Below the pieces are notes generated by a model. It was not told the origin of the DNA. It was given only the letters and a program-made list of their open reading frames with translations, and ran no database searches. From Natrialba taiwanensis DSM 12281 (GTDB taxonomy: Archaea; Halobacteriota; Halobacteria; Halobacteriales; Natrialbaceae), in contig NZ_AOIL01000049.1 of assembly GCF_000337595.1 (NCBI RefSeq), forward strand, positions 152,817 to 201,848: a stretch of DNA of 49,032 nucleotides, in the 5' to 3' direction. Shown here piece after piece: positions 1-49,032 of the stretch. Made by a program: the position numbers and the translations under genes. The number at the start of each line of letters is the position of its first letter. Position 1 is the stretch's first letter.

Positions 1-471
1 TCCGATCTGAGCAATCTCTCGCCGACGCCGTACCGCGACGTGGCCGAGCGACTCGGCTATCCCACGCAGGACGTTCTCGACGCCATCGAGCGACTCCGGG
101 CGAACGGCTGCATCAAACGCATCGGCTGTATCATCAACCATGTCGTCACCGGCTTCGACGCCAACTGCATGGTCGTCTGGGACGTGCCCGACGACGAACT
201 CGACGCCTGGGGCGAGCGCGCCGGCGGGTTACCCTACGTCACGCTCTGTTATCACCGTCCCCGCAGACCGGCACAGGACTGGCCGTACAACCTGTTTACC
301 ATGATCCACGGCCGCGATGCCGCAGCCGTCGAGGAGAAAATCGATGAACTCGCGACGGAGTACCTGCCCGTCGATCACGACCGGCTCTATTCGACGGAGA
401 CGCTGAAACAGACCGGCGCGCGGTACGACGATATCGTTATCGCCTCCAACGCAGATCCTGACGGCGAGTAA
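1..471 (+). CDS. ahbB: Siroheme decarboxylase subunit AhbB, 5' end cut off by window edge
   Basis: The frame is open from the first base, so the start lies outside the window. The visible part begins with the end of an Lrp/AsnC-type winged helix (SPTPYRDVAERLGY, then VLDAIERLRANGCIKRIG). The ligand-binding half carries the block LCYHRPRRPAQDWPYNLFTM followed by IHGR, which is typical of AhbB rather than of ordinary Lrp regulators. In the siroheme-dependent heme pathway AhbA and AhbB together remove two acetate carboxyls from siroheme to give 12,18-didecarboxysiroheme in the cytoplasm. The conserved histidine and arginines of the block are present. It is the last gene of whatever unit enters from the left; the next gene is convergent. 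A plain Lrp regulator is the alternative but fits the WPYNLF motif less well. Confidence 0.85.
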   Translation, partial: SDLSNLSPTPYRDVAERLGYPTQDVLDAIERLRANGCIKRIGCIINHVVTGFDANCMVVWDVPDDELDAWGERAGGLPYVTLCYHRPRRPAQDWPYNLFTMIHGRDAAAVEEKIDELATEYLPVDHDRLYSTETLKQTGARYDDIVIASNADPDGE

Positions 472-594
472 CGCGTGATTTCGGCGACCGTGACGTAGTG
501 CCCGCCCGCGAAGAACGGCGGTGAAGCGCTTGTCCGTGCCGACCGCGCCGACGACAGCGATCCAGTTCCGCTCGAGTCGGCCCGGATTGGCCCG

Positions 595-3500
595 TTACGC
601 GAGCGCCGCTGCAACCAGTTCGATCGGCGTCGGCGGCTTCTCGGTCGCCGTCGGTCGGTTCTCGAGTTGGGTGCGACAGGACGCGCCGGGGGCGACGACG
701 CGCTCGCCGTCGCTGTCGGCGACCTGTTCGTACAGGATCGACGCGATAGCGTCGCTCATCGAGCCGTGTTCGGCCTCGTAGCCGAAACTGCCGGCCATCC
801 CGCAACAGCCGGAGTCCAGCGGGTCGACGGCGTAGCCCGCCCGGCGGAGAACGCCGACGGCGTGGTGGTCCTTCTTCGTCGCCTTCTGGTGGCAGTGGCC
901 GTGGTAGGTAAGCGACCGGTCGGTCGAACTGCCGCCGAACTCGATCGTCTCGTCCAGACGGAAGGCATCGAGATATTCGCAGACGCCGTAGGTCGCCCCG
1001 GCGAGTCGCTCTGCGGAGTCGCTCGAGAGCAGATCGAGGTAGTCCGACTGGAACATGACCGCGTCGGAAGGCTCGATAACGACGACGTCCCAGCCGTCAG
1101 CGACGAGCGGCGAGAGCGCCGCAACGTTCTCGCGGGCGGTCGTTCGGGCCTTCTCGAGGAACCCCTTCGAGAACGCCGGCCGACCCGTGTCGTCGAGTTC
1201 ATCCGGAACCGTCACGTGGACGCCTGCGGCTTCGAGCACGCGAACCGCGGCCTTCCCGGCGGCGGGATTGCTGTAGTTGGTGTACGTATCGGGGTAGACG
1301 ACCGCCTTGCGCTCGGCCTCTCGCTCGGCGATGCGAGCGCCGCCGCGATCCGCGAACCACTCCCGGAACGTCACCGCCTCGAACGTCGGGAGCGACCGGT
1401 TCGAATCGATGCCGACCGTCGCCTCGAGCAGCGTGCGCGCTCCCGGCAGCGACGCCGCGGCGTTCGACAGCGGCGCGAGCCGCGAGCCCCACTTCGAGAG
1501 CGTCGCGACGTTCGCAAAGAGCCGGTCGCGCAGCGACGCGCCATTTCGCTGGTGGTACTCGTGTGTCACTTCCGCCTTGAGCTTCGCCATGTCGACCTCG
1601 CTCGGGCAGTCGACGGCACAGCCCTTGCAGCCGATACAGAGGTCCATCACCTCCTCGGCGAACTCGTCCGAGACGGCCTCGTCCCGATCCATCTCGCCGC
1701 TCATCGCCTGGCGAAGCGCGTTCGCCCGCCCGCGGGTCGCCGTGATCTCCTCCTGACTCGCCCGGTAGGTCGGACACATCACCCCGCCGGTCGTCTCCTG
1801 CTCGCCGCGACAGCCGCCACAGCCGTGACAGAGTTCGACCATCCCCTGCATCCCGTTGTCGTTGTCCCATTCGAGTTCAGGATCGAAGCCGGCGTCGAAC
1901 TCGTAGTCGGGATCGAACCGCAGGTGCTCTCGGAGGTCGGTGGGATCGTCCTCGCGGAAGACGACCTGGCCGGGGTTGAGAATCCAGTTAGGGTCGAAGG
2001 CGGTCTTCAGATTCTGGAACGTCTCCCACAGTTCCTCGCCGTAGAGCTTGCGGTTCCACTGGGTGCGCGCGCGGCCGTCGCCGTGCTCGCCCGAGACGGA
2101 GCCGCCGAGTTCGACCACGAGGTCGGTCACGTCGTCCGCGATGCCGTGGAGTTGGTCGAGTCCCACGTCGGTCTTCGTGTTGATGAGTGGGCGCACGTGG
2201 AGGACGCCGGGGCCGGCGTGGGCGTAGAACGTTGCGTAGGTGTCGTGCTCCTCGAGGATTTCCTCGAACCGCTCAACGAACGTCGGGAGTTGCGCGGGCG
2301 GAATCGCGGTGTCCTCGATGAACGAGATGTGCTTTTCGTCCGTCGTTCGCGAGAGGAGGATCGGCAGGCCGGATTTGCGCAGTTTCCAGAGCTTCGTGCG
2401 CTCCGCGTCGTCGTAGGCTTCGAGCGCGTCGACCGCGCGGTGCTCGGCGTCAGTCTGCGGGGCATCGGCTGCCGGCTCACCCTCGGCCGTCGCGTCCGGA
2501 CAGCGATCGGCGAGCAGGCCGGCGACCTGCTTGCGGCCATGGGCCGCGTCGTCCGCGTAGAACTCGACGAGGAGGACGGCGTTCGTTCCCTCGGGCAGGA
2601 TCTCGGTGACGGGGCCGAACTCGGCCGTCTCTCGCGCGAGATCGAGTAGCACGTCGTCTAACCCCTCGACGGCCGCGGGGTCGTGCTCGAGGATCGGTTC
2701 GACCTCCGCCATTGCCTGGTGGAGGTCGGCGTAGCAAAGCAGCGAGACCGCCTTCGTCTCGGGAACCGACTCGAGCGAGACGGTCGCTTCGGTGACGATC
2801 GCAAGCGTGCCCTCGCTGCCCGCGAGCAGACGTGCGAGGTTTACCGTTCCCGGTTCACCCGTCTCCTCGCCGCCGGGAAGCGTTGCTCCCCTGTACTCGG
2901 CGACCAGTCGATCGAGGTTGTACCCCGAGACGTTTCGCTTCAGGTCCGGATACGTCTCGTCGACGAGTTCAGCATCCTCGTCGAGAATCCTCGCCACTTC
3001 GGCGTAGATCCGCCCCTCCAGATCGCCGTCCGGGTCGGCGCGGTTGTCGATTTCATCTCGCGTAACCGAGCCGAACTCGGTGACGGAGCCGTCGGCGAGG
3101 ACGGCTTCGACGGACTCGATGTAGGCGTCGGTCTTGCCGTAGGTGAGCGAGTGCGCGCCGGTCGAATTGTTCCCGATCGCACCGCCGATGGCGCTTTTGT
3201 CTCCCCAGGCGGGATCGGGGGCGAACTTGAGGTCGTGGGGCGCGAGTGCCTCGTTCAGGGTGCCGAGAATCGTTCCGGGCTGGACGGTCGCCGTTCGGCC
3301 GGCCGGGTCGATCTCCAGAATCTCGTTCATGTGCCGCGTGAAATCGAGCACGACGGCGCGATTGACCGTCTGCCCGGCGAGACTCGTCCCGCCACCGCGG
3401 GGTAAGACTGGAATCTCGCGTTCGGCGCAGTACTCGAGGATGCCGGCGATATCGGCGGTCGACTCTGGGAACGCGACGGCGATCGGCGTCAGTTCGTAGG

Positions 3501-3669
3501 CGCTCGCGTCGGTCGCATAGAGCTGTCGAGAGTACGTATCCGCTCGTATCTCACACGTGACGAGCCGCATGAGGTCATCGACCAGCGCCGGCCGATCGAC
3601 GTCCGAACTCCGGTAGTCGTAAGTCGCGCGCCGGTCGGCGGCCGGGTCGGCACTCGGCTCCAGGGACAT
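595..3669 (-). CDS. FAD-linked oxidase fused to Fe-S / CCG-domain reductase (D-lactate or glycolate dehydrogenase type)
   Basis: This 1024-residue cytoplasmic or membrane-associated dehydrogenase oxidises a 2-hydroxy acid and passes electrons to the respiratory chain; the substrate is inferred, with D-lactate or glycolate most likely. Residues 60-300 form the FAD-binding domain (PRGGGTSLAGQ near 90-100, GSEGTLAIVTEATV near 284-297). Residues 300-585 form the FAD-oxidase C-terminal domain (SVSGEHGDGRARTQWN near 524-539). Two ferredoxin-type cysteine clusters follow: CHGCGGC at 614-620 with a further Cys at 632, and CIGCKGCAVDCP at 678-689. A GlpC/HdrB-like CCG region closes the protein (GHCHQK near 924, SGCCGMAGSFG near 953). 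Bacteria often split these parts between GlcD and GlcF, so this is a fusion. The start ATG sits 27 nt from a TATA-like box, so the mRNA is probably leaderless. Confidence 0.88.
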   Translation of the reverse strand: MSLEPSADPAADRRATYDYRSSDVDRPALVDDLMRLVTCEIRADTYSRQLYATDASAYELTPIAVAFPESTADIAGILEYCAEREIPVLPRGGGTSLAGQTVNRAVVLDFTRHMNEILEIDPAGRTATVQPGTILGTLNEALAPHDLKFAPDPAWGDKSAIGGAIGNNSTGAHSLTYGKTDAYIESVEAVLADGSVTEFGSVTRDEIDNRADPDGDLEGRIYAEVARILDEDAELVDETYPDLKRNVSGYNLDRLVAEYRGATLPGGEETGEPGTVNLARLLAGSEGTLAIVTEATVSLESVPETKAVSLLCYADLHQAMAEVEPILEHDPAAVEGLDDVLLDLARETAEFGPVTEILPEGTNAVLLVEFYADDAAHGRKQVAGLLADRCPDATAEGEPAADAPQTDAEHRAVDALEAYDDAERTKLWKLRKSGLPILLSRTTDEKHISFIEDTAIPPAQLPTFVERFEEILEEHDTYATFYAHAGPGVLHVRPLINTKTDVGLDQLHGIADDVTDLVVELGGSVSGEHGDGRARTQWNRKLYGEELWETFQNLKTAFDPNWILNPGQVVFREDDPTDLREHLRFDPDYEFDAGFDPELEWDNDNGMQGMVELCHGCGGCRGEQETTGGVMCPTYRASQEEITATRGRANALRQAMSGEMDRDEAVSDEFAEEVMDLCIGCKGCAVDCPSEVDMAKLKAEVTHEYHQRNGASLRDRLFANVATLSKWGSRLAPLSNAAASLPGARTLLEATVGIDSNRSLPTFEAVTFREWFADRGGARIAEREAERKAVVYPDTYTNYSNPAAGKAAVRVLEAAGVHVTVPDELDDTGRPAFSKGFLEKARTTARENVAALSPLVADGWDVVVIEPSDAVMFQSDYLDLLSSDSAERLAGATYGVCEYLDAFRLDETIEFGGSSTDRSLTYHGHCHQKATKKDHHAVGVLRRAGYAVDPLDSGCCGMAGSFGYEAEHGSMSDAIASILYEQVADSDGERVVAPGASCRTQLENRPTATEKPPTPIELVAAALA

Positions 3670-3691
3670 ATCTGTCCCTTGCCCGGTGGCG

Positions 3692-3700
3692 GCTTAAATC
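3692..3700 (-). promoter_or_regulatory. TATA-like box of the FAD/Fe-S oxidoreductase gene
   Basis: On the minus strand the sequence reads GATTTAAGC, centred about 27 nt before the ATG at 3669. That is the spacing expected for a leaderless haloarchaeal transcript. Confidence 0.5.
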
Positions 3701-3812
3701 GTCGTCCTTTGCGCACGGAGACCGTCCGGGCGGTCCGGTCGGCGTCTCCACGGACAGGGTGTCGCTATTCGTGGTGATCCAACCATTTCGAAAGTGAAAC
3801 ATCGGCTCGTGC

Positions 3813-3831
3813 CACCGCAGTCACTGCGGTG
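3813..3831. repeat. Perfect 19-bp palindrome
   Basis: CACCGCAGT and ACTGCGGTG face each other around a single C. The odd centre and tight spacing look more like a dimeric regulator's binding site than a transcript hairpin. It lies about 145-160 nt upstream of the FAD/Fe-S gene start and about 400 nt upstream of the deacetylase gene. Confidence 0.5.
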
Positions 3832-4231
3832 AACGGATTTGCCACGAACAACGGACACCAATGACAACAGCCATAACTAGTAGCAATCGGCAGTTCAACC
3901 GGTCGCGCCCGCCGAACGCAGACGGGAGCAACGCGTTCGAAACGGTAGTTGTGACTCTTGGCTTCGGGTTCAAACTACCATACGAAACCTGATTAGTTTG
4001 GGCGACTTTCAGCCACTCTAGTCGGGTTCAGATGGCCGATATTTGTAGGACGATATTTCAATCAATTTAATGTCTGGGGTACTATAGGCGGCGGTATCAA
4101 CGTTTCCATCAGAATGAGCCGCCAACGTTACGCGACGAGGACGAACCGAACCCAGTCTCTCTCGTTGTCCTGCCAGACGATGCGAGTTCAGTTCCGAGCA
4201 GCGACCACGCCGGGCCCGCTCACGTGATCCG

Positions 4232-5179
4232 ATGGGAACGATCGTTCTCTCTCTCGACGCGGAACTCGGCTGGGGATTCCACGATGAAGCCGTCTCGGAG
4301 TCGTTTCTGCAGGATACCCGGCGAAACTGGCGTCGCGTCTGTGAGCTCTTCGATACCTACGAAATCCCGGCTACATGGGCGGTGACCGGGCATCTGTTCT
4401 TGAACTCGTGTTCTACCGCCCATCGGAATCACCCCGCCGGCGAACGCTGCTGCCAGGAGTCGGTCGAAGGACTCGCTGCGAACGATATCTGGTGTGGGGC
4501 CGAACTCGTCCGCGAGATCGAAACCGCCGCCGTCGACCACGAAATCGCCGGCCACGGCTTCACACACGTTCATTTCGACCACGAGCGGATGGACGAGGAG
4601 TTCGCGACGCGAGAGATCGAAAACTGCGTTCAGGCCGCGGAACGACGCGGTCACGACCTGACGTCGTTCGTCTTCCCCGTCAACCGAATCCGACACCGCG
4701 ACACCCTCGAAGCGCACGGATTCGACTGCTATCGCGGCACGAATCAGTTGCGCGACTCACAGAGTACGCTGGTCCGACAGTTGACGAAAGTCTCGAGCGC
4801 CGTGGTCGGCAAACCGACGCCCCCGATTGTCAACCCGTACGTCGACGAGTTCGGTCTGGTCAACGTTCCGGCGTCAATCTACCTGTTCAACTTCGATGCG
4901 GAGTACAGGAAACCGTTTTCCGCGTTCGGAGAAGATCCCGTAGTCAGACAAGTGAAATTCGGGATCGATCGCGTTGCGGGAAGCGACGGCGTGTTGCACC
5001 TGTGGCTTCACCCCCATAATCTCCAAACGCCGGCTCACTACCAGCGGCTGCGATCGATCATCCGGTACATCGACCGCCGTCGGCGGACGGACGACGTGCG
5101 CGTCGAAACGATGGCCACGGTCGCCGACAGGGTGCGACGCGAGAGTCGCCCGCGACACAAATCCACGACCCGCCCATAA
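4232..5179 (+). CDS. Polysaccharide deacetylase family protein (NodB-like)
   Basis: The 315-residue protein has the NodB carbohydrate-esterase fold. SLDAELGWG at 7-15 supplies the first metal-site aspartate region, EIPATWAVTGHLF near 44-56 is the usual second strand, and EIAGHGFTHVHF near 104-115 carries the metal-binding histidines. FVFPVNRIRH near 147-156 and LHLWLHPHNL near the C-terminus match the later family motifs. Such enzymes remove N- or O-acetyl groups from sugar residues of surface glycans. No signal peptide is visible, so action on a cytoplasmic lipid-linked precursor is more likely than on finished polymer. The gene is nine bases upstream of an acyltransferase gene and probably shares its transcript. 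The sugar substrate cannot be told from sequence. Confidence 0.83.
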   Translation: MGTIVLSLDAELGWGFHDEAVSESFLQDTRRNWRRVCELFDTYEIPATWAVTGHLFLNSCSTAHRNHPAGERCCQESVEGLAANDIWCGAELVREIETAAVDHEIAGHGFTHVHFDHERMDEEFATREIENCVQAAERRGHDLTSFVFPVNRIRHRDTLEAHGFDCYRGTNQLRDSQSTLVRQLTKVSSAVVGKPTPPIVNPYVDEFGLVNVPASIYLFNFDAEYRKPFSAFGEDPVVRQVKFGIDRVAGSDGVLHLWLHPHNLQTPAHYQRLRSIIRYIDRRRRTDDVRVETMATVADRVRRESRPRHKSTTRP

Positions 5180-5188
5180 CGGCTGCCG

Positions 5189-6280
5189 ATGACTGATCTA
5201 AACCCGTACGAGATTCGACAGTACGAACCGGCCGACAGGGACGCGTTTCTCGACCTGTTCGCCGACGTGCTGGGCGGACGGATGGGCGAGGACTGGTTCG
5301 CGTGGAAGTACGAACGGAATCCGTACGTCGACTCCGTCCCGATCATGGTCGCACAGCGAGGCGACGAACTCGTCGGTGCACGAGCGTTCTTCCCGCTCCG
5401 TCTCGCTGCGGGCGACGACGAGTTCAGCGCCTTTCAGCCGTGCGATTCGATGGTCCGTCCCGAACACCAGCGGCAGGGGCTGTTCACGCGGCTGACCGAG
5501 CGGGCGATCGACCGGTACGACGACGCGGAGGTATTCTTTAATTTCCCGAATCACCGGTCGCTTCCGGGGAACCTCAAACTCGGCTGGCAAGTCGTCAGCG
5601 ACCGGGAGACGTTCTACCGCCTCCAGAACCCGACCGCGTGGCTGTCGCGACTCGCGCCCGTCGAGCCGATCGTCCGCTCGCTGGCGAACGGGTACGTCTC
5701 GATTCGGGATCGGCTCGCCGATTCGAGCGACGCGATCGAACTCTCGCGGTACGATCGCGTGCCGGCCTCGCTGCTCGCGACGCTGGCGTCGTCCGAGACG
5801 ATTCCGCAGTTTCACGTCGTCCGCGACGAGACGTTCTACGAGTGGCGGTTCGCGAATCCCCATTGGACGTACCGAACGGTCGTCACAACCCGGAACGAAG
5901 CGCCCGCTGCGGCGGTCGTTTACGGCCGCCGGGACCGAACGAACGGCCCGACGACCGTCCGAATCGCCGATGTCCTCCCGCTCGCCGAGGGGACGAGTTC
6001 ATCTCGGCGGGCGGCACTGGCCGCGCTTCTCGACGCGGTGCTTCGAGAAAACAGTGACGCGGACGTTATCGCCGCGCCCGGATCGGTGATCCCTCGGTCG
6101 GTCCTGCAAGCACGGGGGTTCCACAGCGACCAGCGAGCGCCGCTGAAGTGGGTCACCTCGTCGTCGACACACGTTGCCAGACCGGCCGGCGAACCGCCAC
6201 TGGACTGGACCCGCTCCGGACGCCGGCTCACGGACGACTCGAACTGGCGGCTCGCGTTCTGCGAAGCCGATAGCGGCTGA
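5189..6280 (+). CDS. GNAT family N-acyltransferase
   Basis: The 363-residue protein opens with a GNAT domain: YEIRQYEPADRDAFLDLF at 7-24, a strand with the conserved FFPLRL, then CDSMVRPEHQRQGLFTRLTE near 87-106, in which HQRQGLF is the acetyl-CoA pyrophosphate-binding loop. The second half (about 170-363) has an additional GNAT-like segment (FYEWRFANPHW) seen in long haloarchaeal acyltransferases found with glycan genes. It follows the deacetylase gene after nine bases, so the two may act in turn on the same amino sugar, one deacetylating and one re-acylating; this is inference from position. No signal peptide or membrane segment is seen. The target could equally be a small molecule or protein. 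Confidence 0.78.
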   Translation: MTDLNPYEIRQYEPADRDAFLDLFADVLGGRMGEDWFAWKYERNPYVDSVPIMVAQRGDELVGARAFFPLRLAAGDDEFSAFQPCDSMVRPEHQRQGLFTRLTERAIDRYDDAEVFFNFPNHRSLPGNLKLGWQVVSDRETFYRLQNPTAWLSRLAPVEPIVRSLANGYVSIRDRLADSSDAIELSRYDRVPASLLATLASSETIPQFHVVRDETFYEWRFANPHWTYRTVVTTRNEAPAAAVVYGRRDRTNGPTTVRIADVLPLAEGTSSSRRAALAALLDAVLRENSDADVIAAPGSVIPRSVLQARGFHSDQRAPLKWVTSSSTHVARPAGEPPLDWTRSGRRLTDDSNWRLAFCEADSG

Positions 6281-6353
6281 CAAAGAATAGAGCGGAGGAT
6301 GTCAATGAACGCAGTGCTTTCCTGTCCCGTTCGGTCGCGGCGACACGAACCCG

Positions 6354-8390
6354 TTACCGCCCTCGCCGGAGTTCATCGATCAACTGCTCGATCGTCTGTC
6401 GCTGACTCTCGAGCCGGTCGTTCTGCCGTTCGATCCCCGTTTCGAGCGTCTCCAGTCGCTCGTGCACGTCGGTATCCGACGCTGAACCGTCCCCCGTCGC
6501 TGCGTTCCGTTCTCGTTGCTGTTCCTGCTCTCGTTCTCGTTCCTCCAGTCGCTGTCTCTCTCCAGCAGCCGATGCGTCCGTACGGCTATCAGCCAGGGTC
6601 TGTGAGTGAATCGTCGTCGTCGCGTCACCGAGCTGGTTCCAGTTCCGATTCGTCAGCGTTTGCCGTTCTGCGCCACTGCCGCTGTCGCTCTCACTCCCGC
6701 TGGCACTGCCACTGCACTCGTCGGTCGCTTGCACAGCCGTTTGTGATTGCCCTCCTGTGCCGGCGGAACTCGTCTCAGCCTCGCGTCGGTTGTCAGCGGA
6801 GGGGGTGGTCTCGGGCGACATACCGTCGTCACCGCCGGCCATTGTCGTCTCGCCGTCCGCTTCGTGGTCGGTATCAGCGACATCGAGTTCAGCGCGGAGA
6901 GTCGAGCCGAGTGCACCGATCGGGTCCGGAGCGGCCTCGAGGACGGCGATGATCTCGTCTACGTCGAGTGCGCCGACGAGGAGCGCGGCCGCGAGAAAGA
7001 CCGCCGCGCCGACGGGCGGGACGACGGCCAGCGAGAGGAACGAATCGCCGAGAACTCGTGCCAGCAGACCGATCGGAATTGCAGCGAGCCCGCCCGCGAA
7101 AACGACCTGCGGAATTCGCGCACCGGTGACCGGGTCGAATCCGATTTCTCTGGCACTCCAGACGTGAAACACGAACATAAATCCGTAGCTAAGGCTCGTT
7201 GCGACGCCCGCACCGTACATTCCGTATCGGGGGATCAACAGCCCGTTGAGTACGATGTTTCCAACTGCCGCTGCGCCGGTCGAGGCGATGAGGATGCGAA
7301 GGTCGCCTTTGCCCTGCCCGATCGCGAGGATCGGTCGTGCCAGCGCGAACCCGACGCAGCCGGGGAGCAACAGGAGGATGGGGACGTAGCTCGCGATGTA
7401 CTCGGCGGGATACACGATCGGTAGCGCGACCGGGGCGAGCGAGCCGATGCCGATCGCGAGCAGTAACGTAAACAACAGCGTGTACCGGGTGACACGGGCG
7501 GCGATCGAGTCGATCCGTTCGCGGTCGTGGTTCGACCAAATGTTCGAGGTCGAGTGCAAGAGCACGTTCTGCAGCGCCAGCGGGACGATCCAGAGGAACT
7601 CCGCGATCGTGAGCGAAATCTTGTAGTAGGCGGTTTCCTGCGTCGTTCCGAGCACTCCGAGCATCATGACGTCGAGTTCGTAGAGTGACGTCAAACAGAG
7701 GATGAGAACGATACTGAGCGCATTGAAGGTGAATAGTTCACGGCGCGGGAAGTCCTTGGGCGGCAATCGGGTGAGCGCGGTCCGCAGCGATACCGTCCGG
7801 TTTATCAGTGCGATCCCGACGATCGACGTCGTGACCGCGCCGACCATGTGACCGATCAGCACCCCCGGGACGCCGTGGCCGAGGGACGCGAGACCGACGC
7901 CGACGATGATAAACAGGATTTTATCGAGGAAGAGCAGCGGCTCGGAGTAGCGCTCGAGTCCGAATCCCATGAGCGTCCGCCGCGTGTACTCGCGGAACTG
8001 GGAGGTGAACACGAGCAGCGAGAGGAGATAAAAGTACGTCCGGTACGACGTTCCGAGTCGGGCGGTCACGAACCCGGTCTGGACCGCGAGAGCGAGCCCG
8101 AAACACCCGACCGCTGCGAGGAGGATCGCCAGGCGGAGGTAGAACCCGACGACGTGTTCGTCCCAGTGGTCCCTGTCGCGTTCCTCTGCGACGTACTTTC
8201 GCACGCCGTCACCGACGCCCGAACTGACGAAGATCATGTAGATCGCAAATATCGACATCAGAACTGCGTAGTCACCGTATCCCTTGCCCAGGAACCGGGT
8301 CAAAAGCGGTGACGAGAGAAAGTCGAGGCTGATCAGGAGAAATTTGATGCTGACGATCGAGAGAAATCCGCTCGTGATGCTCCGTTTCAT
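6354..8390 (-). CDS. Oligosaccharide/polysaccharide flippase (MOP superfamily) with long coiled hydrophilic tail
   Basis: Residues 1 to about 490 contain roughly twelve to fourteen hydrophobic segments with the pattern of polysaccharide-export flippases (LLTRFLGKGYGDYAVLMS near 30-47; ILAIGQGKGDLRILI and GLLIPRYGMYGAGVATS further on). These carry lipid-linked sugars across the cytoplasmic membrane. The remaining 170 or so residues are unusual for the family: a Ser/Gly/Asp/Glu-rich linker, an EREREQEQQRERN stretch and a final heptad-like segment (VHERLETLETGIERQ, then QRQTIEQLIDEL) that should form a coiled coil in the cytoplasm. Its start overlaps the end of a 99-codon frame as ATGA, suggesting translational coupling. 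The gene is convergent with the deacetylase/GNAT pair, separated by 73 bases. The glycan transported is unknown. Confidence 0.85.
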   Translation of the reverse strand: MKRSITSGFLSIVSIKFLLISLDFLSSPLLTRFLGKGYGDYAVLMSIFAIYMIFVSSGVGDGVRKYVAEERDRDHWDEHVVGFYLRLAILLAAVGCFGLALAVQTGFVTARLGTSYRTYFYLLSLLVFTSQFREYTRRTLMGFGLERYSEPLLFLDKILFIIVGVGLASLGHGVPGVLIGHMVGAVTTSIVGIALINRTVSLRTALTRLPPKDFPRRELFTFNALSIVLILCLTSLYELDVMMLGVLGTTQETAYYKISLTIAEFLWIVPLALQNVLLHSTSNIWSNHDRERIDSIAARVTRYTLLFTLLLAIGIGSLAPVALPIVYPAEYIASYVPILLLLPGCVGFALARPILAIGQGKGDLRILIASTGAAAVGNIVLNGLLIPRYGMYGAGVATSLSYGFMFVFHVWSAREIGFDPVTGARIPQVVFAGGLAAIPIGLLARVLGDSFLSLAVVPPVGAAVFLAAALLVGALDVDEIIAVLEAAPDPIGALGSTLRAELDVADTDHEADGETTMAGGDDGMSPETTPSADNRREAETSSAGTGGQSQTAVQATDECSGSASGSESDSGSGAERQTLTNRNWNQLGDATTTIHSQTLADSRTDASAAGERQRLEEREREQEQQRERNAATGDGSASDTDVHERLETLETGIERQNDRLESQRQTIEQLIDELRRGR

Positions 8391-8686
8391 GCGTTCTGGT
8401 GCAATCGTCGCGATTCAGTGTCGTCCGACTCGACGGTGACCGACCCATTCGGCGTACCGAGTCCGAGTCGCAGCGTGCACTCGCCGCACGCGACTTTCGA
8501 CGGCGACGCCAACCCCAACGCTGACGCCACTGCGTTGTCGGCATCCCGAAGGCACGCAGTGACGTTCGAGCGCCCGTCGTCGATGGCGGCGAAAAGAGAC
8601 CCGTGATCACGCTGTTCTGTCGGAGAACTCGTCCGCGCGTTCGACCGCTGACGTGGAGAGAGTGACGACCGACAGAGCAGATTCAT
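8387..8686 (-). CDS. Possible small protein upstream of flippase gene, function unknown
   Basis: This 99-codon frame ends in TGA overlapping the flippase ATG as ATGA, a common arrangement for coupled genes. A TATA-like box on the same strand (around 8713-8722) is centred about 32 nt before its ATG. Many codons end in G or C, but the protein is not strongly acidic and I recognise no family. It contains CGEC in the middle (VACGECTLRLGLG). It may be a real leader gene or only the 5' untranslated region of the flippase. Confidence 0.3.
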   Translation of the reverse strand: MNLLCRSSLSPRQRSNARTSSPTEQRDHGSLFAAIDDGRSNVTACLRDADNAVASALGLASPSKVACGECTLRLGLGTPNGSVTVESDDTESRRLHQNA

Positions 8687-9240
8687 CGATCGTTCATCGT
8701 GGCTATTCTGGGTTTATTATACAGCGAATAAGCCGCTATGACGCCGAGTGATTCGAAATATCCCAAGTCTCTGCTCGGCCACGGAACGGAGATACTCCCC
8801 GGATGTGCCCCTTGTCGCGTCGGTATGTGCCCGAAGCGGTTTCGGGCACGGCGAGACCGGTGGTACCACGAATCGTTCGGGCAGCATCACCGCGCGAAGC
8901 AAGCGGCCGACCAGATCACTTCCGCACTAGAGTTCGCCCGTAGATCTACCATATCCGATCATATGTTCGCTCACTATGATTTTGCGTGGGTTTCCAATAC
9001 TGGAACTCAGTGAAACAACTACTGTACCACTATTGGCACGCTCAAGCAAAATTTACACTGTGTTCAATTGCGCCCGCTCGCCGGTCTACTCCCGGTTTCT
9101 TGGGTCTCGATAGCGCCGCCCCCAGAACCGACAGCGCATCAGTTCCCCACTTCCAGTCGAAATCAAATGGATGAACTAAAATATCCCATTCCCGATTAGA
9201 TTACGGTTCACTCACTTCTCGAACTAGTTGCGTCGATGTA
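8687..9240. other. Gene-poor intergenic region between flippase unit and enoyl-CoA hydratase gene
   Basis: These 554 bases are richer in A and T than the flanks (notably 8930-9230). The open frames present are short, are not acidic and match no family I know. The only interpretable element is the TATA-like box near 8713-8722. The region marks the border between the surface-glycan genes and the acyl-CoA block. Confidence 0.5.
8713..8722 (-). promoter_or_regulatory. TATA-like box upstream of the flippase unit
   Basis: Minus-strand GTATAATAAA lies in an AT-rich stretch about 32 nt before the ATG at 8686. The element also reads as TTTATTATAC on the plus strand, so its direction is not certain. 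Confidence 0.4.
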
Positions 9241-10062
9241 CTACTCGCCCGTGAACTCCGGCTCGCGACTCTCGAGGAACGCCCCGACTCCTTCATCTTT
9301 GTCTTCGGTTGCAAACAACTGGACGAACAGCTCCGATTCGTACTCGATCCCCTCCTCGAGTCCCATCCGCGAACTCGCCTTCACTGCGTTCTTGGCGAAC
9401 TCGAGTGCAATCGGACTCTTCGCGGCCATTGAACTCGCGAGTTCGTAGACGCCGTCGTCCAGTTCCTCCTCGTCGTAGCGTTGATCTACGAGGCCGATTT
9501 CCTTCGCCTCCGCGGCGTCGATGAGTTCGCCGGAGAGGATCAGCCGCATCGCCTGGCCCTCGCCGACGAGGCGGGCGAGTCGCTGGGTCCCGCCGCCGCC
9601 GGGAATGAGGCCGAGGTTGATCTCGGGCTGGCCGAGCTTCGACCCCGCCGCTGCAATGCGAACGTCGCAGGCCTGTGCGAGTTCACAACCGCCGCCGAGG
9701 GCGTGACCGTTGATCCGCGCGATGATGGGGATCGAAGCGTCGTCGACGGTCTCGTAGACCCGCGGGCGCTCGCTGGCTTCGCGCTGCTCGACGAGGCCGC
9801 GGTCTTTGAACTCGGTGACGTCCGCGCCGGCGACGAACGCGCCGGAGCCCTCGCCGCCAGTGAGGACGAGCACGCGCACCGCGTCGTCCGCTTCTGCGGC
9901 GGCGACGGCTTCTTTCAGTTCGGTGCGGATCTGGCCGTTGAGTGCGTTCCGGGCGTCGGGACGTTCGATGGCGATCGTTCCGACCTTCTCGGCGTGCTCG
10001 CCGACCGAGACGGAGACCAGTTCGAGTTCAGTATCGAGTGCGGCGAGGTCGTCCTCACGCAT
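9241..10062 (-). CDS. Enoyl-CoA hydratase/isomerase family protein
   Basis: The crotonase-fold protein hydrates 2-enoyl-CoA to 3-hydroxyacyl-CoA in the cytoplasm. FVAGADVTEFKD is the oxyanion-hole strand, NGHALGGGCELAQACDVRIA carries the first catalytic-type glutamate, and QPEINLGLIPGGGGTQRLAR the second, so both glutamates of true hydratases are kept. The last residues lack any extra domain. An in-frame GTG at 10080 would add six residues, but ATG at 10062 is preceded by GGTGAGG at a suitable distance, giving 273 residues. The start overlaps the end of the 3-hydroxyacyl-CoA dehydrogenase gene by eight bases, so the two are translated from one message and catalyse consecutive steps. Confidence 0.88.
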   Translation of the reverse strand: MREDDLAALDTELELVSVSVGEHAEKVGTIAIERPDARNALNGQIRTELKEAVAAAEADDAVRVLVLTGGEGSGAFVAGADVTEFKDRGLVEQREASERPRVYETVDDASIPIIARINGHALGGGCELAQACDVRIAAAGSKLGQPEINLGLIPGGGGTQRLARLVGEGQAMRLILSGELIDAAEAKEIGLVDQRYDEEELDDGVYELASSMAAKSPIALEFAKNAVKASSRMGLEEGIEYESELFVQLFATEDKDEGVGAFLESREPEFTGE

Positions 10063-10945
10063 CGTCCTCACCCCAGTCACCGCTCATGCCGGCGCGTTTG
10101 CCGTCCTCCCAGACGTAGAAGCCTTCACCGGATTTCTTGCCGAGGTTGCCCGCGCGAACCTTCCGGCGCAGCGCCTGGGGCGGCTTGAACCGCTCGCCGA
10201 GTTCCTCGCGGAGGTGTTCGGCGATGTGCAGGCGCACGTCCAGTCCGACGTGGTCGCCGAGTTCGATCGGGCCCATGGGGTAGCCGTAGCCGAGTTTCAT
10301 CGCCTCGTCGATGTCCGCGGGGCTGGCGACGCCCTCCTCGACCATCCGGATGGCCTCGAGTCCCGTTACGAGACCGAGTCGCGAGGTCGCAAAGCCGGCG
10401 CTGTCGCGGACGACCACGTCCTCCTTCTCGATCTCGCGGACGTAGTCGACGGCGAACGCTTCGGTCCGGTCGTCGGTCTGTTCAGCGATCACGATCTCGA
10501 CCAGGTCCATCAGGTGCGGCGGGTTGAAAAAGTGCAGGCCGACGACGCGCTCGGGTCGGTCGAGCGCGCTCGCCATCTCGGTCACCGAGAGCGAGGAGGT
10601 GTTCGAGGCGATCACCGTCTCCTCGCCGGTTTCGTCTTCGGCCTCCGAGAGCACGTCCTGCTTTAAGTCCATATCCTCGGGGACGGCTTCGACGACGAGT
10701 TCAGCGTCGGCGACGGCCGCGGCGAGGTCGGTCGTACCCTCGATGCGCCCGAGCGTCGCTTCCATTTCGTCTTCGGTGACCTTGTCCCGGTCGACGCCGC
10801 CCTGGAGGTTCTCGCGGATGCCCTCGAGTCCGTCCTCGACGAGTTCGGACTCGATGTCTCGAAGGATGACATCGTAGCCTGCCATCGCCGAGACCTGTGC
10901 GATTCCGTGGCCCATGCTCCCGGCTCCGAGCACTGTGACTTGCAT
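10055..10945 (-). CDS. 3-hydroxyacyl-CoA dehydrogenase
   Basis: This 296-residue NAD-dependent enzyme oxidises 3-hydroxyacyl-CoA, such as 3-hydroxybutyryl-CoA, to the 3-oxo form. The N-terminal Rossmann motif VTVLGAGSMGHGIAQ begins at residue 3 when translation starts at 10945; an upstream ATG at 10972 would add nine residues that the family lacks. HFFNPPHLMDLVEIV, with the catalytic histidine, lies near 138-152, and the C-terminal helical dimer domain carries SRLG and YGYPMGP. The length matches the short stand-alone (Hbd/FadB2-like) class. It is the first gene of a two-gene unit with the hydratase and is divergent from the thiolase gene, which supplies the next step. Confidence 0.9.
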   Translation of the reverse strand: MQVTVLGAGSMGHGIAQVSAMAGYDVILRDIESELVEDGLEGIRENLQGGVDRDKVTEDEMEATLGRIEGTTDLAAAVADAELVVEAVPEDMDLKQDVLSEAEDETGEETVIASNTSSLSVTEMASALDRPERVVGLHFFNPPHLMDLVEIVIAEQTDDRTEAFAVDYVREIEKEDVVVRDSAGFATSRLGLVTGLEAIRMVEEGVASPADIDEAMKLGYGYPMGPIELGDHVGLDVRLHIAEHLREELGERFKPPQALRRKVRAGNLGKKSGEGFYVWEDGKRAGMSGDWGEDDA

Positions 10946-11079
10946 GGTCAAACCCACACAGGAATCGATCAAAAGCGTTCCTGTTCACACACCGACGGGG
11001 TGCAGACAGCGCCTGAACGAGAGAATCTCACCGAGAACGGAGCGACTTTACCCCTCCCCCTGAAACACCGTGACAACCG

Positions 11080-12222
11080 ATGAGCGACACCCAACCAGTA
11101 GTCGTACAAGCGGTCAGGACGCCACAGGGTAAACACGGCGGTGTCTTCGCCGACACCGGTAGCGCTGAACTCTCGGTACCACTGGTCGATACGATGCTCG
11201 AGCGCACCGGGCTCGCAGGTGACGACATCGATGACATCCGGTGGGGCTGTGCGAAGCAGGTCGACGAGCAGAGCAACAACCTCGCCCGCGTGATCGCCCT
11301 CGCTTCGGAACTGGGCGAAAGCGTACCGGGAACCACCATCGACCGCCTCTGTGCCTCCTCGGCCGAGGCGATCATGAGCGCGAGCGACGCCATCCGGGCC
11401 GGCCAGCGCGAGGTCATCGTCGCCGGCGGGGTCGAGAACATGACTCGCACCGAGCGTCGGAAGGGAATCGGGTCCTACGACGCCATTGCAGCCCAGTACG
11501 CCGCCGCCGATCTCCAGATGGGCCAGACCGCAGAAACCGTCGCTCGCCGGTACGACATCAGCCGCGAGGAGCAAGACGCCTACGGCGCTCGCAGCCAGCA
11601 ACGCGCCTGCAAGGCGAGCGAGGCGGGCCGCTTCGACGATGAAACAGTACCCATCGACACGGGCGAGCAGGTCGTCGAGGAAGACGAGGGTCTCCGTCCC
11701 GGTACGACCCGTGAGAAGATTTCGGGGCTGCCGCCCGCCTTCGAGGAAGGCGGTACCGTCACCGCCGCCAACGCCTCCCAGATCTCCGACGGCGCGGCGG
11801 CCGTCATGCTCACGAGCCGCGCGTTCGCCGAGGACCACGACTTGGTGATCATGGCCGAAGTCGGCGACCACGAGGTCGCGGGCGTGGACCCCGAAGTGAT
11901 GGGAATCGGCCCGGTGCCGGCGGTCCAGGGTATCTGGGAGCGAAACGGCCGGTCGGCCGCCGACTACGACCTCGTCGAACTCAACGAGGCCTTCGCGAGC
12001 CAGACGCGTTACTGCCAGGAGGAGTTGGGCTTCGACGACGAGATCTTCAACGTCAACGGCGGCGCGATCGCGCTCGGCCACCCCCTCGGCGCGTCGGGCG
12101 CGCGATTGCCGGTGACGCTGATTCACGAACTCAGAAAGCGCGGCGGCGGCCTCGGCCTGTCGACGATGTGCGTCGGCTACGGACAGGGAGCTGCGGTCGA
12201 GTTCAGCGTTCCTGCGCCCTGA
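11080..12222 (+). CDS. Thiolase family protein (acetyl-CoA C-acyltransferase)
   Basis: The 380-residue enzyme cleaves 3-oxoacyl-CoA with CoA to acetyl-CoA and a shortened acyl-CoA, or condenses acetyl-CoA in reverse. The nucleophilic cysteine is C91 in [10 protein letters not shown], the histidine H334 in [12 protein letters not shown], and the second catalytic cysteine C364 in [10 protein letters not shown]. The usual GGGQG here reads GYGQG, a mild deviation. VENMTR near 120 is typical. It is transcribed away from the dehydrogenase/hydratase pair across a 134-base divergent promoter region. A start at the ATG at 11080 fits the family N-terminus ([15 protein letters not shown]). Confidence 0.9.
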
Positions 12223-12274
12223 CGAAAACGGAGAACCGAAGAAAACGAAGAAAACGGAGCGGAAAGGAAACCGT

Positions 12275-13414
12275 CTACAGCAACTGATCTGCGATGATGT
12301 TCTTCTGGATCTCGCTCGTTCCCTCGTAGATCTTCGTGATGCGGGCGTCGCGGTAGTAGCGCTCTGCGGGGTAGTCCGTGACGTAGCCCGAGCCGCCGTG
12401 GACCTGGATGCCCTCGTCGGCGACCTCGACCGCGATCTCGCTGGCGAACAGTTTCGCCATGCTCGAGAACTGCGCGGCGATATCCTGGTTGTTCTGCTCG
12501 ACTTCCGTCGCGGCGCGGTAGGTCAGCGACCGGGCCGCCTCGACGCGGGTCGCCATCTCGGCGAGTTTATGCTCGATGGCCTGGAATTCCTTGATCTTCT
12601 GGCCGAACTGCTCGCGCTCGCCGGCGTACTCGATCGCGGCATCGAGTGCTCCTTGTGCGGCACCGACCGCCTGCGAGGCGACGCTCGTCCGGCCGGAGGC
12701 GAAGAACTCCATGAGCTGGTAGAAGCCCTTGTCCACCTCGCCGATGACGTTCTCTTCAGGAACGCGTACGTCGTCGACGACGACCTCCGCAAGATCTGAG
12801 GCGCGGATGCCGAGTTTGTTGTCGATCTTGTCCGTCGAAATGCCGTCCGAATCCATCGGCACGAGGAACGCGGTGATCCCGCGGTGGCCCTCTCCTGGAC
12901 TTGTTTTGGCCATCAGCACGCCGATATCGGCGACCGTGCCGTTCGTGATCCACATCTTGTTCCCGTTCAGGACGAACTCATCATCTTCTTTCTCGGCCAC
13001 CGTCTCGATACCCGCAACGTTCGACCCGTGTGCGGGTTCGGAAATCATCGAACAGGAGGCCGTCTCGCCGCCCGCGATCTTCGGGAGCCACTCCTCTTTC
13101 ATCCACTCGTCGCCGAACTCGACGATCATGTTCGTCCCGAAGCCGGCGGAACCGACGGCCGAGCCGATACCCGGGTCGGCGCGCCAGAGTTCTTCCGTGA
13201 CGATCGTACTCGAGATCTTGTCCATACCGGCCCCGCCGTACTCGATCGGGATGCCCGGCGCGACGAAATCGTACTCGGCGGCCTTCTCGCGCAGTTCGAG
13301 CGGGTACTTACCCTCGCAGTCGTACTCTTCCGCGACCGGCTTCATCTCGTTCTCACCGAACTCGCGAACGGCCTCACGAATCGCCTCGTGCTCGTCGGAT
13401 AGACTGAAAGCCAT
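12275..13414 (-). CDS. Acyl-CoA dehydrogenase (short/medium-chain type)
   Basis: The 379-residue flavoprotein makes the 2,3-double bond of acyl-CoA and passes electrons to ETF. Signature regions are present: CSMISEPAHGSNVAGIE near 130-146 (FAD/substrate loop), KMWITNGTVADIG near 153-165, and GIQVHGGSGYVTDYP with DARITKIYEGTSEIQ near the C-terminus. E364 in YEGTSEIQ is the expected catalytic base. It is most like the short-chain/butyryl class, though chain length cannot be read from sequence. A TATA-like element is centred 27 nt before the ATG, so the message is probably leaderless. The neighbouring ligase gene upstream on the same strand likely makes its substrate. Confidence 0.9.
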   Translation of the reverse strand: MAFSLSDEHEAIREAVREFGENEMKPVAEEYDCEGKYPLELREKAAEYDFVAPGIPIEYGGAGMDKISSTIVTEELWRADPGIGSAVGSAGFGTNMIVEFGDEWMKEEWLPKIAGGETASCSMISEPAHGSNVAGIETVAEKEDDEFVLNGNKMWITNGTVADIGVLMAKTSPGEGHRGITAFLVPMDSDGISTDKIDNKLGIRASDLAEVVVDDVRVPEENVIGEVDKGFYQLMEFFASGRTSVASQAVGAAQGALDAAIEYAGEREQFGQKIKEFQAIEHKLAEMATRVEAARSLTYRAATEVEQNNQDIAAQFSSMAKLFASEIAVEVADEGIQVHGGSGYVTDYPAERYYRDARITKIYEGTSEIQKNIIADQLL

Positions 13415-13436
13415 ATCTGATGCTCATCGGCGAGTC

Positions 13437-13445
13437 ACAAAATAG
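13437..13445 (-). promoter_or_regulatory. TATA-like box of the acyl-CoA dehydrogenase gene
   Basis: Minus-strand CTATTTTGT is centred about 27 nt before the ATG at 13414. The acyl-CoA ligase promoter has a related TTTTGTG element at the same distance. Confidence 0.5.
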
Positions 13446-13586
13446 CTTCGATGATCTCAAACGCTGCAAAAGATTAGTGCCGATAGTTAACCGTTGTAAA
13501 GTAACCCTGGTGTCAGATACTCGTGACTGACGGTGCTACAGGCGAACGGCCGGCAACCCGAGTTCAGTCCGGTAGTCGCGAGGCGG

Positions 13587-15191
13587 CTAGTCTTCGTCGC
13601 GGATCTTGAACTTCTGGACTTTTCCCGTCGTCGTCCGTGGAAGGGTCTCGACGAACCCGACTTCGCGGGGGTGTTTGTACTCCGCGAGGTTTTCGAGACA
13701 GTACGCTTTGATCTCCTCGGGCGTCGCGTCGGCGTCGGGCGTCGGCACGACCAGCGCCTTGACGGTCTCTCCGCGGCGCTCGTCCGGCACGCCGACCACG
13801 GCGGCGTCGGCGATGTCCTCGTGTTCGAAGAGCAGTTCTTCGACCTCGCGCGGGTAGACGTTGTAGCCCCCGGTGACGATCATGTGCTTCTCGCGGTCGA
13901 CGACGAAGAAGAACTCATCCTCGTCCCAGTAGCCGATGTCGCCGGTGTGGAACCAGCGTGTGCCGTCTGCCTCGGTGAAGGCCTCGTCGTTCGCCTCGGG
14001 CAGTTCGTAGTAGCCTTTCATCACGTTCGGCCCGGAGATGACGAGTTCACCGGTGATTTCGTGCAGATCGGCGTCGGCCTCGTCGATGGGACCTTCTTCG
14101 ACGCGCGGGACCGTCTCGAGGCCCTCGTCTTCGGGCGGTTCGTCGCCCGGGGCGTCGGACTGTCGGGCCGTGCTATCGACAATCTTCGCCTCGACGCCGT
14201 CGAGTGGCTGGCCGATACTGCCCTTCCGGCGGGCGTCGTTCGTGTTGGCGTGGGTGACCGGACTCGTCTCGGTCAGCCCGTAGCCTTCGTTGAGTTGGAC
14301 ACCCCACAAATCTTCGAACCGTTCGAGGACCTCGAGAGGAAGGCTCGACCCACCGGAGTTGGCAAAGCGCAGCGCCTCGAACTCGTACTCGTCGGCGTCA
14401 GGGCGGTTGATCATGTCGTTGAACATTGCGGGGACGGCGAACATGATCGTGATATCGTCGTCCTCCAGTTGGTCCATCACTGCCGCGGCGTCCCATTCGG
14501 GGACGGGGTAGTAGGTGCCGCCGCTGTACATCGCGCCGTTCATCACGACGGACATGCCGTAGATGTGAAACAGCGGCAGCGTGCCGATGAGTCGATCGGC
14601 GGCCTGGAATCCGCCCGGCGGGACGCTAGCGTTGGCTCGCGTCGTAAAGGCGAGATTGTGGTGCGTGAGCAGGACGCCCTTCGGCGTGCCGGTCGTCCCG
14701 GAGGTGTAGGGCTGGACCGCCACGTCGTCATCGGCTCGGTCGACGACCGCGTTGGTTTCGTCCGCGATGAACTCGTCGAACGCAGTGACACCTTCGACAT
14801 CGGCACCCACACTGATCACCTGTTCGACGTCGGTTACGTCCTGCACCTCGCGGACGTTGGGGACGAGTTCAGCCAGCGTGACGACGGCCTTCGCGCCGCT
14901 GTCGCCGAGCATGTGGCTGATCTCGCGGGCCTTGTATTGGGGGTTCATCGGGACGATGATCCCGCCGGCACGCAGCGTTCCGTAGAAGGCCGTCACGAAC
15001 TGTGGCAGATTCGGCAGATAGATTCCGACGCGGTCGCCCTCGCCGATGTCGCGGTTTTCGAGCGCTTTCCCGAACCGACCGGCTCGCTTCCAGAACTCCT
15101 CGTAGCTCAGTTCCGCGCCGTCGTAGGCGATCGCAGCCGCATCGGGGTTCGATTCGACGGTCTCGCCGACGTCCCTCACGAGATTTGTCAT
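13587..15191 (-). CDS. Acyl-CoA ligase (long-chain fatty acid--CoA ligase family, AMP-forming)
   Basis: This 534-residue member of the ANL adenylating family activates a carboxylic acid to its CoA thioester with ATP. The P-loop YTSGTTGTPKG lies at 162-172, YGLTETSPVTHAN is the adenine-binding motif, WFHTGDIGYWDEDEFF and VDREKHMIVTGGYNVYP mark the hinge, and K524 in TTTGKVQK is the catalytic lysine of the C-terminal subdomain. An upstream ATG at 15221 would add ten non-conserved residues; the ATG at 15191 sits about 27 nt from the TATA-like CCTTTTGTG. A stretch at about 365-395 is an acidic insertion. The acid substrate is uncertain; its place between acyl-CoA dehydrogenase and transporter genes suggests the imported acid. 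Confidence 0.88.
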   Translation of the reverse strand: MTNLVRDVGETVESNPDAAAIAYDGAELSYEEFWKRAGRFGKALENRDIGEGDRVGIYLPNLPQFVTAFYGTLRAGGIIVPMNPQYKAREISHMLGDSGAKAVVTLAELVPNVREVQDVTDVEQVISVGADVEGVTAFDEFIADETNAVVDRADDDVAVQPYTSGTTGTPKGVLLTHHNLAFTTRANASVPPGGFQAADRLIGTLPLFHIYGMSVVMNGAMYSGGTYYPVPEWDAAAVMDQLEDDDITIMFAVPAMFNDMINRPDADEYEFEALRFANSGGSSLPLEVLERFEDLWGVQLNEGYGLTETSPVTHANTNDARRKGSIGQPLDGVEAKIVDSTARQSDAPGDEPPEDEGLETVPRVEEGPIDEADADLHEITGELVISGPNVMKGYYELPEANDEAFTEADGTRWFHTGDIGYWDEDEFFFVVDREKHMIVTGGYNVYPREVEELLFEHEDIADAAVVGVPDERRGETVKALVVPTPDADATPEEIKAYCLENLAEYKHPREVGFVETLPRTTTGKVQKFKIRDED

Positions 15192-15215
15192 ACTTTGTGT
15201 AGGGTCGTTTGAGGG

Positions 15216-15225
15216 CCACAAAAGG
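15216..15225 (-). promoter_or_regulatory. TATA-like box of the acyl-CoA ligase gene
   Basis: Minus-strand CCTTTTGTGG is centred 27-30 nt before the ATG at 15191, the leaderless spacing. It shares TTTTGTG with the acyl-CoA dehydrogenase promoter. Confidence 0.45.
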
Positions 15226-15308
15226 GTTATTACTTGTTGATTCCATTTATTTCAGTTGTTCGCGAGAACGGGGTCCGAGTAGCCCAGTGTCAGTGGGCGG
15301 AGCCGCGA

Positions 15309-17498
15309 TCAGTCGCCGGTCGACGTGTCGATGGCGGGTTCGGCGTCGGCGTTGGTGTCAGTGTCGGTTTCGGCCGGCATTTCGTACCCGACGACGAGCC
15401 GGGCGTGGAGCAACACGCCGACGATGGCGGCCGCGGCGACGATCTGGATCGCAACGTGGACGATCGACCCGAACATGGCACAGAGCGCCGCGACGACGTA
15501 GAGCCCGCGAGCCGGAACCGAGAGGTCCCGAGCCCCGTCGAAGCCGACGGTCGCGACGATCAGCCCGATGGTCCCCGCCAGCACGACGGGGAACGCGATC
15601 AGCGTTTCGCCGGACCAGTCGATAAGGCTGGAGTTCGTGATGAAGGCGTAGGGAATCACGAACCCAGGCGCACCGAGTCGGAGTGCCTGCTGACACGAGC
15701 GCATGAAGCTGGCATCCGCGATCCGAGAGCCGATCGCGACCGAAATCGCGACCGGCGGTGTGATCGCCGATAGCATCGCGAAGTAGAACACGAACATATG
15801 CGTCGCGATGTCCGGCGTCCCGAGTTCGGTGATTGGTTTGGCGACCAGAATGGCCACGAGGATGTACGCTGCGGGCGTCGGCATCCCCAGCCCGAACAGG
15901 ATGCTAGCGATCATCGCGAGGAACAGGACAACGAAGAGTCCCCCGCCGAATCCGAGAATGCTCACGTCACCCAGTCCGACGATCGTCGTCGCGACGCGGG
16001 CCGTTAGCCCGGTTCCCTCGAGCATTTCGACGATCACGCCCATGGCCGCCAGCACGCCAACGAGTGGTGCCATGTCGATGCCTCCCTGCTTGAACCCGTC
16101 CAGCGTCTGTTTGACCGTTGCAAGGACGTTCCAGAGGGTGTTATCTCCCCGGTATCGCCGCTCACCGATTTCGAACGTGACTTCGTCCGATCCCACGCCC
16201 GCGACGCCGACGAGGAAGTTTCGGAGGAACATCACGCCGATAATTGTGAAGATGGTGTTCATACCTGCCGATAACGGGGTGTACCGCAGGTAGACGAGCG
16301 TGTACAAGAGCACGGCCATCGGCACTACGAAGTGGAGTCCGCTGAGGAGGAGCCGCCAGTTGAACGACGACAGGTCGTTCGAGATCCAGCCGAACTTGAG
16401 GATCGTGAAGTGGACGGCGAGACAGACGCTCAGGTAGAACAGTGCCGCTGGAATAACGCCCGCCTGAACGATGTCCAGATACGGGACCTGAATGATATCG
16501 GCCATCAAAAACGCGGCGACGCCCATCACCGGCGGCAGCATCTGCCCGCCGGCGGAGGCGACCGCCTCGATCGAGGCGGCGATGTCGTCGCGGACGCCCT
16601 GATCCTTGATCATCGGGATCGTGAAGCTGCCGGTCGTCGCCGTGTTCGCCGCGGCGCTGCCAGTGATCGATCCCATGATCATACTCGAGATGACGGCAAT
16701 CTGAACGACGCCAGTTCGAAGGCTCGTCCCGAGTTCTTGGCCGATGTCGCGGACGAAATCCATCAGGCCGTAGGCCTTCGCGATTCCGGCGAACATGATG
16801 AAGATTGCGACCCACGTTGAGCCGATCCCCATCATCGTGCTGTCGTAGACGCCGCTGATACTGATCGCACCGTTCTCGGCGATTTGGTCCCAACTCTGTC
16901 CCGAGTGCTGGAAGACACTGAATAGTCGGGGGCCGACCGCCGAGTGAGCGTACGCGATCGCCGCGACGGCGACGGCCGCGATAGACGCTCCGAACGCCCT
17001 CCGGGTCGTATCGATCGACAGCGCGATCAACGTCCCGCCGACGACGTGATCAGTGGTGTTGTAGCCGATGATGAACGCGTCGTCGTCGAGCCGACCGAAG
17101 TTCGCGTAGACGTAGACCGTGGCGAGGACCGCCAGACCAGCGAACGCGATCGCGACGTACGGATCGATCGCCGCGTAGATGCGGCGCGCGCGGTTGAGTC
17201 CCGTCGCTGATTCGTCGACGCTGTCTGCATCGTCGGACCCGCCGGCGTCGTCGAACCGGGTCCTGGCACAGTCGAGGTAGTACAGTGCGAGACCCCACCC
17301 GAGGAAGATAATCATGTACTGCTCGCTCCGCGTCACCCACGCGGGTTCGGGCACGATGCCGGTAAGCGGCCACCCGGCGACGAGGGCCACGGCGTACAAA
17401 ACGGTGTACGCCGTGAAGAGCGCACCGAGTACGTAGATAATAACTCCGAGGGCTAACCGAGGGAGTCTCCGCTCGGAATACTGGCTAATTGCGGACAT
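15309..17498 (-). CDS. TRAP transporter fused permease (4TM/12TM, TAXI type)
   Basis: This 729-residue integral membrane protein combines the small and large TRAP subunits. The first 190 residues contain the DctQ-like helices with a soluble acidic loop (about 80-105). The DctM-like core follows, with MGSITGSAAANTATTGSF at 275-292 and SAGGQMLPPVMGVAAFLMA at 315-333 as its two hallmark loops, and the second half repeats the pattern (GLGMPTPAAYILVAI). Extra helices close the protein, as in TAXI-type fusions. It uses an ion gradient to bring in a carboxylate delivered by the binding protein. The gene begins seven bases after the end of the TAXI binding-protein gene, so they form one operon. Confidence 0.92.
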   Translation of the reverse strand: MSAISQYSERRLPRLALGVIIYVLGALFTAYTVLYAVALVAGWPLTGIVPEPAWVTRSEQYMIIFLGWGLALYYLDCARTRFDDAGGSDDADSVDESATGLNRARRIYAAIDPYVAIAFAGLAVLATVYVYANFGRLDDDAFIIGYNTTDHVVGGTLIALSIDTTRRAFGASIAAVAVAAIAYAHSAVGPRLFSVFQHSGQSWDQIAENGAISISGVYDSTMMGIGSTWVAIFIMFAGIAKAYGLMDFVRDIGQELGTSLRTGVVQIAVISSMIMGSITGSAAANTATTGSFTIPMIKDQGVRDDIAASIEAVASAGGQMLPPVMGVAAFLMADIIQVPYLDIVQAGVIPAALFYLSVCLAVHFTILKFGWISNDLSSFNWRLLLSGLHFVVPMAVLLYTLVYLRYTPLSAGMNTIFTIIGVMFLRNFLVGVAGVGSDEVTFEIGERRYRGDNTLWNVLATVKQTLDGFKQGGIDMAPLVGVLAAMGVIVEMLEGTGLTARVATTIVGLGDVSILGFGGGLFVVLFLAMIASILFGLGMPTPAAYILVAILVAKPITELGTPDIATHMFVFYFAMLSAITPPVAISVAIGSRIADASFMRSCQQALRLGAPGFVIPYAFITNSSLIDWSGETLIAFPVVLAGTIGLIVATVGFDGARDLSVPARGLYVVAALCAMFGSIVHVAIQIVAAAAIVGVLLHARLVVGYEMPAETDTDTNADAEPAIDTSTGD

Positions 17499-17505
17499 CG
17501 GTCAA

Positions 17506-18582
17506 CTAGTTCCCGCTGTCGGCGACGAAGAACCACGGCAGGTCGTAATAGTGGACGACCTGTGTCATCTCGAAGCCGAGTTCGCTGTAGTTACCGACTT
17601 CTTCCTGCACCTCCCGTGCCGACCAGTTCTGAATGTACACCATCTCCGCGTCCTCGCTGTCGAGCGCGCCGAGGTTCGCTTCGGTTCCCTGACTCGTCTG
17701 TGCCTCGACGAAGAGGTCGTCGGTGCCGTCGTTGACCGCACTCGCCAGTCCCTGATTCGCGGAGTACGCCGTCGTCTTCGGCGTCGAGGTCCGCATTCGG
17801 ACGGTTGTCTCGCCGCTCCCACCGCTGCCGCCGGAACTCCCGTCGGCGCGCTCGTAGTCGTCGCTCCACACGTCGATCTCCTCGTAGAAGTCGGCCGCAG
17901 CGGGGTGGAACGGAACGTCTTCGTACATGTTCTTGACCCAGAAATCGTCGTCTTCGAACGTCCCCAACAGCCCGTGGTACTCTGCTAACTGTTCGCGCTG
18001 TTCGTACATCGTCTCGAGGAACGAATAGACCGTATCGTACTCGAGGTCACTGCGACAGACGAAGTTGTACGCGAAGGTCGGTGCAGGGATCTCACCGGGC
18101 GTGTCCGTATTGTCGATCTGGCTCGTGTCCGCGGACTGGATCAGGAGCCGTTCGTCGTCCTCCCAGGCCTGCTCGGTTTCGTCCGAGATATCGAGCACGC
18201 GGAGATTGTCGACAGTACTCGCGGTCTCTTGAAGCCAACTCGGGACGACTGAGAAGTTCATGAGCGTCCCCACGCCGACATCGAGCTGGTTCTCGTTCAT
18301 CGCGTTGCCCTGCTCGCTGTACGTGTTGCTCACGCGATCGTACTCATCCGTCGCGTGCTCAAGCGCCTGCTCAAGCGCGGGAGCGGTACCTGAGCCGCTC
18401 GGTGTCGGCGACACTGCCGTTCCCGAACCGATGTCAGACAGCATCTCGAGGTCGCGGTCCCCGCCGCTGCCTCCCTCGCCGCCGAGACAACCGGCCGCCG
18501 CCGTCGCGGCTCCGACGCCGGCTGCCGCGAGGAATGTTCGTCGAGTCGTACCCCTAGAGATGTAATTCCGCTCTTCCACCAT
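17506..18582 (-). CDS. TAXI family TRAP transporter solute-binding lipoprotein
   Basis: The extracytoplasmic receptor captures a small carboxylate for the fused permease encoded just downstream. It starts with a Tat signal (RGTTRRTFLAAAGVG) ending in a lipobox, with C32 in TAAAGCLGG as the lipidated residue. A Gly/Ser linker follows, and a TAXI domain with SGSGTAPALEQAL and QLDVGVGTL-type strands. An ATG at 18597 is also in frame, but the TATA-like ATTATAAC at 18606-18613 is centred 27-28 nt before the ATG at 18582 and only about 12 nt before 18597, so the 358-residue form is chosen. A Gly/Ser-rich insert (about 236-246, SSGGSGGSG) in the middle is unusual. The ligand is unknown; related receptors bind glutamate-like or dicarboxylic acids. 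Confidence 0.88.
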   Translation of the reverse strand: MVEERNYISRGTTRRTFLAAAGVGAATAAAGCLGGEGGSGGDRDLEMLSDIGSGTAVSPTPSGSGTAPALEQALEHATDEYDRVSNTYSEQGNAMNENQLDVGVGTLMNFSVVPSWLQETASTVDNLRVLDISDETEQAWEDDERLLIQSADTSQIDNTDTPGEIPAPTFAYNFVCRSDLEYDTVYSFLETMYEQREQLAEYHGLLGTFEDDDFWVKNMYEDVPFHPAAADFYEEIDVWSDDYERADGSSGGSGGSGETTVRMRTSTPKTTAYSANQGLASAVNDGTDDLFVEAQTSQGTEANLGALDSEDAEMVYIQNWSAREVQEEVGNYSELGFEMTQVVHYYDLPWFFVADSGN

Positions 18583-18605
18583 GGGACACACCTTCATACT
18601 TACGT

Positions 18606-18613
18606 GTTATAAT
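18606..18613 (-). promoter_or_regulatory. TATA box of the TRAP transporter operon
   Basis: Minus-strand ATTATAAC is centred 27-28 nt before the ATG at 18582. It decides the start of the binding-protein gene. Confidence 0.6.
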
Positions 18614-18800
18614 CCTTCCGCAATCTCGCAAAATCACCGATTCGAACGGCCGTCCCAGCACGCTCTCCTCGAGCAGCGATAGCTACCTGTGAGTTATCCT
18701 TACACGTCTTACACGATGGTCGACACCGGAATAGCGAATGGGTCTTCCGTTTGATAATACGTACCGCAACGCCTATTGCACCGTTGGTGAAGTATGATAC

Positions 18801-19964
18801 ATGCTGGATTTCGTTCAGCTCGAAGCGGATTTAGACCAGGAAGAACGGTTGATCCGGGACACCGCCCGCGAGTTCGTCGAGGAACACGTCAAGCCCGACA
18901 TCGGCGAGCACTTCGAGGCGGGCACGTTCCCGAAAGAGCTGATCCCGAAGATGGGTGAACTCGGCTTCTACGCGCCGAACCTCGAGGGATACGGCTCGCC
19001 GAACGTCTCCGAAACCGCCTACGGACTTCTGATGCAAGAACTCGAGGCTGGCGACTCGGGGCTGCGCTCCATGGCGTCCGTGCAGGGTGCACTCGTCATG
19101 TACCCCATCCACGCCTACGGCAGCGAGGCGCAAAAGGAGGAGTGGCTGCCGAAGCTCGGGCAGGGCGAGGCGGTTGGCTGTTTCGGCCTCACAGAACCCG
19201 AACACGGCTCGAACCCGTCGTCGATGGAGACCGACGCCGAGGCCGACGGCGACGGCTACGTCATCAACGGCTCGAAGACGTGGATCACGAACTCGCCGAT
19301 TTCGGATGTTGCAATCGTCTGGGCGCGCGACCGCTCGGCCGAGGACGACCCCGTTCGCGGCTTCCTCGTCGAGACCGACCGCAACGGGATCACGACGAAC
19401 AAGATCACCGAGAAGCTCTCGCTGCGCGCGTCGATCACCGGCGAGATTGGGCTGAACGACGTTCACGTCCCCGAAGAAAACGTGCTTCCCGGCGTCTCCG
19501 GGATGAAGGGGCCGCTTTCCTGTCTCACGCAGGCTCGCTACGGCATCGCGTGGGGGGCGATCGGCGCGGCTCGCGACGCCTTCGAGGAAGCCCGCCAGTA
19601 CGCGACCGACCGCGAGCAGTTCGGCGGGCCGATCGCTCAGTTCCAGCTTCAGCAGCGCAAACTCGCGGAGATGGCGACCCAGATCACGCTGAGCCAGTTA
19701 CTTGCCTACCGGCTCGCGGACCTCAAAGAGCGCGGCGACCTGCGGCCCCAGCACGTCTCGATGGCGAAGCGAAACAACGTCCGCATGGCCCGCGACCAGG
19801 CCCGCGTCGCTCGCGAGATGCTCGGCGGTAACGGCATCACGACCGACTACTCGCCGATGCGCCACATGGCGAACATGGAGACGGTCTACACCTACGAGGG
19901 CACCCACGATATCCACACGCTGATTCTCGGCGAGGATCTGACCGGTATCCCGGCATATCAGTAG
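18801..19964 (+). CDS. gcdH: Glutaryl-CoA dehydrogenase (acyl-CoA dehydrogenase family)
   Basis: The 387-residue flavoenzyme oxidises and decarboxylates glutaryl-CoA to crotonyl-CoA. It aligns closely with human GCDH along its length: ELEAGDSGLRSMASVQGALV at 80-99 holds R89 and S93, equivalent to the human Arg94/Ser98 pair that binds the distal carboxylate. CFGLTEPEHGSNPSSMET, KTWITNSPISDVAIVWAR, ENVLPGVSGMKGPLSCL and ARYGIAWGAIGAA follow in order. E366 in YTYEGTHDIHTLI is the catalytic base. These residues set it apart from the general acyl-CoA dehydrogenase at 12.3-13.4 kb. It is divergent from the TRAP operon and followed by the IclR gene, suggesting common control. Its product crotonyl-CoA is the substrate of the nearby hydratase. 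Confidence 0.92.
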   Translation: MLDFVQLEADLDQEERLIRDTAREFVEEHVKPDIGEHFEAGTFPKELIPKMGELGFYAPNLEGYGSPNVSETAYGLLMQELEAGDSGLRSMASVQGALVMYPIHAYGSEAQKEEWLPKLGQGEAVGCFGLTEPEHGSNPSSMETDAEADGDGYVINGSKTWITNSPISDVAIVWARDRSAEDDPVRGFLVETDRNGITTNKITEKLSLRASITGEIGLNDVHVPEENVLPGVSGMKGPLSCLTQARYGIAWGAIGAARDAFEEARQYATDREQFGGPIAQFQLQQRKLAEMATQITLSQLLAYRLADLKERGDLRPQHVSMAKRNNVRMARDQARVAREMLGGNGITTDYSPMRHMANMETVYTYEGTHDIHTLILGEDLTGIPAYQ

Positions 19965-19982
19965 CGCCACCCGTGTGCAGCC

Positions 19983-20008
19983 GTCCTTTTCTTCTCCTCT
20001 TTCCCCGT
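19983..20008 (+). terminator. T-rich tract after gcdH
   Basis: A pyrimidine run rich in T starts about 20 nt after the gcdH stop codon. Archaeal termination usually needs only U-rich RNA, so this may end the gcdH transcript before the separate IclR promoter. Confidence 0.4.
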
Positions 20009-20100
20009 TCGGTTCCCCAATTCTCAATTCCCGGTTTCTGGTTCTCGGTTTACCATAATCCACCCGTCCTCCCTCGGGTTTCACACTCCGCAGATTCTGT

Positions 20101-20110
20101 TTTATTATTC
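20101..20110 (+). promoter_or_regulatory. TATA box of the IclR regulator gene
   Basis: TTTATTATTC ends 16 nt before the ATG at 20126, with its first bases 25 nt away. It shows that the regulator has its own promoter and supports the start at 20126. Confidence 0.5.
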
Positions 20111-20125
20111 GGAACATTCATTGAG

Positions 20126-20917
20126 ATGCCGCGGAATACTCTCGATATGAGCAGGGACCGCGGCCGAGGGAAACGGGACGACGCGGGTGTCTCGACGACC
20201 CGCAAGACGTTCGCAATCCTCGAGACGCTCGCGGACGCAGACGGCGTGACGATTACCGAACTCACGCGTCGAACCGAGTTCACCAAGAGCACCGTCTATC
20301 GCCACCTCACCACGCTGGTCGATCTCGGCTACGTGATCGAACGCGACGGCGCCTACGACATCGGCTTTCGCTTCCTCGAAATCAGCGAACAGGCACGAAC
20401 CCGACGGCGCGGCTACACCGCCGCCAAGCGCTCGGTGTTCGAACTCGGCAAGGAGACGGACGAACGAGCCGTTTTCATCGTCGAAGAGGAATATGAGGGG
20501 GTCTACGTCCACCGGTACGGCAGCCTTTCCGATACCATGATCGGCAAACGCAGACCGCTTCACTCGCTCGCCTCCGGGAAGGTGATCCTCTCGGAATGGG
20601 ACGACGACACCGTCGCCGACTTCGTCGCGACAGCCGGCCTCGACGCGATTACGGACAATACCATCACCGATCCCGACACCCTCGCCGCTGAACTCGAGCA
20701 GATCCGCGATCGCGGGTACGCCGTAAACAACGAAGAACACATGGACGGCCTCCGGAGCGTCGCCGTCCCCGTCTATACGCCCGCCGACGACCTCCTCGGC
20801 GCGCTGAGCGTGTTCGGCCCGACGAGTCGCTTCACGGACGAGTACGTCCACGACGACCTCCCGAACCGCCTCCGGGACAAAGCCGGGGAGATCAGGGTTA
20901 CGCTCGCATACGGATAA
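20126..20917 (+). CDS. IclR family transcriptional regulator
   Basis: The 263-residue protein has an N-terminal winged helix (TTRKTFAILETLADADG, then TITELTRRTEFTKSTVYRHL, about 24-68) and a C-terminal IclR effector domain from about 95 to 260 (HSLASGKVIL, GYAVNNEEHMDGLRSVAVPV, ALSVFGPTSRFT). The open frame extends far upstream, but those residues are not conserved and the TATA box places the start at 20126; an ATG at 20147 is also possible. IclR proteins sense small organic acids and control catabolic genes. Its place after gcdH and near the TRAP operon suggests it controls the acyl-CoA block. Whether it represses or activates is unknown. Confidence 0.88.
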   Translation: MPRNTLDMSRDRGRGKRDDAGVSTTRKTFAILETLADADGVTITELTRRTEFTKSTVYRHLTTLVDLGYVIERDGAYDIGFRFLEISEQARTRRRGYTAAKRSVFELGKETDERAVFIVEEEYEGVYVHRYGSLSDTMIGKRRPLHSLASGKVILSEWDDDTVADFVATAGLDAITDNTITDPDTLAAELEQIRDRGYAVNNEEHMDGLRSVAVPVYTPADDLLGALSVFGPTSRFTDEYVHDDLPNRLRDKAGEIRVTLAYG

Positions 20918-21199
20918 CGCCCCGCGATTCGGATGCCGGAATATGCCGTTGCATACACCCGTTCGTCCCGCCGAATATCCGTCACCATCCGCGATACGGA
21001 ACGAGCCCTCAGTACCTCCGATGAGTTTCCCCTCGGGGCATGGTAGTGCCGACGCATTCCCGCTGCGTCTCCGCATCGCGTTTCCGCGTTCCAGTATGCG
21101 GACGCTTTCGCCTACCACGTCGAAACACTCGGCCACGAATTCCACGCCGAGCACCGAAACGGCTTTCCTCGCGAACGTGAACTCTTCAGACGACTTTCG

Positions 21200-21931
21200 A
21201 TGGACGACCAGGACGACAGCCCCGATCGGAGCGCCCACGACAACGCGGGACAGGACCCCCAGACGACTCCTCCCGAGTCGAGCGAATCCGATACGTCCAC
21301 ACCCGCTGCCCCCGCATCGCGCTCGAAACCCGGCCCGCAACCGAAGGTTGCTCGACTCATCTCCGAGTACGACCGCGAACTTGCAGGCGTCGGCGATGAA
21401 CTCGAGGCCCGCTGGACGAACCCCGAAACCGATGCGAGCCTTCGATCGCTTGCGGACTGGTTCAACGAGCAACTTCTGCGGGCGGTCCTCATGGCGGCAG
21501 GGATCGAAACGATCACTGAAGACGTCTCGCACCTCTATGCGGTGCTCTCCGGGGAAACCGGGAGCCGTGGCGAACGAACACAGCTCGAACGGAGACTCGA
21601 GCGAGATGGCGTCGCTGTCGAGACGGTAACCGACGAGTTCGTCTCGTACGGGGCGATCAGATCGTACCTGACGGGGTATCGAAACGCCACTGCGCCATCG
21701 GGAACTGACGGCCCGAGTGCAGCGGCGACGGCTCGAACGATCGAGGAATTGCGCCAGCGAACAGTCTCGGTCACGGAGAGTAAACTCGATCGACTGCAGG
21801 AGACGGATCAGTTGCGGGTCGGTCCGCACCGGGTTTTCGCGGACGTGCAGGTACTGTGTGAACGGTGTGGAAAACAGTACGATGTAGCGGACTTGCTGGA
21901 ATCGGGCGCGTGTGACTGTTATGAGTCGTAG
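21200..21931 (+). CDS. rdfA: Rod-determining factor RdfA
   Basis: I recognise this as the haloarchaeal RdfA family, known from Haloferax volcanii as needed for rod-shaped cells. The 243 residues start with a disordered Ser/Pro/Asp-rich segment (1-45) followed by KPGPQPKVARLISEYD, the family's typical conserved start. A helical region (60-190, with SLADWFNEQLLRAVLMAAG) follows, and the C-terminus has a putative zinc site with C220, C223, C238 and C240 (CERCGKQYDVADLLESGACD). No membrane segment or signal is present, so it is cytoplasmic. It is convergent with the Sph gene; rdfA and sph-type genes are neighbours in other haloarchaea. The molecular action is unknown. The family call rests on remembered similarity, not on a search. 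Confidence 0.78.
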   Translation: MDDQDDSPDRSAHDNAGQDPQTTPPESSESDTSTPAAPASRSKPGPQPKVARLISEYDRELAGVGDELEARWTNPETDASLRSLADWFNEQLLRAVLMAAGIETITEDVSHLYAVLSGETGSRGERTQLERRLERDGVAVETVTDEFVSYGAIRSYLTGYRNATAPSGTDGPSAAATARTIEELRQRTVSVTESKLDRLQETDQLRVGPHRVFADVQVLCERCGKQYDVADLLESGACDCYES

Positions 21932-22005
21932 CGGGAATCGTCGGCGCGGAGACCGTCGGTGTCCGGGTGCCAGTTGGACTGCAGACCGCCTTGCTTCTCG
22001 AACAA

Positions 22006-22033
22006 CCCATAACAATAGTACGACTGTTATGGG
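22006..22033. repeat. 28-bp dyad between rdfA and the Sph gene
   Basis: CCCATAACA at 22006-22014 is mirrored by TGTTATGGG at 22025-22033, and the 10-base centre is itself nearly symmetric around GTAC, so 12 of 14 position pairs match. GACTGTTATG at 22022-22031 also occurs at 21914-21923, inside the last codons of rdfA. It could be a hairpin terminator for either convergent gene or a protein-binding site; no T-run follows on either strand. Confidence 0.6.
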
Positions 22034-22176
22034 ATACGGCCACGATCGGGAACAGTGATCGGATTTCAAGTTGCGGAATACTGGTCACCACTCGTGACAA
22101 TCTGCGGAACGCTCGGGGGCAATACTGATTTCGAAAATCGGATCCCTGCGTTCAGAACGGGTGCTGAACGTGAGCG

Positions 22177-24165
22177 CTAGATTTCGGTCACGCGATCGTA
22201 CTCGTCGTCGAGCGCTGCCGCGTCCTCGGGCAGCAGTGCCACGACGAGGAAGTCGGTGTGGGATTCGAAGTACTCGACCAGTGCCGCGATACGGTTCGAG
22301 TCGAGCGCTTCGAGCGAGTCGAGCAGCATGAACGGCACTTCCTCGTAGACTTCGTGGACCAGATAGCCGGCGAGCCCGAAGATCAGGCCGGTGACCTCCC
22401 GTTCGCTCTCGCTCAGGTGGTCGATCGTGTCTTCGTACGTGCTGCCGTCTGCCGTACTGCGGACGATGTGGAGGTCAAACGCCGTCTGCTCGACCTTCCG
22501 TCGACCTTCGCGGACCGTCTTGCCGACGCGTTCGATCCAGATCCGGTCGATATTCTGGTACTCGAGCACCTCGAGTACGGCGTCCATGTGCTCGTTGAAC
22601 GACTCGACGGCCTCGCGCTCGATCCGGTCGATCCGAGTGCGGAGTTCCTCGAGTTCGTCGCGAATTTCGTCGCGGCGCTGTTCGAGCTGCGTTTCGTCCT
22701 CGAGTGCGGATTCGATGTCCTCGATGTCGTCGGTCGTCGTCTCGAGGTCGCGTTCGAGTCTGCCGAGGGAGAACTCGAGTTCGTTTGCGCGGCGGTTGAG
22801 TTCGAGGAGGCTCTCTTCGTCGTCGTCCTCGGTGTCGTCGTCGGCTTCGGCTTCGAGTTCGGCGGCCTCGGTTTCGAGGTCGTCGATTTCGCTCTCGAGT
22901 TCTTCGCGGCGATCGGTGAGGTCGTCGAGTCGGGTTTCGCGCTGTTCGATTTCGTCGGTGACGGAGTCGAGTCGTCGGTCGACGCGCTCGTGGCGCTGTC
23001 GCGTCTGGTCGATCTCGCGCCGTTCGCTGCGCAGGGATTCGATCTGGGATTCGAGATCGTCGCGCTCGCTGAGTTTGGTCTCTTGGTGTTCGCGAAGGCG
23101 ATCGATCGTCTCTTCGATTTCGCTGCGCTGGACCTGGCTGCCGCAGGTCCAACAGCGGACGGTTTCCGCTCCGTCGTCGACTAGCTGGTCGGTGATCGCC
23201 TGGTCGGTCGACTCGATGTCGTCGTCGGCCAGCAGCTGTCGGATCTCGGGGTGAGAGCCCTCGAGCATCTCTTCGTTGAACTGGACGATGCTCTGGAGTT
23301 GGCTGATAACCCCGTCGATCGACTGGGACTGGCGCTGGAGTCGGTCGATTTCGGCGTCGACTTCCTCGCGGTCGAGCGAGTCGAGTGCGGGGAGGTCTTC
23401 CTGTTCGGCTTCGAGGTCGTCGCGTTCCTCGCGCAGGGCGGAGAGGCTCTCGCGTTCGGTTTCGAGGTCGAATCGGACGTCTTCGAGTGCAGAGCGACGC
23501 TCGCGGAGTTCGCTGAGTTTCTCCTCGAGTTCGTCCTGGCCCTCCTGTTGGGTGTCTGCGTTCGCTTCGGCCTCTTCAATTGCCGCTTTGACGGCCTCGA
23601 GTTCGTCTCGTTTGTCCTCGATTTTCCCCTCGAGATCGGTGCGTTGCTGTTCGAGCGAAGGGAGGTCGTTCTTGAGGGAGTCGAGCCGATCGAGTTCGTT
23701 CGAGATTTCGTTTTTCTCGTCGGTTAGCCGCGAGATTTCGCGCTCGATCTCGTCGGTGTCGACCGGTCGAAGGATGATTTCGCGCAGGTCGTCTTCGGTC
23801 GTGACGGCGCGACGGGCCGGATTCGATTCCAGCAGGAACGCGTAGAGGTCGGCGAGCTCGGGGTCGTCGAGATACGGCTCGCCGTCGGTAACGACGGTGT
23901 TTCCCGTTCGTTTGAGCGTTCGGGTGTAGGTCTGGTCGTCGAGTTCGAGTTCGGCGTATCCCTCCTCGGCGTCGGCCTTGAGGGAGGCTGACGAGCCCCC
24001 GAGAGCGGCCATAAACGCCTGGAGAAGCGACGTTCTGTTTGTCGCGTTTCGTCCTGCAAGGACGGTGATCCCCGATTCGAGTTCGATCGTCGTCTCGTCG
24101 ATCCCACCGATGTTTTGCGCCCGTAATCGTGCCTCATGGGCGACGGACTCCTGTGTAGCCATCAT
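22177..24165 (-). CDS. Archaea-specific SMC-related protein (Sph-like)
   Basis: The 662-residue protein has the SMC/Rad50 plan: an N-terminal ATPase half (1-135), a long coiled coil, a zinc hook with CWTC at 338-341, the returning coil (345-525) and the C-terminal ATPase half. The P-loop reads GRNATNRTS at 38-46, with Asn/Arg where GK is expected. The signature motif is LSESEREVTGLIFG at 584-597. Walker B is FMLLDSLEALD, with D616 kept but Ser at the usual glutamate. I know this family as the haloarchaeal SMC-like proteins (Sph1 in Halobacterium, Sph3 next to rdfA), with a likely role in chromosome or shape organisation. A TATA-like GGTTTATC is centred 26 nt before the ATG; a second ATG follows at once. 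ATP binding may be altered or lost. Confidence 0.85.
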   Translation of the reverse strand: MMATQESVAHEARLRAQNIGGIDETTIELESGITVLAGRNATNRTSLLQAFMAALGGSSASLKADAEEGYAELELDDQTYTRTLKRTGNTVVTDGEPYLDDPELADLYAFLLESNPARRAVTTEDDLREIILRPVDTDEIEREISRLTDEKNEISNELDRLDSLKNDLPSLEQQRTDLEGKIEDKRDELEAVKAAIEEAEANADTQQEGQDELEEKLSELRERRSALEDVRFDLETERESLSALREERDDLEAEQEDLPALDSLDREEVDAEIDRLQRQSQSIDGVISQLQSIVQFNEEMLEGSHPEIRQLLADDDIESTDQAITDQLVDDGAETVRCWTCGSQVQRSEIEETIDRLREHQETKLSERDDLESQIESLRSERREIDQTRQRHERVDRRLDSVTDEIEQRETRLDDLTDRREELESEIDDLETEAAELEAEADDDTEDDDEESLLELNRRANELEFSLGRLERDLETTTDDIEDIESALEDETQLEQRRDEIRDELEELRTRIDRIEREAVESFNEHMDAVLEVLEYQNIDRIWIERVGKTVREGRRKVEQTAFDLHIVRSTADGSTYEDTIDHLSESEREVTGLIFGLAGYLVHEVYEEVPFMLLDSLEALDSNRIAALVEYFESHTDFLVVALLPEDAAALDDEYDRVTEI

Positions 24166-24187
24166 TCGAATTACTTCCTAGCTAGTT

Positions 24188-24196
24188 GATAAACCT
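24188..24196 (-). promoter_or_regulatory. TATA box of the Sph gene
   Basis: Minus-strand GGTTTATC is centred about 26 nt before the ATG at 24165, so the transcript is probably leaderless. Confidence 0.55.
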
Positions 24197-24568
24197 TTGG
24201 AGGAATCTCGGCTCGTGGGCCGGGGGTGCGTCGGGTAATCGGTCGACTTCCTGACCGACCGTGAACGTCGTCAGTACAGATACTGAGTCCATAATAGAAA
24301 TCATATTTATATATTATTCATCCGTCTCAGTCCGATTCTTGTTGGTCTGCTGTCTCCGTCAGTAGATTATATTCGAGTATCATGGCTGTGTATGGGCAAT
24401 CACCTCCGAAGAACTCGCTTTTCCATCATCAGATTACTATCGTTCAATAGCACACTCTATTTGTCATGTTCTGGTATATGTCTTTATTGTGTCTATTACT
24501 CTGTAGTGGCAGTGGTAACGGTATCGTATCACACGTTGTGACCATCACCGGTTCCCTGCCGGCGCGAG

Positions 24569-24578
24569 TTTATATAGG
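24569..24578 (+). promoter_or_regulatory. TATA box of the DUF3006 gene
   Basis: TTTATATAGG is centred 26-27 nt before the ATG at 24599. This is the strongest match to the haloarchaeal consensus in the window. Confidence 0.7.
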
Positions 24579-24598
24579 ATACCGCAACCAGCGAGCCC

Positions 24599-25039
24599 AT
24601 GGTTTCGGATCGCTCCCGCAGCCTGTCGCGACGCACTGCTTTGCACGGACTCGCCGTCCTCGCCGGGACGACACTTGGCGGACTCGGAACCGGTACTGTC
24701 GGCGGTGCTCGCCCGCCCGACACGACCGAGACGCCAGCCGATACCGAGCGTTACGTCGCCGTCGTCGACCGAATCGTCGACGGCGAGCACGTCGTCCTCC
24801 TGCTTGAGGAGGACGGACAGATTGTCGACCAACTCGTCGTTTCCAGATCGGAATTCGACACCGTCGCAGAGAGCGACATTCTGGTCGTCATCGTTGCAGA
24901 CGACGAACTCATCGACTACCGCATCCTTCCCGAGCGCCCGTGTCGCGAGTCGGAAGCACCTGGCGAGGACGCCGACCCGGAGGCCGCCCTGCGATCGCAC
25001 GCCGGCACTCGCTCGGACGCTACACGTGACTGCCTGTAA
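24599..25039 (+). CDS. Tat-exported DUF3006-domain protein
   Basis: The 146-residue protein begins with a twin-arginine signal (SLSRRTALHGLAVLAG at 8-23), without an obvious lipobox cysteine, so it is probably exported in folded form and either released or held by the signal. Residues 47-113 fit the DUF3006 pattern: VAVVDRIVDGEHVVLLLEED and VVSRSEFDTVAESDILVV, a small beta-barrel of unknown function. A short tail with two cysteines (RPCRES and the last CL) follows. Leaderless expression is indicated by the TATA box at 24569-24578. It has no evident partner; neighbours are unrelated. Cleavage and anchoring cannot be settled from sequence. Confidence 0.75.
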   Translation: MVSDRSRSLSRRTALHGLAVLAGTTLGGLGTGTVGGARPPDTTETPADTERYVAVVDRIVDGEHVVLLLEEDGQIVDQLVVSRSEFDTVAESDILVVIVADDELIDYRILPERPCRESEAPGEDADPEAALRSHAGTRSDATRDCL

Positions 25040-25119
25040 GCCAGTGTAGTTACCACTGTTCTTCGTATCGTCACAGCAGCAAACAGTGACAACGAACAGC
25101 CGCTAAACGATGAACGAAT

Positions 25120-25127
25120 TTATGTAT
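25120..25127 (+). promoter_or_regulatory. TATA-like box of the SDR gene at 25.1 kb
   Basis: TTTATGTA is centred 25-26 nt before the ATG at 25149 and 14 nt after an in-frame ATG at 25110, so it argues for the later start. Confidence 0.55.
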
Positions 25128-25148
25128 CGTCCGCCCGATACTGGATTC

Positions 25149-25913
25149 ATGCGACTCTCCGAGAAAACCGTCGTCATCACGGGCGCAGCGGCAGGGATCG
25201 GCAAGGCAACCGCCGAACGGTGTGCAGCAGAAGGCGCACACGTCATCGTCACGGATGTCGACAGCGACGGCGGCCAGGCCGTCGCCGACGAACTCGAGAA
25301 CGCGGACTCGAACGGCACCGCTTCGTTCTACGAACTCGACGTGACCGACAGCGACCAGTTTCACGACGTGATCGACGACATCGCCGAGACGCACGGGCTC
25401 GACGTACTCGTCAACAACGCCGGTACCGGCCACCCGGGCGGGAGCCTCGAAGAACTCGAGAACTCGATTCGAGACTTCGTCATCGACGTGAACATCAACG
25501 GGGCCTGGAACGGCTGTCACGCCGCGCTTCCCCACATGAAAGAACAGGGACACGGCTCGATCGTCAACGTTGGTTCGCTGGCGAGCATCCTCGGCTTGCC
25601 GAAACAGGCCGCGTACTCGATGACGAAAGGAGCCGTCCTCAATATGACCCGTGCGGTCGCTGCTGAAGCGGGCCCGTACGGCGTCCGCGCGAATACCGTC
25701 TGTCCCGGCTTTACGGAGACGCAACTCCTCGATCAATACCTGTCTCAGCAGGATGACCCCGAACGGGCCCGCGAGCAGATGGTCGAACAGTACCCGCTCA
25801 AGCGCCTCGCCGAACCCGGGGAAGTCGCGGACGCAATTCTGTTCCTGGCGAGCGACGAGGCGTCGTTTATCACCGGTCACGGCCTCGTCGTCGACGGCGG
25901 CTTTTCCGCGTAG
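25149..25913 (+). CDS. SDR family oxidoreductase (FabG-like)
   Basis: The 254-residue classical short-chain dehydrogenase has the cofactor loop TGAAAGIGKATAE at 11-23, VTDVDSDGG after the second strand (an Asp favouring NAD), the NNAGTG motif, the catalytic Ser in VGSLASI and YSMTK with Tyr and Lys. VCPGFTETQLL and ITGHGLVVDGGFSA complete the fold. The reaction is oxidation or reduction of an alcohol or carbonyl; the substrate cannot be named, though 3-oxoacyl or polyol dehydrogenases are the nearest types. Start chosen from TATA spacing. It stands alone, 110 bases after the DUF3006 gene and with its own promoter. Confidence 0.88.
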   Translation: MRLSEKTVVITGAAAGIGKATAERCAAEGAHVIVTDVDSDGGQAVADELENADSNGTASFYELDVTDSDQFHDVIDDIAETHGLDVLVNNAGTGHPGGSLEELENSIRDFVIDVNINGAWNGCHAALPHMKEQGHGSIVNVGSLASILGLPKQAAYSMTKGAVLNMTRAVAAEAGPYGVRANTVCPGFTETQLLDQYLSQQDDPERAREQMVEQYPLKRLAEPGEVADAILFLASDEASFITGHGLVVDGGFSA

Positions 25914-25992
25914 GCCGACCGATCCGTCGAGCGCCTGCCGAGCGTGGGATCGGTACGGACTCCCCGATATCGCTCTTGTTGAACCGGTCCTC

Positions 25993-26142
25993 GTGGGAAT
26001 ACACCTCACGGCCCTGCTCGCGCTACTCGTCGACGATCGCCCTCGCGACACCGTCGGCTGGCTAACAGTCGAACTCGGCGCGTGGACGATCGTTCTCGTC
26101 TCCGCCTCCGCATACGGCTTCTCGCTGCTCGGGCTCTCGTAA
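25993..26142 (+). CDS. Possible small two-helix membrane protein
   Basis: From a GTG start the frame gives 49 residues with two hydrophobic stretches (IHLTALLALLV and LGAWTIVLVSASAYGFSLLG) joined by DDRPRDTVGW. Codon third positions are G or C almost throughout, and the stop is followed at once by a T5 run, both of which suggest a real gene. The frame stays open far upstream inside the SDR gene, so the start is uncertain and there is no ATG. I know no family for it. Confidence 0.35.
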   Translation: MGIHLTALLALLVDDRPRDTVGWLTVELGAWTIVLVSASAYGFSLLGLS

Positions 26143-26147
26143 TTTTT
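26143..26147 (+). terminator. T-run after the SDR/small-ORF unit
   Basis: Five T residues directly follow the TAA of the small frame, about 230 bases past the SDR stop and before the convergent deacylase gene. This is plausible for archaeal U-rich termination. Confidence 0.35.
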
Positions 26148-26175
26148 CTGCCCGTCCTCATGTCTCAGTCCGCCG

Positions 26176-27147
26176 CTATTGCTCGCGCACCAGCGCCACA
26201 CTGGCGAGTTTGTCGCCCGCCGTCACCGTCGCCTCCTGTGTCAGCGAGTACAACAGCCCCTCCCGATCCGCCGTCGCCGTCTGCAACACCTCGTACGTCG
26301 TCGGATCGTACACCGTTCCGAGTTCAGTGCCGGCCGAAACGAGCCCGCCGAACTCGAGGGTGGGAGCGGGACGGAACAGCCCGGAGTCGTCGGCAGTGAC
26401 CTGTCCGAGGTGGTTTCGGGCGACGGTTTGCTCGCGGCGTGGCGCGTTTCCGGGAAGCAGTCCGAGCGAGCGACAGACGTTGAGCAGCCCGTCGACGCCG
26501 GTTTCGACGGCGTCTTCGACGATCTGTTTGCTGTGCGCGAGTTCAGGTGTGATTGCGGGAACTCCCGCCTCGGCGGCGGCGACGCGGAATTTGCCCGCGA
26601 AATCGCGGCGATGCCATTCTTCGGGGGCGTCCTCGCCGGCCTCCTCCGAGAGCAGGATGTCCGTTCCGAACGCTTTGGCGAGGTCTCGAGCGCGATCATC
26701 GCCTTCCCGGTAGACGACGTGCGGAAGCAAGTCTGGGCTCCCGGTGTGGAGATCGACGATGGCGTCGGCCTGGACGGCAAACCCCCAGAGGCGGGCGGCC
26801 ATCCGCTGGTGGAGGCTGCCGTCGGCGTCGCCAGGCCAGACGCGGTTCATGTTGGGGTTGACGCTGTCGAACTGTTCCGGCGCGGTGTAGGAGACGCGGT
26901 CGAAGGTGAGCGGGTTTGCGACTGGAACGGCGACGATCGTTCCGGACAGCGACTCCAAGGGAAGCCGGTCGTGAAAGCGCCGGAGGGTTTCGGTACCGTT
27001 TATTTCGCGGCCGTGCTGTGCGGCCTGGACATACAGTGTCGGGCCGTCCGCAGAGCCGCTGTAGGTGTGCACTGTCGTCGTGAGCGCGACGCCGGAGGGT
27101 AATCGTGCGAGCGTAACCTCCTCGTCGGTGTGCGTTTTGGGGCTCAT
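26176..27147 (-). CDS. Succinylglutamate desuccinylase/aspartoacylase family protein
   Basis: The 323-residue enzyme belongs to the zinc carboxypeptidase-like AstE/AspA group that cleaves N-acyl amino acids or related amides. The zinc ligands are H45 and E48 in QAAQHGREING and H134 in VDLHTGSPD. E202 in TPELAHSKQ fits the general base. NPNMNRVWPGD near 97-107 supplies substrate-binding residues. The C-terminal 80 residues form a beta-rich lipoyl-like domain (GLVSAGTELGTVYDP) that is usual in this subgroup. No signal peptide is seen. The substrate is unknown and the neighbours do not help. No clear TATA box precedes it. Confidence 0.83.
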   Translation of the reverse strand: MSPKTHTDEEVTLARLPSGVALTTTVHTYSGSADGPTLYVQAAQHGREINGTETLRRFHDRLPLESLSGTIVAVPVANPLTFDRVSYTAPEQFDSVNPNMNRVWPGDADGSLHQRMAARLWGFAVQADAIVDLHTGSPDLLPHVVYREGDDRARDLAKAFGTDILLSEEAGEDAPEEWHRRDFAGKFRVAAAEAGVPAITPELAHSKQIVEDAVETGVDGLLNVCRSLGLLPGNAPRREQTVARNHLGQVTADDSGLFRPAPTLEFGGLVSAGTELGTVYDPTTYEVLQTATADREGLLYSLTQEATVTAGDKLASVALVREQ

Positions 27148-27289
27148 AGAACTCTTGTACTGTCGTTCTACGGCTGGCGGTATGTAGTTGCGGCCGCCGG
27201 TTGCAGAGTGGGGTACTGCTATCTCTGTAAGAGGAACGAAATTACCCGAGGACTGTGGTGGGATAGTAACACCTGCAACAGTTCACCCA

Positions 27290-27316
27290 CCGATCGCATA
27301 GCCGTCGTGCGATCGG
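27290..27316. repeat. Perfect 9-bp inverted repeat (hairpin) after sulfatase gene
   Basis: CCGATCGCA and TGCGATCGG flank a 9-base loop. It lies about 100 nt beyond the 3' end of the sulfatase-like gene and about 145 nt upstream of the deacylase start, so it could be a terminator-like structure for the first or an operator for the second. No T-run adjoins it. Confidence 0.5.
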
Positions 27317-27413
27317 ATGCACAGTGACTTGCAGTGGCTACGATAGTCCGTAGTACGGTCAGTGGCGAGACGCTCACACGCGAAAACCGATTCGGTCGTC
27401 TTGCCCGGCGCGA

Positions 27414-28886
27414 TTACCGGATATAACCGAGATCTGCCAGTCGATTCTCTACGTCATCACCGACCTCATTTGTCCCATCAGCGACCGCCGTTGGAGACAG
27501 CGAATCGAACGCCTCTGTAACGATCGTTCTCGAATCGCTTGAGTGCGATTCCACGGCAGCCTGGGCACTGATACAGTCGACGGTAGCGATGTCCGGATCT
27601 GTCTCCCCACGTACCACGTGCTTCCGAACGGCACCGTCATCTCCAGTCGGTTCGTAAACCGCTTTCCACGGACCGAAATACGGTTCGGGCCGGTCGGGTC
27701 GGTCCTCCCTTCGAAGTCGTTCGGTCATCGTGAGGATCGGGCCGTCGAGAAGCGGGTCGTCCGATGGATCGGGGATACTAGCCGGTCTGTCTATAGCCCG
27801 CTCTATCGCTGCGGGAATATTGGTCAACGATGCAGGAGCCGTCTCGGTCCGGGACGCGTGTTGCTCCGGCCACTTCACCACCAACGGTACGTGCGTTATC
27901 TCCTCGTGGACGCCCCAACTGTGCGTCACCGCACGGCAGTCCGGGGCCACGAACGACCGCTCTCCGAAACCTTCACCGTGGTCGCTCGTAATAACGAGAA
28001 GCGTCTCGTCTAACTCGCCGCGCTCTCGGAGTGCCGTTACAAGCTGTTTGACCACCGCATCTGCCTGTCGGATACCACCGTCGTAGAGCGATTCGAGCGC
28101 TTTGAGTTCTCCCCACGGCCGGCCGTTCGAGCCGTAATACTGATCACTCAACGTCCGCCCGGCTAGTGACTCGTGGAGATCCCGGATCCTGTCCCCAGAC
28201 CAGTTATCGTATTCCGCCGTCGGGATATACGGATAGTGCGCATCGAGCACATTGACACATGCGGCCCACGGTCCGTCCCGTTCGGCTTCCCACTCGAGGA
28301 ACCTGTCCGCAAATTCAGCACCGTCGGCTTTCTGATAGTCGTGCCATTTGGGATTGAACTCTCGGTAGCCCCGCCAGAACGTATTTGCCAACGCACGCAC
28401 CGGCTTCCCGGACGTGATCGCGCGCTTTAGATTTCCAGAAACACCTTCTAATTCTTTCACGTCAGTTGGATCGAAAGCATCGAACAAGCGAGCATTTTCT
28501 ATATTTCCGAAATCGGGGGTTTCAACGGTTTCGAACGACTCGAACAAGTTCGACGCGTTTGCGATGACGTAATTCGGGGTGAACAACCCCGTTTGATACT
28601 CATACTCTCGCTTTAGTCTGGTCCAAATTGTTGCTTCAGGTGAGAGCCGTCCCTCATGTTCTGTGATGTTGTGCTCCGGAACGTGGAGTCCAGTCCAGAT
28701 ACTCGCGTGGCTCGCGACGCTATGAATACTCGGCGCACGTGCCTGCCGGTAGACTGTCGCCTGCGCAGAGAACTGTTCTAGCGCAGGAGTTGTACGGTTG
28801 TAATGGCCGTGGAGACTCGTATTCTTTGCCCGGACTGTATCTAAGATAACAAGTAGAATATTGGGTTTGTCGCTGTCCGAATCCAT
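27414..28886 (-). CDS. Sulfatase-like hydrolase (alkaline phosphatase superfamily)
   Basis: The 490-residue protein has the sulfatase fold: NILLVILDTVRAKN at 9-22 with metal-binding D16, APSIHSVASHASIWTG at 51-66 in the active-site position, VLDAHYPY near 213-220 and VITSDHGEGFGER near 298-310 with the D302/H303 metal pair. The Cys/Ser-x-Pro-x-Arg motif that becomes formylglycine is absent; S56 in SVASH takes its place, so a phospho- or sulfo-ester hydrolase or transferase without formylglycine is likely. There is no signal peptide. The C-terminus (RLADLGYIR) is the usual end for haloarchaeal members, which often sit with glycan genes. Base composition and codon use are less GC-rich than the neighbours, hinting at transfer. 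Confidence 0.82.
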   Translation of the reverse strand: MDSDSDKPNILLVILDTVRAKNTSLHGHYNRTTPALEQFSAQATVYRQARAPSIHSVASHASIWTGLHVPEHNITEHEGRLSPEATIWTRLKREYEYQTGLFTPNYVIANASNLFESFETVETPDFGNIENARLFDAFDPTDVKELEGVSGNLKRAITSGKPVRALANTFWRGYREFNPKWHDYQKADGAEFADRFLEWEAERDGPWAACVNVLDAHYPYIPTAEYDNWSGDRIRDLHESLAGRTLSDQYYGSNGRPWGELKALESLYDGGIRQADAVVKQLVTALRERGELDETLLVITSDHGEGFGERSFVAPDCRAVTHSWGVHEEITHVPLVVKWPEQHASRTETAPASLTNIPAAIERAIDRPASIPDPSDDPLLDGPILTMTERLRREDRPDRPEPYFGPWKAVYEPTGDDGAVRKHVVRGETDPDIATVDCISAQAAVESHSSDSRTIVTEAFDSLSPTAVADGTNEVGDDVENRLADLGYIR

Positions 28887-28915
28887 CTTTGCTATCTCTC
28901 AGTATCGGATTGGAA

Positions 28916-28924
28916 CTGAATAAA
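28916..28924 (-). promoter_or_regulatory. TATA-like box of the sulfatase-like gene
   Basis: Minus-strand TTTATTCAG is centred about 34 nt before the ATG at 28886, which implies a short leader of several bases. Confidence 0.45.
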
Positions 28925-29079
28925 TTCTTCCCTTATGAACTCTTTATAGAACTGCACTACGATAGAAGCGATTGTCGGCTTTCAGTGGCTACTAGAGATG
29001 ACCGACCGCTTCCCGAAATATCCCGGACCACACTGGCAAAGACCACTACCGTTTTCACGCGTCCCATCGTCGCCGACGT

Positions 29080-29598
29080 ATGGGCAACGTTACTGCAACC
29101 CTGCACACGAACCGCGGCGACATCGAGGCTGAACTCTACGACGACCGTGCACCACGCACTGTGGACAATTTCGTCGGCCTCGCGACCGGCGGCAAGACCT
29201 GGACCGATCCCGAGACAGGCGAGGAGATCGAGGGCGAACCGCTGTACGACGACGTGGCCTTCCACCGCGTCATCGAGGACTTCATGATTCAGGGCGGCGA
29301 CCCGACCGAAACCGGCCGCGGCGGCCCCGGCTACCAGTTCGACGACGAGTTCCACGACGAACTCCGTCACGACGACGAGGGGATTTTGAGCATGGCGAAC
29401 TCCGGCCCGGACACGAACGGCTCGCAGTTCTTCATCACGCTCGACGCCCAACCCCACCTCGACGACCGCCACTCCGTCTTCGGCAAGGTCACCGACGGGA
29501 TGGACGTCGTCCGGGAGATCGGCAACGTCGACACGGACCGAAACGATCAGCCCCAGGAAGACGTCGTGCTCGAGTCGGTGTCGATCGACTACGAGTAA
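29080..29598 (+). CDS. Peptidyl-prolyl cis-trans isomerase, cyclophilin type
   Basis: The 172-residue cyclophilin speeds proline isomerisation during protein folding in the cytoplasm. FHRVIEDFMIQGGDP carries the catalytic Arg, then GILSMANSGPDTNGSQFFIT and LDDRHSVFGKVTDGMDVV follow. The tryptophan that binds cyclosporin in eukaryotic forms is His here (DDRHSVFG), as in many prokaryotic enzymes. An acidic insert (about 38-52, GGKTWTDPETGEEIEG) is common in haloarchaeal copies. There is no signal peptide. It stands alone between the divergent sulfatase gene and the next SDR gene; housekeeping expression is likely. Confidence 0.93.
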   Translation: MGNVTATLHTNRGDIEAELYDDRAPRTVDNFVGLATGGKTWTDPETGEEIEGEPLYDDVAFHRVIEDFMIQGGDPTETGRGGPGYQFDDEFHDELRHDDEGILSMANSGPDTNGSQFFITLDAQPHLDDRHSVFGKVTDGMDVVREIGNVDTDRNDQPQEDVVLESVSIDYE

Positions 29599-29750
29599 CC
29601 TGCGCTGCACTCGAAATACGAGCTTCCGTTTTACAGATCACCGCTTGACAGCACGCTCGGAGCCGATATTTCGGCGAGGATTGCGTTCGAAATCGAACTT
29701 GAATACCATATCCGCCGCTCGACTCCCGCCACCACCGTGGAGCGGAGACG

Positions 29751-29758
29751 GTTTTAGG
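29751..29758 (+). promoter_or_regulatory. TATA-like box of the SDR gene at 29.8 kb
   Basis: GTTTTAGG is centred 27 nt before the ATG at 29782, indicating a leaderless transcript. Confidence 0.45.
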
Positions 29759-29781
29759 ATGGTTCGACCCGTACCGATACT

Positions 29782-30741
29782 ATGGGCTGGACAGCCGCCG
29801 ATATCCCCGACCAGTACGGCCGGACGTTCGTCGTCACCGGCGCAAACAGCGGCCTCGGTCTCGAGACCACGCGCGAACTCGCCCGCAAGGGTGCAACCGT
29901 GATCATGGCCTGTCGAAGCGTCGAACGCGGCGAGGCCGCGGCTGACGACGTTCGCGACGACCTCTCGCGCGTCGAGGGCGACCTCCGCGTCGAACAGTGC
30001 GACCTCGCAAGCCTCAACTCTATTCGCGAGTTCACAACTCGGCTCGGCGACGAGCGAATCGACGTGCTCGTTAATAACGCCGGCGTTATGGCGATTCCGC
30101 GCTCGGAGACCGAGGACGGCTTCGAGACGCAGTTCGGCGTCGATCACCTCGGCCATTTCGCACTCACCGGCTTGCTGCTCGACAATCTCCACCTCGACGA
30201 CGAGGCGGATTCGCGCATCGTCACCGTCTCCAGCGGCGTTCATGAGAGCGGCGACATCGACTTCGACGACCTGCACCACGAGGAGTCGTACGACCGCTGG
30301 GAGGCCTACGGCCAGGCGAAACTGGCGAACGTGCTGTTCGCATATGAACTCGAGCGCCGGCTACTTACCGCGGACCTGAACGCGAAGAGCATTGCCGTCC
30401 ACCCAGGGTATGCAGCCACGCAACTCCAGATTCGCGGCCCCGAACAGAGCGGCAAGCGATTTCGAAAGCTCGCAATGAGGCTCATGAATACGCTGGTGGC
30501 GCAGTCGGCCGAACGGGGCGCACTACCGTTGTTGTACGCTGGGACTGCGCCGGACGCCGAGGGCGGCGCGTACTACGGTCCCGGTGGGCTCGCGAATATG
30601 CGCGGCACGCCCGACCGCCAGGCCTCTTCGGACCGTTCCTACGACCGTGAAACGGCTCGCCGTCTCTGGGATGTTTCGCGTGAGTTGACGGGCGTTACGT
30701 ACGATCTCCCGCGGCCGGCGGCCGAGCGCGCCTCTCCCTGA
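29782..30741 (+). CDS. SDR family oxidoreductase (retinol dehydrogenase-like)
   Basis: The 319-residue protein is of the longer SDR class that includes retinol and protochlorophyllide reductases. TGANSGLGLETTREL near 19-33 binds the cofactor and ACRSVERGEAA near 44-54 has the Arg typical for NADP. VNNAGVM and VTVSSGVH hold the central motifs, YGQAKLANVLFAYEL the catalytic Tyr/Lys and the membrane-proximal helix, and VHPGYAATQLQ the following loop. The C-terminal stretch ALPLLYAGTAPDAEGGAYYG matches haloarchaeal members. The substrate is unknown. It appears to be transcribed alone. Confidence 0.87.
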   Translation: MGWTAADIPDQYGRTFVVTGANSGLGLETTRELARKGATVIMACRSVERGEAAADDVRDDLSRVEGDLRVEQCDLASLNSIREFTTRLGDERIDVLVNNAGVMAIPRSETEDGFETQFGVDHLGHFALTGLLLDNLHLDDEADSRIVTVSSGVHESGDIDFDDLHHEESYDRWEAYGQAKLANVLFAYELERRLLTADLNAKSIAVHPGYAATQLQIRGPEQSGKRFRKLAMRLMNTLVAQSAERGALPLLYAGTAPDAEGGAYYGPGGLANMRGTPDRQASSDRSYDRETARRLWDVSRELTGVTYDLPRPAAERASP

Positions 30742-30758
30742 GCGCCCTGTGGTTCCAT

Positions 30759-30775
30759 AACTATTTTGAATAGTT
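30759..30775 (+). promoter_or_regulatory. 17-bp dyad containing the TATA box of the membrane-protein gene
   Basis: AACTATT and AATAGTT flank TTG. The embedded TATTTTG is centred 27 nt before the ATG at 30792, so the dyad covers the TATA box. A protein bound here would block transcription, which makes it a candidate operator; part of the symmetry could be chance in an AT-rich box. Confidence 0.5.
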
Positions 30776-30791
30776 CGCGGTAAGCATTCGT

Positions 30792-31187
30792 ATGCTCTCT
30801 CGAGACACAACCGTTCACATCGGGGCGGTACTGTCGGGTCTTTTCGTTCTGGTGCTGGCCGACTATCTCGCTATCGGGCTCGAAACCGGCCCGGGATCGG
30901 TCGCGGTATTCCTGCTGTTCTACGGGCTCGTTCTCGGCGGCGCGCACTTGGTCCTCGCTATCCGCGGCGAGGATGGCCTGATTCCGGTCGAAGCGAGATG
31001 GCGGTACGTCGCCATGCTTGTCGTCGTGCTGGGTGCGGGTGCAGCGATCCAGTATGCCGGTTCGAGTTCAATCGGATCGACCGATCTCGAACTCCGGACC
31101 GTTGGACTCGCAGTGATCGCTCTCGCGGTAGTCGCGTACCTTGTGAACGAGTCGGTCGCCGGGTATCGCGCGTCCCGACCTCGGTGA
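30792..31187 (+). CDS. Small four-helix membrane protein, function unknown
   Basis: The 131-residue protein has four hydrophobic segments (about 9-27, 36-56, 68-86 and 103-123) with short acidic or basic loops, and ends in a basic tail (GYRASRPR). The first gap carries LETGPGS and the central loop RGEDGLIPVEARWR. I recognise no family and no catalytic motif. Leaderless expression is likely from the TATA box 27 nt upstream, which sits inside a dyad. The next gene is a ferredoxin after 122 bases, probably separate. It could be a small transport or stress protein, but nothing supports a choice. Confidence 0.65.
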   Translation: MLSRDTTVHIGAVLSGLFVLVLADYLAIGLETGPGSVAVFLLFYGLVLGGAHLVLAIRGEDGLIPVEARWRYVAMLVVVLGAGAAIQYAGSSSIGSTDLELRTVGLAVIALAVVAYLVNESVAGYRASRPR

Positions 31188-31309
31188 AGCGCCCCAGAGG
31201 GCTCGCGACGAGTTCAGGATCGAACCTGACGCGGCTCGAGAACTCGTTCCGGAAGCGCGTTCGGCATCCAACCGTAACGCGAAAGGTGACGCAGTCGAAC
31301 AGTTATATA

Positions 31310-31663
31310 ATGACCGACGGCGATGAGAACGGCGGCGAGATCCAGCGCGCGAGCGATGTCGGCTCGGCCGATGCGCCCTCGATCGAGGAAAAGCCCTACA
31401 AGATCATCTTCGAGGCCAACAAGTGCTTCGGGGCCGGCAAGTGCGCCGAAGTCAGCGACAACTGGGAGATGTCGCTCGCCTCGGGTATCGCCAAACCGAA
31501 CACCTACTTCATCGACGAGGCGGACTTAGACCACAACGTTCGCGCTGCCGAGATTTGCCCGGCGAAGAAAGACGAGGGCTGCATTCACGTCATCGACCGC
31601 CGGACCGACGAGGAGATCGCGCCGGACCCGCACGGGGACGGGACGTTGAGCGTCGACTGGTAA
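31310..31663 (+). CDS. Ferredoxin, single-cluster type
   Basis: The 117-residue acidic ferredoxin carries low-potential electrons. A disordered acidic start (1-27) is followed by YKIIFEANKCFGAGKCAEV with C39 and C45, and then AAEICPAKKDEGCIHVID with C83 and C91. The four cysteines could hold one [4Fe-4S] or [3Fe-4S] cluster; the CxxCxxC spacing of classic ferredoxins is lacking. The start is uncertain: TTATATA stands directly before the ATG, too close for a promoter of a leaderless message from this ATG, and no good Shine-Dalgarno sequence adjoins. No redox partner gene is next to it; the acyl-CoA and heme genes elsewhere in the window are only speculative partners. Confidence 0.8.
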   Translation: MTDGDENGGEIQRASDVGSADAPSIEEKPYKIIFEANKCFGAGKCAEVSDNWEMSLASGIAKPNTYFIDEADLDHNVRAAEICPAKKDEGCIHVIDRRTDEEIAPDPHGDGTLSVDW

Positions 31664-31751
31664 CCGAGACCGGGTTTCGATCGGGCGATTCGGTCGACGC
31701 ACACCGAAACGCACATTGTAGCGGGGCGGATATCCCCGAGTGCGCTTTTGC

Positions 31752-31835
31752 GCGAGGGTAGCCAAGCAGGCCAACGGCGGTGGGCTTAAGACCCGCTCCC
31801 GTAGGGGTCCGAGGGTTCAAATCCCTTCCCTCGCA
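31752..31835 (+). tRNA. tRNA-Leu (anticodon UAA)
   Basis: The 84-base class II tRNA has a perfect 7-bp acceptor stem, GCGAGGG with CCCTCGC, discriminator A at 31835, a D-arm GCC/GGC, an anticodon stem GTGGG/CCCGC with loop CTTAAGA (TAA at 31787-31789), a long variable arm and the T-arm GAGGG/CCCTT around TTCAAAT. The CCA end is not encoded. It reads UUA (and possibly UUG) codons. Its 3' end is copied in the palindromic element that follows. Confidence 0.96.
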
Positions 31836-31861
31836 TGCCGACTCGAACGCCGGTGAGAGTC

Positions 31862-31960
31862 GTGTATGCGAACGGAGGGATTTGAATCAGGGAGAGAAGG
31901 CGCGCACAGCGAAGTGAGCACGCCTTCGCGTGGTTCAAATTCTTTCCTTCGCGTTATACG
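31862..31960. repeat. Palindromic element made of tRNA-Leu 3'-end copies
   Basis: About 99 bases form an imperfect inverted repeat. The left arm, 31868-31888, is an inverted copy of the tRNA-Leu 3' end (17 of 21 bases match 31814-31834), and the right arm, 31932-31952, is a direct copy (18 of 21). The interior has GAAGGCG facing CGCCTTC. This looks like the trace of one or more integrations at the tRNA 3' end, with att-like duplications. There is no integrase gene in the window, so only the footprint remains, if that is what it is. Confidence 0.6.
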
Positions 31961-32083
31961 AGACATCCCCTGTCCCTGCGAACGACCACAGGCAGGACAA
32001 TCGAATAGAAAGCCAGTCACACGGAGCAGTTGGTCCCACCAACGACGACCGGTCGACCGCAGAGCACCGGGCCAGCAGCGCGC

Positions 32084-33562
32084 TCAGAACGGGTACTCCC
32101 GCGGCTCGCGCTGGACCGAGATCCACTTCGTCGTCGTGAGTTCGTCGAGGATCGAGTCGCCGTTGTAGCGGCCGACGCCGGACTGTTTCATGCCGCCGAA
32201 GGGGACGTGTGGTTCGTCGTTGAGCGGCTGGTCGTTGATGTGGACCATGCCGGTTTCGATCCCGTCCGCAATCGTGCGGGCCTGCTCGAGATCCTCGCTG
32301 TGGACCGAGCCCGAGAGGCCGTGGATCGTGTCGTTTGCCAGTTCGATCGCCTCCTCGTCGCTCGAGTAGGGAATCACGGGAGCGACGGGGCCGAAGTGCT
32401 CGTTTTCCGCCGCAGCCATGTCGTTATCGGCGGCAGAAAGCACTGTCGGCTCGACGACGAGTTCATCGTGATCGCCGCCGGTTTCGAGCGTGGCTCCCGC
32501 CTCGATCGAGTCGTCGATGTACTCGACGATCTGGTCGCGCTGGCTCTCGTCGATGATTGGGCCGATGATGGTGTCGTCGTCGGACGGGTCGCCGGTGGGG
32601 AGACTTGCCGCGCGGTCGGCCAGGCGCTTAACGTACTCGTCGTACAGGTCCTCGTGGACGAGATGGCGGTTGATCGAGATGCAGGCCTGGCCCTGGTGGA
32701 GGAACGAGCCGAAGACACCGCCGTCGACGGCCCGGTCCAGGTCGGCGTGCTCGGTGACGACGTGGACGTTGTTGCCGCCGAGTTCGAGGGCGGGCAGCGC
32801 ACAGGTTTCGGCGGCCTGGCTGGCGACGTGCTGGCCGACTTCCGTCGAGCCCGTGAACGCGAGCATGCGAGGGATCTCGTGGCCGGCGACCGCAGCGCCG
32901 ATGTCGGAGCCGGCTCCGGGAATCACGCTGAGCACGCCCTCGGGAAGCCCGGCAGCTTCGAAGATGCGCGCGAGCAGCAGGCCGCCCGTGACCGGCGTGT
33001 TCGAGGCAGGTTTGAGGACGACGGCGTTCCCGGCTGCGATGGCGGGCGCGACGGCGCGCATCGAGAGATGCAGCGGGAAGTTCCACGGCGAGATGACGCC
33101 GACGACGCCGACCGGCACGCGAACGGCGGTGTTCTCTTTGCCGGGGACGATCGACTCCGAATGCTGTCCCGCCATCCGGAACGGGTAACTCGCCGCCTCC
33201 TGCATCATCCCGCGGGCCGTCTGGAGTTCGGCGTTGCCCTTGACCCGCGTGCTCCCGGACTCGCGGGCGAGCAACGCCAGGATCTCCTCGCGGTTCTCGC
33301 GGATGAACTCGAGGGCTGCGGTTACGACCTGTGCACGCACCTGTGGCGGCTGTTCGGCCCACGACTCCTGGGCCTCGGCGGCGGCCTCGTAGGCCCGGTT
33401 GACGTCATCTGGCGTCCCGGCGGGAACGGACGCGAACGCCTCGCGCGTATAGGGGTTCTCAACTGTGATCGAATCGCGGTCGCCCGGTGCTGTCCACTCG
33501 CCGGCGAGATACAGCGCGTTCCAGCCGAACTCGGATTCGGGACTCAGTGATCGTTCCGTCAT
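32084..33562 (-). CDS. Aldehyde dehydrogenase family protein
   Basis: The 492-residue enzyme oxidises an aldehyde to its acid with NAD(P). VVGVISPWNFPLHL supplies the Rossmann-domain and oxyanion Asn region, ALELGGNNVHVV the catalytic glutamate, and FLHQGQACISINRHLVH the catalytic cysteine. ACISINRHLV resembles the benzaldehyde/vanillin dehydrogenase branch more than the succinate-semialdehyde branch, so an aromatic aldehyde is possible but unproven. The frame runs 51 codons further upstream with basic, non-conserved residues; ATG at 33562 fits the family start (FGWNALYLAGEW). The gene is transcribed toward tRNA-Leu and seems single. Confidence 0.88.
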   Translation of the reverse strand: MTERSLSPESEFGWNALYLAGEWTAPGDRDSITVENPYTREAFASVPAGTPDDVNRAYEAAAEAQESWAEQPPQVRAQVVTAALEFIRENREEILALLARESGSTRVKGNAELQTARGMMQEAASYPFRMAGQHSESIVPGKENTAVRVPVGVVGVISPWNFPLHLSMRAVAPAIAAGNAVVLKPASNTPVTGGLLLARIFEAAGLPEGVLSVIPGAGSDIGAAVAGHEIPRMLAFTGSTEVGQHVASQAAETCALPALELGGNNVHVVTEHADLDRAVDGGVFGSFLHQGQACISINRHLVHEDLYDEYVKRLADRAASLPTGDPSDDDTIIGPIIDESQRDQIVEYIDDSIEAGATLETGGDHDELVVEPTVLSAADNDMAAAENEHFGPVAPVIPYSSDEEAIELANDTIHGLSGSVHSEDLEQARTIADGIETGMVHINDQPLNDEPHVPFGGMKQSGVGRYNGDSILDELTTTKWISVQREPREYPF

Positions 33563-33776
33563 GGAGTGTGGTTTGCTACCAGGTCCGAAAAGCGAGCAAC
33601 CAGCAATTGCAACCGTGCACTTCGTTCGGGTACGGCAAACACTCGATCCGTTCGACCTGCAGAGAGTCGCTCGCGTTCGGTGACTGCCGCGCGAGCGGCC
33701 CATAGCGGACAGCAACAGTCACGAGCGAACCGGTAATCGCAGTCACCACCGTTCACAGCCGAACGGATGGCGACCG

Positions 33777-34655
33777 CTACTGCTGAGCGTGAAAGAGGTA
33801 CATCGTCGCGGGACCGAAGACGACGACGAACACCGCAGAGAGCCCGAGAACGATGATAACATCCCCAGCCGTGGCGGTACCGTGCATCAGCCCGCGCATC
33901 GCCGTGACCAGGTGACTGACGGGGTTGATCGAGACGAATGCCTCGAGCCACCCGGGCATCGTCCGCGGATCGACGAAGACGTTGCTGATGAACGTAAGCG
34001 GGAACAGGATCAGCATGCTCACGCCCATGAGCGACTCCGGCGTTCGCATGATGAACCCGAGCGCCGTCCAGATCCACGATAGGCTAAACGAGAACACCAG
34101 CAAGAGCGCGACTGCCGAAATCACGCCGATTGCGCCGCCCTCCGGACGGAACCCGAGCAGCAGGCCGAGTCCGATGACCATCGTCGAGGCGATCGTGTAC
34201 CGAACGGCGTCCCCGAGCAGGGCACCGACGATGACCGACGGCTGCCAGACCGGCATCGTTCGGAAGCGATCGAAGACGCCCTCGTCGATGTCGTCGTTCA
34301 GCGTGACGCCGGTGTAGATCGTGATGAACACGACCGTCATGGCCAGGATTCCCGGCAAGAGCTCCTGGAGATACGCGCTCGTCGAACCGGCGAGCGCGCC
34401 GCCGAACAGGTAGGTAAACAGCAGGAGGAACATGATCGGGAAGACGGTCACGTCGAACAGTTGCTCGGGGACGTGCTTGATCTTCAGGAGCGCCCGCCAG
34501 CCGAACGTGAGCGAGGCCGACACCGCACTCGGCCGTGGTGGACGCGGACTGTCCGACACCGCCGCGTGAAGGGTGTCGACGTTGGGATCCGGCTCGGCAG
34601 CCGGGTCCGAGTGCAGTTCCGTATCCGCGGCCGTCGGCGACCGTTCGGCGGTCAT
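33777..34655 (-). CDS. ABC-2 type transporter permease (DrrB-like)
   Basis: The 292-residue permease pairs with the ATPase encoded just upstream. After a hydrophilic N-terminus (1-50) come about six membrane helices: [16 protein letters not shown] near 72-87, [15 protein letters not shown] near 100-114, and helices near 145-165, 175-197, 215-232 and 262-288. The conserved ABC-2 elements [20 protein letters not shown] and [14 protein letters not shown] are present. The start overlaps the ATPase stop as ATGA, so the two are translationally coupled. DrrAB-type pumps export drugs, lipids or glycans; the cargo here is unknown. Confidence 0.9.
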
Positions 34656-35854
34656 TCGACCCCCTCCTGACGCATCTCGTCGCCAGTCGTCGCGTCCCGA
34701 TCCGCACCACCGCGCGTCTGTCGATCGGTCACTTCGAGGAAGAACTCGTCCAGACTCGGCTGGCCGAGCGTGAACTCGGTGACTTCGATGCGCGATTCTG
34801 CGAGCGCGTCGAGTGCCTGGGTGACGCGATCGGAGTCTTCGATCCGAGCGAAGAGGGCCGCCGGATCGGACTCGAGTTCAACTGGCGCGTCGAGGACTGA
34901 GGTCAGCACGTCCCTGGCTGCGTCGCGGCACTCGGGGTCACGCAACCGGACCGACAGGACGCCGGAACCGACGGAGGCTTTGAGTTCGCCGGGCGTGCCC
35001 TCGGCGATGATCCGTCCCTCGTCGATGACGGCGATCCGGTCGGCTAACTGGTCGGCTTCGTCCAGGTACTGGGTGGTTAGCAACACCGTGGTTCCGTTGG
35101 CGACCAACGCGCGGATGATGTCCCAGACCTGGTTTCGGTTCCGCGGGTCGAGTCCGGTGGTCGGTTCGTCGAGAAACAGGAGATCCGGCGTGACGACGAT
35201 GCTCGCCGCGATATCGAGGCGACGGCGCATCCCGCCGGAGTAGGTCTTCACCTGCCGGGTCGCCGCCTCGGTCAGCCCGAAGGCATCGATGAGTTCATGC
35301 GTGCGCTCGGCGGCCTGCGCTCGGGAGTAGCCGAGCAGGCGAGCCAGGAGGACGAGGTTCTCGCGGCCGGTGAGATCCTCGTCCACCGAGGCGAACTGGC
35401 CGGTCATGCTCACGCGACGACGGACTGCGTCGCCGTCGGTCGCAACGTCGTGTCCGAACACTCGCGCCGTGCCTGCATCGGGTTGTAACAGCGTCGCGAG
35501 CATGCGAATCACGGTCGTCTTGCCGGCCCCGTTGGGACCGAGAAGCCCGTAGATGCCACCGGCCGGGATAGCCAGGTCGATGCCGTCGACGGCTTTCGTC
35601 TCGCCGAAGTGTTTGACGAGCCCCGTTGTTTCGATGGCGAGGGGGTGCTCGCGTTCCGTTTCGGTCGCGGTCTGCGCTGTCGTCGCGGTATCGGTCGGAT
35701 CGGTTTCATTGGTCGTGCCGCGAGCACCCCGATCCTGTTGCCGGTCGCCGGTTACCGACGCGGCTCCGTTGCGGGTTGACACCGTCGAGGTCGCGCCGGC
35801 ACTCGAGTCACGCTCGCGATCGACGGCGTTCGTCGGTGACGTGCGTTCGGTCAT
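34652..35854 (-). CDS. ABC transporter ATP-binding protein (DrrA-like)
   Basis: The 400-residue ATPase has a disordered Thr/Ser/Asp-rich segment of about 65 residues, then the nucleotide-binding domain: Walker [12 protein letters not shown], the Q-loop [17 protein letters not shown], the signature [14 protein letters not shown], Walker [14 protein letters not shown] and the switch His replaced by Gln in [12 protein letters not shown], which is usual in DrrA-type proteins. The C-terminal DUF4162-like domain ends with [16 protein letters not shown] at 35854 is preceded by GGAGGGAG, a good Shine-Dalgarno sequence, so the 39 further upstream codons are left out. It powers the coupled permease. 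Confidence 0.9.
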
Positions 35855-35992
35855 CCGACTCCCTCCGTTTCCATGAGTCGGGGCCGATTTCGGGCGAAGC
35901 ACTCCGCTGTCGTCGTTTTGGGATGGGTAGAACGATTCATACGCGCTCCTCAATGTGAGTACAGTTCGCACACGTATGAACCTGCGCCAGGC

Positions 35993-36070
35993 GGAGTGAA
36001 AGTGATAAAACGAGGCGCTGAAATCCGCTACATTCGGGAGGTACGGGCCCTATCTATTCACTTTCGCTCC
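35993..36070. repeat. Imperfect 15-bp inverted repeat with 47-base spacer
   Basis: GGAGTGAAAGTGATA at 35993-36007 faces TATTCACTTTCGCTCC at 36055-36070, differing by one substitution and one extra base. It lies between the ABC-exporter start and the nadC stop, in a gene-free stretch of about 260 bases. A long-loop hairpin ending the nadABC message or a paired regulator site are both possible. Confidence 0.45.
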
Positions 36071-36113
36071 CCGACACAATCGCCGGCCGGAGACGGTTCC
36101 CGACCGATCGAGT

Positions 36114-36929
36114 TCAGTCACTCGCCGTCTGAAACGACAGGTCGAGCGACGGCGCGGAATTGGTAAGTGACCCCATGGAGATCACGTCGACGCCCGTGGC
36201 GGCGTAGTCGGCGACGGTTTCGAGCGTGATTCCGCCGCTCGCCTCCGCCAGCACGCTCTTGTCGTCGAGTAGCGAGACCGCCTCGCGGGTTTCCGCGGGG
36301 GACATGTTGTCGAGCAGGACGATATCCGCACCGGCCTCGGCGGCTCGGGGCGCGTCACCGGCGGTCTCGACCTCCACGTCGAGTTTCGTCGCGAACGAGG
36401 CCCGCTCGCGAAAGTGTTCGACGGCACCCTCGAGCCCCATCTCCGCAATGTGGTTGTCCTTCACCATGACCATGTGCGAGAGGTCAAGCCGGTGGGTGTC
36501 GCCGCCGCCGGCCACCACGGCGCGCTTCTCGAGTCCGCGCAGGCCGGGCGTGGTCTTCCTGGTCGCGGCGATCCGCACGTCGTCGGATTCCGTTCGGGCT
36601 TCCTCGACAGCTCGGCGAGTTCGCGTCGCGATGCCCGAGGCGTGGCCGGCGAGGTTGACGGCGACGCGCTCGCCGCGGAGCACGTCGCGGGCCTCGCCCT
36701 CGACGGCAAGGAGTTCGTCGCCGGCATCGACCCGTGTACCCGTCTCGAGTCGGTCCGTCACGGTCACGCCGATGAACTCGAAGACCGCCGCCGCGGCCTC
36801 GAGTCCCGCGACGGTGCCGGCCTCCTTGGCGACGAGTTCACCGGTCGTCTCGCCGGGGACCTGGTTCGTCACGTCGTGGTGGCCGACGTCCTCGCGGAGC
36901 CAGCGCTCGATTTGTGCGTCGGTGATCAT
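36114..36929 (-). CDS. nadC: Carboxylating nicotinate-nucleotide diphosphorylase
   Basis: The 271-residue enzyme converts quinolinate and PRPP to nicotinate mononucleotide, CO2 and pyrophosphate. EDVGHHDVTNQV at 13-24 is the N-terminal start of the family, GERVAVNLAGHASGIAT near 86-102 and IAATRKTTPGLRGLEKRAV near 119-137 hold active-site Arg/Lys residues, GGGDTHRLDLSHMVMVKDNH follows, and VEVETAGD, VLLDNMSP and EASGGITLETV carry the barrel's phosphate and substrate sites. All expected motifs are present and the length is usual. It is the last gene of the nadA-nadB-nadC operon, six bases after nadB. Confidence 0.95.
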   Translation of the reverse strand: MITDAQIERWLREDVGHHDVTNQVPGETTGELVAKEAGTVAGLEAAAAVFEFIGVTVTDRLETGTRVDAGDELLAVEGEARDVLRGERVAVNLAGHASGIATRTRRAVEEARTESDDVRIAATRKTTPGLRGLEKRAVVAGGGDTHRLDLSHMVMVKDNHIAEMGLEGAVEHFRERASFATKLDVEVETAGDAPRAAEAGADIVLLDNMSPAETREAVSLLDDKSVLAEASGGITLETVADYAATGVDVISMGSLTNSAPSLDLSFQTASD

Positions 36930-36935
36930 CGGTGC

Positions 36936-38453
36936 TCAATCGTTCGCCGTCTGCTCCGGCGCTGGCTCGTCTTCGACGACGGAGTGACACCCCACCGACT
37001 CCGGATTCTCGCCCGCGGCGCGCGCGATCAGCAGCGCGACGACGCTCGCGTTCCGGAGTTCGTACAGGTCCCGCGCCGTCCGGGTGCGGATGTAGGCGTC
37101 CACCTCGCCCTTGAGCCGCCGGAGGACGGCACCCGCGCGAGCGATTTCGTCGGGGTCGCGCTCCAGCCCGAGGAACTCGTCCATCGTCCGCTGGAGGCGC
37201 GTGAACTTCTCGGCGGCGAAGCGCTCGGGAAGGTCGGGATCGCGATTGCGCAGGTCGGGTGCTTCGACGATCTCGGGTTCGGCTCCGGCTGTGGCTGCAT
37301 CCTCGCCGGCCCGCAGCCCCCAAACCAGTCCCTCCAGCAGACTCGTACTCGCCAGTCGGTTCGCGCCATGGACACCCGTCCGTGCGCACTCGCCAACGGC
37401 GTAGAGCCGGTCGAGCGACGTGCGCCCGCGGTCGTCGACCGCAACGCCGCCACAGAGGAAATGCTCGCAGGGCGCGACGGGAATCTCGTCGCCGTCGATC
37501 CCGCGATCGCGACACGTCTTGGCGATGCCCGGGAACTCGTCGCTGAACTCGAGCGGGCTCACGTCGAGGACGACCTCACCGGTCGCCTCACGCTCGGCTT
37601 CGACCGCGCGAGCGACGACATCCCGCGGCCCGAGTTCAGCGTCGGGATGGTAATCGGGCATGAAGCGCTCGCCGTGGGCGTTCCGGAGGAGCGCGCCCTC
37701 GCCGCGCAGCGCTTCGGAGAGCAGGAACGGGGTTTCGCCTGCGTACGCGGTCGGATGGAACTGGACGAACTCGAGGTCGGCCACGTCCGCGCCGGCCAGT
37801 GCGGCCATGGCGATGCCGTCGCCGGTGGCGTCGTCGGGGTTGGTCGACCGACTGTAGAGCGCGCCGATGCCGCCGGTTGCGAGGATCGTCGTCCCGGCGT
37901 AGATCGGCGTTCCAGTTGCGTCTTCGTCGCTGACGACGCCGTGAACGCGGCCTTCGTGGGTAATCAGTTCGAGCGCAGCCGTGTCCTGTCGGACCTCGAT
38001 GCGCTCGTGATCGTCGACGTGGTTCAGGAACGGGCGCAGGATGTGGGTGCCCGTCGCCGCGTCGACGTGGAGGATGCGCCGCTCGGAGTGGGCCGCCTCG
38101 CGGGTGTAGTCGAGTTCACCGGCAGCCGTCTCGTCGAACTCGATGCCGAGAGTGTCGATGAGCACGTCCTCGACCGCCTCGTCGGCGGTTTCGATGAGGA
38201 CGTCGACGGCGTCGGGGTCGGCGGTGTCGTCGCTGGCTGCGATGATGTCTTCTTTGAGCGCGGCGGGGTCGCCGCGGGTGGTCGAGATGCCGCCTTGCGC
38301 CCAGTCGGTGCTGGCGTCGTCGGGTCGCTCGGCTTTGGTCAGGAGCAGGACTTCGGCACCCGCACGGGCCGCTGCGAGGGCGGCCGAACAGCCGGCGATG
38401 CCGCTGCCGACGACGAGTACGTCCGTGGTTTCGGGGGTGTCGGTAGCTGTCAT
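36936..38453 (-). CDS. nadB: L-aspartate oxidase
   Basis: The 505-residue FAD enzyme oxidises L-aspartate to iminoaspartate, the substrate of NadA. VLVVGSGIAGCSAALAAARA at 13-32 binds FAD, TDWAQGGIS is the family's second motif, and FVQFHPTAYAG, LRGEGALLRN, PCEHFLCGGVAVDDRGRTS and GANRLASTSLLEGLVWG follow, with the active-site His and Arg of the succinate dehydrogenase/fumarate reductase group. The frame stays open more than 200 codons upstream across nadA, but ATG at 38453 begins just before the FAD motif, 11 bases after the nadA stop. The C-terminal helical domain (YIRTRTARDLYELRN) is complete. Confidence 0.95.
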   Translation of the reverse strand: MTATDTPETTDVLVVGSGIAGCSAALAAARAGAEVLLLTKAERPDDASTDWAQGGISTTRGDPAALKEDIIAASDDTADPDAVDVLIETADEAVEDVLIDTLGIEFDETAAGELDYTREAAHSERRILHVDAATGTHILRPFLNHVDDHERIEVRQDTAALELITHEGRVHGVVSDEDATGTPIYAGTTILATGGIGALYSRSTNPDDATGDGIAMAALAGADVADLEFVQFHPTAYAGETPFLLSEALRGEGALLRNAHGERFMPDYHPDAELGPRDVVARAVEAEREATGEVVLDVSPLEFSDEFPGIAKTCRDRGIDGDEIPVAPCEHFLCGGVAVDDRGRTSLDRLYAVGECARTGVHGANRLASTSLLEGLVWGLRAGEDAATAGAEPEIVEAPDLRNRDPDLPERFAAEKFTRLQRTMDEFLGLERDPDEIARAGAVLRRLKGEVDAYIRTRTARDLYELRNASVVALLIARAAGENPESVGCHSVVEDEPAPEQTAND

Positions 38454-38464
38454 CGGTACGATCG

Positions 38465-39598
38465 TTAGATGTCGAGCATTCGGTCGAGTGCGACCGTCGC
38501 GAGTTCTTTTTCGGCGGGCGCGACTTCGATTACGTTGCGTTTGCGGCCGGCGACGAGTTCTTCGAGCACCCAGGTGAGGTAGTTGGGGTCGATCTGGCGC
38601 ATGGCGTTGCAGTCCATGCAGGCGTCGCCGCAAAGCGGCAGGACGTTCACCTCGGGATGCCAGCGCTGGAGGTGGTTCGTCAGGTGGATTTCGGTGCCGA
38701 TGGCCCACGTCTCGCCAGGATCGGCGGTGGCGACGGTGTCGCAGATGGTCGCCGTCGAACCGACGCGGTCGGCGGCCGCGACGACTTCGCGGCGGCACTC
38801 GGGGTGGACGACGACCCGCGCGTTCGGATGCTCGTCGCGAACCCGGTCGATGTGATCCGTACGGAACCGCTCGTGGACCTGACAGTAGCCGTCCCAGAGG
38901 ATGATGTCGCTGTCTGCGACTTCCTCGGCATCCTTGCCGTCGGGGTCCCAGGGGTCCCACTCCGCGATGTCGTCTTCCATGCCTAGCCGGTGGGCGGTGT
39001 TCTCCCCGAGGTGCTTGTCGGGTAGGAACAGCACTTTGTCGCCGCGGTCGAACGCCCACTCGAAGGCGCGGTGGGCGTTCGAGGAGGTACAGACGAGGCC
39101 GCCCTGGCTCGCACAGAAGGCCTTCAGATCGGCGTAGGAGTTCATGTACGTGATCGGAATGATGTCGTCGTCCGGCGCGGCCGCCGTGATTTCGGCCCAG
39201 GCGGCGTCGACCTGCAGCGCCTCGGCCATCCCCGCCATCGGACAGGAGGCCTCCATGCTCGGGAGGATCACCGTCTGATCGTCGTCGGTGATGATGTCCG
39301 CGCTCTCGGCCATGAACGTCACGCCGCCGAAGATCACGTACTCGGCGTCGGCTTTGGCGGCTTCCTTCGAAAGTTGGTAGGAGTCGCCGACGAAGTCCGC
39401 GTGCTCGACGATTTCGCGCCGCTGGTAGTTGTGTCCGAGGATCACGACATCGTCGCCGAGTTCAGCGAGCGCGGCGTCGATGCGCTCCGTTCGTTCGCTC
39501 TCTTCGAGATCCCGATACCGTGGTGGAAGCTGTTCGAGCGAGTCATATTTGAACAGACTCAGATCGGTTTCCAGCTCCGTTGTTTCCATCGTGACCAT
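38465..39598 (-). CDS. nadA: Quinolinate synthase
   Basis: The 377-residue enzyme condenses iminoaspartate with dihydroxyacetone phosphate to quinolinate and needs a [4Fe-4S] cluster. Likely ligands are C119 in MEASCPMAG, the Cys in HPECRREVV and one in LCGDACMDCNAMRQ. ILGHNYQRREIV near 53-64 and FVGDSYQLSKEA near 69-80 are typical substrate motifs, with FGGVTFMAESADI and YMNSYADLKAFC following. An upstream ATG at 39628 is in frame, but ATG at 39598 has GGGAG just before it and fits a transcript start predicted about 17 bases upstream. The gene leads the nadABC operon, preceded by a dyad. Confidence 0.94.
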   Translation of the reverse strand: MVTMETTELETDLSLFKYDSLEQLPPRYRDLEESERTERIDAALAELGDDVVILGHNYQRREIVEHADFVGDSYQLSKEAAKADAEYVIFGGVTFMAESADIITDDDQTVILPSMEASCPMAGMAEALQVDAAWAEITAAAPDDDIIPITYMNSYADLKAFCASQGGLVCTSSNAHRAFEWAFDRGDKVLFLPDKHLGENTAHRLGMEDDIAEWDPWDPDGKDAEEVADSDIILWDGYCQVHERFRTDHIDRVRDEHPNARVVVHPECRREVVAAADRVGSTATICDTVATADPGETWAIGTEIHLTNHLQRWHPEVNVLPLCGDACMDCNAMRQIDPNYLTWVLEELVAGRKRNVIEVAPAEKELATVALDRMLDI

Positions 39599-39636
39599 TG
39601 TGTCTCCCAGTAGGTATACTAGCCACATACCGAGCT

Positions 39637-39646
39637 ATTGAATAAG
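39637..39646 (-). promoter_or_regulatory. TATA-like box of the nadABC operon
   Basis: Minus-strand CTTATTCAAT is centred about 43 nt before the ATG at 39598, which predicts a leader of about 17 nt carrying the GGGAG Shine-Dalgarno sequence. Confidence 0.45.
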
Positions 39647-39655
39647 TTTTTCCTT

Positions 39656-39670
39656 CAATACCTGGTATTG
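39656..39670. promoter_or_regulatory. 15-bp dyad upstream of nadABC, candidate operator
   Basis: CAATACC and GGTATTG are a perfect 7-bp mirror around a T. The dyad lies ten bases upstream of the TATA-like box of nadABC, where a regulator would block or recruit TFB. NAD synthesis genes are often under such control. It is also within the 208-base divergent region shared with the Gfo6-type gene. Confidence 0.5.
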
Positions 39671-39806
39671 GTGTCCGATAGACGTTTGATGAGACGATTG
39701 CGGAGTGCTTCGTCGTCTATCACGGGCAGTAACACGTTCGATACGCAGACTCTCCCGTCCGACGGCACGATTCTTTTCGGCACCGGCCGTCGTAATCGAT
39801 CGAACA

Positions 39807-40892
39807 ATGGAACTCGAACTCGAGAGGATCTTCGACGAGTTCACCCGGCGCGACTGGGAGCGCGAGCCGGTAGAGGGAACGGTTCGGCTCGCAATCGTCG
39901 GCGTCGGCGGCTTCGCGCGAAACCGGGCGATTCCGGCAATCGCCGAGAGCGAGTACTGCGAGTCGACGCTGCTGGTCACCGGCTCGCCCGACCAGCGACG
40001 GTTATTGGCCCAGACGTTCGATATTGGTCACGTCATCACCTACGACGCCTTCCTCGCGGGTTCCCACACCGAGGCGTACGATGCGGTCTACGTCGCAACG
40101 CCGAACGCGCTACACGGGCGCTACGCGGCCGCTGCAGCCGACCTCGGCACCGGCAAGCACGTCATCTGCGAGAAGCCGCTCGAAACGACGCCCGATCGCG
40201 TCCAGACGATCATCGACGCCTGTGACGACGCCGGCGTGACGCTGATGACGGCCTACCGCCTCCAGACCGAACCCGCCGTCCGTCGCACGCGCGAACTCGT
40301 CTCCGCGGGCGTTATCGGCGATGTCGTCCAGATCCACGCCGGATTCTCGCACCCGCTGTTGGCCGCGACCGGCCCTGATACCTGGCGGCTCGATCCTGAA
40401 CTCGCCGGCGGGGGCGTGCTCGTCGACCTTGGCATCTACCCGTTGAACACGACGCGGTTCATCCTCGGCCGCGATCCGACCGGCGTGTACGCGACGACGG
40501 CCTCGAATACTGATCCCGTCTCGACCGGCGTCGACGAACACGTCACCTTCCAACTCGAGTTCCCGACCGACGCGACCGCGTCCTGTACCGCGAGTTTCGA
40601 CGCGCACGCGAACAGTTGGCTCGAACTGATTGGAAGCGGCGGCGTGATTTCGATCAGATCTCCGTTTGGCGGGGTCGTCCCTCAGGAGATAGTCGTCGAG
40701 AGCGGTGATGTTCGCATGGAACACACCGGGCCGCCGGTCGACGAGGTCCGCGAAGAGTTCGATTACTTCGGCTACTGCGTGCTCACTGGCGCGACGCCAG
40801 AACCCGACGGCGCGGACGGTCTCATCGACACCCGTGTGATCGAGGCGGCCTACGAATCGGCAGAGACCGGCTGTCGCGTCGACCTCGAGTGA
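39807..40892 (+). CDS. gfo6: Gfo/Idh/MocA oxidoreductase, D-xylose 1-dehydrogenase (Gfo6) type
   Basis: The 361-residue protein has an N-terminal NADP-binding Rossmann domain (VRLAIVGVGGFARNRAIPAI near 24-43), the ICEKPLETT motif with the conserved Glu-Lys-Pro of the family, AYRLQTEPAVRR, and the C-terminal domain with GGGVLVDLGIYPLNTTRFIL carrying the catalytic-type Asp/Tyr region. It resembles the haloarchaeal NADP-dependent xylose dehydrogenase first described in Haloarcula and Haloferax, which starts oxidative pentose breakdown. No other pentose-pathway gene is in the window, so another sugar or polyol is possible. ATG at 39807 is chosen because the 34 codons before it are basic and not conserved. 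It diverges from nadA. Confidence 0.75.
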   Translation: MELELERIFDEFTRRDWEREPVEGTVRLAIVGVGGFARNRAIPAIAESEYCESTLLVTGSPDQRRLLAQTFDIGHVITYDAFLAGSHTEAYDAVYVATPNALHGRYAAAAADLGTGKHVICEKPLETTPDRVQTIIDACDDAGVTLMTAYRLQTEPAVRRTRELVSAGVIGDVVQIHAGFSHPLLAATGPDTWRLDPELAGGGVLVDLGIYPLNTTRFILGRDPTGVYATTASNTDPVSTGVDEHVTFQLEFPTDATASCTASFDAHANSWLELIGSGGVISIRSPFGGVVPQEIVVESGDVRMEHTGPPVDEVREEFDYFGYCVLTGATPEPDGADGLIDTRVIEAAYESAETGCRVDLE

Positions 40893-41003
40893 GGCGGCTG
40901 CCGGACGCCATCCGAACAGGATCTCTGGCGCGTTACTAGATGGGGGACGAGTAGAACGGCGGATAGCAAAACACAACGGGACGATATCGCCAGCACCTGC
41001 TCG

Positions 41004-41987
41004 CTACAACCGCGCCGGCGCGAGTGCATCGATCGTCGTCTCGGCCACTGAACTCGACGCCGGCTCCGGCACGACGATGATCGGACGGTCGATACCGGTC
41101 TCCGAGAGGAGCGTCCGGAGTTGGTCGCGGGCGTGCTCGGGCGTTCCGGCGACGCCGAGGTCGGCGAGCATCTCGTCGGTCACCGCCGCCGTCGCCTCGC
41201 CGGTGTCGCCTCGCCGCCACGCTTCGGCGATTCGCTCCGCCTGATCGGGGAACGTCATCGAGACCGCGCGCCGGTACCCGTCTCCGCTGCCGACGTAGTA
41301 GGCGATGTGCTGGCGGAGGGTGTCGCGCGCCTCTCGGGAGTCCTCGCTGACGGCGGACGGGACGTACGGCGCGATCGTGATCTCGTCCGGGTTTCGATCG
41401 CGCTCGCGCGCGGCGTCCGCGACTTCCTCGAACGCCTCGTCGAGGTGCGAAAACGGAATGTTGTGCGGAATCCAGCCGTCGCAGAGGCGGCCGACGACGC
41501 GGCGGTTCGCCGGGCCGAGGCCGGCGTGGTAGATCGGCACCGGCGCGTCGAGCGAGGGAAAGTCCGCGGCCGAAAGGAGTTGGCCCTCGTAGGAGACGGG
41601 GTCCCCGTCGCCAGCGGTAAACCGCCGGATCAGCTCGATCGTCTCGTGGGCGCGCCGAACGGGCCGGTCGAACGAGCGGCCGTGCAGGTCCTCGACGGCC
41701 TTCGGCGTGCTCGTCCCCAGTCCGAGTGTGAACCGGCCGTTCGACGCGCGCGAGAGCGAGGCGGCAGTCATCGCGAGGACGGCCGGCGTCCGGGAGTAGA
41801 CGTTCAAAATCGCGCTGCCGAGTTCGATCTCCTCGGTCCGGCAGGCCATCTCGGTGAGTTGGACGACGCCGCTTGCGCCCCGGAGTTCGCCGACCCAGAC
41901 GGCGTCGTATTCGCGCTCTTCGGCGCGGACGGCGACGTCCGCCTGATCGACGTCCCCGAACGACGTTACCATGAGCCCGATTTTCAT
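41004..41987 (-). CDS. LLM class flavin/F420-dependent oxidoreductase
   Basis: The 327-residue luciferase-like TIM barrel protein probably uses F420 or FMN. MKIGLMVTSFGDVDQADVAV opens the barrel. YDAVWVGELRG near 28-38, IELGSAILNVYSRTPAVLAM near 54-73 and GRFTLGLGTSTPKAVEDLHG near 84-103 are the cofactor-binding strands, and VPIYHAGLGPANRRVVGRL and CDGWIPHNIP follow. It fits a haloarchaeal group of F420-type proteins; the substrate is unknown. A TATA-like CTTTTATCG is centred 26-27 nt before the ATG, so the message is leaderless. It is convergent with the Gfo6-type gene. Confidence 0.85.
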   Translation of the reverse strand: MKIGLMVTSFGDVDQADVAVRAEEREYDAVWVGELRGASGVVQLTEMACRTEEIELGSAILNVYSRTPAVLAMTAASLSRASNGRFTLGLGTSTPKAVEDLHGRSFDRPVRRAHETIELIRRFTAGDGDPVSYEGQLLSAADFPSLDAPVPIYHAGLGPANRRVVGRLCDGWIPHNIPFSHLDEAFEEVADAARERDRNPDEITIAPYVPSAVSEDSREARDTLRQHIAYYVGSGDGYRRAVSMTFPDQAERIAEAWRRGDTGEATAAVTDEMLADLGVAGTPEHARDQLRTLLSETGIDRPIIVVPEPASSSVAETTIDALAPARL

Positions 41988-42008
41988 GATCGGTAGCTAC
42001 ACGCGTAT

Positions 42009-42017
42009 CGATAAAAG
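42009..42017 (-). promoter_or_regulatory. TATA-like box of the LLM oxidoreductase gene
   Basis: Minus-strand CTTTTATCG is centred 26-27 nt before the ATG at 41987. Confidence 0.55.
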
Positions 42018-42180
42018 AGTCTCTGGTCGCACGAGCCGACCGCGCTCTCCAGTCAGACGTATCAGTGCAACGAAGCAACTCACCGCGACAGGAGTTCGGA
42101 GAGGTGGAACGTATCCGCCCGTTCCGATGCTGGGCGACGGGAGAACGGAGACACGGAGATTGTGACGCCACTGCCGGCGT

Positions 42181-42939
42181 TCAGGCCACCATCGCGACGG
42201 TCATCCATCCGCCGATGAGGAGCAGGAACGCGCTAATGGCGAGCCAGGAGAGGTACTGTTTCGCGAGCAGGCGGGCCGCCCCGTCCTGCGACGAATCGGA
42301 GACGACGAACGCCGGCGACTCCGGACGATCCTCGATGACGGCGCTGATATCGCGCATCGTCTCCCGCGCCTCGACGTCGTAGCGGGACCGGCCGAAGACG
42401 TAGGCGTCATCGCCCGGTTCGAGCCGCCGCTCGTGGTACTTCCGGTCGTTTCCCGTCGCGAGTTCGACGACGCCGAGGTCGAGGGAGGTGTTCTCGGATT
42501 CGAGGTCGGATTCGGTTTCGAGGAACCGGCGGATCGGCTCCGGTTCGGGATCGCCGCCGTCGACGTCGGCGGTGACCGCGGTCGAAAGCGCCAGGTCGGC
42601 ACCGGCGGGATCGACGCGGACGCTCGCCGTGCGGTCTTCGAGTCTGAACGGGACGGCGGCGGCCCCCTCGTCGACGGTGTTCCACGACGAGTTCTTCCCG
42701 CTGGACTGGAGTTCTTCGACCTCGAACTCGTAGGCGAGACACGGCGTCTCGCTCAGCGGGGCCGTCACGGTCCCGTCGAGTTCGCTGGCGGTGCCCTCGA
42801 TTTCGACCGGCTCCTCGGCGCGTTCGACGGCGATCACGTCAGTGGTATCGCCGCGGTAGACGTGGTAGGCGGGTCGTAACTGCAGCCCGGTGTATGCGAG
42901 GGCGATGACGCCGACGAGGAAGAGGGCGGTTCCGAGCAT
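42181..42939 (-). CDS. GIDE/MULAN-like domain membrane protein
   Basis: The 252-residue protein has a membrane helix at each end (about 3-22 and 229-250), so the middle lies on one face of the membrane. That middle part resembles the GIDE domain of the eukaryotic mitochondrial E3 ligase MULAN/MUL1: VEIEGTASELDGTVTAPLSE near 45-64, TPCLAYEFEVEE near 65-76, VPFRLEDRTASVRVDP near 96-111 and KYHERRLEPGDDAYVFGRSR near 167-186. There is no RING finger, so it is not a ligase. Archaeal and bacterial members are of unknown role. It follows the permease gene on the same strand after about 90 bases and may be cotranscribed. Confidence 0.68.
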   Translation of the reverse strand: MLGTALFLVGVIALAYTGLQLRPAYHVYRGDTTDVIAVERAEEPVEIEGTASELDGTVTAPLSETPCLAYEFEVEELQSSGKNSSWNTVDEGAAAVPFRLEDRTASVRVDPAGADLALSTAVTADVDGGDPEPEPIRRFLETESDLESENTSLDLGVVELATGNDRKYHERRLEPGDDAYVFGRSRYDVEARETMRDISAVIEDRPESPAFVVSDSSQDGAARLLAKQYLSWLAISAFLLLIGGWMTVAMVA

Positions 42940-43027
42940 CTCTCAGTTGGATCTCTCAACTTGACACAATAACGGTAGCGGTTCCGGGTGCGTGCCGGGT
43001 TCGAGTTTCGCGCCCGAACGCTCGATC

Positions 43028-44257
43028 CTATTCGCGCCGAAGCGCCTCGATCGGGTCGACCCTGGCGGCTCGCCAGGCCGGATAGAGGCCGGAGACGACG
43101 CCGACGCCGATACCGACGGCGGCGGCGATGGCGATCCAGTCGACCGGGTAGACCATCGGCCAGTCGACCAGTTGGACGCCGAGGTAGCCGACGCCGAGTC
43201 CGAGGGCGATCCCGAAGACGGCACCGATCAACCCGAGCACGACCGCCTCGACGAGGAACAACTGCATGATGTCGCGCCTCGTCGCGCCGACGGACTTCAT
43301 GACGCCGATCTCGCGCGTTCGTTCGGTGACGCTGACGATCATGATGTTCGCGATGCCGATCGAGCCGACGACGAGCGCGATCGCGGCGACGGCGGCGACG
43401 AAGCCGGTCAGCTGATTGACGAGGTCCATGAACTGGTCGATCGTATCCTCTATCGTCTGGACCGCGATGTCCTCGTCGTCCTGCTTCAGCTCGGCCGCGT
43501 GGGAGTCGTCTCGGAGGTAGTCGGTCACGGCGTCCTGCGTCGAATCGAGCCGTTCGAGACTCTCCGCACCCACCTGCAGCGACGGATACGCGCGTTCGGT
43601 CTCCCCGTCGGGCGTCTCTATCGTCGTCGTGTAATGTGCCTCTGCGGGAAGGTAGAGTTGCGGCGGCGTCTGTCCGCCGAGTTCACTTTCGGTGACGCCC
43701 GTCACCGTGACCGTCGTCGTTTCGCCGTCCTCGAACGTGAGCGTCATCTCGTCGCCGGCCGAGACGTTCTCTTCGAACGCCTGACTCGCCTGTTCGTTGA
43801 TGACCGCCTCGTTTGCGGCCGCACCGTCGAAGGCCTCGCCGTCGACGAACGTCGAGAACTCGAACGAGTCGGCCGTCGTCGCTTGTACGTCGACGACGCC
43901 GGTCACCTGCTCGTCGCCGGTCCCCGTCTGGATCACGTCGAGCGGCCCCTGCGGCGCGACGAACTCGACGCCGTCGATCTCTTCGAGCGCCTCGATGTCG
44001 CTCTCGGTGTATATCGGGGTCTGTACCGTCAGAATGCCGAACCCGTTCTCCGGCTCGGATTGGGTCTGGACGACCATCACCGGCTCCTGGTCGGCCTCGA
44101 TGTCCCCGACGATACTCTCGGAGAAGCCGGAGCCGAGGACCATGAACGTGATCACCGCCGCGATGCCGATAATCACGCCGAGGGTCGTCAGCGTCGACCG
44201 GAGTTTGTGGGACGTGATCGACCGCCAGCTAATCCGCAGGCTCTCACGGAGGTTCAT
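43028..44257 (-). CDS. MacB-like ABC transporter permease (FtsX family)
   Basis: The 409-residue protein has the FtsX/MacB plan: one helix near 20-42 (LTTLGVIIGIAAVITFMVLG), a large periplasm-facing MacB_PCD domain (about 45-275, with NEAVINEQASQAF and GVTESELGG), and three C-terminal helices (near 287-310, 335-360 and 370-395) with TERTREIGVMKSVGATRRDI between them and GLYPAWRAARVDPIEALRRE at the end. These proteins use ATP hydrolysis by a partner to transmit force outward rather than conduct solute. The partner ATPase is not adjacent; none lies within this stretch. An ATG at 44305 would add 16 residues; MNLRESLRISW at 44257 is the family start. Confidence 0.88.
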   Translation of the reverse strand: MNLRESLRISWRSITSHKLRSTLTTLGVIIGIAAVITFMVLGSGFSESIVGDIEADQEPVMVVQTQSEPENGFGILTVQTPIYTESDIEALEEIDGVEFVAPQGPLDVIQTGTGDEQVTGVVDVQATTADSFEFSTFVDGEAFDGAAANEAVINEQASQAFEENVSAGDEMTLTFEDGETTTVTVTGVTESELGGQTPPQLYLPAEAHYTTTIETPDGETERAYPSLQVGAESLERLDSTQDAVTDYLRDDSHAAELKQDDEDIAVQTIEDTIDQFMDLVNQLTGFVAAVAAIALVVGSIGIANIMIVSVTERTREIGVMKSVGATRRDIMQLFLVEAVVLGLIGAVFGIALGLGVGYLGVQLVDWPMVYPVDWIAIAAAVGIGVGVVSGLYPAWRAARVDPIEALRRE

Positions 44258-44358
44258 CGTCCGGACCGGCGCTTGCGTGAGCGCATCCCGCCTCGCTACG
44301 GCCACGAGCCAGTTAGTGGTTTCAACCGGTTGCCGACGGTGTCTGTCTCGCGAGCGTA

Positions 44359-46017
44359 CTACTGGAGTCCGGTCGCCTCTTCGCGGCCGTCGAAGACGAG
44401 TTCACCGTCGACGACTGTCATCGCGACATCGATCTCGTCGATCCGATCCGGGTGCTCCCACGGGGAGTCCTCGAGCACGACGAGATCGGCCCGCTTGCCG
44501 ACCGCGACGGTGCCGAGGCGATCCTCGTCGAAGCCGGCGTCGGCACCGCCGCGAGTGTAGGCCCGAATCGCCTCGGTGACCGAGAGCCGCTGTGACGCCG
44601 TCGCCGCGGTGACGGCGTGGTGAATCCCCAGCAGCGGGTCGAGCGGCATGCAGTCCGACCCGAACGCGAGCGGGACGCCCGCCTCGAGAACTCGGCGGAA
44701 CCGGTTGGTCCGCGTCCGGCGCTCCTCGCCGAGTCGCTGCTCGTAGAGGCCGCCCTTGTCCGCCCAGCGGTGGAAGTTCGGCTGCATCGAGGCGACGATT
44801 CCCGCGTCGGCCATGCGAGCGAGTTGGTCGTCGGTCGCGAGTTCGGCGTGTTCGATACGGTGGCGCGCCCCGGCCGGGTCGGATGTCGCTTCGAGCAGCG
44901 AGAGGGTTTCCTCGATGGCTTCGTCGCCGATGGCGTGGATCGAAAGCTGGCGGTCCGCGGCGTCGGCGCGGTCGACGATGGCCGCGAGGTCGTCGGGGTC
45001 GACGACCCACTGGCCGCGATTGGCGTTGTCGCTCGCGCCGTCCTCACTCTCGTCGGCATCAACGGCTGCCGCGTCCTCATCCGCGCTGACGTACGGCTCG
45101 AACACCTTCGCCGTCTCCCCGCCGAAACTCCCGTCGGAGAAGGACTTGATCGCACCCACGCGGACGAACTCGTCGCCCGCGTTCGTCGGGAGGCCGACGG
45201 CCGCGAGATCGTCGAGGTAGTCGCTCCAGTAGTTGATTCGAACGCGCAGCGGAAGCTCGCCCGCGGCCGCCAGCTCGAGGTAGGCGCGGGCGGCCGTCGA
45301 GCGCTGGACCATGTCGTGGACGCCGGTGACGCCGCGGGAGACGGCGTACTCGGCGGCGGCCGCGATGATCTCTCCCATTGCTGCGGGGCCGGCGGCGACC
45401 GCGTCTCTGAGAACGCCAACTGCATCCTCGACGACGACACCGGTCGGCTCGCCGTCCGCGAAGCGAACGTCGTCCTCGGGGAGGTCGTCCCGGAGTCGGT
45501 CGAGGGCGACCGAGTTCAGCGAGGCCGTGTGCACGTCGACCCGGAACGCGGCGACGGGGTGCTGATCGCTCACTCGGTCCAGATCCTCGCGCGTGAGGTA
45601 ATCCGTCGCGTCCGCCCACGTGCTCTCGTCGTAGCCGAAGCCGAGGAGCCAGTCGTCGGGCTCGTCCCCGCGCTTGCGTTCGCCCACGGTCTCGTCGTCA
45701 CCCCCCGGGGAATCCGCCTGTGCGGCGAGCGCATCAAGGGCTCCTGCCCGGCTCTCAACGGCCGAGAGATCGGCGTGGACCAGTCGCTCGCCCAGGTGGT
45801 CGAGATGCGTGTGCGCGTCGATAAACCCGGGTAGAACGGTCCGCCCTTGGCAATCGATCACCGTCGTCTCGACCCCGTCGAGGAACTCGATTTCGTACGT
45901 GTCGCCGAGACGGACGAGTTCACCGTCGCGGATCGCGACGGCCTCCGCGACGGTATCGGGGTCGGTCAGGCTGTGAATCTCCCCGTTCGTGAGCAAGAGA
46001 TCGGCGGCTTCGGTCAT
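44359..46017 (-). CDS. Amidohydrolase family 3 protein (YtcJ-like)
   Basis: The 552-residue metal-dependent hydrolase has a small beta domain (ADLLLTNGEIHSL to VIDCQGRTVLPGF) and a TIM barrel. DAHTHLDHLG near 67-76 gives the HxH metal pair, GVTGVHDMVQRST and KSFSDGSFGGET follow, SIHAIGDEAIEETLSL and RIEHAELATDD give the later histidines, and FGSDCMPLDPL the last aspartate. GADAGFDEDRLGTVAVGKRADLVVL is the family's C-terminal close. The 32 upstream codons are not conserved, so ATG at 46017 is used. The natural substrate of such proteins is mostly unknown; N-substituted formamides and amides are reported. It diverges from hmgA. Confidence 0.87.
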   Translation of the reverse strand: MTEAADLLLTNGEIHSLTDPDTVAEAVAIRDGELVRLGDTYEIEFLDGVETTVIDCQGRTVLPGFIDAHTHLDHLGERLVHADLSAVESRAGALDALAAQADSPGGDDETVGERKRGDEPDDWLLGFGYDESTWADATDYLTREDLDRVSDQHPVAAFRVDVHTASLNSVALDRLRDDLPEDDVRFADGEPTGVVVEDAVGVLRDAVAAGPAAMGEIIAAAAEYAVSRGVTGVHDMVQRSTAARAYLELAAAGELPLRVRINYWSDYLDDLAAVGLPTNAGDEFVRVGAIKSFSDGSFGGETAKVFEPYVSADEDAAAVDADESEDGASDNANRGQWVVDPDDLAAIVDRADAADRQLSIHAIGDEAIEETLSLLEATSDPAGARHRIEHAELATDDQLARMADAGIVASMQPNFHRWADKGGLYEQRLGEERRTRTNRFRRVLEAGVPLAFGSDCMPLDPLLGIHHAVTAATASQRLSVTEAIRAYTRGGADAGFDEDRLGTVAVGKRADLVVLEDSPWEHPDRIDEIDVAMTVVDGELVFDGREEATGLQ

Positions 46018-46145
46018 AGTCGTCCTGAGGGGCCACGCCGACAAAGAACTCGGTGTTCGAGCGGCGTTCATCGTCCGTTCCGCTCCCCGGACCGCCGCGC
46101 AGACAATCAGCAACCCTTAGGACGCATCGCCGTCTCCACCAACGC

Positions 46146-47420
46146 ATGACCGCAACCGATCCGGACACCCTCGCCGACCGCGTGCAGGACGGCGACCTCC
46201 GCATCCACGAACTCGAGGACCACGCCGACCCCGACACTGCGGCCGAGGCTCGCCGATTGCTCGTCGAACGCGAAACCGACGCCGACCTCAGCACTGTCGG
46301 TGATTACGCCTTCCCCGCCGAGCAGGCCGAGTCAACCATCGAGAACATGATCGGCGCGGCCCAGATCCCGATGGGCGTCGTCGGTCCCGTCCCCGTCTCG
46401 GGCGGCGCGGCCGACGGCGAGCACTACCTCCCCATGGCGACGACCGAGGGTGCGCTCCTGGCGTCGGTCAACCGCGGCCTCTCGGTCATCCGCGACGCCG
46501 ACGGCGCGGACGCCCGCGTGACGAAGAACGGCATGACCCGCGCCCCCGTGTTCCGCGTCGACGGCGTCGCCGAGGCCGCCGAGACGGTCGAATGGGTCAA
46601 CGACAACGTCGACGCGCTCCGGGAGGCCGCCGAATCGACCACCAGCCACGGCGAACTCCTCGCCGTCGACACCTACGTCGTCGGCGACTCCGTCTACCTC
46701 CGGTTCGCCTACGACACCAAGGACGCGATGGGGATGAACATGGTCACCATCGCCACCCGCGAGGCCTGCGAACTCGTCGAAGCCGAGACGCCCGCCTCGC
46801 TCGTCGCCGTCTCGGGCAACCTCTGTTCCGACAAAAAGCCCGCCGCCATCAACGCCGTCGAGGGCCGCGGCCGCTCCGTCACCGCCGACGTCGTCATTCC
46901 AGGTGAACTCGTCGAAGAGCGCCTGCACACGACCGCTGAGGCCATCGCCGAGGCCAATACGCGCAAGAACCTGACCGGGAGTGCGAAGGCCGGCAGCCTC
47001 GGTTTCAACGCCCACGCGGCTAACGTCGTCGCCGCCGCCTTCCTCGCGACCGGCCAGGACGAGGCCCAGGTCGTCGAGGCCGCGAACGCGATCACGACGA
47101 TGGAGGCCCGCGAGGCGACAGCGTCGCCTCGGTCCGACAAACGGCGAAGCCGTGAGCGCGAGGACGGCACCACCGACCTCTACGCCGCTGTCTCGCTCGC
47201 CTCCCTCGAAGTCGGCACCGTCGGCGGCGGGACGAAACTCCCGACGCAGGCCGAAGCCCTCGACATCCTCGGCCTCCGCGGCGGCGGCGACCCCGCCGGA
47301 TCGAACGCCGACGCCCTCGCCGAAATCATCGCCGTCGGCGCACTCGCAGGTGAACTCTCCCTGCTCGCGGCGCTTTCCTCGCGTCATCTGGCGAGTGCAC
47401 ACGAGGATCTCGGCCGGTAG
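46146..47420 (+). CDS. hmgA: Hydroxymethylglutaryl-CoA reductase (NADPH)
   Basis: This 424-residue class I enzyme makes mevalonate from HMG-CoA, the committed step toward archaeal isoprenoid lipids, and is the target of statins in haloarchaea. E101 in ATTEGALLASVNRG, K230/K231 in SDKKPAAINAVEGRGR, D305 in TGQDEAQ and H419 in SAHEDLGR are the catalytic residues. ENMIGAAQIPMGVVGPV and EVGTVGGGTKLPTQ are further signatures. Residues 323-341, between ITTMEA and TTDLY, hold an Arg/Ser/Lys/Glu-rich insert absent from the human sequence at this point and encoded by two nested hairpins (listed separately). ATG at 46146 fits the family; the extra upstream codons do not. Confidence 0.96.
   Translation: MTATDPDTLADRVQDGDLRIHELEDHADPDTAAEARRLLVERETDADLSTVGDYAFPAEQAESTIENMIGAAQIPMGVVGPVPVSGGAADGEHYLPMATTEGALLASVNRGLSVIRDADGADARVTKNGMTRAPVFRVDGVAEAAETVEWVNDNVDALREAAESTTSHGELLAVDTYVVGDSVYLRFAYDTKDAMGMNMVTIATREACELVEAETPASLVAVSGNLCSDKKPAAINAVEGRGRSVTADVVIPGELVEERLHTTAEAIAEANTRKNLTGSAKAGSLGFNAHAANVVAAAFLATGQDEAQVVEAANAITTMEAREATASPRSDKRRSREREDGTTDLYAAVSLASLEVGTVGGGTKLPTQAEALDILGLRGGGDPAGSNADALAEIIAVGALAGELSLLAALSSRHLASAHEDLGR
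47111..47153 (+). repeat. Double-hairpin sequence inserted in frame in hmgA
   Basis: CGAGGCGAC and GTCGCCTCG pair over an AGC loop (47111-47131), and ACGGC and GCCGT pair over GAA (47141-47153). The segment, with the GAGCGCGAG that follows, adds about 15-18 codons to hmgA without breaking the frame, and its product is basic in an otherwise acidic protein. It looks like a short palindromic element that has entered the coding region. Confidence 0.6.
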
Positions 47421-47457
47421 TGAATGGAACGTGAAGATGGATGTTGCCGAATCGGTT

Positions 47458-47475
47458 GCCGGATGATTATCCGGC
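47458..47475 (+). terminator. Stem-loop after hmgA
   Basis: GCCGGAT and ATCCGGC form a 7-bp stem with a GATT loop 38 bases past the hmgA stop. The sequence that follows is AT-rich but lacks a clean T-run, so a role in ending or stabilising the hmgA message is only suggested. Confidence 0.45.
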
Positions 47476-47640
47476 TATAGCGTTATCTGGCTTCCCGCTC
47501 TTATTGGGTCCCTGCGTTTCAAGTAGTCTCGTGCGCGCATCAACGGCCCGTCCCGTGGATAACTTATGGCTTAGTTATGAAATAGTCACGGAAAAGCTAG
47601 AAATAGTTTTTACGCTGGTTAGTAAAATAGTGCCGTAGCT

Positions 47641-48813
47641 ATGACGCTCGTCCTCGTAATTGGCATTATTGCGTCAGTGTTTGTCGGATTCAATATCGGT
47701 GGATCGTCCACTGGAATCGCGTGGGGGCCTGCCGTTGAAGCAGGGTTGGTAAGAAAAACGACGGCAGCAGGTGCGATGATTTTCTTCGTCTTTCTAGGTG
47801 GGTGGACTATTGGCAGAAACGTTATCGACACGCTCTCCAACGGGATCATCACGAGTTCTATTTCGATCGAATCGGGTAGTGCCCTTCTCTTGTGTATTGG
47901 GTTGGGAATTCTTCTTGCGAACGTCATTGGCGTTCCAGTTGCGACCTCAATGACGACGGTCGGGTCAATTGCCGGATTAGGGCTTGCGACGGGGACAATT
48001 CGATGGGCGGTAGTGGGAGAGATTGTCGTCTGGTGGCTTGTTACGCCCGTTATCAGCTTCTGGGCGGGCGCTGTTATCGGACGATACCTCTACCCATCGC
48101 TCGACCGGCGCGTTCGCGTGACCACAAGTCGCGGAGCGCTGTTACGTATCGACCGGGATGGAATCCTACCGACCCTCGCGCTTGGGCCGAACACCACCGC
48201 TCAAGAGCTTCTTGGCACAGCTCTTGTCCTCGTTTCTGCCTGCTATATGGCATTCGTTGCTGGTGCGAGTAACGTTCCGAACGTGGTCGCACCAGTCGTA
48301 AGCGATGGGGTAGTTGGGGGAGACGCTGCAATCGGTATCGGAACGATTGCAATCGGGCTTGGCGGGTTTACCATTGCTCGTCGGACAATGGAGTCGGTCG
48401 GAAGCGACCTCACTGAGATGTCGTTACTCAGCGCGGTCCTCGTCATGCTCACTGCTGCGACGATTACGGGTATTCTCTCTTTCATTGGCATCCCGATCAG
48501 CCTCGTAATGGCAACCGTGATGACGATTGTTGGCCTCGGCTGGGGTCGAGCGAGTCGGCTAGTCGTCGAATACGGCGAGCTTCGTGGGAATCAGACTAAC
48601 GCTACCGAGTCAGTCAAAACAGGAGTGGTCGCCGAGAAAGCGACCGAAAACCACCCACCAACTATAGCCCGAAACGAACAAGCGGCAACGAGCGCGACCG
48701 AACTGTTCGATCCGGGGTCCGTCGCGAAGTTCACCTCGGTGTGGATACTTGGTCCGTGTGTTTCGGCGGGACTTTCGTACGCGTTTTTCGCTGTCCTCCC
48801 GATTGGTGGATAG
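47641..48813 (+). CDS. Inorganic phosphate transporter, PiT family
   Basis: The 390-residue membrane protein has about ten helices in two halves, each with the PiT signature: GFNIGGSSTGIAWGPAV near 16-32 and FVAGASNVPNVVAPVVSDG near 202-220. The GANDVANA pattern of the family is partly changed in both copies (GGSSTG and GASNVPN). A hydrophilic stretch (about 320-365) lies before the last helix. It imports phosphate with sodium or protons. No PhoU-like gene adjoins. Codon use is less GC-rich than in hmgA, and the gene lies beside a transposase end, so it may be a transferred unit. TTTTTACG about 32 nt upstream could be its TATA element. Confidence 0.87.
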   Translation: MTLVLVIGIIASVFVGFNIGGSSTGIAWGPAVEAGLVRKTTAAGAMIFFVFLGGWTIGRNVIDTLSNGIITSSISIESGSALLLCIGLGILLANVIGVPVATSMTTVGSIAGLGLATGTIRWAVVGEIVVWWLVTPVISFWAGAVIGRYLYPSLDRRVRVTTSRGALLRIDRDGILPTLALGPNTTAQELLGTALVLVSACYMAFVAGASNVPNVVAPVVSDGVVGGDAAIGIGTIAIGLGGFTIARRTMESVGSDLTEMSLLSAVLVMLTAATITGILSFIGIPISLVMATVMTIVGLGWGRASRLVVEYGELRGNQTNATESVKTGVVAEKATENHPPTIARNEQAATSATELFDPGSVAKFTSVWILGPCVSAGLSYAFFAVLPIGG

Positions 48814-48974
48814 CCGAAGCGATGGTTGCCAAACCGTCGTTCGGTACGGCAGACCGGGTCTGTTGTAGCGCATAGAACGCCGACTAACCCCTGAAAGTCA
48901 ATGCACACCCGATCGCACACCTTTCGTCCGATCGGTGCAAACGGCTTCATTGAATCCGCAGAGGGCAGCGGGTT

Positions 48975-49031
48975 TCACTGTTTGACGGCTTGTTCGACGT
49001 TGTAAACGGCAGCAGTGAGAGTGATTTCACG
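48975..49031 (-). pseudogene. C-terminal end of an IS5-type transposase, running off the window
   Basis: The minus strand reads REITLTAAVYNVEQAVKQ followed by a stop codon. This resembles the conserved end of haloarchaeal IS5-type transposases, where FREI and a hydrophobic helix with YN precede a short basic tail. The rest lies outside the window, so it may be an intact gene rather than a broken one. The sequence GGCTTCATTGAATCCGC at 48944-48960, just beyond the stop, may be close to the element's terminal repeat, but no matching end is visible here. Confidence 0.55.
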
Positions 49032-49032
49032 A

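Follow-up and report, generated by a model that had tools for sequence, protein, structure and literature searches.

A conserved palindrome upstream of nadA and of transporter genes as the candidate operator of a haloarchaeal NAD regulon, probably read by HFX_2341-family proteins

How do haloarchaea control de novo NAD synthesis, and does an operator stand before the nadABC genes of Natrialba taiwanensis DSM 12281? We analysed a stretch of 49,032 nucleotides from this organism (the window), for which a preliminary description had proposed that a perfect dyad, CAATACC-T-GGTATTG (CAATACCTGGTATTG), is the operator of an NAD synthesis operon. Both the dyad, exact at 39656-39670 (no strand assigned), and the operon were confirmed. 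Pfam matches identified, downstream of the dyad on the minus strand, nadA (quinolinate synthase, 38465-39598, NadA 318.8 bits, start at 39598 inferred), nadB (L-aspartate oxidase, 36936-38459, approximate start, assigned from a FAD_binding_2 match of 257.6 bits and its operon position) and nadC (quinolinate phosphoribosyltransferase, 36114-36929, QRPTase_C 198 bits). A Gfo/Idh/MocA oxidoreductase gene (39807-40892, plus strand, GFO_IDH_MocA_C3 102.2 bits) is divergent, and a TATA-like box of nadABC probably lies at about 39640-39648 on the minus strand, judging from its position and A+T content. In the portions available of the literature on haloarchaeal NAD regulation and CARF regulators (few subscription journals covered; PMC8305020 included), we found no description of such an operator or regulon.

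We aligned the upstream regions of 80 haloarchaeal nadA loci, retained from a set of 292, and found that what they share is a 25-bp palindrome, TATTGAA-N11-TTCAATA. In the window it reads TATTGAAGGAAAAACTTATTCAATA (39636-39660, minus strand, 14/14 arm bases) and overlaps both the right half of the dyad and the probable BRE/TATA of nadABC. At least 12 of the 14 arm bases are present in 64 of 81 nadA promoters, window included. When bases were counted over 80 promoters (L076 excluded), G5, A7, A13, T17, T20, C21 and A22 were invariant, A6 and T19 were kept in 79, and position 18, a point of overlap with the TATA region, was A or T in 79. The palindrome stops 38-50 bases short of the NadA match start in all promoters but that of L076 (66 bases; poor match), and in two deep lineages (L161, L162) it abuts the probable start codon. 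That an operator of nadABC lies here, as proposed, is well supported, but in the form of this palindrome; the dyad itself is conserved almost nowhere, and its right arm, the TATTG of which forms part of the palindrome, is half of the true operator. We noted as well that many nadA loci of the Natrialbaceae (e.g. L008-L016, L021-L023, L069) carry a GTATTC-containing run, often TGGTATTC, some 15-25 bases before the operator, which may be a second site.

Genome searches were made with a model (R1) built from 47 of the 49 distinct nadA sites, the degenerate sites of L068 and L084 being excluded. R1 had matches in 56 of 61 genomes of the family (E <= 1) and in 138 of 194 genomes of the order (E <= 0.5); these and all other genome counts were taken without regard to phylogeny. 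NadA was found in 134 of the 194 genomes, and 124 of these have, among the matches listed, one R1 match each within 150 bp upstream of nadA, while the ten nadA genomes without a match among those listed still contain degenerate copies of the palindrome. The 150 R1 matches listed for the order comprise 124 at nadA, 15 at a gene pair for a DUF3311 protein and a sodium:solute symporter, 3 at a gene for an MFS transporter and 8 elsewhere. Four of these last eight were inspected and stand at none of the three gene kinds; they are weak matches (G175:C7:14175 in L139, G175:C5:139791 in L140, G011:C1:3403506 in L147 and G086:C4:127042 in L138) and probably due to chance, that of L140 standing before a solute-binding-protein-like gene. 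A combined model (R2), run on 39 genomes at E <= 0.3, returned 33 distinct sites in 26 of them (14 at nadA, 18 at the symporter, 1 at the MFS gene). Since many of the sites used to build R2 came from genomes later searched with it, the informative part of this result is that no other gene was matched. Of the 13 genomes without an R2 match, four lack the candidate regulator described below and nine carry it.

The palindrome thus occurs at two further kinds of gene, the DUF3311-symporter pair and the MFS transporter gene. In the host, its second-best copy (one mismatch, C17:53035-53059) precedes DUF3311 and the symporter. The expectation that the same operator would recur at niacin genes was borne out for the palindrome, in so far as these are candidate transporter genes, but not for the dyad, whose one exact copy in the host genome is that of the window. 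Of the 194 genomes, 153 have the symporter, 26 the MFS protein and 16 neither; only G145 combines the two, with the weakest MFS match of all 26. Such near exclusion, to which a value of 1e-19 attaches that ignores phylogeny, is expected if the two are replacements for one job. The symporter genomes found by R1 include eight without nadA (G068, G073, G083, G105, G136, G141, G196, G223), as would be expected if such genomes import an NAD precursor.

NiaP is an MFS transporter of niacin. The MFS protein of the proposed regulon matches the MFS family, and its N-terminal parts (200 residues only) match aromatic-acid/H+ symport and SV2 subfamily models far below their cut-offs; these models we take to be the neighbourhood of NiaP, to which the protein would then bear a resemblance. 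The nearest model to the piece of the symporter that was scanned is PanF, also far below cut-off, and the term DUF3311 was not found in any of the literature matches listed. We propose that the DUF3311-symporter pairs are NAD-precursor transporters.

From 50 transporter promoters with at least 12 of 18 matching bases we derived a refined operator consensus, TATTGAAGA-N7-TCTTCAATA, in which G5, A6, G8, T17, C18, T19 and C21 are each present in at least 46 promoters. A TATA-like A+T-rich peak follows the 25-mer by about 28-33 bases (27 symporter and 22 MFS promoters). At the transporter genes the operator therefore precedes the core promoter, and control there could be in either direction. In the symporter (DUF3311) promoters, but not in those of the MFS gene, bases 8-12 after the 25-mer form a conserved TCGAA-like run, 26 of 27 having G at position 10. 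Its distance from the TATA-like box is too great for an ordinary BRE, and the run may represent an additional half-site.

Which protein might read this site? The best candidate belongs to the HFX_2341 family (NF051475; also PF19810), to which we assign the host protein (570.6 bits) and that of L176 (560.3 bits), both above the curated cut-off of 500; the Pfam matches are HFX_2341_N and DUF7776. The family occurs in 188 of the 194 genomes, and its gene adjoins all three kinds of target. The host copy, at C17:55749-56657, comes one gene after the symporter; those of L171, L172 and L174 follow the symporter directly; that of L176 and the MFS gene diverge, the operator lying in the gap; and those of L077, L078, L079 and L258 stand beside nadABC. 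Where both genes are listed, the regulator match starts no more than 10 kb from that of the symporter in 86 of 116 genomes, and no more than 5 kb from that of the MFS gene in only 8 of 22, with 150 places listed per table (188 and 153 genomes matched). A structure predicted from three sequences has low confidence (mean pLDDT 59.9), yet every one of its 20 PDB matches at E <= 0.001 is to a CARF protein (Cam1, Can2, Csm6, Csa3), which points to a CARF-type Rossmann domain together with a winged helix. A sequence search of the PDB with the regulator returned nothing significant (best E 0.094).

Other candidates were considered. NiaR, NrtR, NadR and NadQ are bacterial NAD regulators; they likewise act as repressors over NAD synthesis and niacin uptake, but their protein families are unrelated to that of our candidate. 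The 3H domain (PF02829) of a NiaR-type regulator was not found in the host genome, in a search whose controls matched B. subtilis and T. maritima. An ArsR-like protein with an HVO_1552-type C-terminus, encoded divergently from the host DUF3311 gene (L086, 386-1396, minus strand), was set aside: of the loci read, only those of the host and of genus g3 (L144-L146, where similar proteins occupy the same place) showed it, and others have dnaG or different genes there. When open frames of the nadA flanks were clustered, wrong-frame ORFs dominated and no HTH family appeared among the top clusters listed.

Loss of the regulator provides a further line of evidence. Six of the 194 genomes (G069, G072, G079, G091, G108, G179) lack the HFX_2341 family even at E 0.001, and in none of the six does the transporter promoter carry the operator. 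Their best sites have 8-10 of 18 bases, which is the random level: 13 of 3000 random stretches reach 12, these being mostly coding windows of 400 bp and the promoters having been scanned over 420-440 bp. Among regulator-bearing genomes, at least 12 of 18 bases were found in 28 of 34 symporter promoters and 22 of 22 MFS promoters (50 of 56 together), the symporter promoters below 12 being those of G032, G017, G044, G074, G114 and G165 (G007-type weak sites aside). The symporter promoters were hand-picked, covering those of genera g31 and g38 that had not previously turned up via the operator, plus others across the families; promoters found via the operator (L129-L148) were excluded, and one MFS genome that was counted (G150) had been listed earlier by R1. 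The Fisher value of 1.5e-5 likewise ignores phylogeny. The losses are spread over three genera, and every other member tested in these retains the operator: in g31 and g38 it is kept in 9 of 9 others (L131, L135 and L137 had been found earlier via the operator), and in g39 in 11 of 11 MFS promoters. They amount to fewer than six independent events, since the promoters of G072 and G108 are near-identical.

Taken together, four observations on genome sequence, namely conservation of the palindrome, its almost exclusive occurrence at genes of the proposed regulon, the gene linkage and the missing transporter operator in genomes without the regulator, make it probable that a small haloarchaeal NAD regulon has the 25-bp palindrome as its operator, the reader most likely being an HFX_2341-family protein. 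Against this count the nadA operator kept by G079 (see below), the six regulator-bearing symporter promoters below 12 of 18, the nine regulator-bearing genomes without an R2 match and the small share of MFS genes close to the regulator. The regulon would comprise nadABC together with DUF3311 and the sodium:solute symporter, or with the NiaP-like MFS transporter instead, and the substrate of these transporters would be niacin or another, related NAD precursor. The family would repress NAD synthesis and control niacin uptake, in either direction. At nadA, where the operator lies over the BRE/TATA, the simplest reading is that a regulator dimer on the two half-sites would cover these elements and block TBP/TFB. 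NAD synthesis would in this way stop when NAD is plentiful, and the CARF domain would bind a nucleotide tied to NAD status. This proposal offers a testable answer to the question of how haloarchaea control NAD synthesis.

The least improbable alternative, which we nevertheless regard as unlikely, is that the operator is real and is read by another, unlinked transcription factor, the HFX_2341-family gene being only a conserved neighbour. Haloarchaeal gene order is widely conserved in any case (dnaG adjoins the symporter), and one genome without the family, G079, keeps the operator at nadA; its nadA gene lies on a 166-kb contig and may have been acquired recently. It also fits this alternative that nine unlinked promoters of the regulator gene carry no operator (best score -2.3), a result on which autoregulation of the gene was rejected. 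Against a mere neighbour stand the linkage of the family to three different kinds of target gene and the absence of the operator from all six transporter promoters of genomes without it, in three genera.

The only paper we found that names HFX_2341 describes it, in the text available, as crr, "CRISPR-related repressor", of Haloferax mediterranei (PMC11434293). According to that text, its over-expression lowers cas transcripts and its deletion changes many genes in rich medium; in the deletion mutant cas genes show no significant change by RNA-seq and rises by qPCR, and the coenzyme category is, as the sentence reads, on average about 11-fold higher (PMC11434293). The authors state there that the effects may be indirect and that the protein also occurs in CRISPR-free species, and they ask for its binding sites and ligand (PMC11434293). 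The published protein and our candidate belong to the same family, and the former is reported to be a repressor whose loss raises coenzyme genes (PMC11434293). A primer sequence printed in that paper, used to look for H. mediterranei, had no match among 392 genomes. Its published role, however, is CRISPR-related or global: the main text gives no operator, regulon or NAD link, and a term search of it for NAD, nicotin- and nadA returned nothing (PMC11434293).

These data raise the alternative that HFX_2341 is a global or CRISPR-linked repressor answering cyclic adenylates, for which NAD genes are a minor target. The breadth of the deletion effect and the response of cas to over-expression would fit such a role, as would the likeness to Csa3 noted in the available text (PMC11434293) and the CARF fold of our model. 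Like the candidate, the Csa3 proteins, CRISPR regulators of Thermoproteota, combine a CARF fold with a winged helix, and the model matches Csa3 structures both alone and with cyclic tetra-adenylate (2wte, 6wxq). In sequence, however, the family falls well short of Csa3 (TIGR01884 14.2 and 16.5 bits against a cut-off of 60.2; Csa3_N 14.8 against 27 in L176), and Csa3 regulates CRISPR/cas genes whereas the targets proposed here from sequence are NAD genes. The near confinement of the operator to NAD-related genes, the absence of a significant cas change by RNA-seq and the presence of the protein in CRISPR-free species in the published text (PMC11434293) make a primarily global or CRISPR-linked role unlikely as well.

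A bolder step from the NAD regulon, for which we rate the chances a little short of even, is that HFX_2341 is a CARF factor with a housekeeping role, sensing NAD or an NAD-pathway nucleotide and setting NAD synthesis and niacin uptake throughout the haloarchaea. Such a ligand is suggested by the targets being NAD genes, and would occupy the pocket in which relatives bind cyclic oligoadenylates. If so, the reported effect on CRISPR would be indirect, and the reach of CARF sensors would extend beyond antiviral signalling. A candidate site, regulon and ligand class would also be at hand for a widespread regulator that, in the literature available, has so far been studied only as a suspected CRISPR regulator.

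It is very unlikely that the element is simply a conserved core promoter (BRE/TATA) without a dedicated regulator. Such a reading agrees with its overlap of the expected BRE/TATA place of nadA and with a BRE-like TATCGAAGG run that is also present at the host DUF3311 promoter. The same palindrome, however, stands upstream of the core promoters of the transporter genes, with the TATA-like peak 28-33 bases later; in L161 and L162 it directly adjoins the start codon; and the palindrome models match essentially no other promoters.

That the dyad itself is the operator, as first proposed, can scarcely be maintained despite its perfection in the window, its partial copies in N. asiatica and Natrialba aegyptia and a run resembling it at the DUF3311 promoter of the host, because a recognisable copy exists in only 2 of 80 orthologous nadA promoters, both of close Natrialba relatives (NadA is 98% identical between the host and these two species), and conservation across these promoters rules out the 15-bp dyad as a conserved operator. 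At the same place, N. asiatica has 13 of the 14 arm bases and N. aegyptia 11; L057, L074 and L077 also have 11 at this offset, largely through the common TATTG half. The best match within 150 bp is 14/14 in the window, 13/14 in N. asiatica and at most 11/14 in the remaining 79 promoters, N. aegyptia among them. With up to 3 mismatches allowed, the dyad is the sole match in the window, where 0.38 would be expected from shuffling (at least one match in 34 of 100 shuffled windows). Its left arm, CAATACC, which is shared in part with N. aegyptia and N. asiatica only, is a lineage-specific addition and at most a third half-site in Natrialba. The run at the host DUF3311 promoter, CAATACCGGCTATCG, resembles the dyad with 2 mismatches and may point to such a third half-site. 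In that promoter (L086, 1500-1560; G000:C17) the operator is followed by CAATACCGGCTATCGAAGGAAAGTTATTA, an arrangement like that of the dyad plus the nadA promoter, which is possibly a third half-site or a common BRE/TATA arrangement.
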